A DNA stretch of 64,000 bases, taken from Sthenelais limicola (lineage: Eukaryota > Annelida > Polychaeta > Phyllodocida > Sigalionidae). Position numbers and translations under genes: made by a program. Location: assembly GCA_942159475.1 (NCBI GenBank), contig OW804097.1:38018298-38082297 (forward strand), written 5' to 3'. A model generated the notes under the pieces. That model saw nothing but the letters and a program-made list of their open reading frames with translations. It ran no database searches and had not been told where the DNA came from. Below are positions 1 to 64,000 of this stretch, in pieces; the first letter of the stretch is position 1; every line of letters starts with the position of its first letter.

Positions 1-32
1 ATGGAAATAAATCTTTGATGGAGGGAAGTTAG

Positions 33-413
33 TGACTGTTCATAATTAACCACTGGGGGGGGGGTACTGGAGAATTTGCAAAAGATTCTTGTGCAAAATT
101 GTATGTTTCCCTCTTGTGCAAAATTGCTTGCCCCCCCCCCTTGAAAGTTTGTGCAAGATTTCATGACCCCGCCCTACTCCATTGTAGTTCTGAGTCTGTG
201 CAAAAAAAGCTCCCCCCCTCCCACACACACACTTTTAAAGTCTGCACAAGAAAAGATGCCCTTCCCCCCGTCTCCCCCCCCCCCCCCCACACACACACAC
301 TTTTAGAGTCTGCACAAGAAAAGGTGGCTCCCCCTTCCGTTGCAAAAAAGGTGGCCCCGCCCTGAAAATTCTCCTCTCCCCGCCCCACCCTCAAGTGGTT
401 AAAAATGAACAGT
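33..413. mobile_element. Short TIR element with C-rich tandem core
   Basis: The ends are inverted copies of each other: TGACTGTTCAT plus ATTAACCACT on the left, and AGTGGTTAAAAATGAACAGTCA on the right with one insertion. The interior (about 55-395) is a C-rich imperfect minisatellite whose units repeat a 'GTCTGCACAAGAAAA' phrase followed by runs of C and (CA)n. Small open frames across it are low-complexity translations. I see no gene. Family unknown. Confidence 0.6.
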
Positions 414-431
414 CATAATTAGCCTAACATC

Positions 432-834
432 TGTGATGTGTTTCAGGAAAATGAGTCATAAGTCGCAAAATTGATATTTTTCAAAGTGTTTTTATCACAA
501 AATGTCTTCATTGAAATGTTCTGATCTTTAGAGGGTTTATCACTCATAGTCATATAAATCTGCGTAACAAATTTCAGGCAATGTATCAAATAAACAATAT
601 GAAGACCTTTGTATGGATTATATTTAGTTACATTACTTGTAATTACCCATCTAGTAACATTGCAAACTTTTTTTCAAAAATAAAAATATCAAACTTAAAA
701 TATAGAAACACTCATTAGGTGTCCTAGTGTTTACTATCATTGGAATCACCTTGATCTCGTCTTTTCAAATATGGTGATATCTCAAAATCCATATTTTGCG
801 ACTTATGGCGTTTTTTCCCTAAAAACGGATCACA
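432..834 (+). mobile_element. MITE family B, full copy
   Basis: The left end GTGATGTGTTTCAGGAAAA and the right end are inverted repeats, and each TIR carries a TGAGTCA-like heptamer followed by AAGTCGCAAAA. Non-coding, about 400 bp. It serves as one of the reference copies for family B in this window. Confidence 0.75.
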
Positions 835-989
835 TTATCTTTACGCTTATCCTAGTTAAGATAGGTCTACTATACAATCTATAAACCTTCATTGAGACTT
901 TCTATTTCACTGGACATCACAATGTTAATTTATATCTTATTGGGAAATTAACATCTCCATGTGGTATGTACTTATCCCAAACTCCATAT

Positions 990-1234
990 GGGTGAAATCT
1001 TCAGAAATCTTCAGAAAAAGTACAGCTCTCCTTCACCAAACCTCTCAAATAACCCAAATTTAAGACAAGAATAAGGTTAACAATACAGTTTAACACAACT
1101 AAACAGATTGTTTGAATCAAGGCAGTACCAAATATACTCAGATGTACCTAGAATTGACCATTTTTGGGCCTAATTCAGCAGAATTTCCTAAATGTGTAGT
1201 GTTGCCAATTGTACATTTTCTGATGATCTGACCC
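990..1234 (-). mobile_element. MITE family A, full copy
   Basis: It starts GGGTGAAATCTTCAG and ends ATCTGACCC, with the diagnostic interior (TTCACCAA, CTCAAATAACCC, GTAGTGTTGCCAATTGTACA). Orientation is reversed relative to the copy at 5644. No coding capacity. Confidence 0.75.
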
Positions 1235-1995
1235 AAATTCGGTTTACATATGCACTATATCCAATGATCCCGATGGGTTCATCATAGCACTAGTCCTCCT
1301 TCACCCCACATGTGGAAACCAATATCCATTGCCCTGATTAATTGATGGATTTATTCAAGAGGTTTATTCCATGTGAACAAAGGCTTCTTCACTTAAATTC
1401 ACTGCCTCTAGAAAGTGTAGCCGCCAGAATTTATTTTTCCTTTAGGTAATTTTGTTTCTTGTTGTGATTGGTAGTTGCTGTAATTCTTTCAGAAATAATC
1501 TTATAAATTGGTGATGGGAGCGATATGTAGCCTCCCTCCCACCCTGTCACTAAGAGCCGGGACCTTCCCGGGTACTAAACTGTCTCTGGTCTGAAGTCAG
1601 TCTTATGGATCCTCCATAAGACGACTGCAGACAATTTAGATTCAGGATTAGATTCTACATTTCATTTTTAATGGAATAATCCCGGAGTTTGTACCTTCAA
1701 TATGAGCAACAGTCCTTAGTTGTTTTTCTGATCGGGGATTGGATTGAGGGGTTCCCCGTCCGCCACTATGATGTCATTCAAGGCTGTGGATGGGACCGTG
1801 GCTGTCTGGCATGCTCGGTTCATCATGTGGTGCTTTACTATGACAATTTGTACATAGCATTCCCCTGCGTTTCAGTCAATGTACGGCCCAAATAGAGCCA
1901 AACGTTATTTTCAGATTTGATTTATTACGCTTTGCTTTGAGAAATGCCCCTCCTGGAAGGCTATAGCCCAAGCCGCTAATTAAGGCCCATAAATA
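1235..1995. other. Unassigned intergenic DNA with one short hairpin
   Basis: No gene is recognisable. There is a perfect 10-bp hairpin (GTCTTATGGA, 3-nt loop, TCCATAAGAC) near 1601-1623, and a phrase at about 1527 (GTAGCCTCCCTCCCACCCTG) that recurs near 13792. Short open frames here have no family features. Confidence 0.4.
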
Positions 1996-1997
1996 CT

Positions 1998-2310
1998 TGA
2001 AAAATAAATGTTTCCAGACATCCCATCCCTCCAATTGAACCCTGATAGCTTTTTACTTTTGTATATGAGTTCTACGAGTTAAAGTATACATACTATCAGA
2101 GCTTACAATGTGGGGAACGGTTTGGTACAACTGTCACTTCTTAGAAATTATGTTTGATGGTCAAGTTGCCATGGCAACTGTTTATGAAAATTTCTTAAAT
2201 TGTAAAAGCGTAAGGACCTTGTGGCCCATAAATACTATGTTTCCAGACATCCCATCCCTCCAATTGAACCCTGATAGCTTTTTACTTTTGTAAAAGCGTA
2301 AGGACCTTGT
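1998..2310. repeat. Direct duplication of a segment of about 60 bp
   Basis: The phrase starting TTTCCAGACATCCCATCC and running through TAGCTTTTTACTTTTG occurs at about 2010-2060 and again at about 2240-2290. The following AAAAGCGTAAGGACCTTGTGG is also present twice (about 2202 and 2293). Tandem-type duplication, non-coding. Confidence 0.7.
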
Positions 2311-2374
2311 GGCAATCAAATCTCTACCATTTCATGAGGAATTAATAAAAACTAATTTTTAAATTATTTTATTC

Positions 2375-2445
2375 TTCACACCTTAAGAAGGGCGTCTAAA
2401 GCTCGAAAGCTTGTGTTATCAATAGAATCAAAATCAACAACTTTT
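2375..2445 (+). mobile_element. Possible Penelope-like element tail fragment
   Basis: The phrase CTTAAGAAGGGCGTCTAAAG followed by CTCGAAAGCTTGTG and an A/T-rich CAACTTTTAATGC resembles the GAAGAAGGnnnnnnnnCGAAAGCTTG signature I associate with Penelope-like retroelement termini in many invertebrates. Only about 70 bp is recognisable, so this is a weak assignment. A related phrase (AAGCTCGAAAGCT) occurs near 18850. Confidence 0.3.
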
Positions 2446-3303
2446 AATGCTATCAACATCAATTCATCATTTCCACCCTGGCCCTAGCCGATATACAGCG
2501 ATATTCTACCCTTCTACCATAATTTTATCTCTGCAAGTTGTGGTAAACGAATTTCTGCATCTGTTGATATATCACATGTGTGATTCCAATATTTTCACAA
2601 GGAATAAAAAGGGTATAAGTCAAGGGTCGAAATGGCAATTTCAGCATGGTTTGGGGAGACATCAGGGATGAGTGTTATATCATATTACGTAATGATGACG
2701 TAATAGTGATTAACCACATAATAATTAATAATCTAATTAACAATGAACAACAATAAAGATAATTACCCCCTATATAAATAATTAATTGCAGTACTATGCA
2801 AGTGTAATGGAGAGGATCGGGTAGCAGCAGGGGACAAGTAAAGGATGTGAGCTTAACCATGTGAATCCAATGTATCGGGAGTGGATAATAAAATAGTCAG
2901 TCGGTTATACAAACTCAAGGGCTCCGGACTCTATTTATTCTCCTCTACTAAATAGCTTCCCAATATATAGAAGACACTGTACTAACAACTGCAAGTTATA
3001 ATAGAGTTATAACATGAGCAAACATCTTGTCTGTAATCAGAATGATAGACCACCCAGATTATCTTATAAGGCTGATGTCCAAATTCCACTGATGGCATGA
3101 TGTACTGTAGATATCAAATTCTCAAATAATTGGCTCTAGGAAGAAATGAAAGCAAATTAGATTAATGTAAACGCAATTGGAATACTAGTTAAATGGGGAA
3201 TAAAGCCCAAAATATGACCAGAGTGATGACATTACCAATAATAATTTAAAAATATTTTGATTAACACATTCCGAATGAAAGGGTAGAATTTTATATTTCT
3301 ATA
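2446..3303. other. Unassigned intergenic DNA
   Basis: AT-rich sequence with no gene. A CAGTACTATGCAAGT phrase near 2791 recurs in similar form (CAGTACTGTGCAAGT) near 6980, so part of it is probably an old dispersed repeat. Confidence 0.35.
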
Positions 3304-3598
3304 AGTGTCCATGTCATGGGCCTTATTCAGTGCCCCTGCGCATCTTTGCTCTCTTATTCAGTACCCCTCCGCACTTTGCTCTCCCCCTCCCCTTCTGATC
3401 TCTCCCCCCCCCCCCCCACACCTCCCCCTCTCTCTTTTTCCTCGCTCTCCCCCTCCCCGTCTGATATCTCTCCCTGTTTTTTTTCTTTGCCATCCCCCCC
3501 TTCTCTCTTCCCTTTCTCATCTTCTTCTCTCTTTCCCTCTCCCTCTCTCTCTTCTCCCTTCCCCTCCCCTCTCCTATATACGTACCCTCCCCTTGCAT
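3304..3598. repeat. Polypyrimidine tract (CT-rich low complexity)
   Basis: About 230 bases of CCCCTCTC/TTTCTC-type sequence. Open frames on both strands are Ser/Pro/Leu-rich or Arg/Glu/Lys-rich translations of this simple sequence and are not genes. The tract could form triplex (H-DNA). Confidence 0.85.
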
Positions 3599-3603
3599 TT
3601 CTG

Positions 3604-4030
3604 GGTCATATTGGTTTGACCATACCTTCTTCCCTGGCTATAAATATGGTGTGGATATCCAGATTAAAAAAGGCTTCAAAATCACATTTCATTCTCCTCT
3701 CCCCCTCACCCTTTGATCTCTCTCTCCCGTTGCTAGGGACTCTTGCAGGACGCATTGCTAGGGAATCCCACGTTGCCACAGAGGTGGAAAATGCATGACA
3801 TCAATCTCTGTTAATTCCTAACAGGGGATTTCCCAGGCTAAAAATAGTTGTATAGAATACAACTAAAAAACTATTGCAAAGGGCTTTAAAATCACATTTC
3901 CACCCCAGATATCTTCACAAACCACATACGACGTCCTTCAGAGAGGGTGGACGGAACTCTACAGATTAGAAAAGCAGTTGGTAAAACAACAAATTCTGAG
4001 AACATGTAAGACAAATAAACCCCTCTTCCC
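3604..4030 (+). repeat. Dispersed promoter-like repeat, two units in tandem
   Basis: Unit 1 has a TATAAATA box (3639-3646) followed by GGTGTGGATATCCAGATT and GGCTTCAAAATCACATTTC. Unit 2 begins GGGGATTTCCCAGGCTA at about 3826 and repeats the same downstream phrase (GGCTTTAAAATCACATTTCC). It then runs on through ACTCTACAGATTAGAAAAGC. The same parts recur at 13590-13740 and 14830-14935. This is probably the 5' region of a mobile element, of unknown family. Confidence 0.5.
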
Positions 4031-4581
4031 ATATATTATACGAATATAAGTAAATAGTAATAGGTCAAAAGATTAAGTTAAAGTAAAATAAAACAAATTT
4101 TTTCAGCTTGAATTGTATCTTGTACTGGGTACAGTAAATTATATAATCTCAAAAATCATAAACTAACGATACCTTCATTTTGCAAGTTAAAGAACAATTT
4201 TGAAGGCTCAAAAGTTATTTTTGACATCGATTCTTCTAATTATTTTCTAAATATAGTGTTTGCCTCCCGGGTACCCAAGCTGATTAGCGTGGATCAATTG
4301 AACCCACCTGTTACCTCAATTAACGGAGGTCATGGGTTTTTTCCTTCCCCAGCGGGCAGTATCCCACTTCCTAGGTTTCCTCTAATGAAGGTCAGTCAAC
4401 AATGGGCTCTGTCTGTTGGAGACGCCTCTCACAATGGCTGCGGTCCTTGACCTGGGAGAGAGACTTATTTCTTTCTGGTAAAGTCGGTCAAAATGTCTTG
4501 GGTACAATGGCTGATCGCTCTCACTAAATGAGGCTTTTCTTGGTAAAGTAAGTCGACTCATGGGAGGCACCTCAGATAATC
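4031..4581. other. Unassigned intergenic DNA
   Basis: No gene or repeat family is recognised between the promoter-like repeat and the next family-B MITE. Short open frames on both strands at 4256-4618 lack protein-like features. Confidence 0.35.
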
Positions 4582-4998
4582 TGTGATGTGTTATAGGAAA
4601 ATGAGTCACTAGTTGCAAAAGTTATATTTTTTAATGTGTTTTATTCACAAGACGACTTTGTGGGAATGTTTTCATATTAGGGTTACTTGACGCTTCTTGG
4701 GGCATGAATACATGCACCAAATTTCAAGGGTGTATTTCTGAGTGTATTAAATATATCCCTGCGTTTCTGAGGTCATCGTATAGAGTATATTTAGCTACTG
4801 TCCCAGTAAATGTCCACTCAGAAATATTGCAATTTTTTGTTTTAAATTAAAATACCAAACTTAAAATACAGAAATACGTATTAGATGTACTACTATTTAC
4901 TATAATTGAAATCCGCTTGATTTCATCTTTTCGAATAATATGATATCTCAAAATCCATTTTCTGCGAGTTGTGACTCATTTTCCTGAAACACATCACA
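4582..4998 (+). mobile_element. MITE family B, full copy
   Basis: GTGATGTGTTATAGGAAAATGAG at the left and its inverted counterpart (CTCATTTTCCTGAAACACATCAC) at the right. The flanks read ATCT on each side if the element is taken as GTGATG...CATCAC, consistent with a 4-bp target duplication. Confidence 0.75.
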
Positions 4999-5168
4999 TC
5001 TCCGTACATGTCTCTAAGTCTAACTGTTCTGATGCACATCAAATACACCAGTAATGATGTCAAGGACAATATTATTATTTTATCCTATTTTTAAAGATTT
5101 TTACCCGGGATTTTACTTAACAAAAGTGTGACCCATTCATCAGGTAAAACCAATTCATAATCATGCAG

Positions 5169-5202
5169 AGAGAGAGAGAGAGAGAGAGAGTAGTAGTAGT
5201 AG
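5169..5202. repeat. Microsatellite (GA)n followed by (TAG)n
   Basis: An uninterrupted AG run of 24 bases is followed by TAGTAGTAGTAG. Confidence 0.95.
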
Positions 5203-5643
5203 GGTTTACTAATCTTAGGCTGATTCGCTACAACTCATTTGAACCACGAATAAAGGTGAGGTTGGGAAAATAAATGTAATAAATGAGGCAAAAATGAATG
5301 TTCAATAATTTAGATGTAATGTGCTCCAGTTATGATAATCTGGTATCGTTTTTATTCAACATTTTTATACAGCAATACATGACTATTGTCAAGACCAAAG
5401 CTCACACCATCTGTAATGATATTCTGCCTGGCGCTGTGTCTAGTGTGGTTTTAACTATCTAGGTGCATGACTATATGATGTAACTAAAAATAGGAACTAA
5501 AACCATCGAAATGATAGTATCTATCAACATACATACGGTACACCAGCTGTCTCGTTTTGTGTTTTCTTGTGTGGTGTGCTGTTGTTGTGTGTGTGGTTGT
5601 GTGTGATGTGTTTTGTGGATCTGAATATTTTGTGGGTAGATAT
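5203..5643. other. Unassigned intergenic DNA
   Basis: No gene is seen. A TG-rich patch (about 5565-5620, GTTGTGTGTGTGGTTGTGTG) yields a spurious Thr/His-rich frame on the minus strand. Confidence 0.4.
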
Positions 5644-5879
5644 GGGTCAGATTTTCGGAAAATGTACAATTGCCAGCTCTACATATTTAGGAAATTGTCC
5701 TAAATTAGGCTGAAAAATGAAGAATACTGGGTATATCTGAGTATATTTGGTATCGCATTGATTTAAAGTATCAGTTTCTGTTATGTTAAACTGCAATTGG
5801 AAGCTAATTTTTGTCTTAAATAAGGGTTATTTGAGAGGATTGGTGAAGGCGAACTGTACATTTTATGAAAATCTGACCC
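5644..5879 (+). mobile_element. MITE family A, full copy
   Basis: GGGTCAGATTTTCGGAAAAT at the left, inverted GAAAATCTGACCC at the right. The interior carries the CCAGCTCTACATATTTAG and GGTTATTTGAGAGGATTGGT blocks that define the family and its orientation. Confidence 0.85.
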
Positions 5880-5972
5880 AACTACTAGAGTTCCTGGGTG
5901 AATCGTAGGATGCTGACGTCAATCCAACAAATATCAGTACTGAGGTCCTCTCAGAAGGTTGTCAATTGCAAC

Positions 5973-6156
5973 TACAATGGAACCTCGCATAAAGACCACC
6001 TCTCTATAGAGACCACCCGTCTATTAGGACCAGTTACTCTCAGTCCCGAATTGCTTTTTTCTTATTAGATTAGCCCCTCTAATGAGACCGCCTCGCTATT
6101 GAGACCAGTTCCCCTCAGTCCCTAGGGTGGTCTCAATAGAGAGGTTTCACTGCAAT
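5973..6156. mobile_element. Small TIR element, 'GGAACCTC' type
   Basis: Left end CAATGGAACCTCGCATAAAG plus ACCACC is mirrored by GGGTGGTCTCAATAGAGAGG and TTTCACTG at the right. The body repeats the TCTAT(A/T)GAGACCA phrase. The CA(A/G)TGGAACCTC terminus resembles those of pogo/Tigger-type MITEs. That family guess is inference only. Confidence 0.55.
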
Positions 6157-6524
6157 CAGTTGCCATGTGTGATGTGTTCCAGGAAAATGAGTCACAAGTC
6201 GCAAAATTGATACTTTTCAAAGTGATTTACTCACAAGATTTCTTTGTTGGAATGTTATAGTTTTTAGTGAGTTTAGTGCTTTAGGCCATGCAAACATGTA
6301 TCAAATTTCAAGTCAGCGTATCAAATATATGCTGGAGTTCGGAAGGTCATTCTATAGACTACATACTTTACTAGTATAAATGCCCACCAAGAAATACTGC
6401 AAATTCTTTTTACAAAATGAATATATATCAAACTTAAAAAATAGAAAAGCTTATTCGATGTCCAAGTGTTTACCATCATTGGAATCCGCTTGATCTTAAC
6501 TTTTCAAATGTAATTGTTATCTGC

Positions 6525-6615
6525 TGATTATGAGATGTAGAGAGGAACATAGAAAGACGTTTGGCCTTGTGTAAGTCAGAGAATCAACTGTGTTCCTCTC
6601 TACTTCTCATAATCT
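6525..6615. repeat. Foldback hairpin of about 90 bp
   Basis: GATTATGAGATGTAGAGAGG plus AACA pairs with TGTTCCTCTCTAC plus TTCTCATAATC. Arms are about 24 bp around a 40-bp loop. It is inserted within the family-B copy and abuts the family-A copy. Confidence 0.75.
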
Positions 6616-6621
6616 GCACAT

Positions 6622-6856
6622 GGGTCAGATCTTCAGAAAATGTACAATCGGCAGCTGCACACATTTAGTAAATTCTGCTAAATTAGGCTGCAATTTGGCC
6701 AATACTAATTAAATTTGAGTATATTGAGCATTGCATTGGTTCTAGTAATCTGTTTGGTTAAGTTGAACTGCCTTTTGGAGTTTATTTTTGTCAAAAATTT
6801 GGGTTATTTGAGATGATTGGTGAAGATGAATTGTACATTTTCTGAAGATCTGACCC
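6622..6856 (+). mobile_element. MITE family A, full copy (nested)
   Basis: GGGTCAGATCTTCAGAAAAT ... GAAGATCTGACCC with the standard interior. It is nested within the split family-B copy, so it is younger than that copy. Confidence 0.85.
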
Positions 6857-7402
6857 ATATAACACTGGTGGAGAAGCAGGGCAGTGTTATGAGACATTGC
6901 GTAACATTACATAACCTCATTATATTTATATAATTATTATTTATCATCTCTTTATTAGAGCTATAAAATCGCTAATTACCAGTACTGTGCAAGTCTACCT
7001 ATACAAGCCATTGTCCGGGATATCATGTAACGGGGATACGCCCCTCATCTCCCAGTGAGACTCTGTACTGATATACTAGAATAAGTCAGTTAAATAGAGA
7101 TTGACCAGTCGTTCACTTGTGTTCTCCGAGTTGCTCATAGATCATTTATATCAAGACATTATAAGACCTTAACATAATGATATCTCAAAACTTATTGTTG
7201 CGACTTGTGACTCATTTTCCTATCACACATGACATTTATTTTATATATGTGACGACAGAGATCGAATTCTTGTGAGGATAACCACAACCACAACTTTTAT
7301 ATTCAAATAATAGCTCCTAGTACTAATTTGTTTTTTATTTTTATCTAAGAAATGGAGGAGTATTGGGAAAGTCAATGTAAACCAATATCTGTAGCAGCAT
7401 CC

Positions 7403-7739
7403 TTAGGCCAAAAAAAATAGGTATGTTTCCGATTTACCCCCCTACCTAGAAAAACCTTCCCCAACCTAAAAATTGTTTGACCATACCTGATTTTGTTTTT
7501 ACCATATTTTACCTTTTTTGAATTTTTTGACAAAAAAAAACTTATAAAAGCAGGACAACGAGTTTTCCTAACCCTGAACTGTCAAGGAAGCACATTTCCC
7601 ATGTTTAAAACAACTATTGTTTTTCAGTTCCTGGGAGGTGGTTTCCTAAAAAAAATTAAAAAACGTTACCCGCCGCCCGCTGCCCTCCTACCTAGTTTTC
7701 AACCAGATAAATCGGAAACACCTTTTTTTTTTGGCCTTA
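7403..7739. mobile_element. TIR element, 'TTAGGCCAAAAAAAA' type
   Basis: Left end TTAGGCCAAAAAAAATAGGT plus TTTCCGATTTA is mirrored by TAAATCGGAAACACC plus TTTTTTTTTTGGCCTTA at the right, giving TIRs of about 32 bp around 270 bp. An 86-codon frame across it is Phe/Lys-rich and not convincing. The superfamily was not determined. Confidence 0.7.
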
Positions 7740-8003
7740 TGATCCTTCTCTGAATGATGTTATTTCGTGTCATGGCTACATCTTAACAGAGGCGATATAC
7801 ACTAACGGGGCATCTTGTCAATTATAGAGGCAGAAATATGCGGCTAGCTCTACTCAAGGACATAAACCTTGCTTTTACTCGTCCTGGACACCATGTGAAG
7901 TATTGTATACGAGGGCGGCCTGCCCTTTGCACAGACGCCTCATTGCCTTCGTTGATGTTTGCACCCCTATTATTGAAATACTCATCATTATTAGGCGTCA
8001 TAT
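7740..8003. other. Unassigned intergenic DNA
   Basis: No recognisable gene, repeat or regulatory signal apart from ordinary AT-rich sequence. Confidence 0.35.
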
Positions 8004-8281
8004 GCGATCCGTTTTAGGAAAATGTGTCATAAGTCGCAAAAAGTCGTAATTATCAGTAAAGTAACTAAATATACTCCATAATAATTTTATGCAGGCCTTC
8101 AAAACACAATGTCATGGATAAATTAAATACAATTTCCTGAAATTTGGTATATACATGTATATGACTATACGTGCTAAACTCTCGAAAAATCCGAACATTT
8201 GAATAAAGACATTTTGTGAATAACCCACTATGAAAAATATCAATTTTGCGACTTATGACTAATTTGTCTGAAACACATCAC
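8004..8281 (-). mobile_element. MITE family B, internally deleted, reversed
   Basis: It has a degenerate TIR at the left (GCGATCCGTTTTAGGAAAA, then TCATAAGTCGCAAAA) and the opposite TIR at the right (TTTTGCGACTTATGAC ... AAACACATCAC). At about 280 bp it lacks part of the usual body. Confidence 0.65.
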
Positions 8282-8290
8282 ATATATATG

Positions 8291-8724
8291 GGATGTGTTG
8301 CGGGAGATGAGGCACAAGTCGCAAAATCGATATTTTTCAAAATGAATTATTCACAAGATCACTTTGTAGAAATGTTTTCATTCTTGGTGTGTCTAACGCT
8401 GGACCACGTATTAATATATATATCAAATTTCAAGACAGTGTGTTAAATATTTTCATGCTTTTTTAAGGTAATTCTGTAGAGTGTATTTAGCTACTTTATC
8501 AGTAAATGTCCGACCAGAAATATTCCATATTAACTTATTTTTCAAAAATAGGAATATCAAACTTATAAGTTTGTATTTTTATTTGTGATAAAAAAAAGAA
8601 ATACTTATAAGATATCCTTCTAGTTACTATCGTTGGAATCGGCTTGATATCCTTGTTTCAAATATGATGGTACCTCAAAACCCAATTTTTGCAACTTGTG
8701 ACTCATTTTCCAGCAACGCATCAC
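8291..8724 (+). mobile_element. MITE family B, full copy
   Basis: GGATGTGTTGCGGGAGATGA with the AAGTCGCAAAATCGATATTT block at the left, and the inverted TGTGACTCATTTTCC ... CGCATCAC at the right. It sits directly next to the previous family-B copy. ATAT flanks both sides approximately. Confidence 0.7.
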
Positions 8725-8841
8725 ATATTCTATCTTTGTCATACTATACGCCGCCAAGTCAAGTCTGCCACCAAACTGACACCTCACAGTAGTAGGTAAT
8801 AAACTCCATATTTATGGGTGAGAGAATTTTATGCTGTAATT

Positions 8842-9075
8842 GGGTCAGATTTTCAGAAGATATACAATCGGCAGATCTACACATCTAGTAAACTCTGCTA
8901 AATTAGAGTGAAAAATGATAAATACTGAGTATATCTGAGTGTATGCTGTATTGTATTCATCCAATAAATCTGTCTGGTTATGTTGAACTGTATTTGAACC
9001 TGATTTTTGTCTTAGATTTAGGTTATTTGAGAGGATTAGTGAAGATGAATTGTACATTTGCTGAAGACCTGGCCC
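8842..9075 (+). mobile_element. MITE family A, full copy with AATT flanks
   Basis: GGGTCAGATTTTCAGAAGAT ... GAAGACCTGGCCC. The bases immediately outside are AATT on both sides, a clear candidate 4-bp target-site duplication. Confidence 0.85.
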
Positions 9076-9469
9076 AATTATGCCTTGAGGTGACTCATTA
9101 TTGAAATTTAAAACTGGTTCTAACATGAATTCAGACATCAGATTTCACCCAGACATTCAACATAATAATATACACTTATCATCAGAATTCTTTTTTTGCC
9201 CACATCCTGAGTTAGCCCCCTGGAAGCTCCCTAGTGGCAGTAAGGGGAACTAACAAAATTGACTTTGGCTGATGGCAATCAGCGTTTATTTTGAAAAAAC
9301 AGCTTGATAAATATTAATTATAATCTAATGATAATTTAACACATACACACAAAACCGGGACGGATTTTCAAACAAAATTTGTTCCCATAGTTACAAGCAT
9401 CATAGTAGAGTCAATCTAAGCTAAAAAAAAAAATAGGCCTACTCAAAAGTAAGTAAGTACAGAAAAAAA

Positions 9470-10020
9470 GCAAAAACAAAATGGCCACCACTTCCAATTT
9501 TAATAACCATAAATTAGGGTAAAATCAACATTTCTGAATCACCTTTCTGTTTCAATGTAACTTCCAGGTCTAAATCCAATATGGCCACCACCCCGTCATA
9601 TCTCAGCTCTAATTAGCCCAAGGCTTCCTTAGGTTTTAAGGTACAGCGAATCCATTTCTGAAGCTATTTTCAAGATCAAAACATATTTTATGAATTTAGG
9701 CCTGTAATTTAAATGAAGATGATATTACTCAAACCTAAAATCCGTAAAATCATATAAAATATAATATAAAATAATATAAAGCCAAATTCTCATACCTAAA
9801 AAGATAGTAAAAGTGGTATTACACATGGATATAGTGCTGATAGAAGCTGAGATATTCTAATCTCTTGGTGGTGGCCAAATTGGATTTTGACCTTGAAAAT
9901 GACCTTGAAATATAAAAACTATTTCAAAATTAGATTCCTTGTCCTTTAAAACCTAGAAATGTATCATCATACATGGATATAGTGCTAACATGAGCTGAGA
10001 TATGGTGTAAAGAATTGCAT
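9470..10020. repeat. Imperfect inverted and direct repeats around 'TGGCCACCACC'
   Basis: Left arm near 9540-9610 (AATCCAATATGGCCACCACC, then ATATCTCAGCT) is mirrored near 9845-9890 (AGCTGAGATATTC, GGTGGTGGCCAAATTGGATT). The phrase CATGGATATAGTGCT occurs twice about 140 bp apart (about 9826 and 9966). An AT-rich ATAATATAAA patch lies between. Probably an old foldback element. No gene. Confidence 0.5.
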
Positions 10021-10139
10021 TCTGTAGGTTGGGATCTGACCCAATTAGCCTCTGATCATGGTCAGGTCATGCACGCCACATGTGGTATGACCAGGAAGGG
10101 AGGGAGATGAGCTAGTCAGAACTGACCCTCCACCCAGCT

Positions 10140-10270
10140 CAACCTAATTACTGTATCCACTGCTCTGGGTTAATAAGAGGGAGGGGGGAAGGGGTAAGAG
10201 GGAGGGGGGCAGGCACAAGCCTCTGGGATCTATGAGTAAGGGGTGGGAGGGGGGAGGCTGAGGGAAGGAT
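10140..10270. repeat. Purine-rich G/A low-complexity stretch
   Basis: GAGGGAGGGGGGAAGGGGTA-type sequence with repeated GGGAGGGGGG runs, potentially G-quadruplex forming. Not coding. Confidence 0.7.
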
Positions 10271-10429
10271 CTAACCTTACATGTGCCCAGCGCATGATCT
10301 CTGCATGGGGAGCAGAGGTCAGCGCATAGACAAGCAGGATCCTCTCTCTCTCACCCAATTAGAGAAAGGGTAGGGCAGTGGAATATTTCCTAGAGCTCAT
10401 TATATGCATTAATCAAGGGTTTGGCTGAG

Positions 10430-10466
10430 TATAAATAAACGGAAGGGGGAAGCATCAGGCACTCAC
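10430..10466 (+). promoter_or_regulatory. Candidate TATA core promoter
   Basis: TATAAATA (10430-10437) preceded by GGCTGAG, with an initiator-like TCAGGCACTCACT about 25-30 bp downstream. No substantial reading frame follows: the first ATGs open only five- or six-codon frames. If real, it would drive a non-coding or spliced transcript, or belong to a mobile element. Confidence 0.25.
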
Positions 10467-11017
10467 TGAGTCACTCCTGGCCTGGGCTGAACCAGAAGAA
10501 CTTCAACTACATCTGACTTCTTGTCTACTTCCTAAAACACTGAACCTATGGGCAAATACCCTTAGATTTCTACAATGGCATTACATGTGATTTAACCCTG
10601 AGTTATGGTGCCTAAAATCAGCAGTGGCAGGCATTTTTAATTTTGCGTGCTTTGCTTTCCTGTGATCCGATTTTCCTCTACTTTTGATATGTTGTTCAGT
10701 ACACCTGAAAGTACAGGAAACGACCATAAAACGTTTTGTAGCAATTTTTTGGGGGTTTAAACCTTATATATTGACTCTACTATCAGTGAGAATATCAATG
10801 TACCATCAAAACCAGCTCAATAAAATTTCTTTAAAAGTAAATCAGTACAGAGTCACCTTAAGGTATGCATTACATGGCTTCATATAATGAAAACTCTTAT
10901 ATAGTGGGTTGTCAGCAGTCTCTATGGCTTCATAAAGGTCAAGAATTGAACGGTCATTGTGACACATGTGTCTATTATGCACACAACCATTATCTAACTT
11001 CTGGAACTTATATATTT

Positions 11018-11095
11018 GATGTGTTTTTAGGAAAATGAGTCACAAGTCACAAAAAATGATTTTGAGATACCATTGTAGTGATATTCAATACTCTC
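11018..11095 (+). mobile_element. MITE family B, fragment
   Basis: TGATGTGTTTTTAGGAAAAT then GAGTCACAAGTCACAAAA, with the remainder of the element missing. Confidence 0.6.
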
Positions 11096-11234
11096 AAGTA
11101 CACACTGGTAACGGAGACAAGACAAAAATTAGAGATCATTAAATAAATTTTCCCATTTCGAAAAGTCCTTTTTGTATGTGAGGTTGATTATAGAGCAATC
11201 CTCATGGATTTTTCAGTTTACAAGGAACACAATT

Positions 11235-11641
11235 GTGATGTGTTTTAAGAAAGTCGTGAAAATGATATTTTTCAAAGTGATTTATTCACAAGATATCTTA
11301 CTAGGAATGTTCTGAATTTTTGGGCTTAGCACTTTTAGTCATATGAATCTAGGTAGTACATTTCAGGACTGTGTATTTAATATATCCTTATAACCTATGG
11401 AGTGCATTTAGTTATTTTTGGTATACACACAGAAAATGCAAAAAATGCAGAAAATGCAAAACAGATATTGCAAACATTTGTTCTAACATAAATATATCAA
11501 ACATACGATATAGAAAGACTTCTTAGATGTCATTCATGTTTACCGCCATTGGAATCCGCTTGATCTCATCTTTCAAATATGATGTCATCTCAAAATCTGT
11601 TTTTTTTTCGACTTGTGACTCATTTTCCTGTAACACACCAC
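11235..11641 (+). mobile_element. MITE family B, full copy with AATT flanks
   Basis: GTGATGTGTTTTAAGAAAGT at the left (the TIR has lost a few bases) and CTCATTTTCCTGTAACACACCAC at the right. AATT lies immediately outside on both sides, consistent with a 4-bp target-site duplication. Confidence 0.75.
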
Positions 11642-11699
11642 AATTCAGAATAAAAACATCAGCATGAAGAGAAACATTTACTTTTTTTGACAAAAATAT

Positions 11700-12090
11700 G
11701 TTCCAAAATGAGTCATAAGTCGCAAAATTGATATTTTTCAAAGTGTTTTTTTTTCAGAGGATCTCTTTATCGAAATGTTCTAATCTTTGGAGGGTTTAGC
11801 ACTTATAGTTGCATAAATCCATGTAACAAATTTCAAGACATTGTATCAAATATATTCTTGTGTTTTGAAGACCTTTGGAGTATATTCAGTTACTTTACTG
11901 GTAATTACCCATCTAGAAACATTGCAAACTTTTTGTTTCAAAAATAAAAACATCAAACTTAAAATATAGAAACACTTATTGGGTACCCTAGTGTTTACTA
12001 TCATTGGAATCACTTTGATCTCCTCTTTTCAAATATGGTGAAAAATCCATTTTTTGCGACTTATGACTCATTTTCCTAAAACGGATCACA
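11700..12090 (+). mobile_element. MITE family B, left end truncated
   Basis: It starts inside the TIR at CCAAAATGAGTCATAAGTCG and ends TTTTCCTAAAACGGATCACA. The body matches the copy at 432-834 most closely, sharing the diverged right end CGGATCACA. Confidence 0.75.
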
Positions 12091-12190
12091 AATAACGCAC
12101 ATAATACTAATACACTTATGGCACGACCTACTCATTCTATGGACGGTAAGTCTGGTCGATGTAGAATGAGTTCTACATCAATTCACAGAT

Positions 12191-12414
12191 GGGTCAGATT
12201 TTCAGAAAATGTACAATCAGAAGCTCTACAAATTTGGTAACTTCTGTTAAATCAGACAGAAAAGTGATAAATAATGGGTATATATCAGAGTATCTTTGGC
12301 ATTGTGTTGATTAAAGATAGGTCTTTTATAGTGGTAAACTGCATTTTTACTTAAATTTGGATTATTAGAAAGGATTGGTGAAGGTGAATTGTACATTTTC
12401 TGACAATCTGACCC
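12191..12414 (+). mobile_element. MITE family A, full copy with AGAT flanks
   Basis: GGGTCAGATTTTCAGAAAAT ... GACAATCTGACCC with AGAT on both sides. Directly downstream are short repeats of a (T)CCCAG(A/G)TGTAG(A)A(C)T phrase. Confidence 0.85.
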
Positions 12415-12639
12415 AGATGTAGAACTCCCAGGTGTGGAATTCCCAGATGTAGTACTCCCAGGGGTAGAATATACAAATTGGATTAGGTTTAGACAATGAA
12501 TCCCCGCGGTGCTTATTATATAGAAACTGCTAGCAGTGTACTCCCTAGCTGGAACTAAATTAATTAATTAAATCAGCGACCAGTAATTAAATATTCTTTA
12601 TAATTAGCTCCTCCAATCTATGATATAAGTAATCTTCGT

Positions 12640-12700
12640 TGATGAAGGACTCTTGTTTCCTGAAACGTCGGACACCCAATAAACTGAATCTCAAACAATT
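12640..12700 (+). other. Hammerhead-like or Penelope-type terminal motif
   Basis: TTGATGA, a short AGGA...TCCT stem and GAAACGTC occur in the order of a hammerhead ribozyme core, followed by AATAAACTGAATC. The first core base is T rather than C, and I cannot build a convincing stem III. Such phrases are frequent at Penelope-like retroelement ends. Confidence 0.3.
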
Positions 12701-13158
12701 CCCCACTTCCCTCCCTCATTTGTTTGAGTTTTCCAACTTCACTCTGTATATATTTCAATCATAGATCAAGCTTGTAAGCCTTAGCAGATATGGTAATACC
12801 ATCATAGATATAACGTCTTATTAATGCTTAATGTCAATTTTAATAAGATGATCCTTATTACTTCAAAAGTATGTTTCTCAGTTATATTTCATTTTTCAAT
12901 GTATATTCATTAGTTGAAAAACAGTTCAGTCTTCATGATTATTATTGTATTTTATACTCCTAACGACTTAACATAAAAGTATGTAATTCTTGATGGTCAG
13001 TTCTATTCGGAAGAAATGTAATTGAGCATAGAACGATTATCCAATTTCCTGTAAATCAAATATGAAAGTCATGGAAATAAAATTCAAATCAATCAATCAT
13101 TCACTATGATATAAATAGATACATTGCATTGTTAAAGAATGTCTTCTATTTCCTTTAT
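12701..13158. other. Unassigned intergenic DNA
   Basis: AT-rich sequence with no gene or repeat family recognised. Confidence 0.35.
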
Positions 13159-13215
13159 GGGTCAGATTTTCAGAAAATGTACAATTCAACTTCGCCTATC
13201 TTCTCAAATAACCCA
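13159..13215 (-). mobile_element. MITE family A, terminal fragment
   Basis: GGGTCAGATTTTCAGAAAAT, then CTTCGCCTATCTTCTCAAAT and AACCC, after which the match stops. Confidence 0.75.
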
Positions 13216-13594
13216 CTCCCTCTTTTCCCTCCCCTCTGATGAATGAATATTCAAAATAGATGAAAAATAATACTCCCATAGTTTTCCCTATACTCAAAAC
13301 CCTGGAAGTGCCAAATCTCAAAACCATGTATAAGATATTTAATAAATAGCAGTTAAATATGTTCTAAATCTCTTATTATGAAGGTCCATCATGAGCGGCC
13401 TGCCACCATTGATTTATACATACCAATCCTATTGAAAATAAATTTTGGTAATTCTTTTTGTATTTCTTATGATTTAAGTATTGATTCATTTCTCCACGAA
13501 TGGCGCACCCAATAGGCATAATATATAGAGACTGAAACAGAATTAAAATTTTCGTTTCTCGTTGCTACATGTAGTCGGGTCCACTTGAATTGAC

Positions 13595-13745
13595 GCAGTA
13601 GCTTGTGGCTAATGACGTAGTATCTTACAGGGGCTTTCCCAGGCTATAAATAGAGTGTGGGTATCCCGATTTAAAAAGGCTTCAAAATCACATTTCCAAC
13701 GACATCCAGAAGTGTACCGCACAAGGGGAGAAGAAAAAGTGAATA
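13595..13745 (+). repeat. Dispersed promoter-like repeat with TATAAATA
   Basis: GGGGCTTTCCCAGGC, then TATAAATA (13645-13652), GAGTGTGGGTATCCCGATTT and GGCTTCAAAATCACATTTCC match the units at 3604-4030. The conserved TATA box with conserved downstream sequence suggests the 5' end of a transcribed repeat. Confidence 0.5.
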
Positions 13746-13895
13746 AAAGAAATGTGGTTGGTGTCGATATGTAGCCGTATGTATGGGACATGTAGCCTCC
13801 CTCCCACCCTGCCACTCGGCGAAGCCTTAAAGCTAGGCCTGACTTAATTACGTTGTGAATATGGTGGTTTTCATGTGCAGACGTTTTGCATTGAG

Positions 13896-13945
13896 CTGTC
13901 TGCTGTGGTCGTTTGGGTTCAACCAACCCAACGACCAGCAGACAG
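13896..13945. repeat. Strong stem-loop (about 21-bp stem)
   Basis: CTGTCTGCTG plus GGTCGTT plus GGGTT pairs with AACCC plus AACGACC plus CAGCAGACAG around a 5-base loop, with single bulges. It lies within a 13.85-14.5 kb stretch where several short frames are open on both strands but none looks like a protein. Confidence 0.75.
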
Positions 13946-14455
13946 TTAGATTGTATACCCCTGCCCAATGCATGTTGTTTCACAATGTTCATGTTGCGCC
14001 GTGTGCAAACGTGAGAGTTGGGCTGAGATTTCTGTTGGAATTGGTACTGTTCGTGTACCCATGCCTCAAGGTTGTAATGATTTTACCTTTTTAGGGTTTT
14101 TTTGCTACAGATACACACAAACTGTTACGAGCTCGTTGAGTTGTCAAACTTTATCATTGAAGTGGAAATACTGTAAAAAAGGCGGGGCTTTACACGAGAA
14201 AATGGGCGAAAGAGACAGAGAAAGGTAGGGAGGCGTACTGTAGGGCGTAGGACGCTATTTGTGTGGCATCGTTCAGAAACCTCTATATAAAGCTGACGCT
14301 TTTTGTAAACAAAAATGCGGATGGATGCCGACCGTCCAGAAGTATCAAACCGCCCATAATATGTTTTTTCCTGTGATAAATGAGGTGCTTGTGACTGACG
14401 TTTACAGATTGTTGAATAATCCCACCCCCCCCCCCTGCCCCGTCCCACCTAGTGT

Positions 14456-14487
14456 CTCCCCGCACACACCACCGTGTGTGCGGGGAG
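14456..14487. repeat. Perfect 14-bp hairpin
   Basis: CTCCCCGCACACAC, loop CACC, GTGTGTGCGGGGAG. It follows a C-run at 14420-14440 and is the most stable short hairpin noticed in the window. Confidence 0.9.
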
Positions 14488-14940
14488 CACGCTCTATTGC
14501 ATCACGCTAGGGTGCCCTTAGGGCTCCAACGTGGTGGCGCAAATGGCGGTTGGCACTTCCCAACGCTTCCCCATAGGAATAGTATAGGAATATCGAAAAT
14601 CTATTTTACAGCGTAGATTGATTATTTCTTCAGACAAAACTTGCAGAGGACATCCTATCGTTGCGATTTCTGGGTAAGGATGTCGGCTATCGGTATGTTT
14701 ACTAGGAAAACGACGCGGCCAGGTTGAGATGTGGAAGGTATTGAGCCATGGCTGTGAAGGCCCGGGGCGACAGAAGGATTCGAAATATGCCTGCTGCGCA
14801 CCGCCTTTCTCAAGGCGGTTTTTGGTCGCCTCTCGTCCAGAGAGGGGGGACAGACCTCTACAGATGAGTAAAGTGGTTCGTAAAACAACAAATTCCGAGA
14901 ACATTCGGGACAAAGAAACCCTTCTTCCTACCTTTTCTTT
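14488..14940 (+). repeat. GC-richer segment ending in the dispersed repeat
   Basis: It contains a short hairpin (ACCGCCTT, TCTC, AAGGCGGT at 14800-14819). The final part (about 14845-14935, CTCTACAGATGAGTAAAGTG, AAAACAACAAATTC) repeats the segment near 3955-4030 (CTCTACAGATTAGAAAAGCA). Short open frames on both strands have no protein-like signature, and no RNA gene could be identified. Confidence 0.4.
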
Positions 14941-15049
14941 TCTACCTCTTTTCGTAGAAATTGCTCTACCGTTATATCATATGGATGTCCCAAATTCAGA
15001 GATGGTGTATTAACTATATATCCATCCATGCATATCCATGCAACTATAG

Positions 15050-15172
15050 AATACTTATTAAATGTCCTACTGTTTACTATCATTAGAATCCGCTTGATCT
15101 CATCTTTTCAAATATGATGATATCTAAAAATCCATTTTTGTGACTTGTGAGTCATTTCCCTGGAACACCTCA
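15050..15172 (+). mobile_element. MITE family B, right-end fragment
   Basis: It matches the last third of family B (TCATTAGAATCCGCTTGATC, CAAAAATCC-like block) and ends TGGAACACCTCAC. Confidence 0.65.
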
Positions 15173-15439
15173 CAAATATCAGCAGCCTGTAGATGATTAT
15201 TGGCGAATGCATGTACTGACATGAGTTGCAGCTAGTATTACAGACCTGTCAATTAGATACACTTGCTATGACATGTTCAGGACATGTTCAGGAGTTCTTA
15301 TTTCAAATTCAAATGTATAGATTGATCGTTGTGACATGGATCTCTGACAGGTCTATATTACATCCCTACATCGCGTAATTCTTGCAGGCCCGAATACTGC
15401 TATTCGATCCAGCTGCCATCTAACATTTGAATTTGGAAT

Positions 15440-15660
15440 TAATCTGGACGCAGTGCTTTCTTATCTATGACTAGCAAAGTACCTGTCCTCTGGACGGTCA
15501 CCCTCTCTCCCAACACTTCCCCTCTCCCTCTTTTCCCTCCCCCTCTTCTCTGTCTTTCATACCTGTTTTTCTCTCTGAAGTCCATACTCTTGTTGGAGAG
15601 GGGAGTGAGAGGAGGAGGGGAGAGACAGTGAGAGGAAGAGGGTGAGGGATTTCTATCAAA
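15440..15660. repeat. Pyrimidine tract facing a purine tract (foldback)
   Basis: CCTCTCCCTCTTTTCCCTCC-type sequence (about 15500-15560) is followed within 40 bp by GAGGAGGGGAGAGACAGTGA-type sequence (about 15596-15650), so the two halves can pair. The frame across it is low complexity. Confidence 0.7.
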
Positions 15661-15757
15661 CACACATGAGATAAAATTGGTATGTCAATGACTTTTCCGG
15701 CCCTGGAGTAGGCCCACCACTATATGTCCCATTGGGATCAATGAGAATGTAATATTA

Positions 15758-15992
15758 GGGTCAGATTTTCAGAAAATGTACAATTCAACTTCGCCAATCT
15801 TTTCAAATAGCCCAAATGTCAGACGAAAATAAAGTTCAAAATACAGTTCAACCTTACAAAACAGATTGCTAGAATCAATGCAATGCCGAATATACTCGAA
15901 TTTACCTAGTATTGACCAAATTGCAGCCTAAATTTTCAGAATTTTCTAAATGTGTACAGCTGCGAATTGTACATTTTCTGAAAATCTGACCC
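15758..15992 (-). mobile_element. MITE family A, full copy
   Basis: GGGTCAGATTTTCAGAAAAT, CAACTTCGCCAATCTTTTCA ... GAAAATCTGACCC. Reversed orientation. Confidence 0.85.
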
Positions 15993-16073
15993 AATATACA
16001 CGGAACAATGCTATTTCCTGAACGTAATTTATGCTCACCCCACGTTTTCACATGTCCACATTACCTTGATTGT

Positions 16074-16459
16074 TAAATGAGTCACAAGTCGCTAAATTTA
16101 TTTTTCAAATTGATTCATTGACAAGATGTCTTACTGGGAATGCTTCATTTTTTAGGGTGCTTACCGCTGCCTGTAGCATGAATACATTTACTAAATTTCA
16201 GAACAGTGTACTAAATATATCTATGCATTTTGTAGGTCATCTTATAGAGTATATTTTGCTACTTTGTTAATGATTGTCCACCCAACAACATTGCAAACCT
16301 TTTTTTTTAAATTAAAGATATCAAACTTAATATAGAGAAATATTCATAAAATGTTCTTGTGTTTACTATCATTAAAATCGGCTCGGTCTCATCCTTTCAA
16401 ATTAGGATGATATCTCAAAATTCAATGTTTTGCAACTCATTTTCTTAAAACACATCACA
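16074..16459 (+). mobile_element. MITE family B, left terminus missing
   Basis: It begins at AAATGAGTCACAAGTCGCTA and ends CTCATTTTCTTAAAACACATCAC, with the family body between. Confidence 0.7.
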
Positions 16460-16573
16460 ATTAGCCTGTGGAAATACTACAAAGAACCTTATGCCACAGG
16501 CTTGTTGTATAAGGTTCTTCATAGTGTTTCTTATTACATGAGACCCTCCACATGTATAGGGTTATATGCTTAT

Positions 16574-16787
16574 GGGTCAGATCGTCAGATAATGTACAAT
16601 CGGCAAGTCTACACATTTAGTCAATTCTGCTAAATTAGACTGTAAAATGGCCAATACTAGGTATATCTGAGTATATTTGACATTGCCTTGATTCAAACAA
16701 TCTATTTGGTTATGTTGAACTGTATTTTGAAGCTCAATTTGAGAGGATTGTTGAAGATGAATTGTACATTGTCAGGCGATTTTACCC
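16574..16787 (+). mobile_element. MITE family A, diverged right end
   Basis: GGGTCAGATCGTCAGATAAT ... GGCGATTTTACCC. The right end shares the GGCGATTT variant with the copy ending at 17643. It abuts the left arm of the large inverted duplication. Confidence 0.75.
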
Positions 16788-17525
16788 ATATCCATAATCA
16801 GAAGATCTGCATGGAACACTCCTCTTCTTCCCAAGGATACATACAATGCTGGCCATGCTCTTACAATAAGTTATAACAATAGCCAAGTGGGCACTGCATC
16901 GTTAACTCATATACCATGCTGAGAGCGATAATAGAGGTTGGAGATGATTTAACAGGTGAAAGGTGAAAGGTACAACTGTGATATATAGAAGTGAGTGCTC
17001 CCGTTACCATTGTGATGTGTTTCAGAGAAATAAGTCATAAGTTGCAAACAATGGATTTATGAATATATTTAATACGCTGTCATGAAATTTGATACATGTA
17101 ATCATATGACTCAGAGCATTGGATAACCCCAAAATGAGTACATTTGTATAAAGAGATCGTGTGAATGAAACTCTTTGAAAGATACCAGTTTTGTGTCTTG
17201 TGAACACATAACATATGCCAGAAGGCAAAAGTATCTCAATTTGGAAATTCTATAGCCGACTTAATTACATGGACGGGCAGAGATCCTGATTATCCAAGAA
17301 CTCATTTCCTCAGAACCATGAGAGATTTTTTGCCTGATCTTTACCCTCATGTCATACATTATTAGTTTAGAAGTATGCTTAAGGAAATAAAAGTTTAATT
17401 GAAATGTCGAACTCCTTAAGAGCGACTGACATTTGTAGTGCAAACAATAAATAAGCTAGCTCAGGAGAGCCTCATGAGTTAGACTGACTTCAGGATATTT
17501 TTATATCATATGGCTCAGATCTTCA
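16788..17525 (+). repeat. Left arm of large inverted duplication
   Basis: It is mirrored, with divergence, by 19963-21066. Shared landmarks in inverted order include AATCAGAAGATCTGCATG, GCTGGCCATGCTCTTACAAT, ATAGCCAAGTGGGCACTGCA, the GGTGAAAGGTGAAAGGT run, a family-B MITE, CAGAGATCCTGATTATCCA and AACTCCTTAAGAGCGACTGA. Both ends abut family-A MITE sequence. Confidence 0.8.
17012..17212 (+). mobile_element. MITE family B, internally deleted
   Basis: GTGATGTGTTTCAGAGAAAT at the left and TTGTGAACACATAAC at the right. It lies inside the inverted-duplication arm. Its partner in the other arm (20462-20823) is longer and not a simple mirror of it. Confidence 0.65.
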
Positions 17526-17643
17526 ATGTACAACAATCTATTTGGTTATGTTAAACTTAATTTTATACCTGATTTTAGTCTTAAATGTGGGTTATTTGAG
17601 AGGATTGGTGGAAATGAATTGTACATTTTCTGGCGATTTCACC
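17512..17643 (+). mobile_element. MITE family A, internally deleted
   Basis: It starts GGCTCAGATCTTCAATGTAC and jumps directly to AACAATCTATTTGGTTATGT, losing about 100 bp, then ends TTTTCTGGCGATTTCACCC. Confidence 0.7.
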
Positions 17644-17770
17644 CTTATAGGAACTATCCAGTATCCCTGTAACTACATCCATTCTCACTATTCCCCTTTT
17701 CCAATGGTTATTTACATATCGAGTTAAGGCAGTAAAGCCCCGCTAGCATTAGTGTTAGGTCCCTTGTACA

Positions 17771-17960
17771 ATAGGGGACTTGCATTTGCCACAGCGCATG
17801 TCTGTTACAATGCATCCTGGGATGGATTATGTTGAAATCAGATATTGACATTAGACTATTGATAAATAGTCCAATAGAACATGGCATTTTTTCTATAGAT
17901 TTTATTCCCAAAATGCCATGCGAATCAGGATTCAAAATGGCGGCTATGCAATTCCCCTAT
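17771..17960 (-). mobile_element. MITE family C, internally deleted
   Basis: AGGGGACTTGCAT at the left, and the inverted ATGCAATTCCCCT at the right preceded by TCAAAATGGCGGCT. About 190 bp, versus about 350 bp for the full copies. Confidence 0.75.
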
Positions 17961-18366
17961 CGTGTTATATGTGAGGAGAGACGCTTGGCCTTACGGTGGT
18001 GTCAAAAGAGTAGCTTGAGAGAAGATTTACCCTTTGGAAGACGATGGGTATTGAGAGTTAATGCGTACAAACATCCAATTCCAGAAGCCATAGTGGAGTA
18101 AGGATCCCATTCCCACATCTATTGATAGTTTCCGGGGAAATGGTGACGAACATAAGGCCCCGCAGGTCGGAGAGGAGACCTCCATTGGAGATTATTTTGT
18201 TTCATATGAAGGTGGTATCTAGGGGTTGTTTGGTCCTTTTATGTGCGACATATAATAAAGCCTTTCAAGCAAACGCCTCCACTAGATAGCAATAGAAATA
18301 AAAGGGAAGTATATGCAAAACATTTAGATTTATACCATTATTTGTGAAAATAGCGGACTGATATAT
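17961..18366. other. Unassigned intergenic DNA
   Basis: No gene is seen. A 90-codon frame that starts in the MITE and runs to 18101 has no recognisable features. Confidence 0.3.
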
Positions 18367-18611
18367 GGGTCAGATTTTCAGAAAATGTAGGCCTACAATT
18401 GTCAGATATATATATATATTTAGAAAATTCTGCTAAATTAGACTGTAAAATGGTCAATACTAGGTATATCTGAGGATATTTGACATTACCTTGTTTCAAA
18501 CAATCTGTTTGGTTATGTTGAACTGACTTTTGAACCGGATTTTTGTCTTCAATTTGCATTGTTTGAGAGAATTGGGGAAGGCGAATTGTACATTTTCTGA
18601 AAATCTGACCC
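18367..18611 (+). mobile_element. MITE family A, full copy with ATAT flanks
   Basis: GGGTCAGATTTTCAGAAAAT ... GAAAATCTGACCC, with ATAT outside on both sides. A small TA-repeat expansion occurs in the interior (TATATATATATAT near 18406). Confidence 0.8.
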
Positions 18612-18633
18612 ATATAATGGAACCAGGGGTATG

Positions 18634-18800
18634 TGGGTGAAATTGACTGAAAATGTACAATTCGCCTTCACCTTCTCAAATTCGCCTCATCTTCTCAAAT
18701 TACCCTAATTTATGACAAAAATGAGGTTAAAAATTCAGTTCAACAATACCAAACAGATTGTTTGAATCAAGGCAACACAAAATATTCTCAGATAGGCCTA
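18634..18800 (-). mobile_element. MITE family A, truncated
   Basis: GGGTGAAATTGACTGAAAAT, then a locally duplicated CTTCTCAAATTCGCC-type block, running to AATATTCTCAGATAGGCC, where the match fades. Confidence 0.65.
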
Positions 18801-18929
18801 CATTTAGACATATCTGAGTATCAAGTATTGTAAGTAAGCACCCCAACAAGCTCGAAAGCTAGTGGAAAATAAAATTTTTCCTCACTATAATAGAAACTAC
18901 CAGGCCTATTGAACATTTTTTAAGGTTTC

Positions 18930-18958
18930 CCCCTGGTACTGGGAAACCTTATATAGGT
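18930..18958. repeat. Short hairpin next to TATA-like sequence
   Basis: AAGGTTTCCC, loop, GGGAAACCTT, followed directly by ATATAGG. A TATAAATA motif is at about 18999. Confidence 0.7.
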
Positions 18959-18959
18959 T

Positions 18960-19690
18960 CCACTTTTTTGCCTGCTGTAGCAACGTCGGCGTTCAGGGTA
19001 TAAATAGAAAACACAACTCAGCATCCTGCCACCTAAATTTTAGACGCATTCGCATACACATCGCGGAAAATTTCGCTCCCGCAAATTGATAAAAAATCAC
19101 TATTTATACTCAAAATACTTTGCCGAGATGTTGAAAATCAGAAAGAGCATACTTTTTTCATCCCATGCATGTACTTTCATCACAACTTTTATTCAAATAA
19201 GGAAAATATTAGAAAAAACCCACTGTTAAAAAAAACAATTCTGCTGTGGCCTGCCCTGCTGTGTGCCAGGCATAGCAGGCTGGCGTGGGCTGACTTCGCT
19301 GACAAAAATCTGATCGTTGTGCAAAACTGGCTTGTCTAATATGGTATTCTAAGGCATTTGTATATAAAATAATTGCCTAACCCTATACACCATCGGAATG
19401 AGAAATGTCTAAGCTTGCATTAGGCAGGAATCATATTTCTATGACTATATCACTGTTATCGATATCGATCATGACACTAGACCAATGCAAACTAGGTTTT
19501 AGCCAAAGTAGGGCCTACCATAGGCCTACATTATTGCGTCGTAGCCGGCATATCGCGGGGAAATTACGCTCCCGTGAAGTAATAAAAACCGCTATTTCTA
19601 CTCGAAATACATTGCCAAGATGTTGAAATTCAGAAAGACCATGCTTTTCTACCCCAAAAAAGGAAGATATGAAGGAAACTCTACTGTTAG
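18960..19690 (+). repeat. Diverged tandem repeat, two units
   Basis: Unit 1 (about 19040-19150: CATCGCGGAAAATTTCGCTC, AATTGATAAAAAATCACTAT, CCGAGATGTTGAAAATCAG) recurs at about 19535-19640 (TATCGCGGGGAAATTACGCT, AAAACCGCTATTTCTACTCG, CCAAGATGTTGAAATTCAG). No gene is associated with it. Confidence 0.6.
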
Positions 19691-19962
19691 ATCTCAGGGA
19701 AAGTATAGCTGTGTGTCAGGACTGATGCCGAGTACGACGCAATAATGTGTGTCGTGAGGTCTTCTTATTTATGCAACGTTAGTAACGCACCATGGTTACT
19801 AGAGTCTGGACAACGCACAATATCCAATTTCCCGCGTGGAGTATCGGAGGAGGAGGGGGGCAGGGAGGGGGGCATTTTTTGTTTAGGCACAAAGGCCCTA
19901 TAGTAGAAACGGAATAGTCGGGGGAAACCTTTTTCTCCTTGGTCACAACCAAATTCTTGTTT

Positions 19963-21066
19963 GAAGATCTGACCCATATGATATAAAAATATCCTCAAGT
20001 CAGTCTAACTTCTGAGGCTCTCCTGGGGTAGTGTATTTGTTGTTTTCACTACAAATGTCAGTCGCTCTTAAGGAGTTCGACATTTCATTTGAACTTTTAT
20101 TTCCTTAAGCTGCAGAAAGCATACTTCTAATCAGTCTTTGGTAGGTCTGACCTTTCCCGCAAAGTCTCCCGATTGATTTTATATTTGTGTGAAAATATGG
20201 AATAACTTGGAACAAAAGCTTGCTGTTACAAAAATAATAAGTGAGATTTAGAGCCTAAGCCTAACATAATATGAGGAGTAAAAATAGAAACAAATAATGT
20301 GTGACATAGAGTAAAGATCAGGCAAAAATAATCCCTCATGGTTCAGAGGAAATGAGTTTTCGTTCTTGGATAACCAGGATCTCTGCCTGTCCGTGTAAGC
20401 ATGCTTTTAAGTGGGCTATAGAATTAATTTCTGTTTGAGATACCTTTGCCTTCTGGCATATGTGATGTGTTTCAAGAAAATGAGTCACAAGTCTCAAAAA
20501 TGGTATTTTTCAATTTGTTTTATTCACATGATCTCTTTATACAAATGTTCTCATTTTTGGGTTATCCAATGCTCTGAGTTGTATGATGACATGTATCGAG
20601 TATATTCTGCTACTTTACAAGTAATTGTCCACCCAGAGATATTGCATACCTTTTTGTCAAAAATAAAAATATCAAACTGAAAATAAAGAAATACTTATTG
20701 GATGTTTACTGTGTAACTAGTGTTTACTATCATTAGAACCATCTGAATCCATCTTTTCAAATATGATGGTATGCCAAAATACATTGTTTGTGACTTGTGA
20801 CTCATTTCTCTGAAACACATCACAAATGGTAACTGGAGCACTCACTTCTATATCACATTTGTACCTTTCACCTTTCACCTTTCACCTTTGCACCTGTTAA
20901 ATCATCTCCAACCTCTATTATCGCTCTCAGGACGTTATATGAGTTAACGATGCAGTGCCCACTTGGCTATTGTTATAACTTATTGTAAGAGCATGGCCAG
21001 CATCACATGTATTCTTGGGAAGAGGAGGAGTGTTCATGCAGATCTTCTGATTAAGGAAATGGGTCA
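19963..21066 (-). repeat. Right arm of large inverted duplication
   Basis: Inverted counterpart of 16788-17525. It carries about 230 bp of extra sequence near 20110-20330 and a fuller family-B MITE. The GGTGAAAGGT run is expanded here (CCTTTCACCTTTCACCTTTC). Family-A terminal fragments (GAAGATCTGACCC, GGGTCAGATT) lie at both edges. Confidence 0.8.
20462..20823 (+). mobile_element. MITE family B, full copy
   Basis: GTGATGTGTTTCAAGAAAAT ... CTCATTTCTCTGAAACACATCAC. It lies inside the right arm of the inverted duplication. Confidence 0.75.
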
Positions 21067-21803
21067 GATTAGGCGTCTCCTTTTCCCTCCTAATTCTGGA
21101 CAATTTAAAAGATAAGCGGTGTTGGTATCTCAACAAAGAATTACTATATGATATGAGCCAGTATCATAACTTTGTGATCGTTTATAAATACATGTAGTCC
21201 ATTACCATTAAACCAGTCGTTGTTGTTTTTGTCAAATAAAACGGGATAACATACAAAACAATCAATTAGGGTAATGCAGAACATTGGATCCAAGGCACAA
21301 TGCATGGCCTTACCGAATGACTCAAGTTTTCCTCAGGCTATAGAGACTGTATTTTATCAGGTAGACTGATTGCTATCGGATGTTATGGTAGATGGGAACG
21401 TGGTAAAAGTTATTTGTTTGACTAGAGGGGTAGATGGTAATGGACTCTCTAAAGGTATCGATTACATTAGAAAAAGCCAGAGATTCAGATTGCGGTTGAT
21501 CTAATAGAAATTACATTCTTTTATTCTATTTTTATCTTTTTACTTTTTTAATAGAGTAACCATCTATGTTTAGATTTTGTAGTTATACATCATTCCCAAA
21601 TACAGTAAAAAAAAGTAATTGTTATTATGTACTTTATCATATGCGCATTCCATATGAGAGGTGCTATAAGTGTGGTGCTATAAAAATATTCATATAGTAT
21701 GCGTACTATATGAACTACTTCGTCACCAAGTCAGCCACTTTTATGCACTTTTATGCACCAAGTTTTATGCCCATATAATAAATATAGAATGTAACACACC
21801 TGC
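21067..21803. other. Unassigned intergenic DNA
   Basis: No gene or repeat family is recognised in this AT-rich stretch. Confidence 0.35.
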
Positions 21804-21907
21804 AATAATCGAAAAATTTATTGGACTTGATTCGTCCACATAAGCACTCTGCCTACAGCATATTGTGCTTATGTGGACGAATCTCGTCCAATAACTTTTC
21901 GATTATT
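21804..21907. repeat. Foldback of about 104 bp
   Basis: AATAATCGAAAA plus TTATTGGAC plus GATTCGTCCACATAAGCAC pairs with GTGCTTATGTGGACGAATC plus GTCCAATAA plus TTTTCGATTATT. Arms are about 43 bp with a few bulges, around a 17-base loop. Probably a tiny hairpin MITE. Confidence 0.8.
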
Positions 21908-21965
21908 GTCGGCTCGTTCTATTCTCTCTATTCATTGCAACCCAGGGCACTAACCCAGACTTATA

Positions 21966-22053
21966 AGATAGATCTGAATGGTGTGGATCAGATTTTCGGA
22001 AAATGTACAATTCAATTTCGCCAATCCTCTCTAGGGCCAGACGGAAGACCTAT
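21966..22053. repeat. Segment duplicated at 23860-23947
   Basis: AGATAGATCTGAATGGTGTG, a family-A terminus, and CCTCTCTAGGGCCAGACGGA occur in the same order and almost identically at 23860-23947. A family-A truncation was therefore copied together with its flank. Confidence 0.8.
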
Positions 22054-22506
22054 ATAGTACTGTAAACTGTATAATTGTTTATTACGTATGGTACAACTAC
22101 AAATATGTCTGTGTATCCATGTGAAATCATACTGCTCTGTATGGTTGCTTGATTTATTGCTTACTATATATCTAAGTCACTTTAATATTTTATGTATATA
22201 ATAACTTTATTTCCATCGAACATTTACAGTTACAAAATGTATTTTCAGGAAAAAGGGATAAAGAAAGGCATTAATATATAATATATAATCAATTCAAGAA
22301 CTATCTGTGCTCGCACAGGTTTTCCTAGTCTCCCTAATTTTATGTAGTATTTTTAGTAAACTAAGCACCCTCTCGTAGTACTATATCCATATTCTAAATT
22401 CATGGTAACAGCCGCAAGAAATGAGCTCATGTTAGTCCCAAACCTCTTATCTTATCTTATGCCCATGTGCCATGCTGAATGAGAGGTACAATGATGGAGT
22501 GCAATT
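22054..22506. other. Unassigned intergenic DNA
   Basis: AT-rich sequence, with no gene or repeat family recognised. Confidence 0.35.
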
Positions 22507-22750
22507 GGGTCAAGTTTTCAGAAAATGTACAATTAACCTTAACTGTTCGCCAATCTTCTCAAATAACCCATATTTCAGACGAAAATAAAGTTCAAAAGTT
22601 ACAGTTAAACGTAGCCTAACAGTTTACTAGAATCAATGCAATGCTGAATATTCTCGAATTCACCTAGTATTGACCGAATTGCAGCCTAATTTTGCAGAAA
22701 TTACTGAATGTGTAGAGCTGCCAATTGTACATTTTCTGAAAATCTGACCC
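22507..22750 (-). mobile_element. MITE family A, full copy with AATT flanks
   Basis: GGGTCAAGTTTTCAGAAAAT ... GAAAATCTGACCC, with AATT outside on both sides. Confidence 0.85.
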
Positions 22751-22824
22751 AATTACAGAATCATTTTGTTTTAACTTTTAGCTACATAGTGGCGATTCAC
22801 AACTCGACGAAATGGTTTATGTTG

Positions 22825-23059
22825 GTTAAGATGGTCGGAAAATGTACAATTTGCCTTCCTCAATCCTCTCAAATAACTCAGATTTAAAACCGTAATGAAG
22901 TTCAAAATTCAGTTCACCATAACCAAACAGATTCTTTTAATCAAGGCAATGCCGAATATACTCATATATAACAAGTATTTAACGTTTTTCAGCCTAATTT
23001 AAGAGAATTTACTCAAATGTGCAGAGCTGCCGACAGTACGGTTTCTAATGATCTGACCC
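22825..23059 (-). mobile_element. MITE family A, diverged copy
   Basis: The left TIR is degraded (AAGATGGTCGGAAAATGTAC), the interior is standard (CCTCAATCCTCTCAAATAAC), and it ends TAATGATCTGACCC. Confidence 0.7.
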
Positions 23060-23270
23060 ATATATCAATATTCGACTTTGATAAGGGCATAAAATAAATG
23101 GTGGATGGAACTCGGTACAATTATCTCTATTCATTTAAAAGGAACAAAATACCATGTTCTATTTACACTATCTTAAGGATTAAAAATCTCCCACATTATC
23201 TTCCCTCTCAGGCTCTCCCTTCCCCACCCTCCCCCATCTCCAGCATGCAGGAAATAGAAAATGTAGGCCA

Positions 23271-23617
23271 ATAGGGGGACTTGCATAGCCGCCATTTTGA
23301 ATCTTGATTCGCACGGAATTATGGGACTAATGGTACAGTATAAAATCAATAGAAAACATGTCATGTTCAGCATGGATTATTTATCGATGCTCTAATGTCA
23401 ATATCCATGTTATACATGTTTCCATGACACAAGTCCCCATCTTTCCCATCATGCATTTAGTTAACATAGATCATTTATAAAAGCTATGATATTTCTAAAA
23501 ATATTTTTGCAATTTTCGTTAAACATGTTGCCAAATATATGTAGGTTAGATTTCATCAGAAACTATCCCAGGATGCACTGCAACAGACATGCGCAGTGGC
23601 ACATGCAAATCCCCTAT
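23271..23617 (+). mobile_element. MITE family C, full copy
   Basis: AGGGGGACTTGCATAGCCGC at the left, and CACATGCAAATCCCCT at the right. The inner blocks include TTTTGAATCTTGATTCGCA and CAGGATGCACTGCAACAGAC. TA lies just outside or at the tip on each side, consistent with a TA target duplication. Confidence 0.8.
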
Positions 23618-23859
23618 ACCGTACACAGATGTAGGCTATGGTAAAGGTAAGGTTATATTTATTGAAGGAAGTATGTAAGAACTTTAAGATATAATGAGTT
23701 TAATTTATAATTATTAAACCCCTTTCCCCTCTCCCTGATTCCCACGTTCCTCTCCCCTATACAGGAAAACAATGGACAAACTATGTTCCCCCTCTTCTCC
23801 CCCCAATCATGAAGTGAATTGCAAACCGGTGGATCTACTTAAAAAGTACCCGTTCAAAT
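23618..23859. other. Unassigned intergenic DNA
   Basis: Short gap with a pyrimidine-rich patch near 23720-23760. No gene. Confidence 0.35.
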
Positions 23860-23947
23860 CAGATAGATCTGAATGGTGTGGATCAGATTTTCGGAAAATG
23901 TACAATTCAATTTCGCCAATCCTCTCTAGGGCCAGACGGAAGACCTA
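23860..23947. repeat. Second copy of the 21966-22053 segment
   Basis: Nearly identical to 21966-22053 across the flank, the family-A terminus and the GGGCCAGACGGAAGACCTA tail. Confidence 0.8.
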
Positions 23948-24029
23948 AAGTTAGCACGACTAATTTTAGATTTGTATGTCCTTTTCATGTAAATGACGAT
24001 ATTGAATAAAAATTCTATATATATATATA

Positions 24030-24214
24030 TAACCCACATTTCAGACGAAAATAAAGTTCAAAATACAGTTGAACCTAGCCAAACAGATTGCTAGAATCAA
24101 TGCAAAGCCGAATACTCTCGAATGTATCTAGTATTGACCAAATTGCTGTCTAATTTAGCAGAATTTACTAAATATGTACAGCTGCCAATTGTACATTTTC
24201 TGAAAATCTGACCC
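24030..24214 (-). mobile_element. MITE family A, left part missing
   Basis: It starts within the interior (AACCCACATTTCAGACGAAA), immediately after a TA-dinucleotide run, and ends GAAAATCTGACCC. Confidence 0.8.
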
Positions 24215-24254
24215 ATGTGCGCTTACTGTGAGGCTTGTTGCTATGGAGCCAGTA

Positions 24255-24670
24255 TCTACTAATTCGGTGAGTGCATTTATTAATTTGGTGTCTTGATTTG
24301 GTCTTCTAATTTTGTCACTATGTTCATTAATTCGGTCAAAGTATTAATTAATTTGGTGACTATTTTTTTAATTTGGTGTGTGAATTTATTAATTTGGTGA
24401 CTATTTATTAATTTTGTCTCTGTATTTATTAATTTGGTACCTCTATTTCTTAATTGGGTGACTATTTATTAATTTGGTATTTCTATTCATTAATTCGGTA
24501 TTTATTTGTTTGGTATCTCTATTATTAATTCGGTCATTGCACCCTCTAATTCTGTTCATGTATTTATAAATTCTGTCCACTGAATTTATGTATTCTGTCC
24601 CATTTATTTATTTGGTGTCTGTTTAAACAACATTTTGTTGGTACATTTATTAATTTGGTCTGTCTATATA
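24255..24670. repeat. Degenerate minisatellite, 'TTATTAATTTGGT' core
   Basis: About 15-20 degenerate repeats of (T)ATTAATT(T/C)(G/T)GT separated by variable spacers such as GACTAT and CTCTA, with irregular 15-30 bp spacing. Not coding. Confidence 0.85.
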
Positions 24671-24822
24671 CCTGAAAAAGCCTAAATTATGAAGGTGACA
24701 CTTGGCGCCTCATACTATATCTCTCTTTTCCAGAGAATGTATAATGAATAGAGATAGGCATTGCATGTAAAAAGCCATGACATTCATGCTCCCATTAAAT
24801 GGAAGACCTGAGCTTGTCATTC

Positions 24823-25595
24823 ATATGACATCTGTTGCGTCCCAAAGTCGTCATCTGTACGATCTGTGTAATATTACAGACTTTTCTTCTTTTTTTGCAC
24901 ATATTACGCATAGCCGAAATCCATTACAAAGACACCTTTTCCTATTACAGACTGGATATTCCTATTCCTAGAACAAATAGTTTCATGGCACTGACTATTT
25001 CTTCATTACGGAGATCTTTTCACCCATTACAAGGAGTCTTTTTACTATGACGACTCCCCTATTACCTATGACCTGTGTCATCTGCTGCTATGACAGATGG
25101 CAGTTGGATATGACACTGAGGATTTCTTCCTTTTTTGCTCTTTTCCTTTCTGTCATGGATAGACTAGTGCACCTTGATTATTCATTATTTTTTATACATA
25201 TCAATATATGCGTAGAAATGAAATTTATCAACTCATAGCTGTTAATTTAAAGGCAATACTTTTAAAACAATTTCTAAAATAATGTTTCTTAAAAATAAAT
25301 GGAATGTATCATCTAATAAACTTCACTTTGGTCTGATTTCTATGCGTATAGCCTAGGGACTTAGTGCTAGTCTACTAGCTAATAGTCAAACACCACATAG
25401 TAGTATATATACAAATGAGGGAGTCCCTCAGGCATTCTCAGACTTTCTGAAATCCAAGATAGTATCATTCGGATATTAGGATATCCATAAGTCATGTTGA
25501 TTATGTGTTGGAATATCTTTGAAAAGGAAATGATATTTGAAAAAGAAAAATGTTGGATATATGGGATAATTACTATGACACATTTTTATCCTGAT
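24823..25595. repeat. Direct duplication, unit 1 (about 773 bp)
   Basis: It is collinear with 26699-27882. Shared landmarks include TAATATTACAGACTTTTC, TTCATTAC, CTTCACTTTGGTCTGATTTC, CACCACATAGTAGTATATA, the perfect palindrome TGAGGGAGTCCCTCA (25416-25430) and GATTATGTGTTGGAATATCT. Small frames here (for example 25494-25751) are not supported by conservation in unit 2. Confidence 0.8.
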
Positions 25596-25872
25596 AGTTT
25601 GGGGACAAAACAACATCAAATACCAAATGTTTGTGGATTTTGTATTGGAGAGTCGAATAATAGCAGGACAGATCCCTGTAATGCAGAAACACAACTGTAC
25701 GTCCACAACAATCTCAGTATCATGACCAGTGTGATGGTATGTCATGACTAGAGAGAGAACACAAAATATCAGTTATTATCCTGATATCAATGTTTCATGC
25801 TTAGCAGCCGGGAACTTTGATATCGGTACAATTATTGCATTTGTAGAATCTAAACAGCAACATTCAGCATAA

Positions 25873-26102
25873 GGGCCAGATTTTCAGAAAATGTATAATT
25901 GCCAGCTCTTCACAAATCGGAAATTCTGCTAAATTAGCCTGAAAAATGAACCGGGTATATCTGAGTATATTTGGTTTCGCATTGATTTAAAGTTTCAGTT
26001 CTGTTATGTTAAACTGTATTTTGAAGATCATTTTTGTCTTAAATGTGGGTTATTTGAGAGGATTGGTGAAGGCGAATTGTACATTTTCTGAAAATCTGAC
26101 CC
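25873..26102 (+). mobile_element. MITE family A, full copy with ATAA flanks
   Basis: GGGCCAGATTTTCAGAAAAT ... GAAAATCTGACCC, with ATAA outside on both sides. Confidence 0.8.
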
Positions 26103-26144
26103 ATAAACAAACTAGACATGAATATTGGGAGAAATTAGATAATT

Positions 26145-26440
26145 GTAATGTGTTACAGCAAAATGAGTCACAAGTCGCAATAAATGGATTATGAGATATC
26201 ATCATATTTGAAAAGATGAGATCAAGCTGATTCTAATGATAGTAAACAGTAGGACATCGAATAAATATTTCTATATTTTAAGATTTGTTTTGTTTTGAAA
26301 ATAAGAGTTTGCAATATTTCTGGGTGGAAAATTACTAGTAAAGTAACTAATTGTACTTGGTAGGATGACCTTAGAAATGCATGGATTTCTTTAATACACA
26401 GTCTTGAAATTCGAGACATGTATTTATAGGACTGAAAGAG
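26145..26440 (-). mobile_element. MITE family B, truncated, reversed body
   Basis: GTAATGTGTTACAGCAAAAT, then CACAAGTCGCAATAAATGGA, followed by the body in reverse order (CAAGCTGATTCTAATGATAG). The distal TIR is missing. Confidence 0.65.
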
Positions 26441-26454
26441 CTAGATATCCTAAT

Positions 26455-26698
26455 GTAGGAACTCCACTATGGGAAAAACGGCAAAAAACGGCTGCGACAA
26501 TTTTTTTGCGACGAAATATCTAATCAAGTTAGATATTTTGCAATTGTTGGCAACAAATAAATGTGTTGCCGACAACCTATTTCACCCCCTCATCCACTAG
26601 AATTGTTAGTCATGTCGAATTTTTCCGAATTTTTAGTCATGTTGGCGACGAATTCTGCCTGTTGGCGCCGTTTTTTACCTATAGTGGAGTTCCGCTAT
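26455..26698. mobile_element. MITE family D, copy 1
   Basis: GGAACTCCACTATGGGAAAA plus ACGGC at the left, and GGCGCCGTTTTTTACCTATA plus GTGGAGTTCC at the right. A second member lies at 47876-48084. The body includes GCGACAATTTTT and TGTTGGC-type inverted blocks. Confidence 0.7.
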
Positions 26699-27882
26699 AA
26701 TATGATAACATTTGTTGTGTCCAATAGTCGTAAACTGTATGATATATGTAATATTACAGACTTTTCCTTTTTTTGCACATATTATGCATAGCCTAAATAC
26801 ATTAGATAGATAGATAGATAGATAGAGCAATCTTTTATTCATCTGTGTGTTACAGGCTGTTGATGAACAGGTCAACAGGCCTCTGGGTACCATTCAGGAT
26901 TTATACCCAGATCTTCCGGCCGTTCCCTTAGGCTTCTACATAATTTTGGTTGTGTTATACATTATAAGATATGTACTATACAGTAAAATATAAGATGCAA
27001 AATGCGAAGTACAAGATACGTTCCCCTGACCCTGGGGATAGACATTTACATGGTTTGGCTGCGTAGCACAGTCTATGGTTGAAGAGTATAAGATATAAGA
27101 TATGAGAGTATAAAGTATAAAACATATGAGACACATCATACAAACATGGGATGGTCGGTACAAATTATTACAATAGTGGACTAGGAATCCAGTACAGGAT
27201 GTACAGGATTACTAAGACACCTATTCCTATTCTGGAACAAAAAGTGTCATGGCACCGACTATTTCTTCATTACTGAGATATTTTCTGCCATTACCAACCA
27301 CCACAAAGCGATTACATAGAGTTTTTTTACTATTACCACTCCCCTATTACATATGTTCAGTGTCATCAGCTGTTATGACCGATCTCAACTGATCTTTTTC
27401 AACTATTACGCCTCTTTCTTTTTCGCCTCTTTCCTAATCATAATGGATAGACTTGCACACCTTGTTTATTTTATAATTTAAAAAATATCAATATATACAA
27501 AGAAATGCAATTTATCCACACACAACCAGTATTTCTTGGGCATTACCTACAAAACAATTGTTAAGCTAATTATTCTTTAACAGAAATCATATAATAACCA
27601 ACTTCACTTTGGTCTGATTTCCGATCTATGAGAATAGCCGGATTTGTACTAGTCTACTAGCTAATTGTCAAACACCACATAGTAGTATATACAAATGAGG
27701 GAGTCCCTCAGGTATTTGAGATATCTTTCTGTCAAAAAGAAATCCAAAATATTATCTCTTCAGATATTAATATATCCATAAACTATATTGATTATGTGTT
27801 GGAATATCTTAAAAAAGGAAAGTGATATTTGAAAAAGAAAAGCATGGGATATGTTGGATATTTACTATTACACATTGATATC
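26699..27882. repeat. Direct duplication, unit 2 (with insertion)
   Basis: Counterpart of 24823-25595. It carries about 410 bp of extra sequence at 26803-27213, so the native length again comes to about 774 bp. The palindrome TGAGGGAGTCCCTCA is at 27696-27710. Confidence 0.8.
26803..27213 (-). mobile_element. Insertion in unit 2, with (TAGA)n edge
   Basis: It begins with six TAGA repeats, then GCAATCTTTTATTCATCTG. On the minus strand this reads as a 3' tail ending in a TCTA microsatellite, as in some LINE or SINE insertions. The rest is AT-rich, with repeated AAGATAT/ATAAGATATAAG phrases. No coding region. Confidence 0.4.
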
Positions 27883-27887
27883 CTTAC

Positions 27888-27913
27888 CTCATTTTGCTGA
27901 AAACACATCACAA
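27888..27913 (+). mobile_element. MITE family B, terminal fragment
   Basis: CTCATTTTGCTGAAAACACA then TCAC: only the right TIR remains. Confidence 0.55.
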
Positions 27914-28135
27914 ATGTCATTAATGCCTGGAGACCTTCCATCAATTCTACAGCAGGTGTGCAACACAATAAAGTTTTGTAAATAGTCTTAATTGAATGCT
28001 GTGATGATAATTATCATTCACATCATGCGCTTCACAATTGCTAGCAGGAGTATAAATACAAGCATGAGATCCTCACATTTGTCAAATGGTTGAGTTTGAA
28101 TTAGCGGATCTGTCTAAGGCAGCAATACAAATACA

Positions 28136-28283
28136 ATAGGGGACTTGCATAGCTGCCACTTTGAATCTTGAATCGCATTGAATTATGGGACTAATGGTAC
28201 AGTATAAAATCTATAGAAAACATTCCATGTTCGGCATGGTCTATTTATCAATGTTCTAATGTCAATCTATAGTAAACATGCCA
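28136..28283 (+). mobile_element. MITE family C, left half
   Basis: AGGGGACTTGCATAGCTGCC, followed by the family body up to about GTAAACATGCC. The right half is absent. Confidence 0.7.
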
Positions 28284-28762
28284 TTGAAGAATTCAGGGTC
28301 ATTCTCCGATGAATATTTAGGGTCAGCAGTTGAGCGAGAAATGAATCAACGCAACACACAGAGATGTATGTTTCAAAGCCAAAACCGAACCAAGTAGAAT
28401 GAGGCCGGCTATAATCAGTTTTTATTCTTATATACTAGACAGATTACAGTGATTACACAGGGCCTGGGCTGAATAGACTAAAAGAGATGAATACAAGGCC
28501 AGAGTGACCAGTGTCACACCTGACCAATACCTTTGCGCCACTCACAGAGTAGAGTAGCGTGTCGTTGAGTCAAGACGTGTCCTGGCTTAGCTCCCAAACC
28601 AAGCCAATCATATAGGATTACTACCTGAAACATCGCTCACTGCTTTCCCCCTTCACCCCAGTGCAATCTGGACGGGACACCTTTGTGTGGGTAATGGAGA
28701 CTTTATAGTTGACTTTATTTTGTGAGAAATTATTTGTGTGATTTGATCGATACCTTATCATT

Positions 28763-30688
28763 ATGCAATTCGGAGACCCACTCAGTATCTCTCAGGAGAA
28801 AGCAGACGGTTTTTTTAACGCACCAAACCAAGCTATTGCGAACTTGAAAGCCCCATGTAGAACTAATCCAGTTGAAGATTTTGGCACGAATGTTTTGTAC
28901 GGCGATGATATGTTGGCTATTCCGAATGATCATCCCTCCAATGAAGATCTCAAACTTTCCTTAGAATATACTCAGCATAATATGCGTGCGTATAAGCAGA
29001 AAATGGATGAGGTTATACGTTTTGGCTATGAAACTGATAAGCGTATGTACCGCATTGAGAAAGAAAACCGTATGCTAAGACACACGATAGAAAGTATTGA
29101 AAATATGGCCTTGGAATCGGAATTAGATCGTCGTAGATGTAACCTTATTATCTCAGGTGTTAGAGATCGCCAAGATGAAAACACATTAAAGTTAACAATC
29201 GATATCTGCAGGGAGATAAATCCCCAATTTGGCCTGCCTGATTTCGTCAGCGCTTACCGATTCAAATCGTATGTACAAGGCAGTAGGAAAATCCGTGTCC
29301 AATTCGCTAGTCTAGATGCTAGAAACCACATCTTTGAAAACAGAGCCCTTCTAAGAAAATCTAGATGGTGTAGTCGGGTCTACATTAGTTCCGATATTCC
29401 TGCAACTATACAGGAACGGAAAGACATGCTTATCTCCGTTCAGAAGCATATAAAAGGGATTCCAGATGATGACACACAGGTAGGCCCGATTATTAAAGAC
29501 CATCTTCGTGTAAATGGCATCAGATATAGATATGACCAACTTGAACACCTTGAACCCGGGTATAGATTGTCTGACTCAAAAACCAAGGAAATCGGGGGAA
29601 GAGTTTACTTTCACTCAGAGTTCAGCGTTTTAAGCAATTTCTACCCTTGTGATATGAAGATTCAAGGTTTGTGGTTTAGGAGCGTCGAGCAGGCGTTCCA
29701 ATTTGCGCGTGCAAATGCCCACGGAAGGCCCAACATTGCGAAGGAGGTACACGATAGTAAGGATGCGAAGGGGGCAAAAGGGCTTTCTTACTCAATCAAA
29801 GCAGATCCAGGTTGGGAAGATGACAAGATAGGGGTTATGAGGGTTCTTATCGAAGAAAAGTTCCAACAAAACCCTGATCTCAAGCAAATTTTATTAGACA
29901 CGGGGAAGAAACCTCTTTGCGAGGCCACAAAGGATCCATTTTGGGCTTGCGGCGGTGGAATGCATTCAAAGCTAGTAAAGGAAGGAAAATGCACTGGGAA
30001 CAACGCAGTTGGCCAAATTCTCGAGGATTATAGATCTTTTCTAACTGAAGGCCCGGGCTATGTTAGAAAACAGATTAAAATCACAGTCCCCACAGCTAGA
30101 GCAACAGAAACAAATGCTAATCAATCCCAACTACCAACACAAGCTCCTCCAACTGCTATGTCACAAGGATTAGCCGACTGTTTGAGGGATCAGACAACTC
30201 CCGGCTCAATGGATTGTGACGTAGACGCCGAGTACGCTCCCTCTCTAAATACCGATAACTTTCCGGCTTGCCCTGACCCCGAATATCAATTACTACAGCA
30301 AGCGCAATTCATGAAAAGCGCTCATGGCAACTGGGCCTCAACGGTAGCAAGAGGCGGCAGTAGAAATTCTGGATTTCGTGGTATCCCGAGCAGTGCTAGA
30401 GGAAGAGCAGCGGCTAATAGAAACCAGAATACGAACCGTGAGGTATGGGAATATAGCACCCAATCCTACACCAACAAGAGAGGGAGAACCTTTAGCTCCG
30501 AAGATTCAGTGAGTAAAAGATCAAACAGTCCATTCAGGATCAATAATGTAAATTCTGAGGATGCGGTAAGAAGATTGGAAGAATACAATAATCCTTCCAA
30601 TACCACTACAGATACAATGATAAGTTATGCATCTTTGCAGGATAAGGAGAAGGCAAGGAAAGTAATCGGTGAGCTCGGGCATTTATGA
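28763..30688 (+). CDS. LINE-N1 ORF1: coiled coil, RRM, NADAR (641 aa)
   Basis: Intact frame. Residues about 60-120 form a charged, heptad-rich coiled coil. Residues about 126-205 match an ORF1p-type RRM (start CNLIISGVRD, then KIRVQF), followed by a short C-terminal domain (VYISSDIPATIQERK to VNGIRYRYDQL, about 206-260). Residues about 280-427 form a NADAR (YbiA-like, DUF1768) domain with SNFYP (291-295), SVEQ with Glu309, Trp351, KFQQNP (366-371), LLDTG (377-381), DPFWACGGG (391-399) and GNNAVGQIL (412-420). The tail (430-641) is polar, with an Arg/Gly/Ser segment that may aid RNA binding. The RNA-chaperone role is known for ORF1p-type proteins. NADAR enzymes hydrolyse ADP-ribose linkages. 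Activity here is inferred from retained motifs. Start: first ATG, in-frame, with no earlier extension seen. Confidence 0.9.
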   Translation: MQFGDPLSISQEKADGFFNAPNQAIANLKAPCRTNPVEDFGTNVLYGDDMLAIPNDHPSNEDLKLSLEYTQHNMRAYKQKMDEVIRFGYETDKRMYRIEKENRMLRHTIESIENMALESELDRRRCNLIISGVRDRQDENTLKLTIDICREINPQFGLPDFVSAYRFKSYVQGSRKIRVQFASLDARNHIFENRALLRKSRWCSRVYISSDIPATIQERKDMLISVQKHIKGIPDDDTQVGPIIKDHLRVNGIRYRYDQLEHLEPGYRLSDSKTKEIGGRVYFHSEFSVLSNFYPCDMKIQGLWFRSVEQAFQFARANAHGRPNIAKEVHDSKDAKGAKGLSYSIKADPGWEDDKIGVMRVLIEEKFQQNPDLKQILLDTGKKPLCEATKDPFWACGGGMHSKLVKEGKCTGNNAVGQILEDYRSFLTEGPGYVRKQIKITVPTARATETNANQSQLPTQAPPTAMSQGLADCLRDQTTPGSMDCDVDAEYAPSLNTDNFPACPDPEYQLLQQAQFMKSAHGNWASTVARGGSRNSGFRGIPSSARGRAAANRNQNTNREVWEYSTQSYTNKRGRTFSSEDSVSKRSNSPFRINNVNSEDAVRRLEEYNNPSNTTTDTMISYASLQDKEKARKVIGELGHL

Positions 30689-31317
30689 TGGATCCATCCC
30701 ATAAAAGAACCATTGTTATAACAGACTCGAGGGGCAGACGACTACAGATTTTTTTACCACATGATCAGGATATAGAATGTTATAGTTTTAGTGGTGCCAA
30801 GCTTAGTGTTCTCACAGATAAAGCTCGTGAATTATTCTTTTCAAAGCAACCGAATCGAATTATTATTGCAGGTGGCATATGTGATTTTTGTAGGAAAGAC
30901 TTTAAATCTAAGAGGATCAGCCTAGCACATAATAACGAAGAAGCCCTCGTTGATCTAATGAAAAATAGATATAATAGAGTGATCGACAACTTGAATTATA
31001 TTCCTGACAGTTGTCCCATTGGGCTAGGAGGTCTAATCGGTGTGCAGCTAAACAAATCGAATCATCTACAAGGGAACGCTCCCTTGCAACCTATCATTAA
31101 CACAGCAATTCCCAGTATTAATAAAGCGATCATGGAACTGAACATTCAACGCGGCATCAGGCATTTGAACCTATTCTCTAAAGTTCATGCACGAACAAAA
31201 AAGAAAATGAGGCACTTCTATCAGAGACTTCCTGACGGTATACATTGCGATGATATTGTTTTAAAGCATTGGTCCACTGAAATTGTCAATTTCCACCATG
31301 ACCCTCTATATAAATGA
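30685..31317 (+). CDS. LINE-N1 SGNH-hydrolase-like ORF (210 aa)
   Basis: Intact frame. Block I is ITDSRG with the candidate nucleophile Ser15, block II is a Gly in SGAK (about 37), block III is GGICD (63-67, where a G-x-N-D is usual), and block V is DGIH with Asp184 and His187. Esterase-like SGNH domains are known in ORF1 proteins of CR1/L2-type LINEs and in some Ngaro elements; here the domain is a separate cistron. Its start codon overlaps the stop of ORF1 (ATGA at 30685-30688), which suggests termination-reinitiation. A second ATG follows at once. The Asn of block III is not obvious, so catalysis is uncertain. Confidence 0.8.
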   Translation: MMDPSHKRTIVITDSRGRRLQIFLPHDQDIECYSFSGAKLSVLTDKARELFFSKQPNRIIIAGGICDFCRKDFKSKRISLAHNNEEALVDLMKNRYNRVIDNLNYIPDSCPIGLGGLIGVQLNKSNHLQGNAPLQPIINTAIPSINKAIMELNIQRGIRHLNLFSKVHARTKKKMRHFYQRLPDGIHCDDIVLKHWSTEIVNFHHDPLYK

Positions 31318-31669
31318 ATATTGTTCTGGGACTGATTTAATCAGTCTTCATATAACCATGCAAATTTCGAATGACAATCTTCCCACTACGTATAATCTTA
31401 TATATCTTGTATGCACACATGCCTTCCCACCTTGCAAGGGCCTGTTGTCGCAGTGCGACCAGGCACCGAGTTTGGTGGGTTGGGCATTTGTCATATGCAG
31501 TGCTTACATAAGTGTGTTGTTGTTTCCCCAGTATAATCCATATAAGAACAGCTGCGACATCCTATTGTTGAATGTAATTGTGTACATAACCGCACTTAAT
31601 TCCTTGCCTAGAGATCGGTTCAATTGCGCAAAGCTATTGTCATATATTTTAACGCACTCCTATGGCTGA
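31283..31669 (+). CDS. Possible small linking ORF (128 aa)
   Basis: An open frame overlaps the end of the SGNH ORF by 35 bases, and its stop lies just inside the start of the endonuclease ORF. The product is hydrophobic in its middle (LVGWAFVICSAYISVLLF) and Cys-rich, with no recognised domain. Its length in AT-rich DNA is more than expected by chance, but there is no family support. Alternatively it is simply the intercistronic spacer. Confidence 0.25.
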   Translation: MSISTMTLYINEYCSGTDLISLHITMQISNDNLPTTYNLIYLVCTHAFPPCKGLLSQCDQAPSLVGWAFVICSAYISVLLFPQYNPYKNSCDILLLNVIVYITALNSLPRDRFNCAKLLSYILTHSYG

Positions 31670-34529
31670 CAAAGTTCTAAAATGGTCAGATCTAAACAAT
31701 ATTAGAGGTTTCAAAGTGGTGCAATATAATATTAGATCTATAATTCCGAAGATTGATGTAATAAGAAATGAGATTCTAACCAACAATATTGACATTATAG
31801 CTTTCACCGAAACATGGTTGAAGACAAGCATACCAGACTGCCTAATTGCTACCAAAGGGTATGATATAATAAGATTGGATCGCAGCTACGGTACAAGAGG
31901 AGGCGGTGTATGTTGTTTTATCAGGTCAGATTATAATTACTGTGTGCCACCAGAAGGTTTAGTTTCTAACAATAATAGCGAAATTTTATCTATCTCACTA
32001 AAAAAAGGAAATGCCCCAACTTTCAAAGTTCTGGTCGCATATAGGCCTCCAGCGGGCAATATTAATGCTTTCATAAATGATTTACAGGACTGCAAGAGAT
32101 CGGTATGTGCCAATTCCAATAAGAAGTGTAACATTACTATATGTGGCGATATGAACATAGACATTTCGGTGAATGACAATAAGAAAAAGGCCTTGATGAA
32201 TTTCTGCAATAATAATAACTTGTCTGTGGCCTCAGACAAAATTACGCGTTATGGGCTACTGTAGAATTCCATCTTGGACCTATTTTTAGTACAAAGCAAC
32301 ATTGATTTCTCCTCTAACATTGTCCCTTATTCCCTGTCAGACCACGAACCGACCCTAATAATATTTAAACGTGTGAACCCCCCTAGGCCCAAGATTCAAA
32401 TAAGAGGGTGAGATCTTAGAAATTATTCAAAAATGAATTTAGATGAGGAACTGAGAAAACATAATTGGGACGCTTATTATATGAAGAACAACCCAGATGA
32501 ATGCTGGTCAGAAATGTTTGGTATATTATCCGATTCAGTAGATGAAATAGCGCCCATTAAACTGTTTAAAGAGAAATCGGTGCCCCCAACATGGTATACG
32601 CCAGAAATTAGAGACTTACATAAGGAGCGAGAAAAACTTTACAAAATAGCAAACAAAACAAAAAAAGCAGAAGATTTAAGGCGTGCCAGGACTACCCGTA
32701 ACGCTTGTAATATATTAATTAAAAGACTGAAATCTGAATATTACAGAAACTTACTTTTCACTCATCGGAAGGATACTAAAAAATTCTGGCGCGTTGTTGG
32801 AGACATCAGTGGTAAAGACGAAAAGATAATTAAACAATTAACAATAAATGATAAGTTAGAAGAAGGGAAGGAAATGGTGAATTTGGTAAACGATTTTTAC
32901 TGTAATATAGGATATGAGATTAATCAAAGAATCCCCGACATAAACAGAACTATCTCTGTGGAGCCTGTGGCGACACCTTGGGTTGATCGTCCTATTGATT
33001 CTAGCATCCTCAAGGAAATAATACACGACATAGAGGGTAATAAGAATTCAGGCTGTAATAACATTAGTACTAAAATCTACAAAGACGCTTTCTCTATCCT
33101 ACATGAACAATTTAGATTTTTATTAAACCTCTCACTAAAAACTGGTATTTTCCCAACTATCTGGAAAACATCGATGGTGAAACTCATACCAAAGGTCTCT
33201 ATCCCTAAATCCCCGTCGGACACTAGACCAATTTCCCTTTGTCATGTTGGCGGAAAAATCTTGGAGAAGATAGTAGTAGCTCAAATTCATGACTATTTGC
33301 GAATTAATAATATAATGAATGATAAACAATTTGGTTTCCAACAGGGACGCTCTACAACCGAGTGCCTAGCAAAATTTATATCCGATATTAATATAAATAA
33401 TTTTAATGATAATTATTCCATAGCTTGCTTCATTGACTTCTCCAAGGCTTTTAACTCGGTAGTACCTGAAATCTTATTAGAAAAGTTAAAGGAATGTAAG
33501 TTCTCCGATCGTATAATCAAATGGATGAAATCATATTTAGACAATAGGAAACAGTACATAAAAAATGATGAGTTTATTTCGAATACTACTGATATAAATT
33601 TCGGTGTCCCTCAGGGATCTGTATTAGGGCCTGTGCTCTACTTAATATACGTTAATGATATTAAACATTTGTCGATAAATAGTACGTGTCTACAATATGC
33701 AGACGACACTGCCCTCTACTGTTTTGGTAAGAGTGTTAATGACTGCGAGGCAAAGATGAACAGCGATATGTGTATCTTCAGCGCCTGGTGCAAATCGAAC
33801 AAACTGCTTGTGAATACTAAGAAGACGAAATGTATGCTGTTTGGTAAGAAGAAATGTAAAATGAAAGACAAAACAATTAATATCAAACTGGACGGAGAAA
33901 TAATTGATCAAGTAGAAAAGTACACTTATTTAGGATTAATTATTGATCACCATTTATCAATGTTACCTCATCTAAACAATGCAATAAGCGTTATAAATCA
34001 GAAACTTTTTATCTTCAGAAAAATCAGATTCAATTTGACTAACAAAGCAGCGTTAGACATAGTAAAATCCAAAGTACTCTCATTATTCGATTATGGTTTA
34101 TTTTCACTATACGGACTGAATAAATGTAATATAAAAAAGTTGCAAACACTGCAAAATAAAGCTCTGAGAGCGGCCATGCCCCATCTTAACGATGTGCGCA
34201 ATGAAGTACTATGGAAAGAATGTAATATCATGAATATAGAAAATAGGATTTTATTTAACATCAGTAAATTAGCCCATAAAGAAGTATATATTATGAATAA
34301 TTATGATGAACCTGCGAGACATACAAGAAGGGCTTTCGCCCCTACTCTGAGACCGCTACAAGCAAAAACAGAAGTTGAAGCAAAATGTTTATATAATAGT
34401 ATCAGAGTGGTCTGGAATAAATTACCATCTGATCTCCGACTCCATGGTGACCCACTAGTATTTAAATCTAATCTTAAAAAACACCTGCTATCAAATCAAC
34501 AGATTGTATTAGCACAACTTCTTGGCTGA
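31662..34529 (+). pseudogene. LINE-N1 ORF2: endonuclease and reverse transcriptase, two stops
   Basis: One frame runs the whole length but contains TAG at 32262-32264 and TGA at 32409-32411. The AP-type endonuclease shows QYN (Asn23), TETW (Glu50), AYRPP (127-130) and GDMNID (Asp163, Asn165). The SDH motif lies between the two stops. From Met 32433 the reverse transcriptase has LIPK, IDFSKAF (catalytic Asp335), GVPQGSVLGP (391-400) and QYADD (Asp424, Asp425), then a thumb and the C-terminal WNKLPSDLR motif. All catalytic residues I can see are kept. The two stops are single-base lesions or would need readthrough. It would perform target-primed reverse transcription in the nucleus. Confidence 0.9.
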
Positions 34530-34715
34530 TTCAGAGTGCAGGGAATAAAGCTGTGTCGCTCTGCCCCCCTTGTCAATGACCTCTGATGTCCGATATGTAT
34601 ATGTATACCTTGCTTGATGATTCAGAGTCGCATAGGATATATCCATGCCGCTCTGCCCCCTCTGTCATTTACCGCTATCTTACTGTTACCTGAAATGTAT
34701 ATTTATAAAATCTGT
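34527..34715 (+). repeat. LINE-N1 3' UTR tandem duplication
   Basis: Two units of about 90 bp, each opening TGATTCAGAGT and containing CCGCTCTGCCCCC or TCGCTCTGCCCCCC, then TGTCA(A/T)T. The first unit overlaps the ORF2 stop codon. The non-coding tail continues to about 34.94 kb with no clear poly(A). Confidence 0.7.
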
Positions 34716-34994
34716 GATGTGTATTTATTGTGTATTTTGTAAATAAGTCTATCCGGGATAAGTACTCAGTTGTTACTGATTATCAAATGTATTTTTATAC
34801 TCCTAATTGCATTGTATCGATATCAAAAGCTTGATCCAAAACAGCTGAATGGATACTCATTCAGATTGATCATACTCACACATGAGCGTAAAGAAGAATG
34901 TCTTCCATTACTCACTACGACGAATTAGAAAATATTTAATTAGACTGTAACCCCCCTCATCTCATTATCATTATTTCATTCCCCTCATCTCATT

Positions 34995-35144
34995 CATTAT
35001 ACGAAGCAAACACACAATAAATGTTTGGAGGAGCTTTTATTCAACTTTTGACAATAAAACTTGATAAGATTGTCTTGAGCAGTTCAGAGTAATGTATTTT
35101 CATCAACATCTTTTTGCCATAAGAGTGTCTGTTAAAACTTAGAA
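34995..35144 (-). repeat. YR-outer repeat B2
   Basis: Distal end of the element on the minus strand. It matches 35341-35490 except at two positions. It starts CATTATACGAAGC and ends AAAACTTAGAA in plus orientation. Confidence 0.9.
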
Positions 35145-35204
35145 GCCCTGTATGTTATACATGTTTTTTAAAACAGATAATAGTAATAGGTGAGGGCGGG
35201 TGGG

Positions 35205-35343
35205 GCTTTGAAAACCGATAGAGTGATTGAACGTGCGTCTCGCGCCAGCTTATATATGAGCGGGTTACGTAATAGGCAATCAGGTGAGAGATGAGAGGTT
35301 TACCGCGCGTATAATGACCATTCATGTTTCATGAACCCACCAT
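35205..35343 (-). repeat. YR-outer repeat A2
   Basis: It matches 43838-43976 with a single difference (GAGATGAGAGG versus GAGAGGAGAGG). It shares the bases CAT (35341-35343) with the start of B1. Confidence 0.9.
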
Positions 35344-35490
35344 TATACGACGCAAACACACAATAAATGTTTGGAGGAGCTTTTATTCAACTTTTGACAA
35401 TAAAACTTGATAAGATTGTCTTGAGCAGTTCAGAGTAATGTATTTTCATCAACATCTTTTTGCCGTAAGAGTGTCTGTTAAAACTTAGAA
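35341..35490 (-). repeat. YR-outer repeat B1
   Basis: Internal copy of the B repeat, lying between the recombinase ORF and A2. Together with A2 it forms the circle-junction-like B1/A2 boundary. Confidence 0.9.
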
Positions 35491-35507
35491 TAGCCAGTCA
35501 TAATGAT

Positions 35508-36433
35508 TTAGACTCTTGATAATGCTCTGAAGACAGGGCAAGTTGCAAAATCGTCCTCGTATTTATGGAACACTGATGATTTCCAGAGTCCAAACTCTCT
35601 TATTCTTTGCTGTGCTGACGGGTCTTTCTGGGACACGAATGTCACAGCCCCTCTACGGATTCCGTGTAGTGTGTAGCCCTTATCGTGGATGCCTGCTCTC
35701 GCTAGTCCATCCTTCCACATTCTGTTAATGGTCGCCATTGCCATTGGTGTGCGGTCCCTGTACATGAGGAGTGGGTCGGCCTGGTTTCTTGTGGGCGTTT
35801 CCTCCCTCATCTCCGAGAATGCAGAGACGGGGCACAGAGGTGAGGTGGCAATTGGATTGTCCCTTTATGTGTAGTACTTTGATGTGTTTTCGACCATTTA
35901 TGATTGATGGCCATGTTATCCTGCGATATCGTAATGTCGCCTCTGGTCAGGTGTCTCGTCTTATCAAATGCTCTGGACCTGTATGCTGAAAAATTGCTCT
36001 GTCTCAAGAATGAGAAAAACATAAGTGTAATGCAGCATTTGAAAGTTTTAAAGTCACGTTGTCCCTCATTTGCTTTTATTACTGCTAGTAGGACCCTTGG
36101 CGCTGCTGCCTTTGCTGGAGAGGGGGTGTGACGAACTGTTTTGTCTATAGCCTTTAAAGCATTTTGCACGTGGTGATGTTTAAAAACGTTTTCAGCAATG
36201 CCCATTTTCTTATATACCACAGAAAGACTTGATATGTAATTTCGAATAGTAGCTGGTGAGCGGACCCTGCTTGCTAAAAATTCAATATAGGCACAGATGA
36301 GTTGTTCATCAATCATTTTAAAGTCATGACCACGAGGGGCGAGAAATTTAATTAGACCCCTGATGGCCGCATTATGGTTAGCCAGTGTGCCGGGCCTTAC
36401 TGCCTGTTGTTGTCGCGTCTCCGCCTTCCTCAT
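35508..36433 (-). pseudogene. YR-outer tyrosine recombinase, frameshifted
   Basis: The N-terminal part (36433 to about 35830) has the SAM-like DNA-binding region and the first catalytic Arg (SFLRQSN). After a frame change near 35830-35845 (consistent with a two-base TG slip in a TGTG run), the C-terminal part carries TLHGIRRG (His-x-x-Arg) and KYED (candidate Tyr). The enzyme family integrates a circular double-stranded DNA by site-specific recombination instead of an integrase. Broken by the frameshift; catalytic residues otherwise present. Confidence 0.85.
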
Positions 36434-36460
36434 CCAATAGTCAATTGGGCCTACAATAGA

Positions 36461-37104
36461 TCATAGATAGTCAGCAAAATCATGATAGTCAGGAGTAACT
36501 TTGAACATAACAAATTTATTATCAGCAATGATGCGACGAGCAGCTGACATGTCTGTTTGAGAGAGAAATGCTCTACTGAGTTTATCCGGTATTTCCATGT
36601 TAACACCGGGCACATGTTCATAGATGACCTTTATCTCGTTCTTAGCTTCGAGGAACCAGACTGCCCTAGCGACTGCATTTAGGACTAGGTCTCTGCCTCT
36701 GTGGTTGCTAAGAGCGCAAATGGTGGCCATATTGTCACATTGAACCTTGACTGTATTACCGGGGGCGACTTGATCGACAAACGCTCTTATGGCAATTAGG
36801 CAGTTAATACATTCAAGCTGCGATATGTTGAATGCATTGGAGAGGTTTCTAGGGTACCTATACATGTAGGCCCTATGGCCGTCAGTCGCGCCCCCGCCTG
36901 TAAGGCATGAGTCGGCTGCAATGTTAGTTGTTACACAGTTCGAGTTGATGAGTGCCCGCCCATTGAATTGATTGAGAAATTTCTTGAACCAATTCAGATC
37001 GGCTCTGATTGTTTTGTCAATCTCGACCCTCTTTGTCTTGACCTCGCGCAGCGCTCCTAATAACCTGTTCATGAACAGTCGAGCTGGGGGAACTGCCTTG
37101 CTTA
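36461..37104 (-). pseudogene. YR-outer RNase H part of pol, cut by insertion
   Basis: This is the C-terminal half of the RT-RNase H polyprotein. The segment AADSCLTGGGA carries the first acidic residue, QLECINCLIAI the Glu, VKVQCDNMATI the next Asp, and MEIPDKLSRAF ends the domain. It is separated from the RT half by the inner element. An apparent extension upstream to 37267 is the antisense of the inner A1 repeat and is not native. Confidence 0.85.
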
Positions 37105-37308
37105 TATGTATAGTTGGCATCACAACGCCCATACTGCGACCCACGTGGATATGTTTACCTCCGACTATGACGTCACTCGGAGTTCCCCGCGCGCTCAACC
37201 AATAGGAGCGCATGGAAGCTTTCCTCGTCAAGTGCCACGCCCACGTTCGCCAGTTCAAATGTTTCACTCGACTAGTGAAGAACTATATATTCTCGCTTGA
37301 AAATTTTT
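37105..37308 (+). repeat. YR-inner repeat A1 (5' end)
   Basis: It starts TATGTATAGTTGGCATCAC and ends CGCTTGAAAATTTTT. It contains GACGTCAC and CCAAT motifs and a TATATA stretch near 37285, so it probably holds the promoter. The gag-like ORF starts seven bases after it. Confidence 0.9.
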
Positions 37309-37315
37309 CAAGTAT

Positions 37316-38152
37316 TTGAACTCATTGGACATCATGTCGCCTTCTAAAGTCAAGCATTGCGATGTATGTGAAGAATCGCACGAGGGTACGGTTGGTGAAT
37401 CGTGTACGAGATCCATGAACAATCGTATGGCAAAGTTAGAGGGACTAGTGTCAAATTTGGTACGTACCGTGGAGGACAAGGTGGTAAACAAGCTGCCGTC
37501 ACCGTTGGGTGCTCAAGCTTCAACAAGTAAAACTGATAGTGATCCTGAAATCGATTTTACTGGGCGTCAATCGAGGGCATCGAGTGTCGAGAGTTCTATT
37601 TATAATGTTCGTGGGTCTGGTCATCGTGCAAGACATCGTTCCAGATCTACGTCCAGGGCTCGTACCAAGCCTTTTGATCATGCCAGCCAACTCGACAAGG
37701 GTGAGGATATTGAATCATTTGAGTCATTGCTCTTGTTGAACTTGCGTCTAATTGCTAAATTGGTGGTGGATGAACGCCCCTACGCCGAGATTGCTGGTGT
37801 CGTAAATCATTCAGTCACTATGTGCGAGAAGGCCAAATCGCAGGTGTATAATCTAAAGGCTAGTGTTCTGTACGATAAATGTGTGAGAGCCAGGGCGAAC
37901 AAGGAAGGTCTAGACGCATTTAGCAATGTCAAACAGGAAGAAATCTTGAGATTTTATGCCTTTGAGAATTCAAAAAAGGCTGTCGAAGCGGCTACTCGTA
38001 AGAAGGTAAACAAAGACGTCAAGGTGTGTTTCAAGTTCAACTCGGCTGCCGGCTGCACGAAATCGCCGTGTGGATTTCCACACAAATGCTCCAACTGCCT
38101 GTCATCGGACCATTCAGCGAGAAACTGCCATGTCGGAAAGAGTATTAAATAG
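37316..38152 (+). CDS. YR-inner gag-like protein (278 aa)
   Basis: Intact frame with an Arg/Ser-rich low-complexity stretch (about residues 95-118) and a C-terminal Cys/His cluster (CFKFN, GC, C, H-x-C-x-x-C, H, C within about 242-272). This arrangement is typical of the nucleocapsid-like ORF of DIRS and Ngaro elements. The likely role is RNA binding and packaging. Met at 37316, or the next Met at 37334, could be the start. The stop is a single TAG, after which the same frame stays open into pol. Confidence 0.85.
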   Translation: MNSLDIMSPSKVKHCDVCEESHEGTVGESCTRSMNNRMAKLEGLVSNLVRTVEDKVVNKLPSPLGAQASTSKTDSDPEIDFTGRQSRASSVESSIYNVRGSGHRARHRSRSTSRARTKPFDHASQLDKGEDIESFESLLLLNLRLIAKLVVDERPYAEIAGVVNHSVTMCEKAKSQVYNLKASVLYDKCVRARANKEGLDAFSNVKQEEILRFYAFENSKKAVEAATRKKVNKDVKVCFKFNSAAGCTKSPCGFPHKCSNCLSSDHSARNCHVGKSIK

Positions 38153-38218
38153 GAATTAGTTAGTGATCGGGGTAATTTCAACAATGTTTCTCATAATTCG
38201 TCGGAAAATTGTGTTGAT

Positions 38219-40246
38219 ATGAATTTTGTTGATTCGAACATTTCACTTGGAGACACCGGAAGTGGTGAATCCAAGATGGCGGAGGAGGTTGTCAAGGTGG
38301 ACTTTTCAACCCTTCGTGAAAGTGAAAATTCTTCTAATATTCCCTCGATTACTTCTCATCTTCCGGAATTTGTCGCCGAATGTATGTACAATGACATTTT
38401 CTCTGATATTTCCGATTTTGTTGATGCTGGGTCACCCGATAGTGGTGATTTCCTAATTTTTAACGCTCCGATTTCTCCGGGTGGCTGTATCGTCCCCGTT
38501 TACGGTTGCTGTGCATATGGGACATGTAGTTGTTCCCATCTTCTTGCTGAGGTTACTACCCAGTTAAAGCCTTGTAGGTTTGCATACCTTTTATTCGCAC
38601 AGGGTAATACTATGGTTGATAAATATATTCAAGTGTATTTCGGTATTTGTGACGGTTTTGACATTGTCGATTCTCCCATAGAAGGTTATGATTGTGAAAA
38701 TTACGCCTCTATTTTAGAGCCTGAAGCCAAAGAAAAAATGGATAGAATAGTTAGTAACGAATTGAACGAAGGTTTCATATCAATATCTAATGTTAAACCT
38801 GTATGTATTCATTCTTTGGGAGCTGTACATAAGCCGGATGGAGGTATAAGACCTATCACGGACTGTTCTCGTCCTTTAGGGGTATGTGTAAACGAGCATT
38901 GCTCGAGTCTGGTACGTACTTTCTCTTACAAATCTATCGAAAATGCCATAGAATTGGTAGAAAATAATTCTTTCATGTCGGTTGTAGACATTAAATCGGC
39001 ATATCGTGCAGTGCCTATCAACCCTGCTCACAGGATATATTGTGGGTTCAGATGGACTTTAAATGGCCAAGAGAAATATTTTTACGATAATAGACTTTGC
39101 TTCGGCCTTCGAACAGGTCCTTGCTATTTTGATGATATTTCAAACTTTATCACTGACTCTATACTTAATGTATTCCATGTTCCTGTGATCAATTACCTTG
39201 ACGATTTTTTTACATGTGCAAATTCTATTGAGATGTGTAGAAATGCTCGTGATATTGTTGTCAAAATCCTAAGATATTTAGGTTTTTACGTGGCGTGGCA
39301 CAAGGTTACTTCCCCGAGCTCTTCATGCCGTTACCTAGGCTTCACCATCGACTCAAGGGAGATGACACTGTCTATGCCTCAGGAAAAAATCGCCAAACTC
39401 TACAAAATTCTAAAATCGTTAGAAAACAAGTCATCAATCTCCAAATCCCAGCTTGAAAGTATATGTGGCTATGTCAGCCATTGTGCTTGTGTCTTCAAGG
39501 GAGGAAAAACATTCTGTCGGCGCATGTTCGACTTATACAAGCTTATGATTGCTAAGAAGCTAAAGCAATCAAATATCTCTACAGCCTTTCGTCAAGATCT
39601 TCAGTGGTGGAAATCGTTTGCAGCATCTTTCAATGGTAGGCGTCTAATCGAGAAACCATGTTGCGATATTCCCATGGTATCTGACGCCTCTTCAAAGGGT
39701 TTCGGCGTATTTTGTGGCATCGACTGGGTTGCTGGAGTCTGGGATGACTCTAAATTACCTTTTTCCTTCCCTGAATGTGGTCACCTTGTCTCACGCCCGA
39801 GTGAAGATGGGATTGCAGTAAATATAAACATCCAGGAGCTGTATCCCATCTTGGTAGGCGTGAGGAGATGGTGTAAATTTTTCAGAGGAAAAGCTGTAAT
39901 ATGTTTCATTGACAATACACAAGTCATAGCAATGCTCACGAATGGCTCTAGCTCTAGCCCCCTAGCCATGCAGTGGTTGTACGAATTATATTGGCTGACA
40001 TTTATATTTGACATGGAATTAATTCCTAAGTATATTAACACAAAAAATAATCTTATTGCGGATACTCTCTCTAGACTGCCATATATTTATAATTCACCTG
40101 GAAGCTTGTTGTGTCTTTCCCAAGCCAGGTTGTGTTGTTCTGAAAGATTTTTATCTGATATTCCTAGGGCTCAGCAAATGGAGGGAAAGAGTCAACTACC
40201 TACAAACCCTATCTGTGACATCGTCGACTCTCACACAAAGAACTAG
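38219..40246 (+). CDS. YR-inner reverse transcriptase and RNase H (675 aa)
   Basis: Intact. RT about residues 170-400: GAVHKPDGGIRPI, VVDIKSAYR (Asp257), FGLRTGPCYF, NYLDDFF (Asp328, Asp329) and RYLGF. RNase H about 490-655: MVSDASSKGFG, NINIQEL, CFIDNTQV and IADTLSRL give the D-E-D pattern. It is in the same frame as the gag-like ORF, separated by one TAG (38150-38152) and 22 open codons. Its 3' end overlaps the recombinase frame by about 190 bases, a known DIRS feature. Likely functional in isolation. Confidence 0.9.
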   Translation: MNFVDSNISLGDTGSGESKMAEEVVKVDFSTLRESENSSNIPSITSHLPEFVAECMYNDIFSDISDFVDAGSPDSGDFLIFNAPISPGGCIVPVYGCCAYGTCSCSHLLAEVTTQLKPCRFAYLLFAQGNTMVDKYIQVYFGICDGFDIVDSPIEGYDCENYASILEPEAKEKMDRIVSNELNEGFISISNVKPVCIHSLGAVHKPDGGIRPITDCSRPLGVCVNEHCSSLVRTFSYKSIENAIELVENNSFMSVVDIKSAYRAVPINPAHRIYCGFRWTLNGQEKYFYDNRLCFGLRTGPCYFDDISNFITDSILNVFHVPVINYLDDFFTCANSIEMCRNARDIVVKILRYLGFYVAWHKVTSPSSSCRYLGFTIDSREMTLSMPQEKIAKLYKILKSLENKSSISKSQLESICGYVSHCACVFKGGKTFCRRMFDLYKLMIAKKLKQSNISTAFRQDLQWWKSFAASFNGRRLIEKPCCDIPMVSDASSKGFGVFCGIDWVAGVWDDSKLPFSFPECGHLVSRPSEDGIAVNINIQELYPILVGVRRWCKFFRGKAVICFIDNTQVIAMLTNGSSSSPLAMQWLYELYWLTFIFDMELIPKYINTKNNLIADTLSRLPYIYNSPGSLLCLSQARLCCSERFLSDIPRAQQMEGKSQLPTNPICDIVDSHTKN

Positions 40247-41087
40247 ACAGTGGTCGGTTTTTTCTGATTTTTTATCAGAAAATGACATTATATGCCAGAG
40301 TATTTCTACAGACATTTTGTGTATGTATGCAGCATATTTATCGACAATAATGAAACATTCTTCTGTGATTACCTACCTATGTGGTGTATCATTTGGGGCC
40401 AAGATTCGAGGTATTACCTGTGCTTCAATTTCTCATCCTGTGGTAAAATCTTTGCTGAGGGGCATCGCCAAACTACCAGGGGCGGCAGTCTCCCCAGCAT
40501 CGCCTCTTCTACCTATGCATCTCATAAAAATCCGTGATTATGTGAACTTGAAGGACATTGAGCAATTTTTTGCTTGGTCAATTTTTATTTTTTTATTCCG
40601 CACAATGCTGAGAGTGGGTCATGTCATCATTTCTGACCATTCATTATTGAGGAAAGATATTACTTTCCATAGTTGGGGTATGGCGTGTGTGATTAGGTCT
40701 ACCAAGACATCGTCTACCCCCTTTGTGATCCCAGTAGCCAAATCTTCTTCTAAGGAGCTCTGTGCGGTTTATTACATGAAAAAGATATTTTCATACTCAT
40801 CGATTCCGGCATCGTCATGTGCATTTACTTTACCAGATGGATCTGTACTTTCATATGCCTATATTAACAATTTATTATCAGATTTGTGCTCAAGAGCTTG
40901 ACTATCTGGGCGTATATCTATGCACTCCCTGAGGCGTGGTTCCGCGACATATATGGCTTCAAAAGGGGCGTGCCTATCTGACATAAAAAACCGAGGTAAA
41001 TGGCGTAGTTCTTGTGTGGAAAAATACATTTCTCCTTCGTTGGATCATGAACTGAAAGTGGATGCCTTGATTTCATCGTCATTGTAG
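40056..41087 (+). pseudogene. YR-inner tyrosine recombinase with one TGA
   Basis: The frame is open from within the pol ORF to TAG 41085-41087 except for an in-frame TGA at 40899-40901. The N-terminal core-binding domain spans about 40250-40530. The first catalytic Arg is in TMLRVGHV. Past the TGA the same frame gives HSLRRG (His-x-x-Arg) and EKYIS (candidate Tyr). The TGA removes the last catalytic residues, so this copy probably lacks a functional recombinase unless read through. Confidence 0.85.
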
Positions 41088-41102
41088 TGTGTTTGGGCCT
41101 TT

Positions 41103-41179
41103 GGTGTTTATTAAACTGCTCTGCACTCCCAAACGGCACTACTGCTTTCCTCTCTTCATTACACGCCGTCGCACGTATG
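41103..41179 (+). repeat. YR-inner repeat B1
   Basis: It starts GGTGTTTATTAAACTGCTC and ends GTCGCACGTATG. It matches 41406-41482 except at one base and overlaps A2 by TATG. Confidence 0.9.
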
Positions 41180-41379
41180 TATAGTTGGCATCACAACGCC
41201 CATACTGCGACCCACGTGGATATGTTTACCTCCGACTATGACGTCACTCGGAGTTCCACGCGCGCTCAACCAATAGGAGCGCATGGAAGCTTTCCTCGTC
41301 AAGTGCCACGCCCACGTTCGCCAGTTCAAATGTTTCACTCGACTAGTGAAGAACTATATATTCTCGCTTGAAAATTTTT
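41176..41379 (+). repeat. YR-inner repeat A2
   Basis: It matches A1 (37105-37308) with one substitution (CCACGCGCG versus CCCCGCGCG). Confidence 0.9.
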
Positions 41380-41405
41380 TCTTATGTATTATATGTATTT
41401 GTTAG

Positions 41406-41482
41406 GGTGTTTATTAAACTGCTCTGCACGCCCAAACGGCACTACTGCTTTCCTCTCTTCATTACACGCCGTCGCACGTATG
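41406..41482 (+). repeat. YR-inner repeat B2 (3' end)
   Basis: Terminal copy of B. The last bases, ATG, are shared with the target sequence on the other side. Confidence 0.9.
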
Positions 41483-42712
41483 GTTAATTGATCCCACTAC
41501 GCTTTCAAGTTGGGTGCGAGACATATGGTCCTTATTCAAGAAATCGTTTATTTTCGTGAGGAAATCATTTACTTTATCCTGGGGAATTCGAATACACATT
41601 TCCGACAGGTCGATTTGTATGCCTAGAAATCTACAGATTTTCGTGGGGGCTTGTGTTTTGGCATACGCAATAGGGAGGCCTAGTTGGCGAACCAGATATA
41701 TGACCTCTCTAAATTGTGCGTGAGCATCCACGTGTTGGGGAGAAATTGTAATGGCGTCATCGAGATAAATGATAGTTAGTATACCCCTTTTCTCCAAAGC
41801 CCTTGAGATAAAGTTAGCCACTCGTTGCATATAGACACTCGACATTCTGCTCCCGAAGGGCATGGCGGTGTCTATATAGTATTGGTCATTGTGTCTAATT
41901 CCCAGTAGGGGCCAGTCATACGGACACGCTGTAAAATTTCTGTACGCCCTTTCAATGTCAATTGTTGATAGCAAGGTGTTGAAATTGTATTTGCGAGCAG
42001 CCTCGACTGCCATCTCCACTGTGGGGAGGCGGTGAGATATATAGGTGCCAAATAAACAGTTTTTCTCAATGGCGGCATTAATTCCCTTGCCGTCAGGGTA
42101 TGAATAGTCAATGATGATTCTTCTCTTATTGTGGTCACTTTTAGGTCTTGACATAATGGGAGAGATATTTACCCAGGGGGCGAATGGAGGATCATGGAAT
42201 GGTCCCTTCAGAGCCTTACAATCTAGTTCTTTATCAATGAAGCTTTGGATCGCTTCGGGGTACTCAGTGGCTGATCTATGATTAGGTGTTATTGTATTTC
42301 TAGTATCGGGTGGCGGGCCTCTATATTGAAGGGGGAAACCGAACTGTACAAACGTGATTAGCCACTGGTCATCGTTGTGACCGGTGGCGAGTTGACGCCA
42401 GTTATTTATATCCAATGAAGACTGGATAGGTATTTTCGCCCCGTATGCATTATGAGAGCCAGACGATCTTACAATATCATAGATTGCGATGGTTTCAGAA
42501 CCACTTTGAGTGGTGGAGTGTGGCCACTCACACCTTTCCGAGGCGATGTCTTTAAGTATTTGACTTGTTGGTTTTTCAAATATATTTTCTTCGTTAGCTG
42601 GGTTTGTTACGTTGTTATGCTCCCCATTAATGTCGTAGTACTCTCCCCCATCTCCAACACCCGCCCCGTTATCAATTAACTCCAATGTCGCATTGTATAC
42701 AGGGATAGTCAC
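41483..42712 (-). pseudogene. YR-outer reverse transcriptase half of pol
   Basis: Starts at Met 42712 and is cut by the inner element at its C-terminus; the final codons of the open frame (to 41462) come from the inner repeat. RT features: SRPKSDHNKRRIIIDYS, STIDIERAYR (Asp252), AMPFGSRMSS, IIYLDDAI (Asp318, Asp319), RFLGIQID. The rest of the protein continues at 37104-36461. The frame before the insertion has no stops, so the pol gene was probably intact when interrupted. Confidence 0.9.
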
Positions 42713-42738
42713 AAGGGGTAGAGCGGGGGAAGTAGGAC

Positions 42739-43815
42739 CTAATAGTTTTTTGATGGGTGTTTATCCTCCTTATCAGTGGGTTTACCCTTATTTTTGTACT
42801 TTGCTTTATCATCAGAATTGGATTGCTTCATTGCATGAATGGCGGTCTGCCGCCGGTTGCAATCCTTAGATGCATGAGAATATTCGGCCCCGTTTAGGGC
42901 CGAACAGAATGAGCACACATGGTTGAATTCAATGTTATTATTCTTATGGGCTGACTTGCTTTTGCATTTACCCTCATTAAATTCAGGACAGGGAATCGAT
43001 TTGGTAGATATTTTGGACGGTTTGGCTTTTAGGTATTGATTAACGCGTTCCCTAGCGATTCTATCGTCGTCTGTCCAGGCCCAGCGGCCCTTCGCTATAT
43101 TAGCGATGACCGCATTGGACCACTTTCTCACTGTATGCCATTCGTGGCTTTCGCTGTCTTCAGCAATCTGACCAACATGATAGATAATTCGACGCGATTC
43201 ACGAGTTTTATCCTCCTGCAGAGCCATCTCAGTAAGGCCCCATACATGCATGTTAAAGTCTAAGTCTTCGGGGTGGGACTCTTTCTTTATACTTCTCTGA
43301 ATATCTCTTGGGAGAAATGCAAATGGCCTATACAGTTTGGTATTGTCAGAATGCTTGCGTTTATATCTACCTTTATGCTTGCTGAAAGTAGGAGACACCA
43401 TTTTCTCAGCCTCTGATAAATCTTTCTCTATCGATGTAAGCGAACTTGAACGGGAGCTAGCCTTAGACTCACTACTTGACCTACGTTCCCTTCTTCTAGA
43501 CCTCTTATGTTTAGGGGAACTGGTCCTAGGACGGGAGCTGGCCGACCTGGACCTATTACGAGATGAACTTTTGTTACCTTTCCTAGTAGGAGAATGGCTG
43601 CGGCTAGGCTCCCGTTTCTTCTCTGCATAGGCTTTCTTCAGGCCTTGAATCTCGGCTGCAAGGCGTTCGTTGGCGGTAGCTTGTTCGTCAAATCTGGTGG
43701 CCAGTAGTGCCACAGATTGAGTCAAAGTTGGCTTCTTTCCGACCTTATCAGGTGGGGTCTCTTTGTCCTCGTCAGACATGGTGAGGCGTGACTGCAGCAA
43801 AGCTTTTGGACCCAA
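42739..43815 (-). CDS. YR-outer gag-like protein (358 aa)
   Basis: Intact frame. Residues about 65-135 are strongly Arg/Ser-rich (SRSHSPTRKG, SRNRSRSASSRPR), and a Cys/His cluster lies near 285-335 (CPEFNEGKC, HVCSFC, HASKDC). It is followed after 26 bases by the RT ORF in another frame. This is the expected nucleocapsid-like first ORF of a DIRS-order element. The RS-type domain could interact with splicing factors or RNA; that is inference. Confidence 0.85.
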   Translation of the reverse strand: MGPKALLQSRLTMSDEDKETPPDKVGKKPTLTQSVALLATRFDEQATANERLAAEIQGLKKAYAEKKREPSRSHSPTRKGNKSSSRNRSRSASSRPRTSSPKHKRSRRRERRSSSESKASSRSSSLTSIEKDLSEAEKMVSPTFSKHKGRYKRKHSDNTKLYRPFAFLPRDIQRSIKKESHPEDLDFNMHVWGLTEMALQEDKTRESRRIIYHVGQIAEDSESHEWHTVRKWSNAVIANIAKGRWAWTDDDRIARERVNQYLKAKPSKISTKSIPCPEFNEGKCKSKSAHKNNNIEFNHVCSFCSALNGAEYSHASKDCNRRQTAIHAMKQSNSDDKAKYKNKGKPTDKEDKHPSKNY

Positions 43816-43837
43816 CGTAGTGTAGCGACCAGCCCGA

Positions 43838-43976
43838 GCTTTGAAAACCGATAGAGTGATTGAACGTGCGTCTCGCGCCAGCTTATATATGAGCGGGTTA
43901 CGTAATAGGCAATCAGGTGAGAGAGGAGAGGTTTACCGCGCGTATAATGACCATTCATGTTTCATGAACCCACCAT
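43838..43976 (-). repeat. YR-outer repeat A1 (5' end)
   Basis: Upstream end on the minus strand. It matches 35205-35343 with one difference. The gag-like ORF begins 23 bases inside. Confidence 0.9.
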
Positions 43977-44477
43977 CAACTCATTTTTGTATGAAGTCGA
44001 ATACCAGACTAGTTTTTTCACTAGATACTATGTGTTTCATGTTCAATAAAAGAATGAAATAAGAAGGTATATTGCATATGCCCTGCGACAAATTGTACAT
44101 AATAGATACAGGGCTCTTATGAAAAACAGTGTAAGTTGAGATGTTCCCTGTATGCAAATAAAAATATTTGAACAAAAAAATGTCCCTGTCAGTTAGTTAT
44201 CTTCCCTCCCCTCTACCTCCCGCTTTTAATCAGTACCCCCTCCCCTTGCTGACCTGCTGGTCTTTTCCCTTCCCCTCCCTCCCACGTGATCAATTTTAAG
44301 ATAACAGTGATGTGGACCACGGCGTGTACTTTGGACAATAGAAGGACACTCATGAGTGTGTGGTGGGAAGAAAGGTAGTTGGGTCTCTGAGTCAGTAGGG
44401 GGCGTGGCAGATATACTTCTGAATAAGACTTCCAAAATAAATTCCAAACTTTGCAAAGTTTAAGCCAGAATTTTACA
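43977..44477. other. Unassigned DNA with pyrimidine patch
   Basis: No gene. 44200-44290 is C/T-rich low complexity. Confidence 0.4.
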
Positions 44478-44700
44478 CCATGTTCAGCATGGACTATTTA
44501 TCAATGTTCAAACGTCCCCATCTTTCCCTTGATGCATTTGGTTAACATAGATCATTTATACAAGCTATAATATTGATGAAAACATTCTTGCAATTTTTTG
44601 ATAAAAATGTTGCCAAATTTGTGTATGTTAGATTTCATCAGAATCCATCCCAGGATGCACTGTAACAGACATGCGCAGTGGCACATGCAAGTCCCCTATT
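44478..44700 (+). mobile_element. MITE family C, left end missing
   Basis: It begins inside the body (CCATGTTCAGCATGGACTAT) and ends with the right TIR (CACATGCAAGTCCCCTAT). Confidence 0.75.
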
Positions 44701-45129
44701 GTTGTGACTCTCTGATGTATCATAACAATAGCTATTAGCATGAATGACGTGTAAATAAGTACCCATTAAATCACCCATTAAATCACTTTGGCTCTGCAAT
44801 ATATAACTTGGTGAAAACAAGTAGTCTTAACGTAACTTATTTTCGTGCGGATAAATCTCCGTGCTCAAAGTACTTCGACATCATTTCGTGCGGATTTAAA
44901 TTCAAGCAGCAAGAAAGCCTCACACCTTGCTTATGCAATAATTATACCTTTCACACAGGATATATTTTCACCCACAAAGGTATGTGCGCTAAAATAGCGG
45001 AAATAAATACTGCGTGAATATTACTACGTTCACAGTATTGTCGGGGGATATGTGAATTATGAATTCAATGTGTAGGGGTAGGTGAAAAAGGTATTACGAC
45101 ATTGAAACAAACGACAAAGTTTAATTAAT
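44701..45129. other. Unassigned intergenic DNA
   Basis: No gene. The phrase TTTCGTGCGGAT occurs twice about 45 bp apart (about 44840 and 44885). Confidence 0.4.
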
Positions 45130-45364
45130 GGGTCAGATTTTAAGAAAATGTACAATTCGCCTTCACCAATCCTCTCAAATAACCCACATTTAAGACAAAA
45201 ATGAGCTTCAAAATGTAGTTTAACATAACAGAACTGATACTTTAAATCAATGCGATACCAAATATACTCAAATATACTCGGTATTCATCATTTTCCAGCC
45301 AAATTTAGCAGAATTTACTGAATGTGTAGAGCTGCCAATTGTACATTTTCTGTAAATCTGACAC
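45130..45364 (-). mobile_element. MITE family A, full copy, TAAT-like flanks
   Basis: GGGTCAGATTTTAAGAAAAT ... GTAAATCTGACAC. The right terminus has a base change. Confidence 0.8.
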
Positions 45365-45530
45365 TAATATATCTTTTCTAGTACCTGCAATTATAATGGA
45401 AAATCGGGTGGGATGGATTTGAATAGAGTCCTAGGCCTGCATATTTAAGGACTTATCTTTAGAAGCAACACATGTGTTCATAGAAGGCAGAAATAAACCA
45501 AGATTCTTCAGGGAACTATGTGAGATTAGA

Positions 45531-45878
45531 ATAGGGGAGTTGCATGTCTCACTGCGCATGTCTACTGCAGTGCATGCTGGGATGGATTCTGTTGAAATCA
45601 GACATACTAATATTTGGCAACATTTTTATCGAAAATTGTAAGAATGTTTTCACCAATATCAGAGCTTGTATAAATGATCAATGGAAGCCAAATGCATGAT
45701 GGGAAAGATGGGAACTAGTATTATGGAAACATGGATAACACATGAATTTTGACATTAGAGCATTGATAAATAGTCCATGCTGAACATGACATGTTTTCTA
45801 TAGATTTTAGACTGTACCATCACTCCCATAATTCCATGCGAATGAAGATTCAAAATGGTGGCTATGCAAATCCCCTAT
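45531..45878 (-). mobile_element. MITE family C, full copy, reversed
   Basis: AGGGGAGTTGCATGTCTCAC at the left and GTGGCTATGCAAATCCCCT at the right. It is the mirror orientation of the 23271 copy, with all body blocks present. Confidence 0.8.
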
Positions 45879-45963
45879 TGTATTCTACTCTATTACACTT
45901 CTGAGCTTGCATAAGTATTTTGGACATAATTTTTCTTTCGTACAAGGTTCAAGATGCACATTT

Positions 45964-46185
45964 GGATCAGATTTTCAAAAAAAGTACAATCGACAGATCT
46001 ACACATTTAGTCGGCTAAATTAGAGTGAAAATACTGAGTATATCTGGGTGTATGCTGTATTGTATTCATTCAATAATTCTGTCTGGTTATGTTGAATTTT
46101 ATTTTGAACCTGATTTCCGTCTTAAATTTAGGTTATTTGAGAGGATTGGTGAAGATGAATTATACATTTTCTGAAGATCTGACCC
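45964..46185 (+). mobile_element. MITE family A, full copy
   Basis: GGATCAGATTTTCAAAAAAA ... GAAGATCTGACCC, with the standard interior. Confidence 0.8.
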
Positions 46186-46356
46186 ATTTATAATGTAGGA
46201 CTCAAGCTCTGATACATCACCAGGTTAAAGTATAAGTCTACAAGTTTCTTATTTTCTATTTTTTTTATATCTTATTGCAACGTTAAAGATTAAACATCTC
46301 TGTTTATTAAATCCGAGAAACAGTACTATTATGAGATCTTGACATGTTGTCTATAT

Positions 46357-46662
46357 GGGTGAAATCGCCAGAAAATGTACAATTCGCCTTCAACAATCGT
46401 CTCAAATAATCCAAATTAAGACAAAAATGTGGTTAAAAATTCCGTTCAACAAAACCAAACAGATATTTTGAATCAAGGCAATACAAAATATACTCAGATA
46501 TACCTAGTATTGACTATTTGTCAGTCTAGGTTACCAGGTTCTACACCCTGTCCAGCCTCTGTAGGACCCAGACTTCAAAGAGTACCGGTATAGGCTAGCA
46601 TTGGGGTCCGGGTTCTTCAGAAGCTGGACAGGGTGTACTGAATATATGTGTAGATCTGACCC
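46357..46662 (-). mobile_element. MITE family A with nested insertion
   Basis: GGGTGAAATCGCCAGAAAAT ... GATCTGACCC with ATAT flanks. The interior is interrupted by a 96-bp inverted-repeat insertion. Confidence 0.75.
46542..46637. mobile_element. 96-bp inverted-repeat element nested in a MITE
   Basis: TACACCCTGTCCAGC at the left and GCTGGACAGGGTGTA at the right form perfect 15-bp TIRs. Further partial pairing lies inside (GGACCCAG with TTGGGGTCC). Confidence 0.8.
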
Positions 46663-46797
46663 ATATTGTTTGATGCAACATGTTTGCTATAGATAAGCTG
46701 CCAAATGTTTAATTTGATTGTATGATAAATACAATGAGTAAAAACTAAATCCTTTAGTTCATAGTTCCCCAGCAGGTATGTCACGATCTGACTATTT

Positions 46798-47025
46798 GGG
46801 TCAGATTTTAGAAAATGTACAATTGGCAGCTGTACACATTCAGTAAATTTTGCTGAATCAGGCTGCAATTTGGTCAATACTAGGTAAATTCGAGTATATT
46901 CGACATTGCATTGATTCTACCTATCTGTTTGGTTGAACTGTGTTTAGAACTTTATTTTCGTCTGAAATTCGGGTTATTCGAGAAAATTGGCGAAATCAAA
47001 TTGTACATTTTCTGAAAATCTGACC
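46798..47025 (+). mobile_element. MITE family A, full copy
   Basis: GGGTCAGATTTTAGAAAATG ... GAAAATCTGACC, with ATTT-like flanks. Confidence 0.8.
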
Positions 47026-47875
47026 AATTTGTGTTTTATATTTGACAATCTCATTGATCATCGGGGGCCTGCGTTCTAGTAAAAGACTCTAGGTCCAAAT
47101 CCTCCGATCAGATGAGAACGGTATGTCAGCCTACTTCGCTAATTGGTTTCCTGGCCTAGGACTTGACGTTTTAATGGAAATATAATGCCATTTTGCGGTC
47201 TTAATGGAATTATAATGGCACTTTGCGGTTTGAGGCGAGAGGCTGTCCCTTCGTTTGAAGGGATTCTCTCATGTTTGGGCCTAGACTGAAAATGAATTAC
47301 GAGCATGACAAATTCCGTTGGCTTGAAATACCTTTTTTCCAAATCAATTTACTCAAGAGATATTAAAACAGGGCACTGATACATCGAGGGCAAGGTGAAC
47401 GACTCAAATACCTTTTAAGCTAGATGTCTGAAATACATTTTTTGTTAGATGTCTGAAATATCTGGATGAAAATAATTAATTATAACGTATATATATAATA
47501 TGCATGAATAGCATATTCAAATGGAGTAGACTATATTTTGAAGAGTTATAAAAGATTTTACCCTAATCGGGAAATGTAAGTGCGTCTGTAACAAGCTATA
47601 GCAAGGTTCCGCAAGCAAACGTATCAAAATTACGTAACCGTATCCGTATCTTTTCTGTGAATTACGTCGCATTTTTATGCATAGAAAATACATGGTGAGA
47701 TGAAATATTTTGCTTGATATGTTACGTTACGTTTATTCCGCCATGTTTTGCTGAACCTCTTTCTTCCTTTGACATACGTTTGTATCATCAGAGATACGGA
47801 TACGTTTACGTTTATGTATAGGTTAGACTTGCTGAACCTCACTATTAGTCACATGTTTCTACCATTATGGGGCGG
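47026..47875. other. Unassigned intergenic DNA
   Basis: No gene. A short tandem duplication lies near 47170-47230 (AATGGAA(A/T)TATAATG(G/C)CA, TTTGCGGT). Near 47620-47820, ACGTAACCGTATCCGTATCT has a loosely inverted partner (AGATACGGATACGTTTACGT). Confidence 0.4.
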
Positions 47876-48084
47876 CTCCACTAGAGAGAAAAACGACGCC
47901 GACAATTTTGTTGTTGCCCACTAATTTGTTGCAACAAATATCCATACAGGAACAACAGTTTCCAGAGAAAGTGGTAACACATCTGACACTCCTCCATTTG
48001 CGTTTTCATTGCAAACATGAAATGAACTAGTGGGCAACAACAAAAATTGTCGCCGCCGTTTTTCCTCTAATGGAGTTCCGCTAT
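47876..48084. mobile_element. MITE family D, copy 2
   Basis: GGCTCCACTAGAGAGAAAAA plus CGACGCCGACAATTTTGTTG at the left, and CAAAAATTGTCGCCGCCGTT plus AATGGAGTTCC at the right. Related to 26455-26698 and with longer pairing arms (TTGCCCACTA ... TAGTGGGCAA). Confidence 0.7.
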
Positions 48085-48377
48085 TACAATACACGTTTGG
48101 ATAGAAAAAATGAGAATTGAATGAAATCTAGGAAACACTATCAATTTCATTAGAATTCAAGCGCTTTAAGGCCAAAACCACTAATAGAAATCGTCAGTCT
48201 CTTTTTGGACTCTCTTTAATCACATTACCTCTTTTAATTAAATTAACTTTTCAGATCCTAATTAGTAATGACTTGATCTGTCTTGGGGTTGCATCAATTA
48301 CATTTTTTTTTATTAATTAACGGATTGGGAATCACCATTCTCCGTCTGTTCCAACCCTTTTACGACAACCACCACAT

Positions 48378-48616
48378 GGGTCAGACCGTCAGAAAATGTA
48401 CAATTGGCAGATCTACACATTTAGTAAATTCTGCTAAATTAGGCTGCAATTTGGGCAATCCTCGGTAAATTCGAGTATATTTGGCATTGCATTGGTTCTA
48501 GTAATCTGTCTGGCTAGGTTGAACTGTATTTTGAACTTTATTTTTGTCTGAAATTTCGGTTATGTGAGAAGATCGATTGGTGAAGACAAATTGTACATTT
48601 TCTGAAAATCTGACCC
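48378..48616 (+). mobile_element. MITE family A, full copy with ACAT flanks
   Basis: GGGTCAGACCGTCAGAAAAT ... GAAAATCTGACCC, with ACAT outside on both sides. Confidence 0.85.
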
Positions 48617-48664
48617 ACATACTACCTAATTACAAGCATCCCATAATATCGCAATTATGGCTAT

Positions 48665-48912
48665 GTGTCAGAACGTCAGAAAATGTACAATCGGCAGCTC
48701 TATACATCAAGTAAATTCCTGCTAAATTAGACTGAAAAATGATGAATACCGGGTTCATCTGAGTACATTTGGATTTGTGTTGGTTCAAGTGTTTGTTTAA
48801 TACATCTGTTCTGCCATGTTAAACCGTATTTTCTACCTCATTTTTGTCTTAAATGTTGGTTATTTGAGACGATTGGTGAAGATTAATTGTACATTTTCTA
48901 AAGAGCTGACCC
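48665..48912 (+). mobile_element. MITE family A, diverged left tip
   Basis: TGTGTCAGAACGTCAGAAAA ... CTAAAGAGCTGACCC. The Tx1-like LINE fragment starts within ten bases of its right end. Confidence 0.75.
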
Positions 48913-48920
48913 ATGTATAG

Positions 48921-49576
48921 GTGAGTGCTGATAACGCACTTATTAAAGTGTTCGGCTCCAACATCAAGATCAACGGCATTCACAACTGGCACGACCAGTT
49001 GGATGGCGTCCCGACTGAATTACTCCTTTCTCAGCTCTCAAAGATACAAGATGATAACACGATAGTTTTCTTCTCGTCCGACAACCCATTGTCCAACCAT
49101 TATAATTCTCCATTCTTTCTCAACGGCCACAGTTTCGACCATGTAGAACAATACCTATTCCACCAAAAGGCCAAGATTGCTGGTGACCCCTCAAACCTGC
49201 ATTAGCCCTAAAAACAAAAGACCGGGTGGAATGTAAGAGGTTTATGGGGAATGTTTTTGATGAAAAACACAGATGGCCCATCCATAGGCAGGAGGTCCTG
49301 CTTAAGGCATTGCGATCAAAGGCAAGACACCACGTAGTAAGAGATTATCTTCATTCAACAGGAGACAGAGTCATTGGGGAAGCATCCCCAAACAACAAAA
49401 CATGGGGGATTGGTCTAGGTCTCGACAACCCCAATGTTTTAGATGTGAGCATATGGCCTTCCGTAGGCAATTTGGTCGGAAAAATGTGGATGAAGGTCCA
49501 TGACGGAATTAGAAGAGATTCTCCACAAGACGCAACCAAGGAAATGTCCATGGAATCGGGCCAAGAGCACGATTAG
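48921..49576 (+). pseudogene. LINE-N2 ORF1 remnant with NADAR domain, frameshifted
   Basis: The first part (48921-49205) begins in an ORF1 C-terminal domain (IKINGIHNWHDQLDG) and enters NADAR: FFSSDNPLSNHYNSPFFL, then DHVEQYLFHQKA, with the Glu of the VEQ motif. A frame change near 49190 leads to the second part (to 49576): KRFMGNV, RWPIHRQEVLLKALRSKA, LHSTGDRVIGEASPNN, KTWGIGLG, GNLVGKMWMKVHD. These match the rest of the NADAR fold (W, K, TG(D), W-G-x-G, GN-x-x-G). No start is visible because the 5' end is missing. The order C-terminal domain then NADAR is the same as in LINE-N1 ORF1. Confidence 0.85.
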
Positions 49577-49625
49577 TGAATAAGATATCTAGAAGTGAAT
49601 AGTTGTGTTCCTTGTGTAGTTAAAA

Positions 49626-51757
49626 ATGCAGCAAACTGATATTGAAAACTTTGGCACTTCTACTAAGCTAATTTCTCTTAATATAAATGGTTTAAATAAC
49701 GCCAGAAAGAGAAAAGCCATATTTTCCCAGTTTAGCCAGTTACAGGATATCATTGTGACCCTACAGGAAACCCACTCTGTGAAGGAGAAAGAAAAAATAT
49801 GGCAATCCCAGTGGGGAGAACAACTCCTTTTTTCACATGGCACCTCAGCATCGAGAGGAATCATGTTTCTTGTTCCAAAATCCTTAAAAAAGTGTATTAC
49901 TTCTTATGAAGCTGATCCTAATGGAAGGTGGTTACACCTTACATTAAATATAAATAACACGGTTTTTTGTATCCTAACTGTGTATGCCCCAAACAATGAC
50001 AAACCAAAGGAACAGACTGCCTTTTTAAATAAGGTGGAAAACATCTTAAGTCTAATCAAGTATGACAGGTTAATTGTTTTAGGAGATCTGAACGCAGATA
50101 TCACGTACAAACCGTCCAGTGTAGCAAGTAATAAAACTGGCTGACTTCATTAATGCACTAGACTTAGACGACATCGTCAGCGCAAGAAGTCAAGGCCTGC
50201 CGGACATAACCTGGTCAAGACTGCAACAAAATTCTAGACTTGACTATATTCTTGTATCCAATAACATGTCCAATAGGGTTCACAAATGTGAAGTTGTGTC
50301 TAACATCCACTCTGATCATAATGAAGTTAGGATCGATATGTATATGGGTGTATCAGCCAGAGGAAGGGGTTATTGGAAATTTAACGCCAAACTTTTACTT
50401 GATGACATTTTTTGTGAATAATGTGGAAAGAGAATATGAACGTACTATGAATGAAGTACTTGGTCCTAAAATCAAATAGGAATTCTTTAAGCTTAGAGTC
50501 AGAGAGCTTGCAATCTCCAGATGTAGTGAGATGGCGAAGTGTAGAAAACTTAAGAATCTTATGTTAAAGGAGAAACTCGATGTATTAGATAAAAAAAGAA
50601 GGTTAACTATGGAAGAAGTGAATGAAAGAAAAGTCATTTCTCAAGAATTAAGGGAAATAGAAATGGTGAAGGCAGAAGGAGCTCTAATAAGATCAAAAGC
50701 TAAATTGGCCACGGAAGGAGAAAAACCATACAAATACTTCTGCGCGTTAGAAAAGTTTAAAGCTGGGAAGAAAGTAATTTCAATTCTCAATGTAAATGGT
50801 TCTGTCACTTCTAAACAGAGTGAGATATTAGATGAAGGTAAAAACTATCATTCTTCTCTCTACAAAAAAGCACCAGTCAGTTCCAAAGCTGGTGAAGAAT
50901 TTTGTAACCCAGATCATGCCGTCCAACTTGATGAGCAGAACAACAAGGTATTATGTAGAGAAATAACTCATGAAGAAGTCGAAAAAGTGTTAAAAACTTT
51001 CAAGAAAAGCTAATCGCCTGGATGCGATGGTTATATGGTTGAGTTTTATCAGTATTTATGCCATTTAGTTAAACCGCTGTTTATGAGTATGTTAGAAGCT
51101 TGTCTGGTCGACGGTGTAATGATGGATAACCAAAAAAGAGGTGTCATTAGCGTCATTCCCAAGAAGGATAACGATTTACTTCTGATAAAAAATTGACGTC
51201 CAATTACCCTTCTTAACTTAGATTATAAACTCATCTTTAAAACCATTTCCAACAGACTTGCGTCCTCTCTTCCTAACATTATTAATGAGGATCAACTCGG
51301 TTTTGTAAAGGGAAGATTTATAGGGACAGCGATCAGAAAGATCAATGATATTCATTCCATTCTGGAATATAAGAAGGAAACTGGGATTATAGCTTCTGTA
51401 GAACATTCTAAGGCATATGATTCTGTAGATTGGTCCTTTATCAGAAAAGTGTTAGAATCGCACAATATTCATAATACCTTTATTGAATGGATTGAGACCC
51501 TTCTCTTTAATTCAAAAGCGACCTTTACTAATAACGGTTTTTCTTCTCAATGGTTTCCTGTTGAAAAGGGGGTCAAACAAGGGGACCCAATATCATCTTC
51601 CTTAATTTTAATTGCAGTCGAGAGACTCGCTGAGCAGTTAAGAATTAGCGAAAATATACAAGGTATTAATCTTGAAGAAAATGATGCGAAGATTGTACAA
51701 TTCACAAACGATCTTACGTTAACTGTTAGAAATGAATTCTCCTTCCCTATGGGCATT
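49626..51757 (+). pseudogene. LINE-N2 ORF2: endonuclease and partial reverse transcriptase
   Basis: It starts 50 bases after ORF1. AP-endonuclease motifs: SLNINGLN, LQETHS, VYAPNND, LGDLNAD. After a frame change near 50140: DITWSR, SRLDYILVS and HSDHNEV. The RT continues in that frame with stops at 50477-50479 (TAG), 51011-51013 (TAA, before SPGCDG) and 51194-51196 (TGA, before RPITLLN). The motif-A Asp is changed (VEHSKAYDS) and the FADD-type motif reads FTNDL. The protein then ends at the foldback, so thumb and C-terminal regions are missing. Inactive. Confidence 0.9.
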
Positions 51758-51900
51758 TGAGTGCAATCATTGCACTCACTATTGCGTTCACATAGCGCAA
51801 TGATTGTGCAATGTGACCGCAATGGGTGTAACCACTTATTGCGCTATGTGACCGCAATAGCCATTGCGCAATGAAAACGCAATGTGACTGCAATAGAACC
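51758..51900. repeat. GCAAT-rich foldback
   Basis: A 21-base palindrome TGAGTGCAAT-C-ATTGCACTCA (51758-51778) is followed by ATTGCG...GCGCAAT (51781-51801), which pairs with 51838-51858 with one mismatch. About ten ATTGC/GCAAT pentamers occur in 140 bases. It interrupts the LINE-N2 reverse transcriptase. Confidence 0.85.
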
Positions 51901-51954
51901 GGCTTTTTTTGCACTCAGAAATCTATTTTTAGCGCAGCGGGAGCGTCGTGGGCC

Positions 51955-52030
51955 AGGTTTCAGGGGGGGACGGGGGTGGTCAATTTCGCAGGGGGGACGG
52001 GGATGGTCAATTTTGCGGGGGTGAAAACGG
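51955..52030. repeat. G-rich minisatellite (about 27-bp period)
   Basis: The phrase GGGGGGACGGGG(G/A)TGGTCAATT(T)(C/T)GC(A/G) is repeated 2-3 times. G-quadruplex potential. Non-coding. Confidence 0.8.
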
Positions 52031-52149
52031 AAATTATTAGCTTTAATTATGGTTTGTTTATATACAATATAATATTGCAATTACTATACTGTACTGTACT
52101 ATGCTGTATCAAAAAGAGATGAGTTATTATCGGTGAAATTGAAGCAAGA

Positions 52150-54074
52150 GAAGACAAGACACTGGTTACATTATATACAGTTTACTTATTTATTTGCATA
52201 TCACATCAATGTAAAGAAGAGGTTATTTCCTCTGCAGGTAATACTGCTTGATATCAGCACCAGCTTTGGACAACATACATTTGTCAAGACGCATAAACAA
52301 TAATGGCACACAACCTTGGGTAATACAATAATATAAACTCAATAACATTGAATAAAACCCTGTAACCTTGTACAATATACCATATTTATACATAAATACT
52401 TCATGAAATTAAAAAATATTCCAGTCGTTGATAGCAGATAATAAATACAATAATAATATAAACTCCATAACATCAGAAAAACACGTTAACCTTGTACAAT
52501 ATACCATATTTATACATAACATCATGATGGAATTTAAAATATTCCAGTTGTAAGAATCAATCATTTCTACATATAATATTGAAATATGCTAATGTCTGGG
52601 CTTTATTCAATGAAAACAAAATCATTTTAGCTGGTCGGCAACATGGCAGCCTGAATGCATTGAAACCAAATATTGCCAATCTCTCCTCTCCTCTTTGAGC
52701 AATATAAACTCTATAACATGATCAAAATACCTAAACCTTGTACTCAAATAAAGCAGAAAGAATCATTACTTTAGAACTATATCTGAGTTTGTCATCCAAT
52801 TAAACTTTGAAATCGATCAGACCTAAGAAATAAAATATTCAATACATTTTCAATACAAAATAACCTTGGAGCCTATGGAGAGGTCAGAATTCACTGAACA
52901 ATCTAATAAGAACACAATGTCATCACCATCGGAGTTCACAACCAGCTAAACAGACCTATAACATCTAACCATTTTGAAACATGAAGGAAACATATACCTC
53001 ATCATACTGTTCCAGCAATATCATAATATTCCATTTGTTGAAACGAACCATTGATGCATAGAAGATCAGATGCCAAGGCCAAATAGAGAATAATTTCGAC
53101 AGAATTTCAATTTCAAAATCGCCTAAATCCAGTTAAAATCAAATTATTAAGTAATATCTCAGAATTATCTAGTTAAATACAACCTTTGTCCAGCCTAAGG
53201 AAACCATTATGAAAGATATATGACACCTGTTTGGCTGTAAAACACTAACAATTTTTATTGAAAATCGTTAAAAGTCCAAATTCTTGTCCGTCATAGGAAT
53301 TGAATTGGCATCACTATTACGGGTCTAAAATCACTAAATATTGGAATAATTTTTAAATCTTGTCATCTATATGACATAACTATGTTCCTAGATGAAATAA
53401 ATAGTGAAAGAATTTCGAAAATCTTTGAAGTTTAAGCGTTATTCAGTGCGGCGAATTCCAGATTTGACAAATCTCGCCAAGGCGCCAATCAGCCATACCT
53501 TCAATTTTAAAACAAAGTGCTGCGGAATTTGGATAAAAATGACAATTTTGAATTGGTAGACGTCTAAATTACCTTTAAAACATAACCCAGAGTGATGATA
53601 TTACCCTCGCCATATTTTAATTCCAGAGAAAACGGGCATTTTCACACAAAAAAGTTGGTGCATGGAGATCTTGATGAACTATCTCAAATCTGCTAAATTA
53701 TGTTAATGTATCTTAATGACAGGTCCCATAGGTCACATATCCCTTCTACAAACTTCCAATCACCTTGATAAATAATTTGTAAGAGACTGGTACATACTCT
53801 TCCTAACATTTCTCTGAGATGTACCTCAGCTAACTTGCTGTCATCACAAAAGTAAAACTGTTATTCAGCCAACTGGACTTTGAACCATTTTGGGGGTTAA
53901 TTGAGATGAATGTCCATGGTAGCGGTAGCATGGTAAGTTGGAGTTGCATGTAGTGTTTAGATTGAAGTGCAGAACCATCAGCATGGCAGGTACGTTGAGG
54001 AATGATAACCTTTTATTTATGATGAAACCATCCTTAGATATCATGAATCATTTTGTTCTTTAGTGCCAAACTTC
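52150..54074 (-). other. Candidate 3' UTR exon of a host gene
   Basis: On the minus strand, a 3' splice-like TTATCATTTCAG is followed by GAAGTTTGGC at 54074. The stretch has no long frame, no MITE copies and several AATAAA signals, including AAATAAATAAG near 52195. This is consistent with a terminal untranslated exon. A long plain intergenic region is the alternative. Confidence 0.3.
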
Positions 54075-54416
54075 CTGAAATGATAAGAAAGTGAACTTTA
54101 TTATAATATATTTTTTAACATGGCAAGTACATACACAACATATATTCAATACTGGAATGACTATTCAGTGAACACACTAATATCAGAAATTAAAAAGAAA
54201 TCATGACTCAAATTAATGTCTCAGATTTACTATTTTAATTATTCTAATTAAATGATATTTTCATGTAACATATGTCACAGATGATGGAATGAAGATTTGT
54301 ACTTATACAATGTCAAAATAGGGGTCCAACATCAATAATAAATAATTCAGATTTGAAAACTAAGAATATCGCCCCAAAATTTACATCAATCACACTCCAT
54401 AATTATATATGTTTAC

Positions 54417-54506
54417 CTTCTAATTCAATGGTTCTGTTATATAGCCAGTCTTCATGGGGGAAAGGTATGTTACATGTGTCCATTCGTCCAAATCTTGCAT
54501 GTTAGT
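54417..54506 (-). CDS. Candidate exon near the 3' end of a host gene
   Basis: The minus strand shows TTTATATTTCAG before and GTAAAC after a 90-base segment. One frame reads MQDLDEWTHVTYLSPMKTG and reaches a TAG just before the donor. Joined directly to the next upstream candidate exon (phase 1) it would instead stop at its second codon. Either an exon is missing between them or most of this one is untranslated. Confidence 0.3.
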
Positions 54507-55020
54507 CTGAAATATAAACGATATACATCAAGCCTACATACAGAAATAATGGATAATATTATGACAATTTACCATATTGATATTTAACTGTAATATAACA
54601 CATGGGATTTTAAGCCTTACTGCGGGCCAATAATGTGTTTCTCCAGCTGGGCAAGAACAAGGGCTGGGATCACAGACTTGGGACTTGACTTGAGACTGAT
54701 ATGAGACTGAGACTGAGGCTGACTTGAGAAAAAATCCTGGTTAGGACCCTTGACATCATAGATATTCATTTAAGGACAATTTTGATGAATAAGAATTTTT
54801 GAAAATATGACAAAATTTATTTACTGTAGTGATCCTACATTACCCATCTGCAACCCTACTCTCATGTATCCTGTAGTATTCCTATACCAGGGATGAAAGT
54901 GGGGACGATTTCATAGGGAAATTTTGCGATACTTTGCAAATCAAATTGCAACCACTCTTTATCTGAACCTGGTTAAATTAAAATATTCTTTTTTTTTAAA
55001 GAATAAAATGGCAAACATAC

Positions 55021-55134
55021 CCATTGATACCGCAAAAACATCCACCTTCTTCTCTCTGCGGTACAGATCCAGACTGACGATGGTCAGGAAGAAAACTAGT
55101 TTGATTCCAAGTTGAATATCACCAGAATTGCCAC
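55021..55134 (-). CDS. Candidate exon encoding a membrane segment
   Basis: 114 bases on the minus strand between TTATTTATAG and GTATGTTTGC, both good splice-like signals. The frame gives GDIQLGIKLVFFLTIVSLD followed by LYRREKKVDVF: a hydrophobic, probably transmembrane, stretch followed by a basic cytoplasmic-like tail. The exon is symmetric (phase 1-1). I do not recognise the family. Upstream exons would lie beyond the transposon at 55156 onward or have been displaced by it. Confidence 0.4.
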
Positions 55135-55155
55135 CTATAAATAAGACAGATAAAT

Positions 55156-56111
55156 ATAGTCCATGAGCCAGCACCCTGATTTGGGGGTCATTGGTACCAG
55201 TTGGGGGCACTAATGCTATCAATGTTTTTTAGGTAGACACATGTCTAGGAGTCATGAAAATGCATGATAGCAGTTTCAACACAGTAGCTTAACTCTGGTA
55301 CGGCCGTTTTAGTAGCGGCAAGTAGCATAAAAATGACGTCAGAGAAAAAACAACATACATATTTTTTTTAACAACATAAACCCATCCAAAGTCATTCAAA
55401 TTTGGTTTCTAGGGGGTTTCAGGGATGAGGAATTCATTTACGCCATTATTTTTCTATTCCAAGGTCAAGGTCACCTGCTATGACCTAGGTCAATGTTAAA
55501 ATTGGGCTAAAATATCAAAAATGCTTTGTTATGTTTTTCATAACTTAAATTCTATGGCAATAATGGATGATTTGACAATGGATTTACTGACCTGCATGTG
55601 TTGACTCACTTTGTGAGAAATTATAGAGCTCTGGAAAAAGTATTTATCATTACAGAGCCATTAGCATGACCTAGTAGCATAAAAATGACGCCGAGAAAAA
55701 AACACAATGAATATATTTTTTAACAACATAAACCCATCCAATGTCATTCAAATTTGGTATCTAGGGTGTTTCAGGGATGAGGAATTCATTTAAGCCATTA
55801 TTTATCTAATCCAAGGTCAAGGTCACCTGCTATGACCTAGATCAATGTTAAAATGGGGCTAAAATATCAAAAATGCCCTATTATGTTTTTCATAACTTTA
55901 TTCTATGGTGAATATGGATGACCTGACAATGGATTTACTGACCTGCATGTATTGACTCACTCTGTGTGAAATTATGGAGCTCTGTAATAAGTATTTAACA
56001 TGGCAGATCCATTAGAATGTAGAAAAGTCTTTGATGCATAAAACATGCAAGGAAACACAGATTGATATTCATAGCATCCAATATCATTTCTTTGTTGTTA
56101 ACAATAGTTAT
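55156..56111 (+). repeat. Left TIR with internal tandem repeat
   Basis: Inside the arm a unit of about 350 bp occurs twice in tandem (about 55320-55670 and 55673-56020). Each copy contains AGCATAAAAATGACG, CAACATAAACCCATCC, GGTCAAGGTCACCTGCTATG and GAGCTCTG. The right arm has the same two-unit structure. Confidence 0.85.
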
Positions 56112-56233
56112 GAGTGATTCCAAGAAAAATAACCTTCTTTGTGATATAACCAGGATAAAGTCTTCTGTAGACCACTTGCTCGCAAGTTGGACAGGATTGA
56201 ACTTCTTAGTACTGTTTCAAAATGTTGCTGTAG

Positions 56234-58810
56234 TTGTCATACCGATATTTCCGCATAATGGCATCTTTGCATCTTGAGATCATTGCGGTAGTTTTTGATC
56301 AGGCACTCTATGCAAAGGCATCTAAAATTCTGTGGCTTCATCCAGAGAAATTCCCAAACATCATTCCACAACTTGGCATTTTTCATACCATTTGCACCTT
56401 GCAGGGCATAATTGGAAATCACAAAGGTTTGGTGATGCAGGGTTGAAGACCTCTGTATTGAGTTGGGAGTCATTGCAGAGGGATCAGTAGCAGGTGTAAT
56501 AGAGGGTTGTAAATACAATTGTGCTATCAGATTCTACAAGCGATTTCCCATCATGGCTTGAGAAGCATCATCATCAAGAATTTCATCGTTCTGATATTGC
56601 CATAGATCAAATAAAAGACCTGTGTCAAGACACTTGCCAGAATATGATTTCCCAAGTTGTTGGAAATCATGCAACCACATAATCAAGATTATCATGAAAT
56701 ATCTTGATTATCAACTTGCTTGTCATATATTGACATGGTTGAAATAATGCTCACCTTTTTAAGAGCATCTCAAGAAGGAGATTGGACACTAAATTTGGTT
56801 GCAGTCTGAGCAATGCTGCCATGGAGCTTTGCTTATGACAACATAAACTATGCTCGGCACATGGCTGCATACTATGCTGAGATGACCAATCTGCCTGACA
56901 CTAATCCTGGCATCCATGAGTATCTAAGGTCTTGTGGCTTTTCAGTAAAGATAGGTCCCTCTAATCCATTTGGAAAGATTCCTGTGGATCACACCATAGA
57001 GGAAACAGTTAATAAGGACACCCAAACTGGGGGAACTAGGTGTTTCAGCTTAAAGCATGGTGCCGTTAGGAAGTATCACCTTACTGCAGAATACAGGAGC
57101 TCCTTTTTTCGGCTGTTGAAGGACATGCTAAATATTGATGAGTTAAATGGACAGCATAAAGATTTACAAAAGACAAGAATGCATCAAGACGAATATGATG
57201 TACAAAATCTCATGCAAATGCTTGAAGTCAACTGGATAAATTACAGGAACTGGTAAATGTGTCTACTGGTGCAGTTTCTGAGAAGGAAATAAAGTCTGAC
57301 TTATCAAATGCACATAAAATTGGAGAGGAAGGATATACAACATTTAGGAAGCAAAGGCTTGAAAGCAATCCACCAAAGTTGATCTCAGTTGATCTCATTG
57401 TGATCTCAAGATGAAGGAAGTTTTGTCGTATCCACTTGGGCCCTTACCATGGGCACTAGCAGCTGCTGAAGAAGCCTTAAGAAAGACCAACAAAAGAATC
57501 ACAGAAGAATGTGCAACCAACAAGTGTCATACCTAGCCAGCATCGGTAAAGCTTGTATTATTGATTTAATGGGTATTGTGCAGAAACTGAAGGTTGATAA
57601 AAAAAACATTGTCTGAATTGGCAAACTATGCCCAGGCTTTTCTCTTGGCAGAGGGTGCTGATAGCCAGAGAATTAATGGATATCTTTTTTTATGCTTATC
57701 TGAATGATTCAATAAAGAATGATGAAAGGGTAAAATGTGGTGCAGATGAAGGCACTGCATTCCGTGTCATAGCACCTGGCTGCAGCATACATCAGTGGAG
57801 GAGATTCCTAGCCAACTCTTCAAACGAACAGAGCCTTATCAAATTTCTCACCAATGAATGGAGCATGGCAAACAAGAGGAACAAATTCATTGGGTAGCAG
57901 GTTTTTGGTAAAGATACCTGTTACAACTGGACTGCTGGAGGTAGTAGTATTATTGATGAGCTTTGATGCACCCATGAAGAAGCAGACACTTGAATTCTAC
58001 TCCATTCTGCCCATGCTTCAAACTCAGGTTACAAAACCATCATAGTTTCTGAAGACACAGATGTATCAGTCCTGTGTGTCAGCTTCTGCAATAAAATATC
58101 TGCTTAAATGTACCAGAAAACTGGGACCAGATCCCATGTCAAATTCATTGATGTCAACAAATTAGCGCAGAGTATGGGGAGGGATGTGACACAGGCCCCT
58201 ATGGGGCTGCATGACTTTACAGGATGCAACACTGTGAGTTCTTTTGCAGGCCATGGAAAGGTATCTGCCTTGAAGCTGGTAAAGTCAAAGCCAGTCTACC
58301 AAGAGATACTCAAAGGAATTGGTAACAAATGGGATTGTGTCAACTGATTTGTTCCATAAACTCCAATGATTCACATGCAAAATGTATAATGCCCAGACTC
58401 CTACAATCAACATCAATGATCTAAGGTACCAATGGTTCACCATTAAGAAGGGAGGCATTGAGTCCTGGCAGTTGCCTTTTTGTGCTGCCTCCTTGCAAAA
58501 GCATTTACTACAAGCCAATTATCAAGCAGCTATCTGGAAACGCTGTCTTGAACCATGTCCAGATATTCCATCACCAAAGGGCAATGGTTGGCACACTGAC
58601 TGTAGACTGGACTGAGGGACAGAGGCTCTTCTAAACTTGTTATCCTGCTCATGTAAAAGGGAAGGTAAACCAACAGACCACCAATGCATCACAAACAGAT
58701 TTAAGTGCACTACGGTTTGTAGGTTGCAAACATGCCAAAACCAGATTACAGATGATGATGGTGCTAATGACCAAGAGGATGATGTAACAGATGATGATGA
58801 GTGGGACTGA
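56234..58810 (+). pseudogene. Transposon-encoded protein, multiply broken
   Basis: Pieces in several frames are collinear with a large transposon-borne protein common in marine animal genomes. In order: VFDQALYAKASKILW and LGIFHTICTLQGIIGNHKG (about 56280-56430); PWSFAYDNINYARHMAAYYA and NPFGKIPVDHTIEETVNKDT (56813-57256); a middle part (57628-57897); SEDTDVSVLCVSF and GLHDFTGCNTVSSFAGHGKV (58050-58347); NYQAAIWKRCLEPCPDIPSP (58382 onward). The Cys-rich CSCKREG...C...FKCTTVC...C tail with an acidic end stops at 58810, after an in-frame TGA at 58613. The DTDV plus TGCN(D) region may be a PIN-like nuclease fold, which is inference. It is the candidate transposase of this element and non-functional here. 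Confidence 0.75.
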
Positions 58811-59111
58811 GAACTTGTCACAATTTGATGTTAGTGTGTTTCCTTTCTCTCTATTCAAATGTGGTTTCATTGTTCTAATTTTTTACTGTTCAATAACCTA
58901 AATTTTAAAATGTAACTTAATGTAAATGTAGGCTAATGTGTAGTAACAACAGTCGATTTATTATTATTTGCTTCAGTATTCATGGACATGTACAGTGATT
59001 TGTGAAATGTAACCTAATTCACATGGTTGACCTAGATTCTCTTATTCAACCTCGACCTAGCAAAATCCTTTTTGTGCCCTTAATGAATAATTAACTTTAG
59101 AAAATATCATC

Positions 59112-60060
59112 CAACTATTGTTAACTACAAAGTAATAATATTGGATGCTATGAATATCAAGCTGTGTTTCCTCACATGTTTTATGCATCATAGCAGACTT
59201 TTCTGCATTCTAACGTCTCTGCCATGTTAAATACTTATCACAGAGCTCTATAATTTCTCACAGAGTGAGTCAATACATGCAGGTCAAGTAAATCCATTGT
59301 CAGGTCATCCATATTCACCATAGAATAAAGTTATGAAAAACATAATAGGGCATTTTTGATATTTTAGCCCCATTTTAACATTGATCTAGGTCATAGCAGG
59401 TGACCTTGACCTTGGATTAGATAAATAATGGCTTAAATGAATTCCTCATCCCTGAAACACCCTAGATACCAAATTTGAATGACATTGGATGGGTTTATGT
59501 TGTTAAAAAATATATTCATGGTGTTTTTTTCTCGGCATCATTTTTATGCTACTAGGTCATGCTAATGGCTCTGTCATGATAAATACTTATCACAGAGCTC
59601 TATAATTTCTCACAGAGTGAGTCAACACATGCAGGTCAGTAAATCCACTGTCAAATTATCCATTATTGCCATAGAATTTAAGTTATGAGAAACATAATAA
59701 AGCATTTTTGATATTTTAGCCCAATTTTAACATTGACCTAGGTCATAGCAGGTGACCTTGACCTTGGAATAGAAAAATAATGGCGTAAATGAATTCCTCA
59801 TCCCTGAAACCCCCTAGAAACCAAATTTGAATGACTTTGGATGGGTTTATGTTGTTAAAAAAAATATATATGTTGTTTTTTCTCTGACGTCATTTTTATG
59901 CTACTTGCCGCTACTAAAACGGCCATACCAGAGTTAAGCTACTGTGTTGAAACTGCTATCATGCATTTTCATGACCCCTAGACATGTGTCTACCTAAAAA
60001 ACATTGATAGCATTAGTGCCCCCAACTGGTACCAACCAACCCCCCTGGCTCATGGACTAT
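59112..60060 (-). repeat. Right TIR with internal tandem repeat
   Basis: Inverted copy of the left TIR. The outer 20-60 bases have diverged more than the rest (CCCCCCTGGCTC versus the left arm), while the interior is highly similar. Confidence 0.85.
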
Positions 60061-60196
60061 GCCTCCTGCCACAAGGATGTGAGACCGGATTTATATAGAA
60101 CTTTTCAATATATAACCAGTTTAACTCAGGAATCCTACCATCATTACAGTAGTCGGCAATTCTAGTATTACTTTAGCTTCTCACTGTAATTACAAG

Positions 60197-63100
60197 CAGC
60201 GTTCGAATAAGAGCTTGCCCGGGCAATTTGGCAAGTGAAAATCGTGGCGGGCAAGCTGTTTTGGCCACGAGCTTGCCCGCCTGGGCAAGCTATAATTACT
60301 GCATGATTCTTTATATTATGTTCATTATATTTTAAGCAGAAATCTTGAATTTCTCAGTTTGATTCCCATTTTTTTCAAAACATCATTGACGATATTAGAA
60401 ACCCTAAACTCTACCGACAACCTGCTTTCATTTCTTCCACATTATTTTTTCATATCAATATCATATCAACTTAAATTAGAACTAATTGTATGCATTGTAT
60501 CCTATATGTCTTGATCCTATGAATCAATATGATACATAGTGTATCGATATATGATCCCTAACTAATATAAATCCCTATGTTTCCCTTACCTAGCTGCATT
60601 CTCAGCTATTTCGACAGAACCCATCTGACAAAATTCACACATACCATAACTTAAATCCTCCAAAATTTTGGGCAAATGTATTTAGATGTGTTGGGGAAAA
60701 TGGAACAAAAAGTAGAAAATGTTTAGTTTTTGACCGACGTTAGCTGAGAGTGCAGATTTAACTAGCATCACATACAAAAATAACATACCATATAGAATCG
60801 GATATATTTTTCTAAATAATAAAGGTGTATTAGTTTTTACAATGTTCTAACCAGACTTTTTTGCTAGATCGGGGGCATGTTAAGATCTAAACCAAATTCT
60901 GCCAACAATTTTTGTGTGTAGGGGATTCTCCCCTACCCTGGAAATCGAAGATTTTTCCGCTGGAAAGTCTTCTAAAGCGGCCATTACTAAGTTTAAATAA
61001 ACATTAGATATGCATGTTAAGGCCTTGGGTATTTGTAATTAAATTAAAATATATTTAGGCCTAGTACTGAGATCTATATTTGTTCAAACTTCCAACCCTT
61101 TTTTGATATTCCATGAATTCCGCCATCTATAGGACCAATTTTTGCAAAATTAAAAATTAAAAAAATTAAACTAACTGGAAGGTTTCGGGGTGGGTGTCGG
61201 GGGGGGGGGACAACCAGAAATTCTGGCGGGCAACCTCATTTTGTCAGTAGCTTGCCCGGGTGGGCAACCCGTTTTTATTCCTTATTTCGACCACTGACAA
61301 GGATGATTCATATTCATGCATTATTCATTGAAGAGTTGCAATATACTAAGAATCTTGTTGAATATTTGGTAAAGGGTACATACATAAGGAAATTGTTTCA
61401 AAATAACAAACCTAACAAAAATAACAAAATTTCAAACCTAAAATCGCCCATGACGCAACTACTAAATAATCAAATGTGACTCACAAGGAATTACAGCAGC
61501 AGATTAGTTACAATTTAGGTAAAACATGGTCAAGACCTGGGTCAACCTATTAGTTAAAACAGAAACATTTCCTTAGACTTACATTTTGCAGTTACCAACA
61601 AGGCAATCTAAACTGCCAAGCCCCAGATTTGTACTTCTGTGTTTTGTTGTCATTTTGTCCATTTCCTAGTGTCGGCCTAGGGTAGCACCACTGTGTTTGG
61701 GTGCGATCACCTAAATAAGGAATTAAAAGATTATGAGTTACTAAAAAATGTAGACGGTTTTGTGGGAAAATCTGGTATAGTTAAGAAATATTTATAGCAT
61801 AGACTTGTAGGAGTTTCAAGGATCATTGCAGACACCTTAAGCATAAATAATTACATAAGATTCAACTTTATTTTCAACACAACACAGGGCAAATTAAAAG
61901 TTTGTAAATTCTCACTCAAGGTTTCATTGAAATTAAAATTGAAAAGGGGCATTAAGGGCAAATGACTTTCATGTTTTTGTTGTTGTCTCATTTCACTTTC
62001 TTTCCCTTTCACTCTCTCCCTCCCCCTCTCCTCTCCCCTGCCGCCTTCCCCATCTGCCTACTCCTACACCTCTCACCTGCCCCTCTTTCTTCTTCTCTCT
62101 CATATCTCTTTCCCACTCTCTCTATTTTCTCTCTCCTTACTCCCTCCTCTTTCTCTGTGACCCCTCCTCCTTATGTACACTTACATGATTACATTCGATT
62201 CAATATTTTATTTAATGATCTGCTAACATGCATTCTACAATGAATACAATTATCAATTATGTTTCAAACATTTTCGAAAGCTTTTCTAACCAACCTCTCC
62301 CTCTCCCTTAATACCCTGCCCCTCCCCTTGAGGTCATTCCCTACTGGTGATACAATGTAATAATGTAATCTTACAAATATCCTATACCGTGGTCGAAATA
62401 AGGAATAAAAGCAGGTTGCCCGCCCGGGCAAGCTAGTGACAAAATCAGGTTGCCCACCAGAATTTCTGGAATTGTGGAATTCGTGGGATACCTGAAAATT
62501 GTTGGAAGTTTGATCAAATATGGACCTCAGGAACTAGAAAACCTTCAGTCCAGAAAGTCTTCGAAATTGATTATGACTGTGACAGGGTACAATTTACAGC
62601 CATTTAAAATACTTGGACTAACAAGTATATACTAGTCAGTCATCTCAGATTCACCGGAATGCACCATTTAGAATTTAAGAGTATGTGTTCAAATGATTTC
62701 CGTGGGGGGCGGGGGGGGGAACACATGTGTAGAATATTGTGGCAGAATTTGGTTTCAACTTTGGATCTCAATATGCCCCCGATCTGGCAAAAATGTCTGG
62801 TTAGAACACTGTAATTACTAATAATTATATTGTTATTATTTAGAAAAATATATCTGATTCCGTACTGGTATGTTAACTTTTGATGCGATGCTAATTAAGC
62901 AGGTAAGAGAAAGCTTCTAGATCATGGTGCTATGTATCATTAAGACATATAGGATAAAATGCATACAATTAGTTTAATTTAAGTTGATAATGACATGATA
63001 TTGATATTTAAAAAATTGTGAAAGAAATGAAAGATAGTAGGTTGTAGGTAATATAGACTAGTAGAAGGGTTTTTTCCATATCGTTAATGGGAATCAAACT

Positions 63101-63252
63101 GGGGAATTTAAAGATTTCTGCTGAAATTATAAACACAAGAAGCTTGCTGTAATTATAGCTTGCCCGGGCGGGCAAGCTCATGACCAAAACAACTTGCCTG
63201 TCACAACTTTAACTTGCCAAATGGCCAGGGCAAGCTCATTTTTCGAACGCTG
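60197..63252. mobile_element. Large foldback element, GGGCAAGC type
   Basis: Tips GCAGCGTTCGAATAAGAGCT (left) and AGCTCATTTTTCGAACGCTGC (right). The left arm (60197 to about 61300) and right arm (about 62385 to 63252) are inverted copies with indels. Each has a tip cluster of AGCTTGCCCGGGC-type palindromes and a second cluster at its inner edge (GGGCAACC ... CTTGCCCGGGTGGGCAA; GGTTGCCCGCCCGGGCAAGC). The middle (61300-62385) is AT-rich and then pyrimidine-rich. No coding region. Confidence 0.8.
61300..62385. other. Loop of the foldback: no gene, pyrimidine tract
   Basis: 61985-62165 is C/T-rich low complexity (CCCTCTCCTCTCCCCTGCC) and gives a spurious Ser/Leu/Pro frame. The rest is AT-rich. 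Confidence 0.6.
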
Positions 63253-64000
63253 CTATACTATACTAGGCTATACAGTTTCAAGTTATTTACAAAATACCAG
63301 TCAAGTTATACATACATACAATTAAACCAATGTTCTTTGTTTAGTCGTTGCTCTTTTTCTTGTCTCCTATATGTGGCCAATTCCACCAATTTGACAACAT
63401 TTGGCCCCCAACCGTGGAAAGGGGTAAAATGGGCTTAAATCAAGTTAATTATCATTAATTTGATTATTTTTTTTGATTGGATGGTTCTACCAACCTGTGG
63501 AACAACATTTTTGGCATTTTTAGCCCAATTTTTTTTTTTTTTTTATTTCAAAATCCCATTTTGGAGGCAAAAATCGTTTTTTTTAATTTCCGAGTCATTT
63601 TGTCGTCTTCGTCACGTCGTCTACGTCACGTCTGCCGTCACATAATGTCAGAAATGGTATCCCTCACATATATATAATATCAGAATCTTTATGTTTAAAA
63701 TTTTTGCCTCTAAATACTTAAACAGGACAGGGACAATCAATTCAAGTATTCAAGTCAACTTAAAAAAGTAAACAAGGGTAATAAATGTTATATATATTCT
63801 AAATATAATGAGTTATATAATGTGTATACATGCATAATAATGTGGGCAGAGGGTCAATGACCTGTCACCCTTGCCGCTGCCATTATCATGACCATTACTG
63901 AATGGTTATTTGGCTGTAACTTTTCTTCTAGTTTGAATATTTTCACCAAATAAAAGGTGTTATGATCCTTATGTCGAGACCTATCAAGTACAAAATAGTG
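63253..64000. other. Unassigned DNA at the window end
   Basis: No gene. A T-run (63530-63545) and a short CGTCAC cluster (63610-63640: TTCGTCACGTCGTCTACGTC) are present. Confidence 0.4.

Follow-up and report, generated by a model that had tools for sequence, protein, structure and literature searches.

The window, by which we mean the whole stretch of 64,000 nt analysed here (Sthenelais limicola, OW804097.1, 38,018,298-38,082,297; host genome 1.13 Gb), carries a LINE with a NADAR domain in its ORF1 (Table 1). ORF1, an additional frame (ORFx) and the endonuclease and reverse transcriptase (EN-RT) are encoded on one strand, in that order. The ORF1 domain matches Pfam NADAR (PF08719) at E=9.7e-25, with 88.2 bits against a curated cut-off of 35.1, and an NCBIfam model, TIGR02464 (riboflavin biosynthesis intermediates N-glycosidase), also matches above its cut-off. 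An earlier note made from the sequence had placed a NADAR domain inside a LINE ORF1, and this strong profile match in an uninterrupted frame of 641 aa confirms that claim.

Table 1. Features of the two NADAR-bearing LINEs in the window (positions within the 64,000 nt).
Feature	Position	Strand	Basis or remark
ORF1, 641 aa, intact	28763-30688	+	N-terminal helix/probable coiled coil, basic middle domain, NADAR, variable tail
Predicted long helix, ORF1 aa 60-134	28940-29164	+	Single-sequence AlphaFold2
NADAR domain, ORF1 aa 278-433	29594-30061	+	Pfam match aa 285-427 (29615-30043)
Arg316 (CGT), catalytic Lys position	29708-29710	+	Alignment
ORFx, 210 aa	30685-31317	+	Motifs DSRG, GIC, DGxH, taken as SGNH/GDSL-like
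ORF2 start, apurinic-type endonuclease	31662-32264	+	Pfam Exo_endo_phos 1.1e-5; closed by in-frame TAG
ORF2 remainder, reverse transcriptase	32433-34529	+	Pfam RVT_1 2.8e-36; GVPQGSVLGP, YADD
Second NADAR, N-terminal piece	49050-49202	+	ORF 48921-49205, Pfam E=0.059, below cut-off
Second NADAR, C-terminal piece, other frame	49226-49573	+	Pfam NADAR 3.4e-10, above cut-off
Endonuclease, decayed L1-type LINE	49626-50144	+	Pfam Exo_endo_phos 1.5e-9; PDB L1 endonuclease 8e-10
RT piece of L1-type LINE (GVKQGDPISS)	51197-51757	+	PDB L1 ORF2p 1.2e-23; best R2 3.9e-8

At the level of fold and residue identity, the ORF1 domain is a NADAR. The Glu of the S-x-E motif and the D-x-x-W motif are kept (E309, D391, W394). 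Seven positions after the Glu is a basic residue, which is Lys in most members of the family and Arg in the focal domain. Matches of the focal domain in BFVD are to yellow head virus, gill-associated virus and Wenling nido-like virus 1.

Two trivial explanations were rejected. An artefact or chance ORF is not compatible with the strength of the Pfam match in ORF1. For the focal copy, a stand-alone host gene is excluded by the arrangement of ORF1, ORFx and EN-RT, which follow one another on the same strand. EN or RT also lies downstream in 19 of 20 sampled loci (see below).

N-terminally, ORF1 is predicted to form a long helix (pLDDT 64-82 over aa 61-110 and lower beyond, in the single-sequence model), which is probably a coiled coil over aa 60-134. 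Coiled-coil-type Pfam matches in two relatives (L105, L114) are weak and sub-threshold. The middle domain is basic and is a putative RRM/CTD; profile searches for the parts of a type II (L1-like) ORF1 gave no RRM or Transposase_22 match. The variable tail includes four RG dipeptides. In the focal copy the ATG of ORFx overlaps the ORF1 stop as ATGA, an overlap that is absent from the relatives whose ORF1 stop was inspected. We take the ORFx motifs DSRG, GIC and DGxH, which are invariant in all eight aligned rows, to be SGNH/GDSL-like. The ORFx of one relative (L106) has a weak Lipase_GDSL_2 match (E=0.0086, below cut-off), and no GDSL profile match was found for the ORFx of the focal copy, L108, L114, L116, L122 or L143. 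The CpG observed/expected ratio is 0.74-0.82 in the ORFs of the element versus 0.48-0.52 in the two flanks measured, a contrast that would fit a young insertion.

EN and RT share one frame of 955 codons (31662-34529) with two internal stops (TAG at 32262, TGA at 32409-32411) and no CCHC at its end; position 32433 is the first ATG past the second stop. ORF2s of about 900-1000 aa that lack a C-terminal zinc knuckle presumably typify the Jockey superfamily (Jockey/CR1/L2), and we take GVPQGS...YADD to be a mark of the same group. In a search against PDB, the focal RT matches R2 (2.6e-7) and does not match L1 ORF2p at E<=10, whereas the L1-type element in the window, used as a control, matches L1 ORF2p at 1.2e-23. 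By frame size, motif and these matches, the focal RT appears to be Jockey-like rather than L1-like. The L1-versus-R2 test does not separate the relatives that we call group B below, as the RT of one of them (L115) matches both similarly (L1 5.5e-13, R2 2.6e-12).

The control element is itself a second LINE with a NADAR, now decayed (48921-51760, plus strand). Its NADAR is in two frame-shifted pieces that together span 48921-49576, with the L1-type endonuclease directly downstream. The N-terminal piece keeps the active-site Glu and Lys (E=0.022 with our own profile, below the inclusion threshold). The C-terminal piece scores 1.1e-6 with that profile, and this NADAR has Asn at the position of D391. 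Thus NADAR occurs upstream of two unlike LINE ORF2s that lie about 20 kb apart.

NADAR-bearing LINEs across the genome

A Pfam NADAR search of the S. limicola genome returned 5561 first-look candidates. Scoring was done for the best 150, every one of which is above the curated cut-off, and 148 lack an internal stop. Of the 150, we read 20 at 8.4 kb (L103-L122) and another 20 at about 1 kb (L123-L142). In 19 of the 20 longer loci, EN or RT is matched downstream on the same strand. In the exception, L110, neither the RT nor the endonuclease of the focal copy finds a match within the 8.4 kb read; the order is disturbed in L104, with the EN match beyond the RT match. An ORF2 frame of 905-1002 aa was identified in 12 of these 20 relatives (that of L117, 925 aa, runs to the end of the stretch).

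The focal ORF1 as genome query gave 73 matches, the window copy included (69 of 5580 candidates scored), and 54 of the 73 are without an internal stop. They include a full-length sister on C5 (L143, 98%), in which ORF1 is intact and ORF2 is split over two frames. Further matches are full-length at 82% and 71-72%, partial at 54-97%, and, in many cases, full or partial at 38-52%. In all seven that were read (L143-L149), the matched part of ORF1 is free of stops. The focal copy is one of a large, diverse LINE set with NADAR before a variable ORF1 tail.

Two groups recur among these LINEs. Group A comprises the focal copy, L104, L107, L108, L114, L120 and L122, and has Arg at position 316 and Ala at 395; ORFx was matched in five of the six relatives, L104 being the exception. 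Group B comprises L103, L105, L109-L113, L115, L118, L119 and L121, without an ORFx match, and has Lys at 316 except in L110 (Ile). Three further loci (L106, L116, L117) have ORFx and Lys. Trees of NADAR and of RT each recover groups A and B, so NADAR has largely travelled with the RT. L116 and L117 do not fit, as they belong to group A by NADAR (support 90/81) and to group B by RT (SH-aLRT 81).

In the NADAR tree, 14 of 15 LINE NADARs form one clade (89/73), and a single clade of all 15 is not rejected (AU p 0.161). The NADAR of the L1-type element groups with the Phytophthora NADAR 8bau and bacterial and phage long-loop forms (99/92), and a topology constrained to place it among the other LINE NADARs is not rejected either (p 0.118). 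A smaller, earlier set gave p 0.045 for the focal and L1-type NADARs as one clade; the C-terminal half alone gave p 0.87, with the preference reversed. Given these conflicting topology tests, we do not claim an independent origin for this NADAR.

Selection was estimated as Nei-Gojobori (NG86) dN/dS in 19 pairs. For the NADAR, the ratio is computable in nine pairs (0.07, 0.39, 0.04, 0.05, 0.09, 0.14, 0.03, 0 and 0.25), saturated in nine, among them the two pairs that involve the focal ORF1, and without synonymous change in one. The highest values are those of L110/L111 (0.39, at pS 0.043) and L119/L115 (0.25, at pS 0.716). The five pairs with pS of 0.3-0.74 have NADAR ratios of 0.07, 0.04, 0.05, 0.03 and 0.25; where computable in the same five, ORF2 has 0.08 and 0.07, the N-terminal part of ORF1 0.04, 0.05 and 0.05, and the ORF1 tail 0.34, 0.31 and 0.24. 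Between the focal copy and L144, pN/pS is 0.061/0.787 in the NADAR, 0.060/0.830 in the middle domain, 0.091/0.641 in the coil and 0.163/0.578 in the tail. The focal NADAR differs from that of the sister L143 by one replacement and five silent changes.

The NADAR is under purifying selection in the measurable pairs, with its active-site core intact, and where measurable it is constrained like the RT. Neutral evolution of the domain, which the earlier note had named among the outcomes that would count against its proposal, does not describe these copies: dN/dS is low, like that of ORF2, where both are computable. Strong selection on the NADAR in related copies suggests that the domain matters for the spread of the element.

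Active-site residues of the LINE NADARs

Residues were compared in 40 loci of the same genome which, being drawn from the best-scoring 150 of 5561 candidates, lean towards intact domains, and in seven relatives of the focal family chosen by whole-ORF1 similarity rather than NADAR score. N292, E309, K339, W351, K366, F367, W394, G412, N414 and G417 are kept in 40/40 loci, and T380, E387 and R424 in 39/40. This core is common to families whose NADARs are only about 30% identical. Position 391 is Asp in 35 loci and Asn in five (L112, L119, L121 and two more; three of the five are LINEs with GVAQGS in the RT). All seven ORF1 relatives keep E309, K339, W351, K366, T380, E387, D391, W394, G412, N414, G417 and R424.

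The catalytic Lys is more variable. It is present at the equivalent of position 316 in 119 of 120 NADAR relatives and in 20 of the 40 own-genome loci, the others having Arg (18), Glu (1) or Ile (1). Position 395, directly after D-x-x-W, is Gly in 26 loci and Ala in 14, and the two positions are paired: Lys is always accompanied by Gly (20 loci), Ala is confined to Arg loci (14), and four Arg loci have Gly. Arg316 and Ala395 are found in 7/7 ORF1 relatives, with CGT, CGA, CGG and AGG as Arg codons. Four different codons for the same residue point to selection for Arg, and we reject decay of the focal copy as the cause of Arg316. The Arg of 8bau that contacts the pyrophosphate aligns with Y343 of the focal domain; none of the 40 loci has Arg at this position, and one has Lys.

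In the NADAR of E. coli C7, K95R is reported to keep hydrolysis in vitro and to lose rescue from DarT1 (PMC11543638), so the Arg lineage may be weak or altered. Arg in place of Lys, together with Ala in place of Gly and the missing pyrophosphate Arg, indicates that substrate or rate probably differs from those of the bacterial antitoxin NADARs. These changes speak for altered specificity or, less likely, for a binding role.

Possible roles of the domain and related systems

LINE ORF1 proteins bind and coat element RNA, as is established for L1. The ORF1p described here would coat the RNA of its element as other LINE ORF1 proteins do, and a NADAR tethered on it would sit on that RNA, near the cDNA. 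There, a putative N-glycosidase action could take ADP-ribose off guanine in element RNA, nascent cDNA or the target site, so that modification by a host ADP-ribosyltransferase would be undone. Our preferred reading is thus a NADAR-bearing LINE set under purifying selection, with a putative guanine-ADP-ribose eraser tethered by ORF1p and directed against host modification, and we put its probability at roughly 0.4. A NADAR dN/dS near 0.05 in an amplified LINE set points to a need for the domain during retrotransposition, most simply for reversal of ADP-ribosylation.

Such an erasing activity is plausible from what is reported for the family. NADARs act on guanine-ADP-ribose in DNA (PMC11543638, PMC11125620) and in RNA (PMC11833690), and the latter report describes them as the sole hydrolase family in which reversal of guanosine ADP-ribosylation was found in RNA. 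Butterflies and clams are reported to have proteins of the pierisin/CARP-1 type that ADP-ribosylate guanine (PMC11543638). The roles of animal NADARs are described as little known, and vertebrates as being without NADAR (PMC11125620, PMC11833690, PMC9303266). The earlier interpretation had included processing of an NAD-derived cap, a variant that is not helped by the reported inactivity of NADARs on ADP-ribose at RNA phosphate ends (PMC11833690). Overall, that interpretation is partly supported: the match, fold and selection hold, and erasure of ADP-ribose from RNA, cDNA or target is a putative activity.

A more far-reaching version is rather unlikely in our view. It holds that the LINE NADAR is a putative nucleic-acid de-ADP-ribosylase that serves as counter-defence, that the Arg/Ala lineage is an active-site variant adapted to another ADP-ribosylated substrate, and that L1-type LINEs captured a second, separate NADAR. 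If counter-defence were true, the host would fight retrotransposons by ADP-ribosylating guanine in their RNA or cDNA. An ORF1 protein with a putative eraser and two natural active sites (Lys/Gly and Arg/Ala) offers a compact, testable system.

Alternatively, the domain could be an enzyme on small molecules and not on nucleic acid. Its substrates would be damaged nucleotides, or soluble derivatives of NAD or ADP-ribose that serve the host as immune or stress signals, in which it would cleave N-glycosidic bonds. The TIGR02464 match is in keeping with this, as are the missing pyrophosphate Arg, which suggests altered ligand contacts, and the proposal that the main targets of phage NADARs are low-molecular-weight ADP-ribose derivatives (PMC9503650). 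However, the same source favours macromolecular targets for the NADARs of eukaryotic RNA viruses, and fusion to an ORF1 protein expected on RNA also makes this alternative unlikely.

We give a similarly low probability to a domain that binds ADP-ribose, NAD-like or guanine-containing ligands for ORF1p assembly or RNA choice and is not an enzyme. The replacement of the catalytic Lys by Arg in 18/40 loci and by neither residue in two, Asn for Asp in five, and the absence of Arg at 343 throughout could be expected of a binder. Yet E309, W351, K339, E387 and W394 are conserved in all, or all but one, of the 40 loci, and Arg can substitute for the catalytic Lys in vitro (PMC11543638).

Action on protein ADP-ribosylation, by which host PARP marks would be taken off ORF1p or ORF2p, is quite improbable, as we know of no NADAR that acts on such marks. 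The activity reported for the family is on guanine (PMC11543638, PMC11125620, PMC11833690). Least probable by far is a captured domain that lacks any function and persists as a structural spacer or as a hitch-hiker: LINE ORF1 proteins are modular and swap domains (PMC4120745), but selection (of the five informative pairs, four have a NADAR dN/dS of 0.03-0.07, versus 0.24-0.34 in the adjoining tail) and conservation of the core between families with dissimilar NADARs already speak against a passenger.

NADAR in a LINE ORF1 is already in print. By Repbase query, several families of Tx1 LINEs from Crassostrea gigas were noted to have a NADAR/YbiA-type domain in ORF1, with a suggested role in processing RNA intermediates (PMC12477816). 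The L1-type NADAR LINE in the window fits this observation; the focal element differs in that its RT is not L1-like, and the parts of that report covered here contain no analysis of copy number, selection or active site. A capture by another retroelement is described in the same report, from one Ectocarpus Gypsy lineage, but this is an LTR element of a brown alga, with NADAR in the N-terminal part of Pol and blastp matches that are almost all bacterial (PMC12477816). In the open-licence literature searched, NADAR in retroelements was found only in the covered parts of this report, and we found no earlier description of LINEs that combine NADAR with a Jockey-like RT, of amplification of the domain or selection on it there, or of the Arg/Ala lineage.

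Other known NADARs differ in context. The DarT1-associated antitoxins, YbiA and Phytophthora 8bau are stand-alone proteins or antitoxins with a catalytic Lys, not Arg, and 8bau has the pyrophosphate Arg that the LINE NADARs examined lack (PMC11543638). A DarT toxin operon was not found at the focal locus, where ORF1 is flanked downstream by ORFx and EN-RT. NADARs in polyproteins of invertebrate RNA viruses are alike in belonging to a replication protein of an RNA-based parasite, but this is a virus replicase and not a LINE ORF1 (PMC9503650). Type II LINE ORF1 proteins (coiled coil-RRM-CTD) resemble the focal ORF1 in its predicted coiled coil, and the separate SGNH-like ORFx recalls the esterase ORF1 of CR1/L2 elements, which is described from vertebrate groups only and has the esterase inside ORF1; NADAR is not named for either type in the parts of that description covered (PMC4120745).

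Neighbouring elements in the window

A tyrosine-recombinase element on the minus strand (34995-43976), which we take to be Ngaro/DIRS-like, adjoins the 3' end of the focal LINE. It has split direct repeats, with 148/150 bases alike between 34995-35144 and 35341-35490 and 138/139 between 35205-35343 and 43838-43976. Gag-like and RT ORFs lie inside it on the plus strand (37316-40901; RVT_1 7.2e-15 for 38219-40246) and apparently represent another element nested in the first. Immediately upstream of the LINE is a repeat of about 136 bp (28130-28266) that may be a SINE or MITE. Further copies occupy 45749-45884, 23269-23402 and 17844-17966, and the repeat occurs on both strands.
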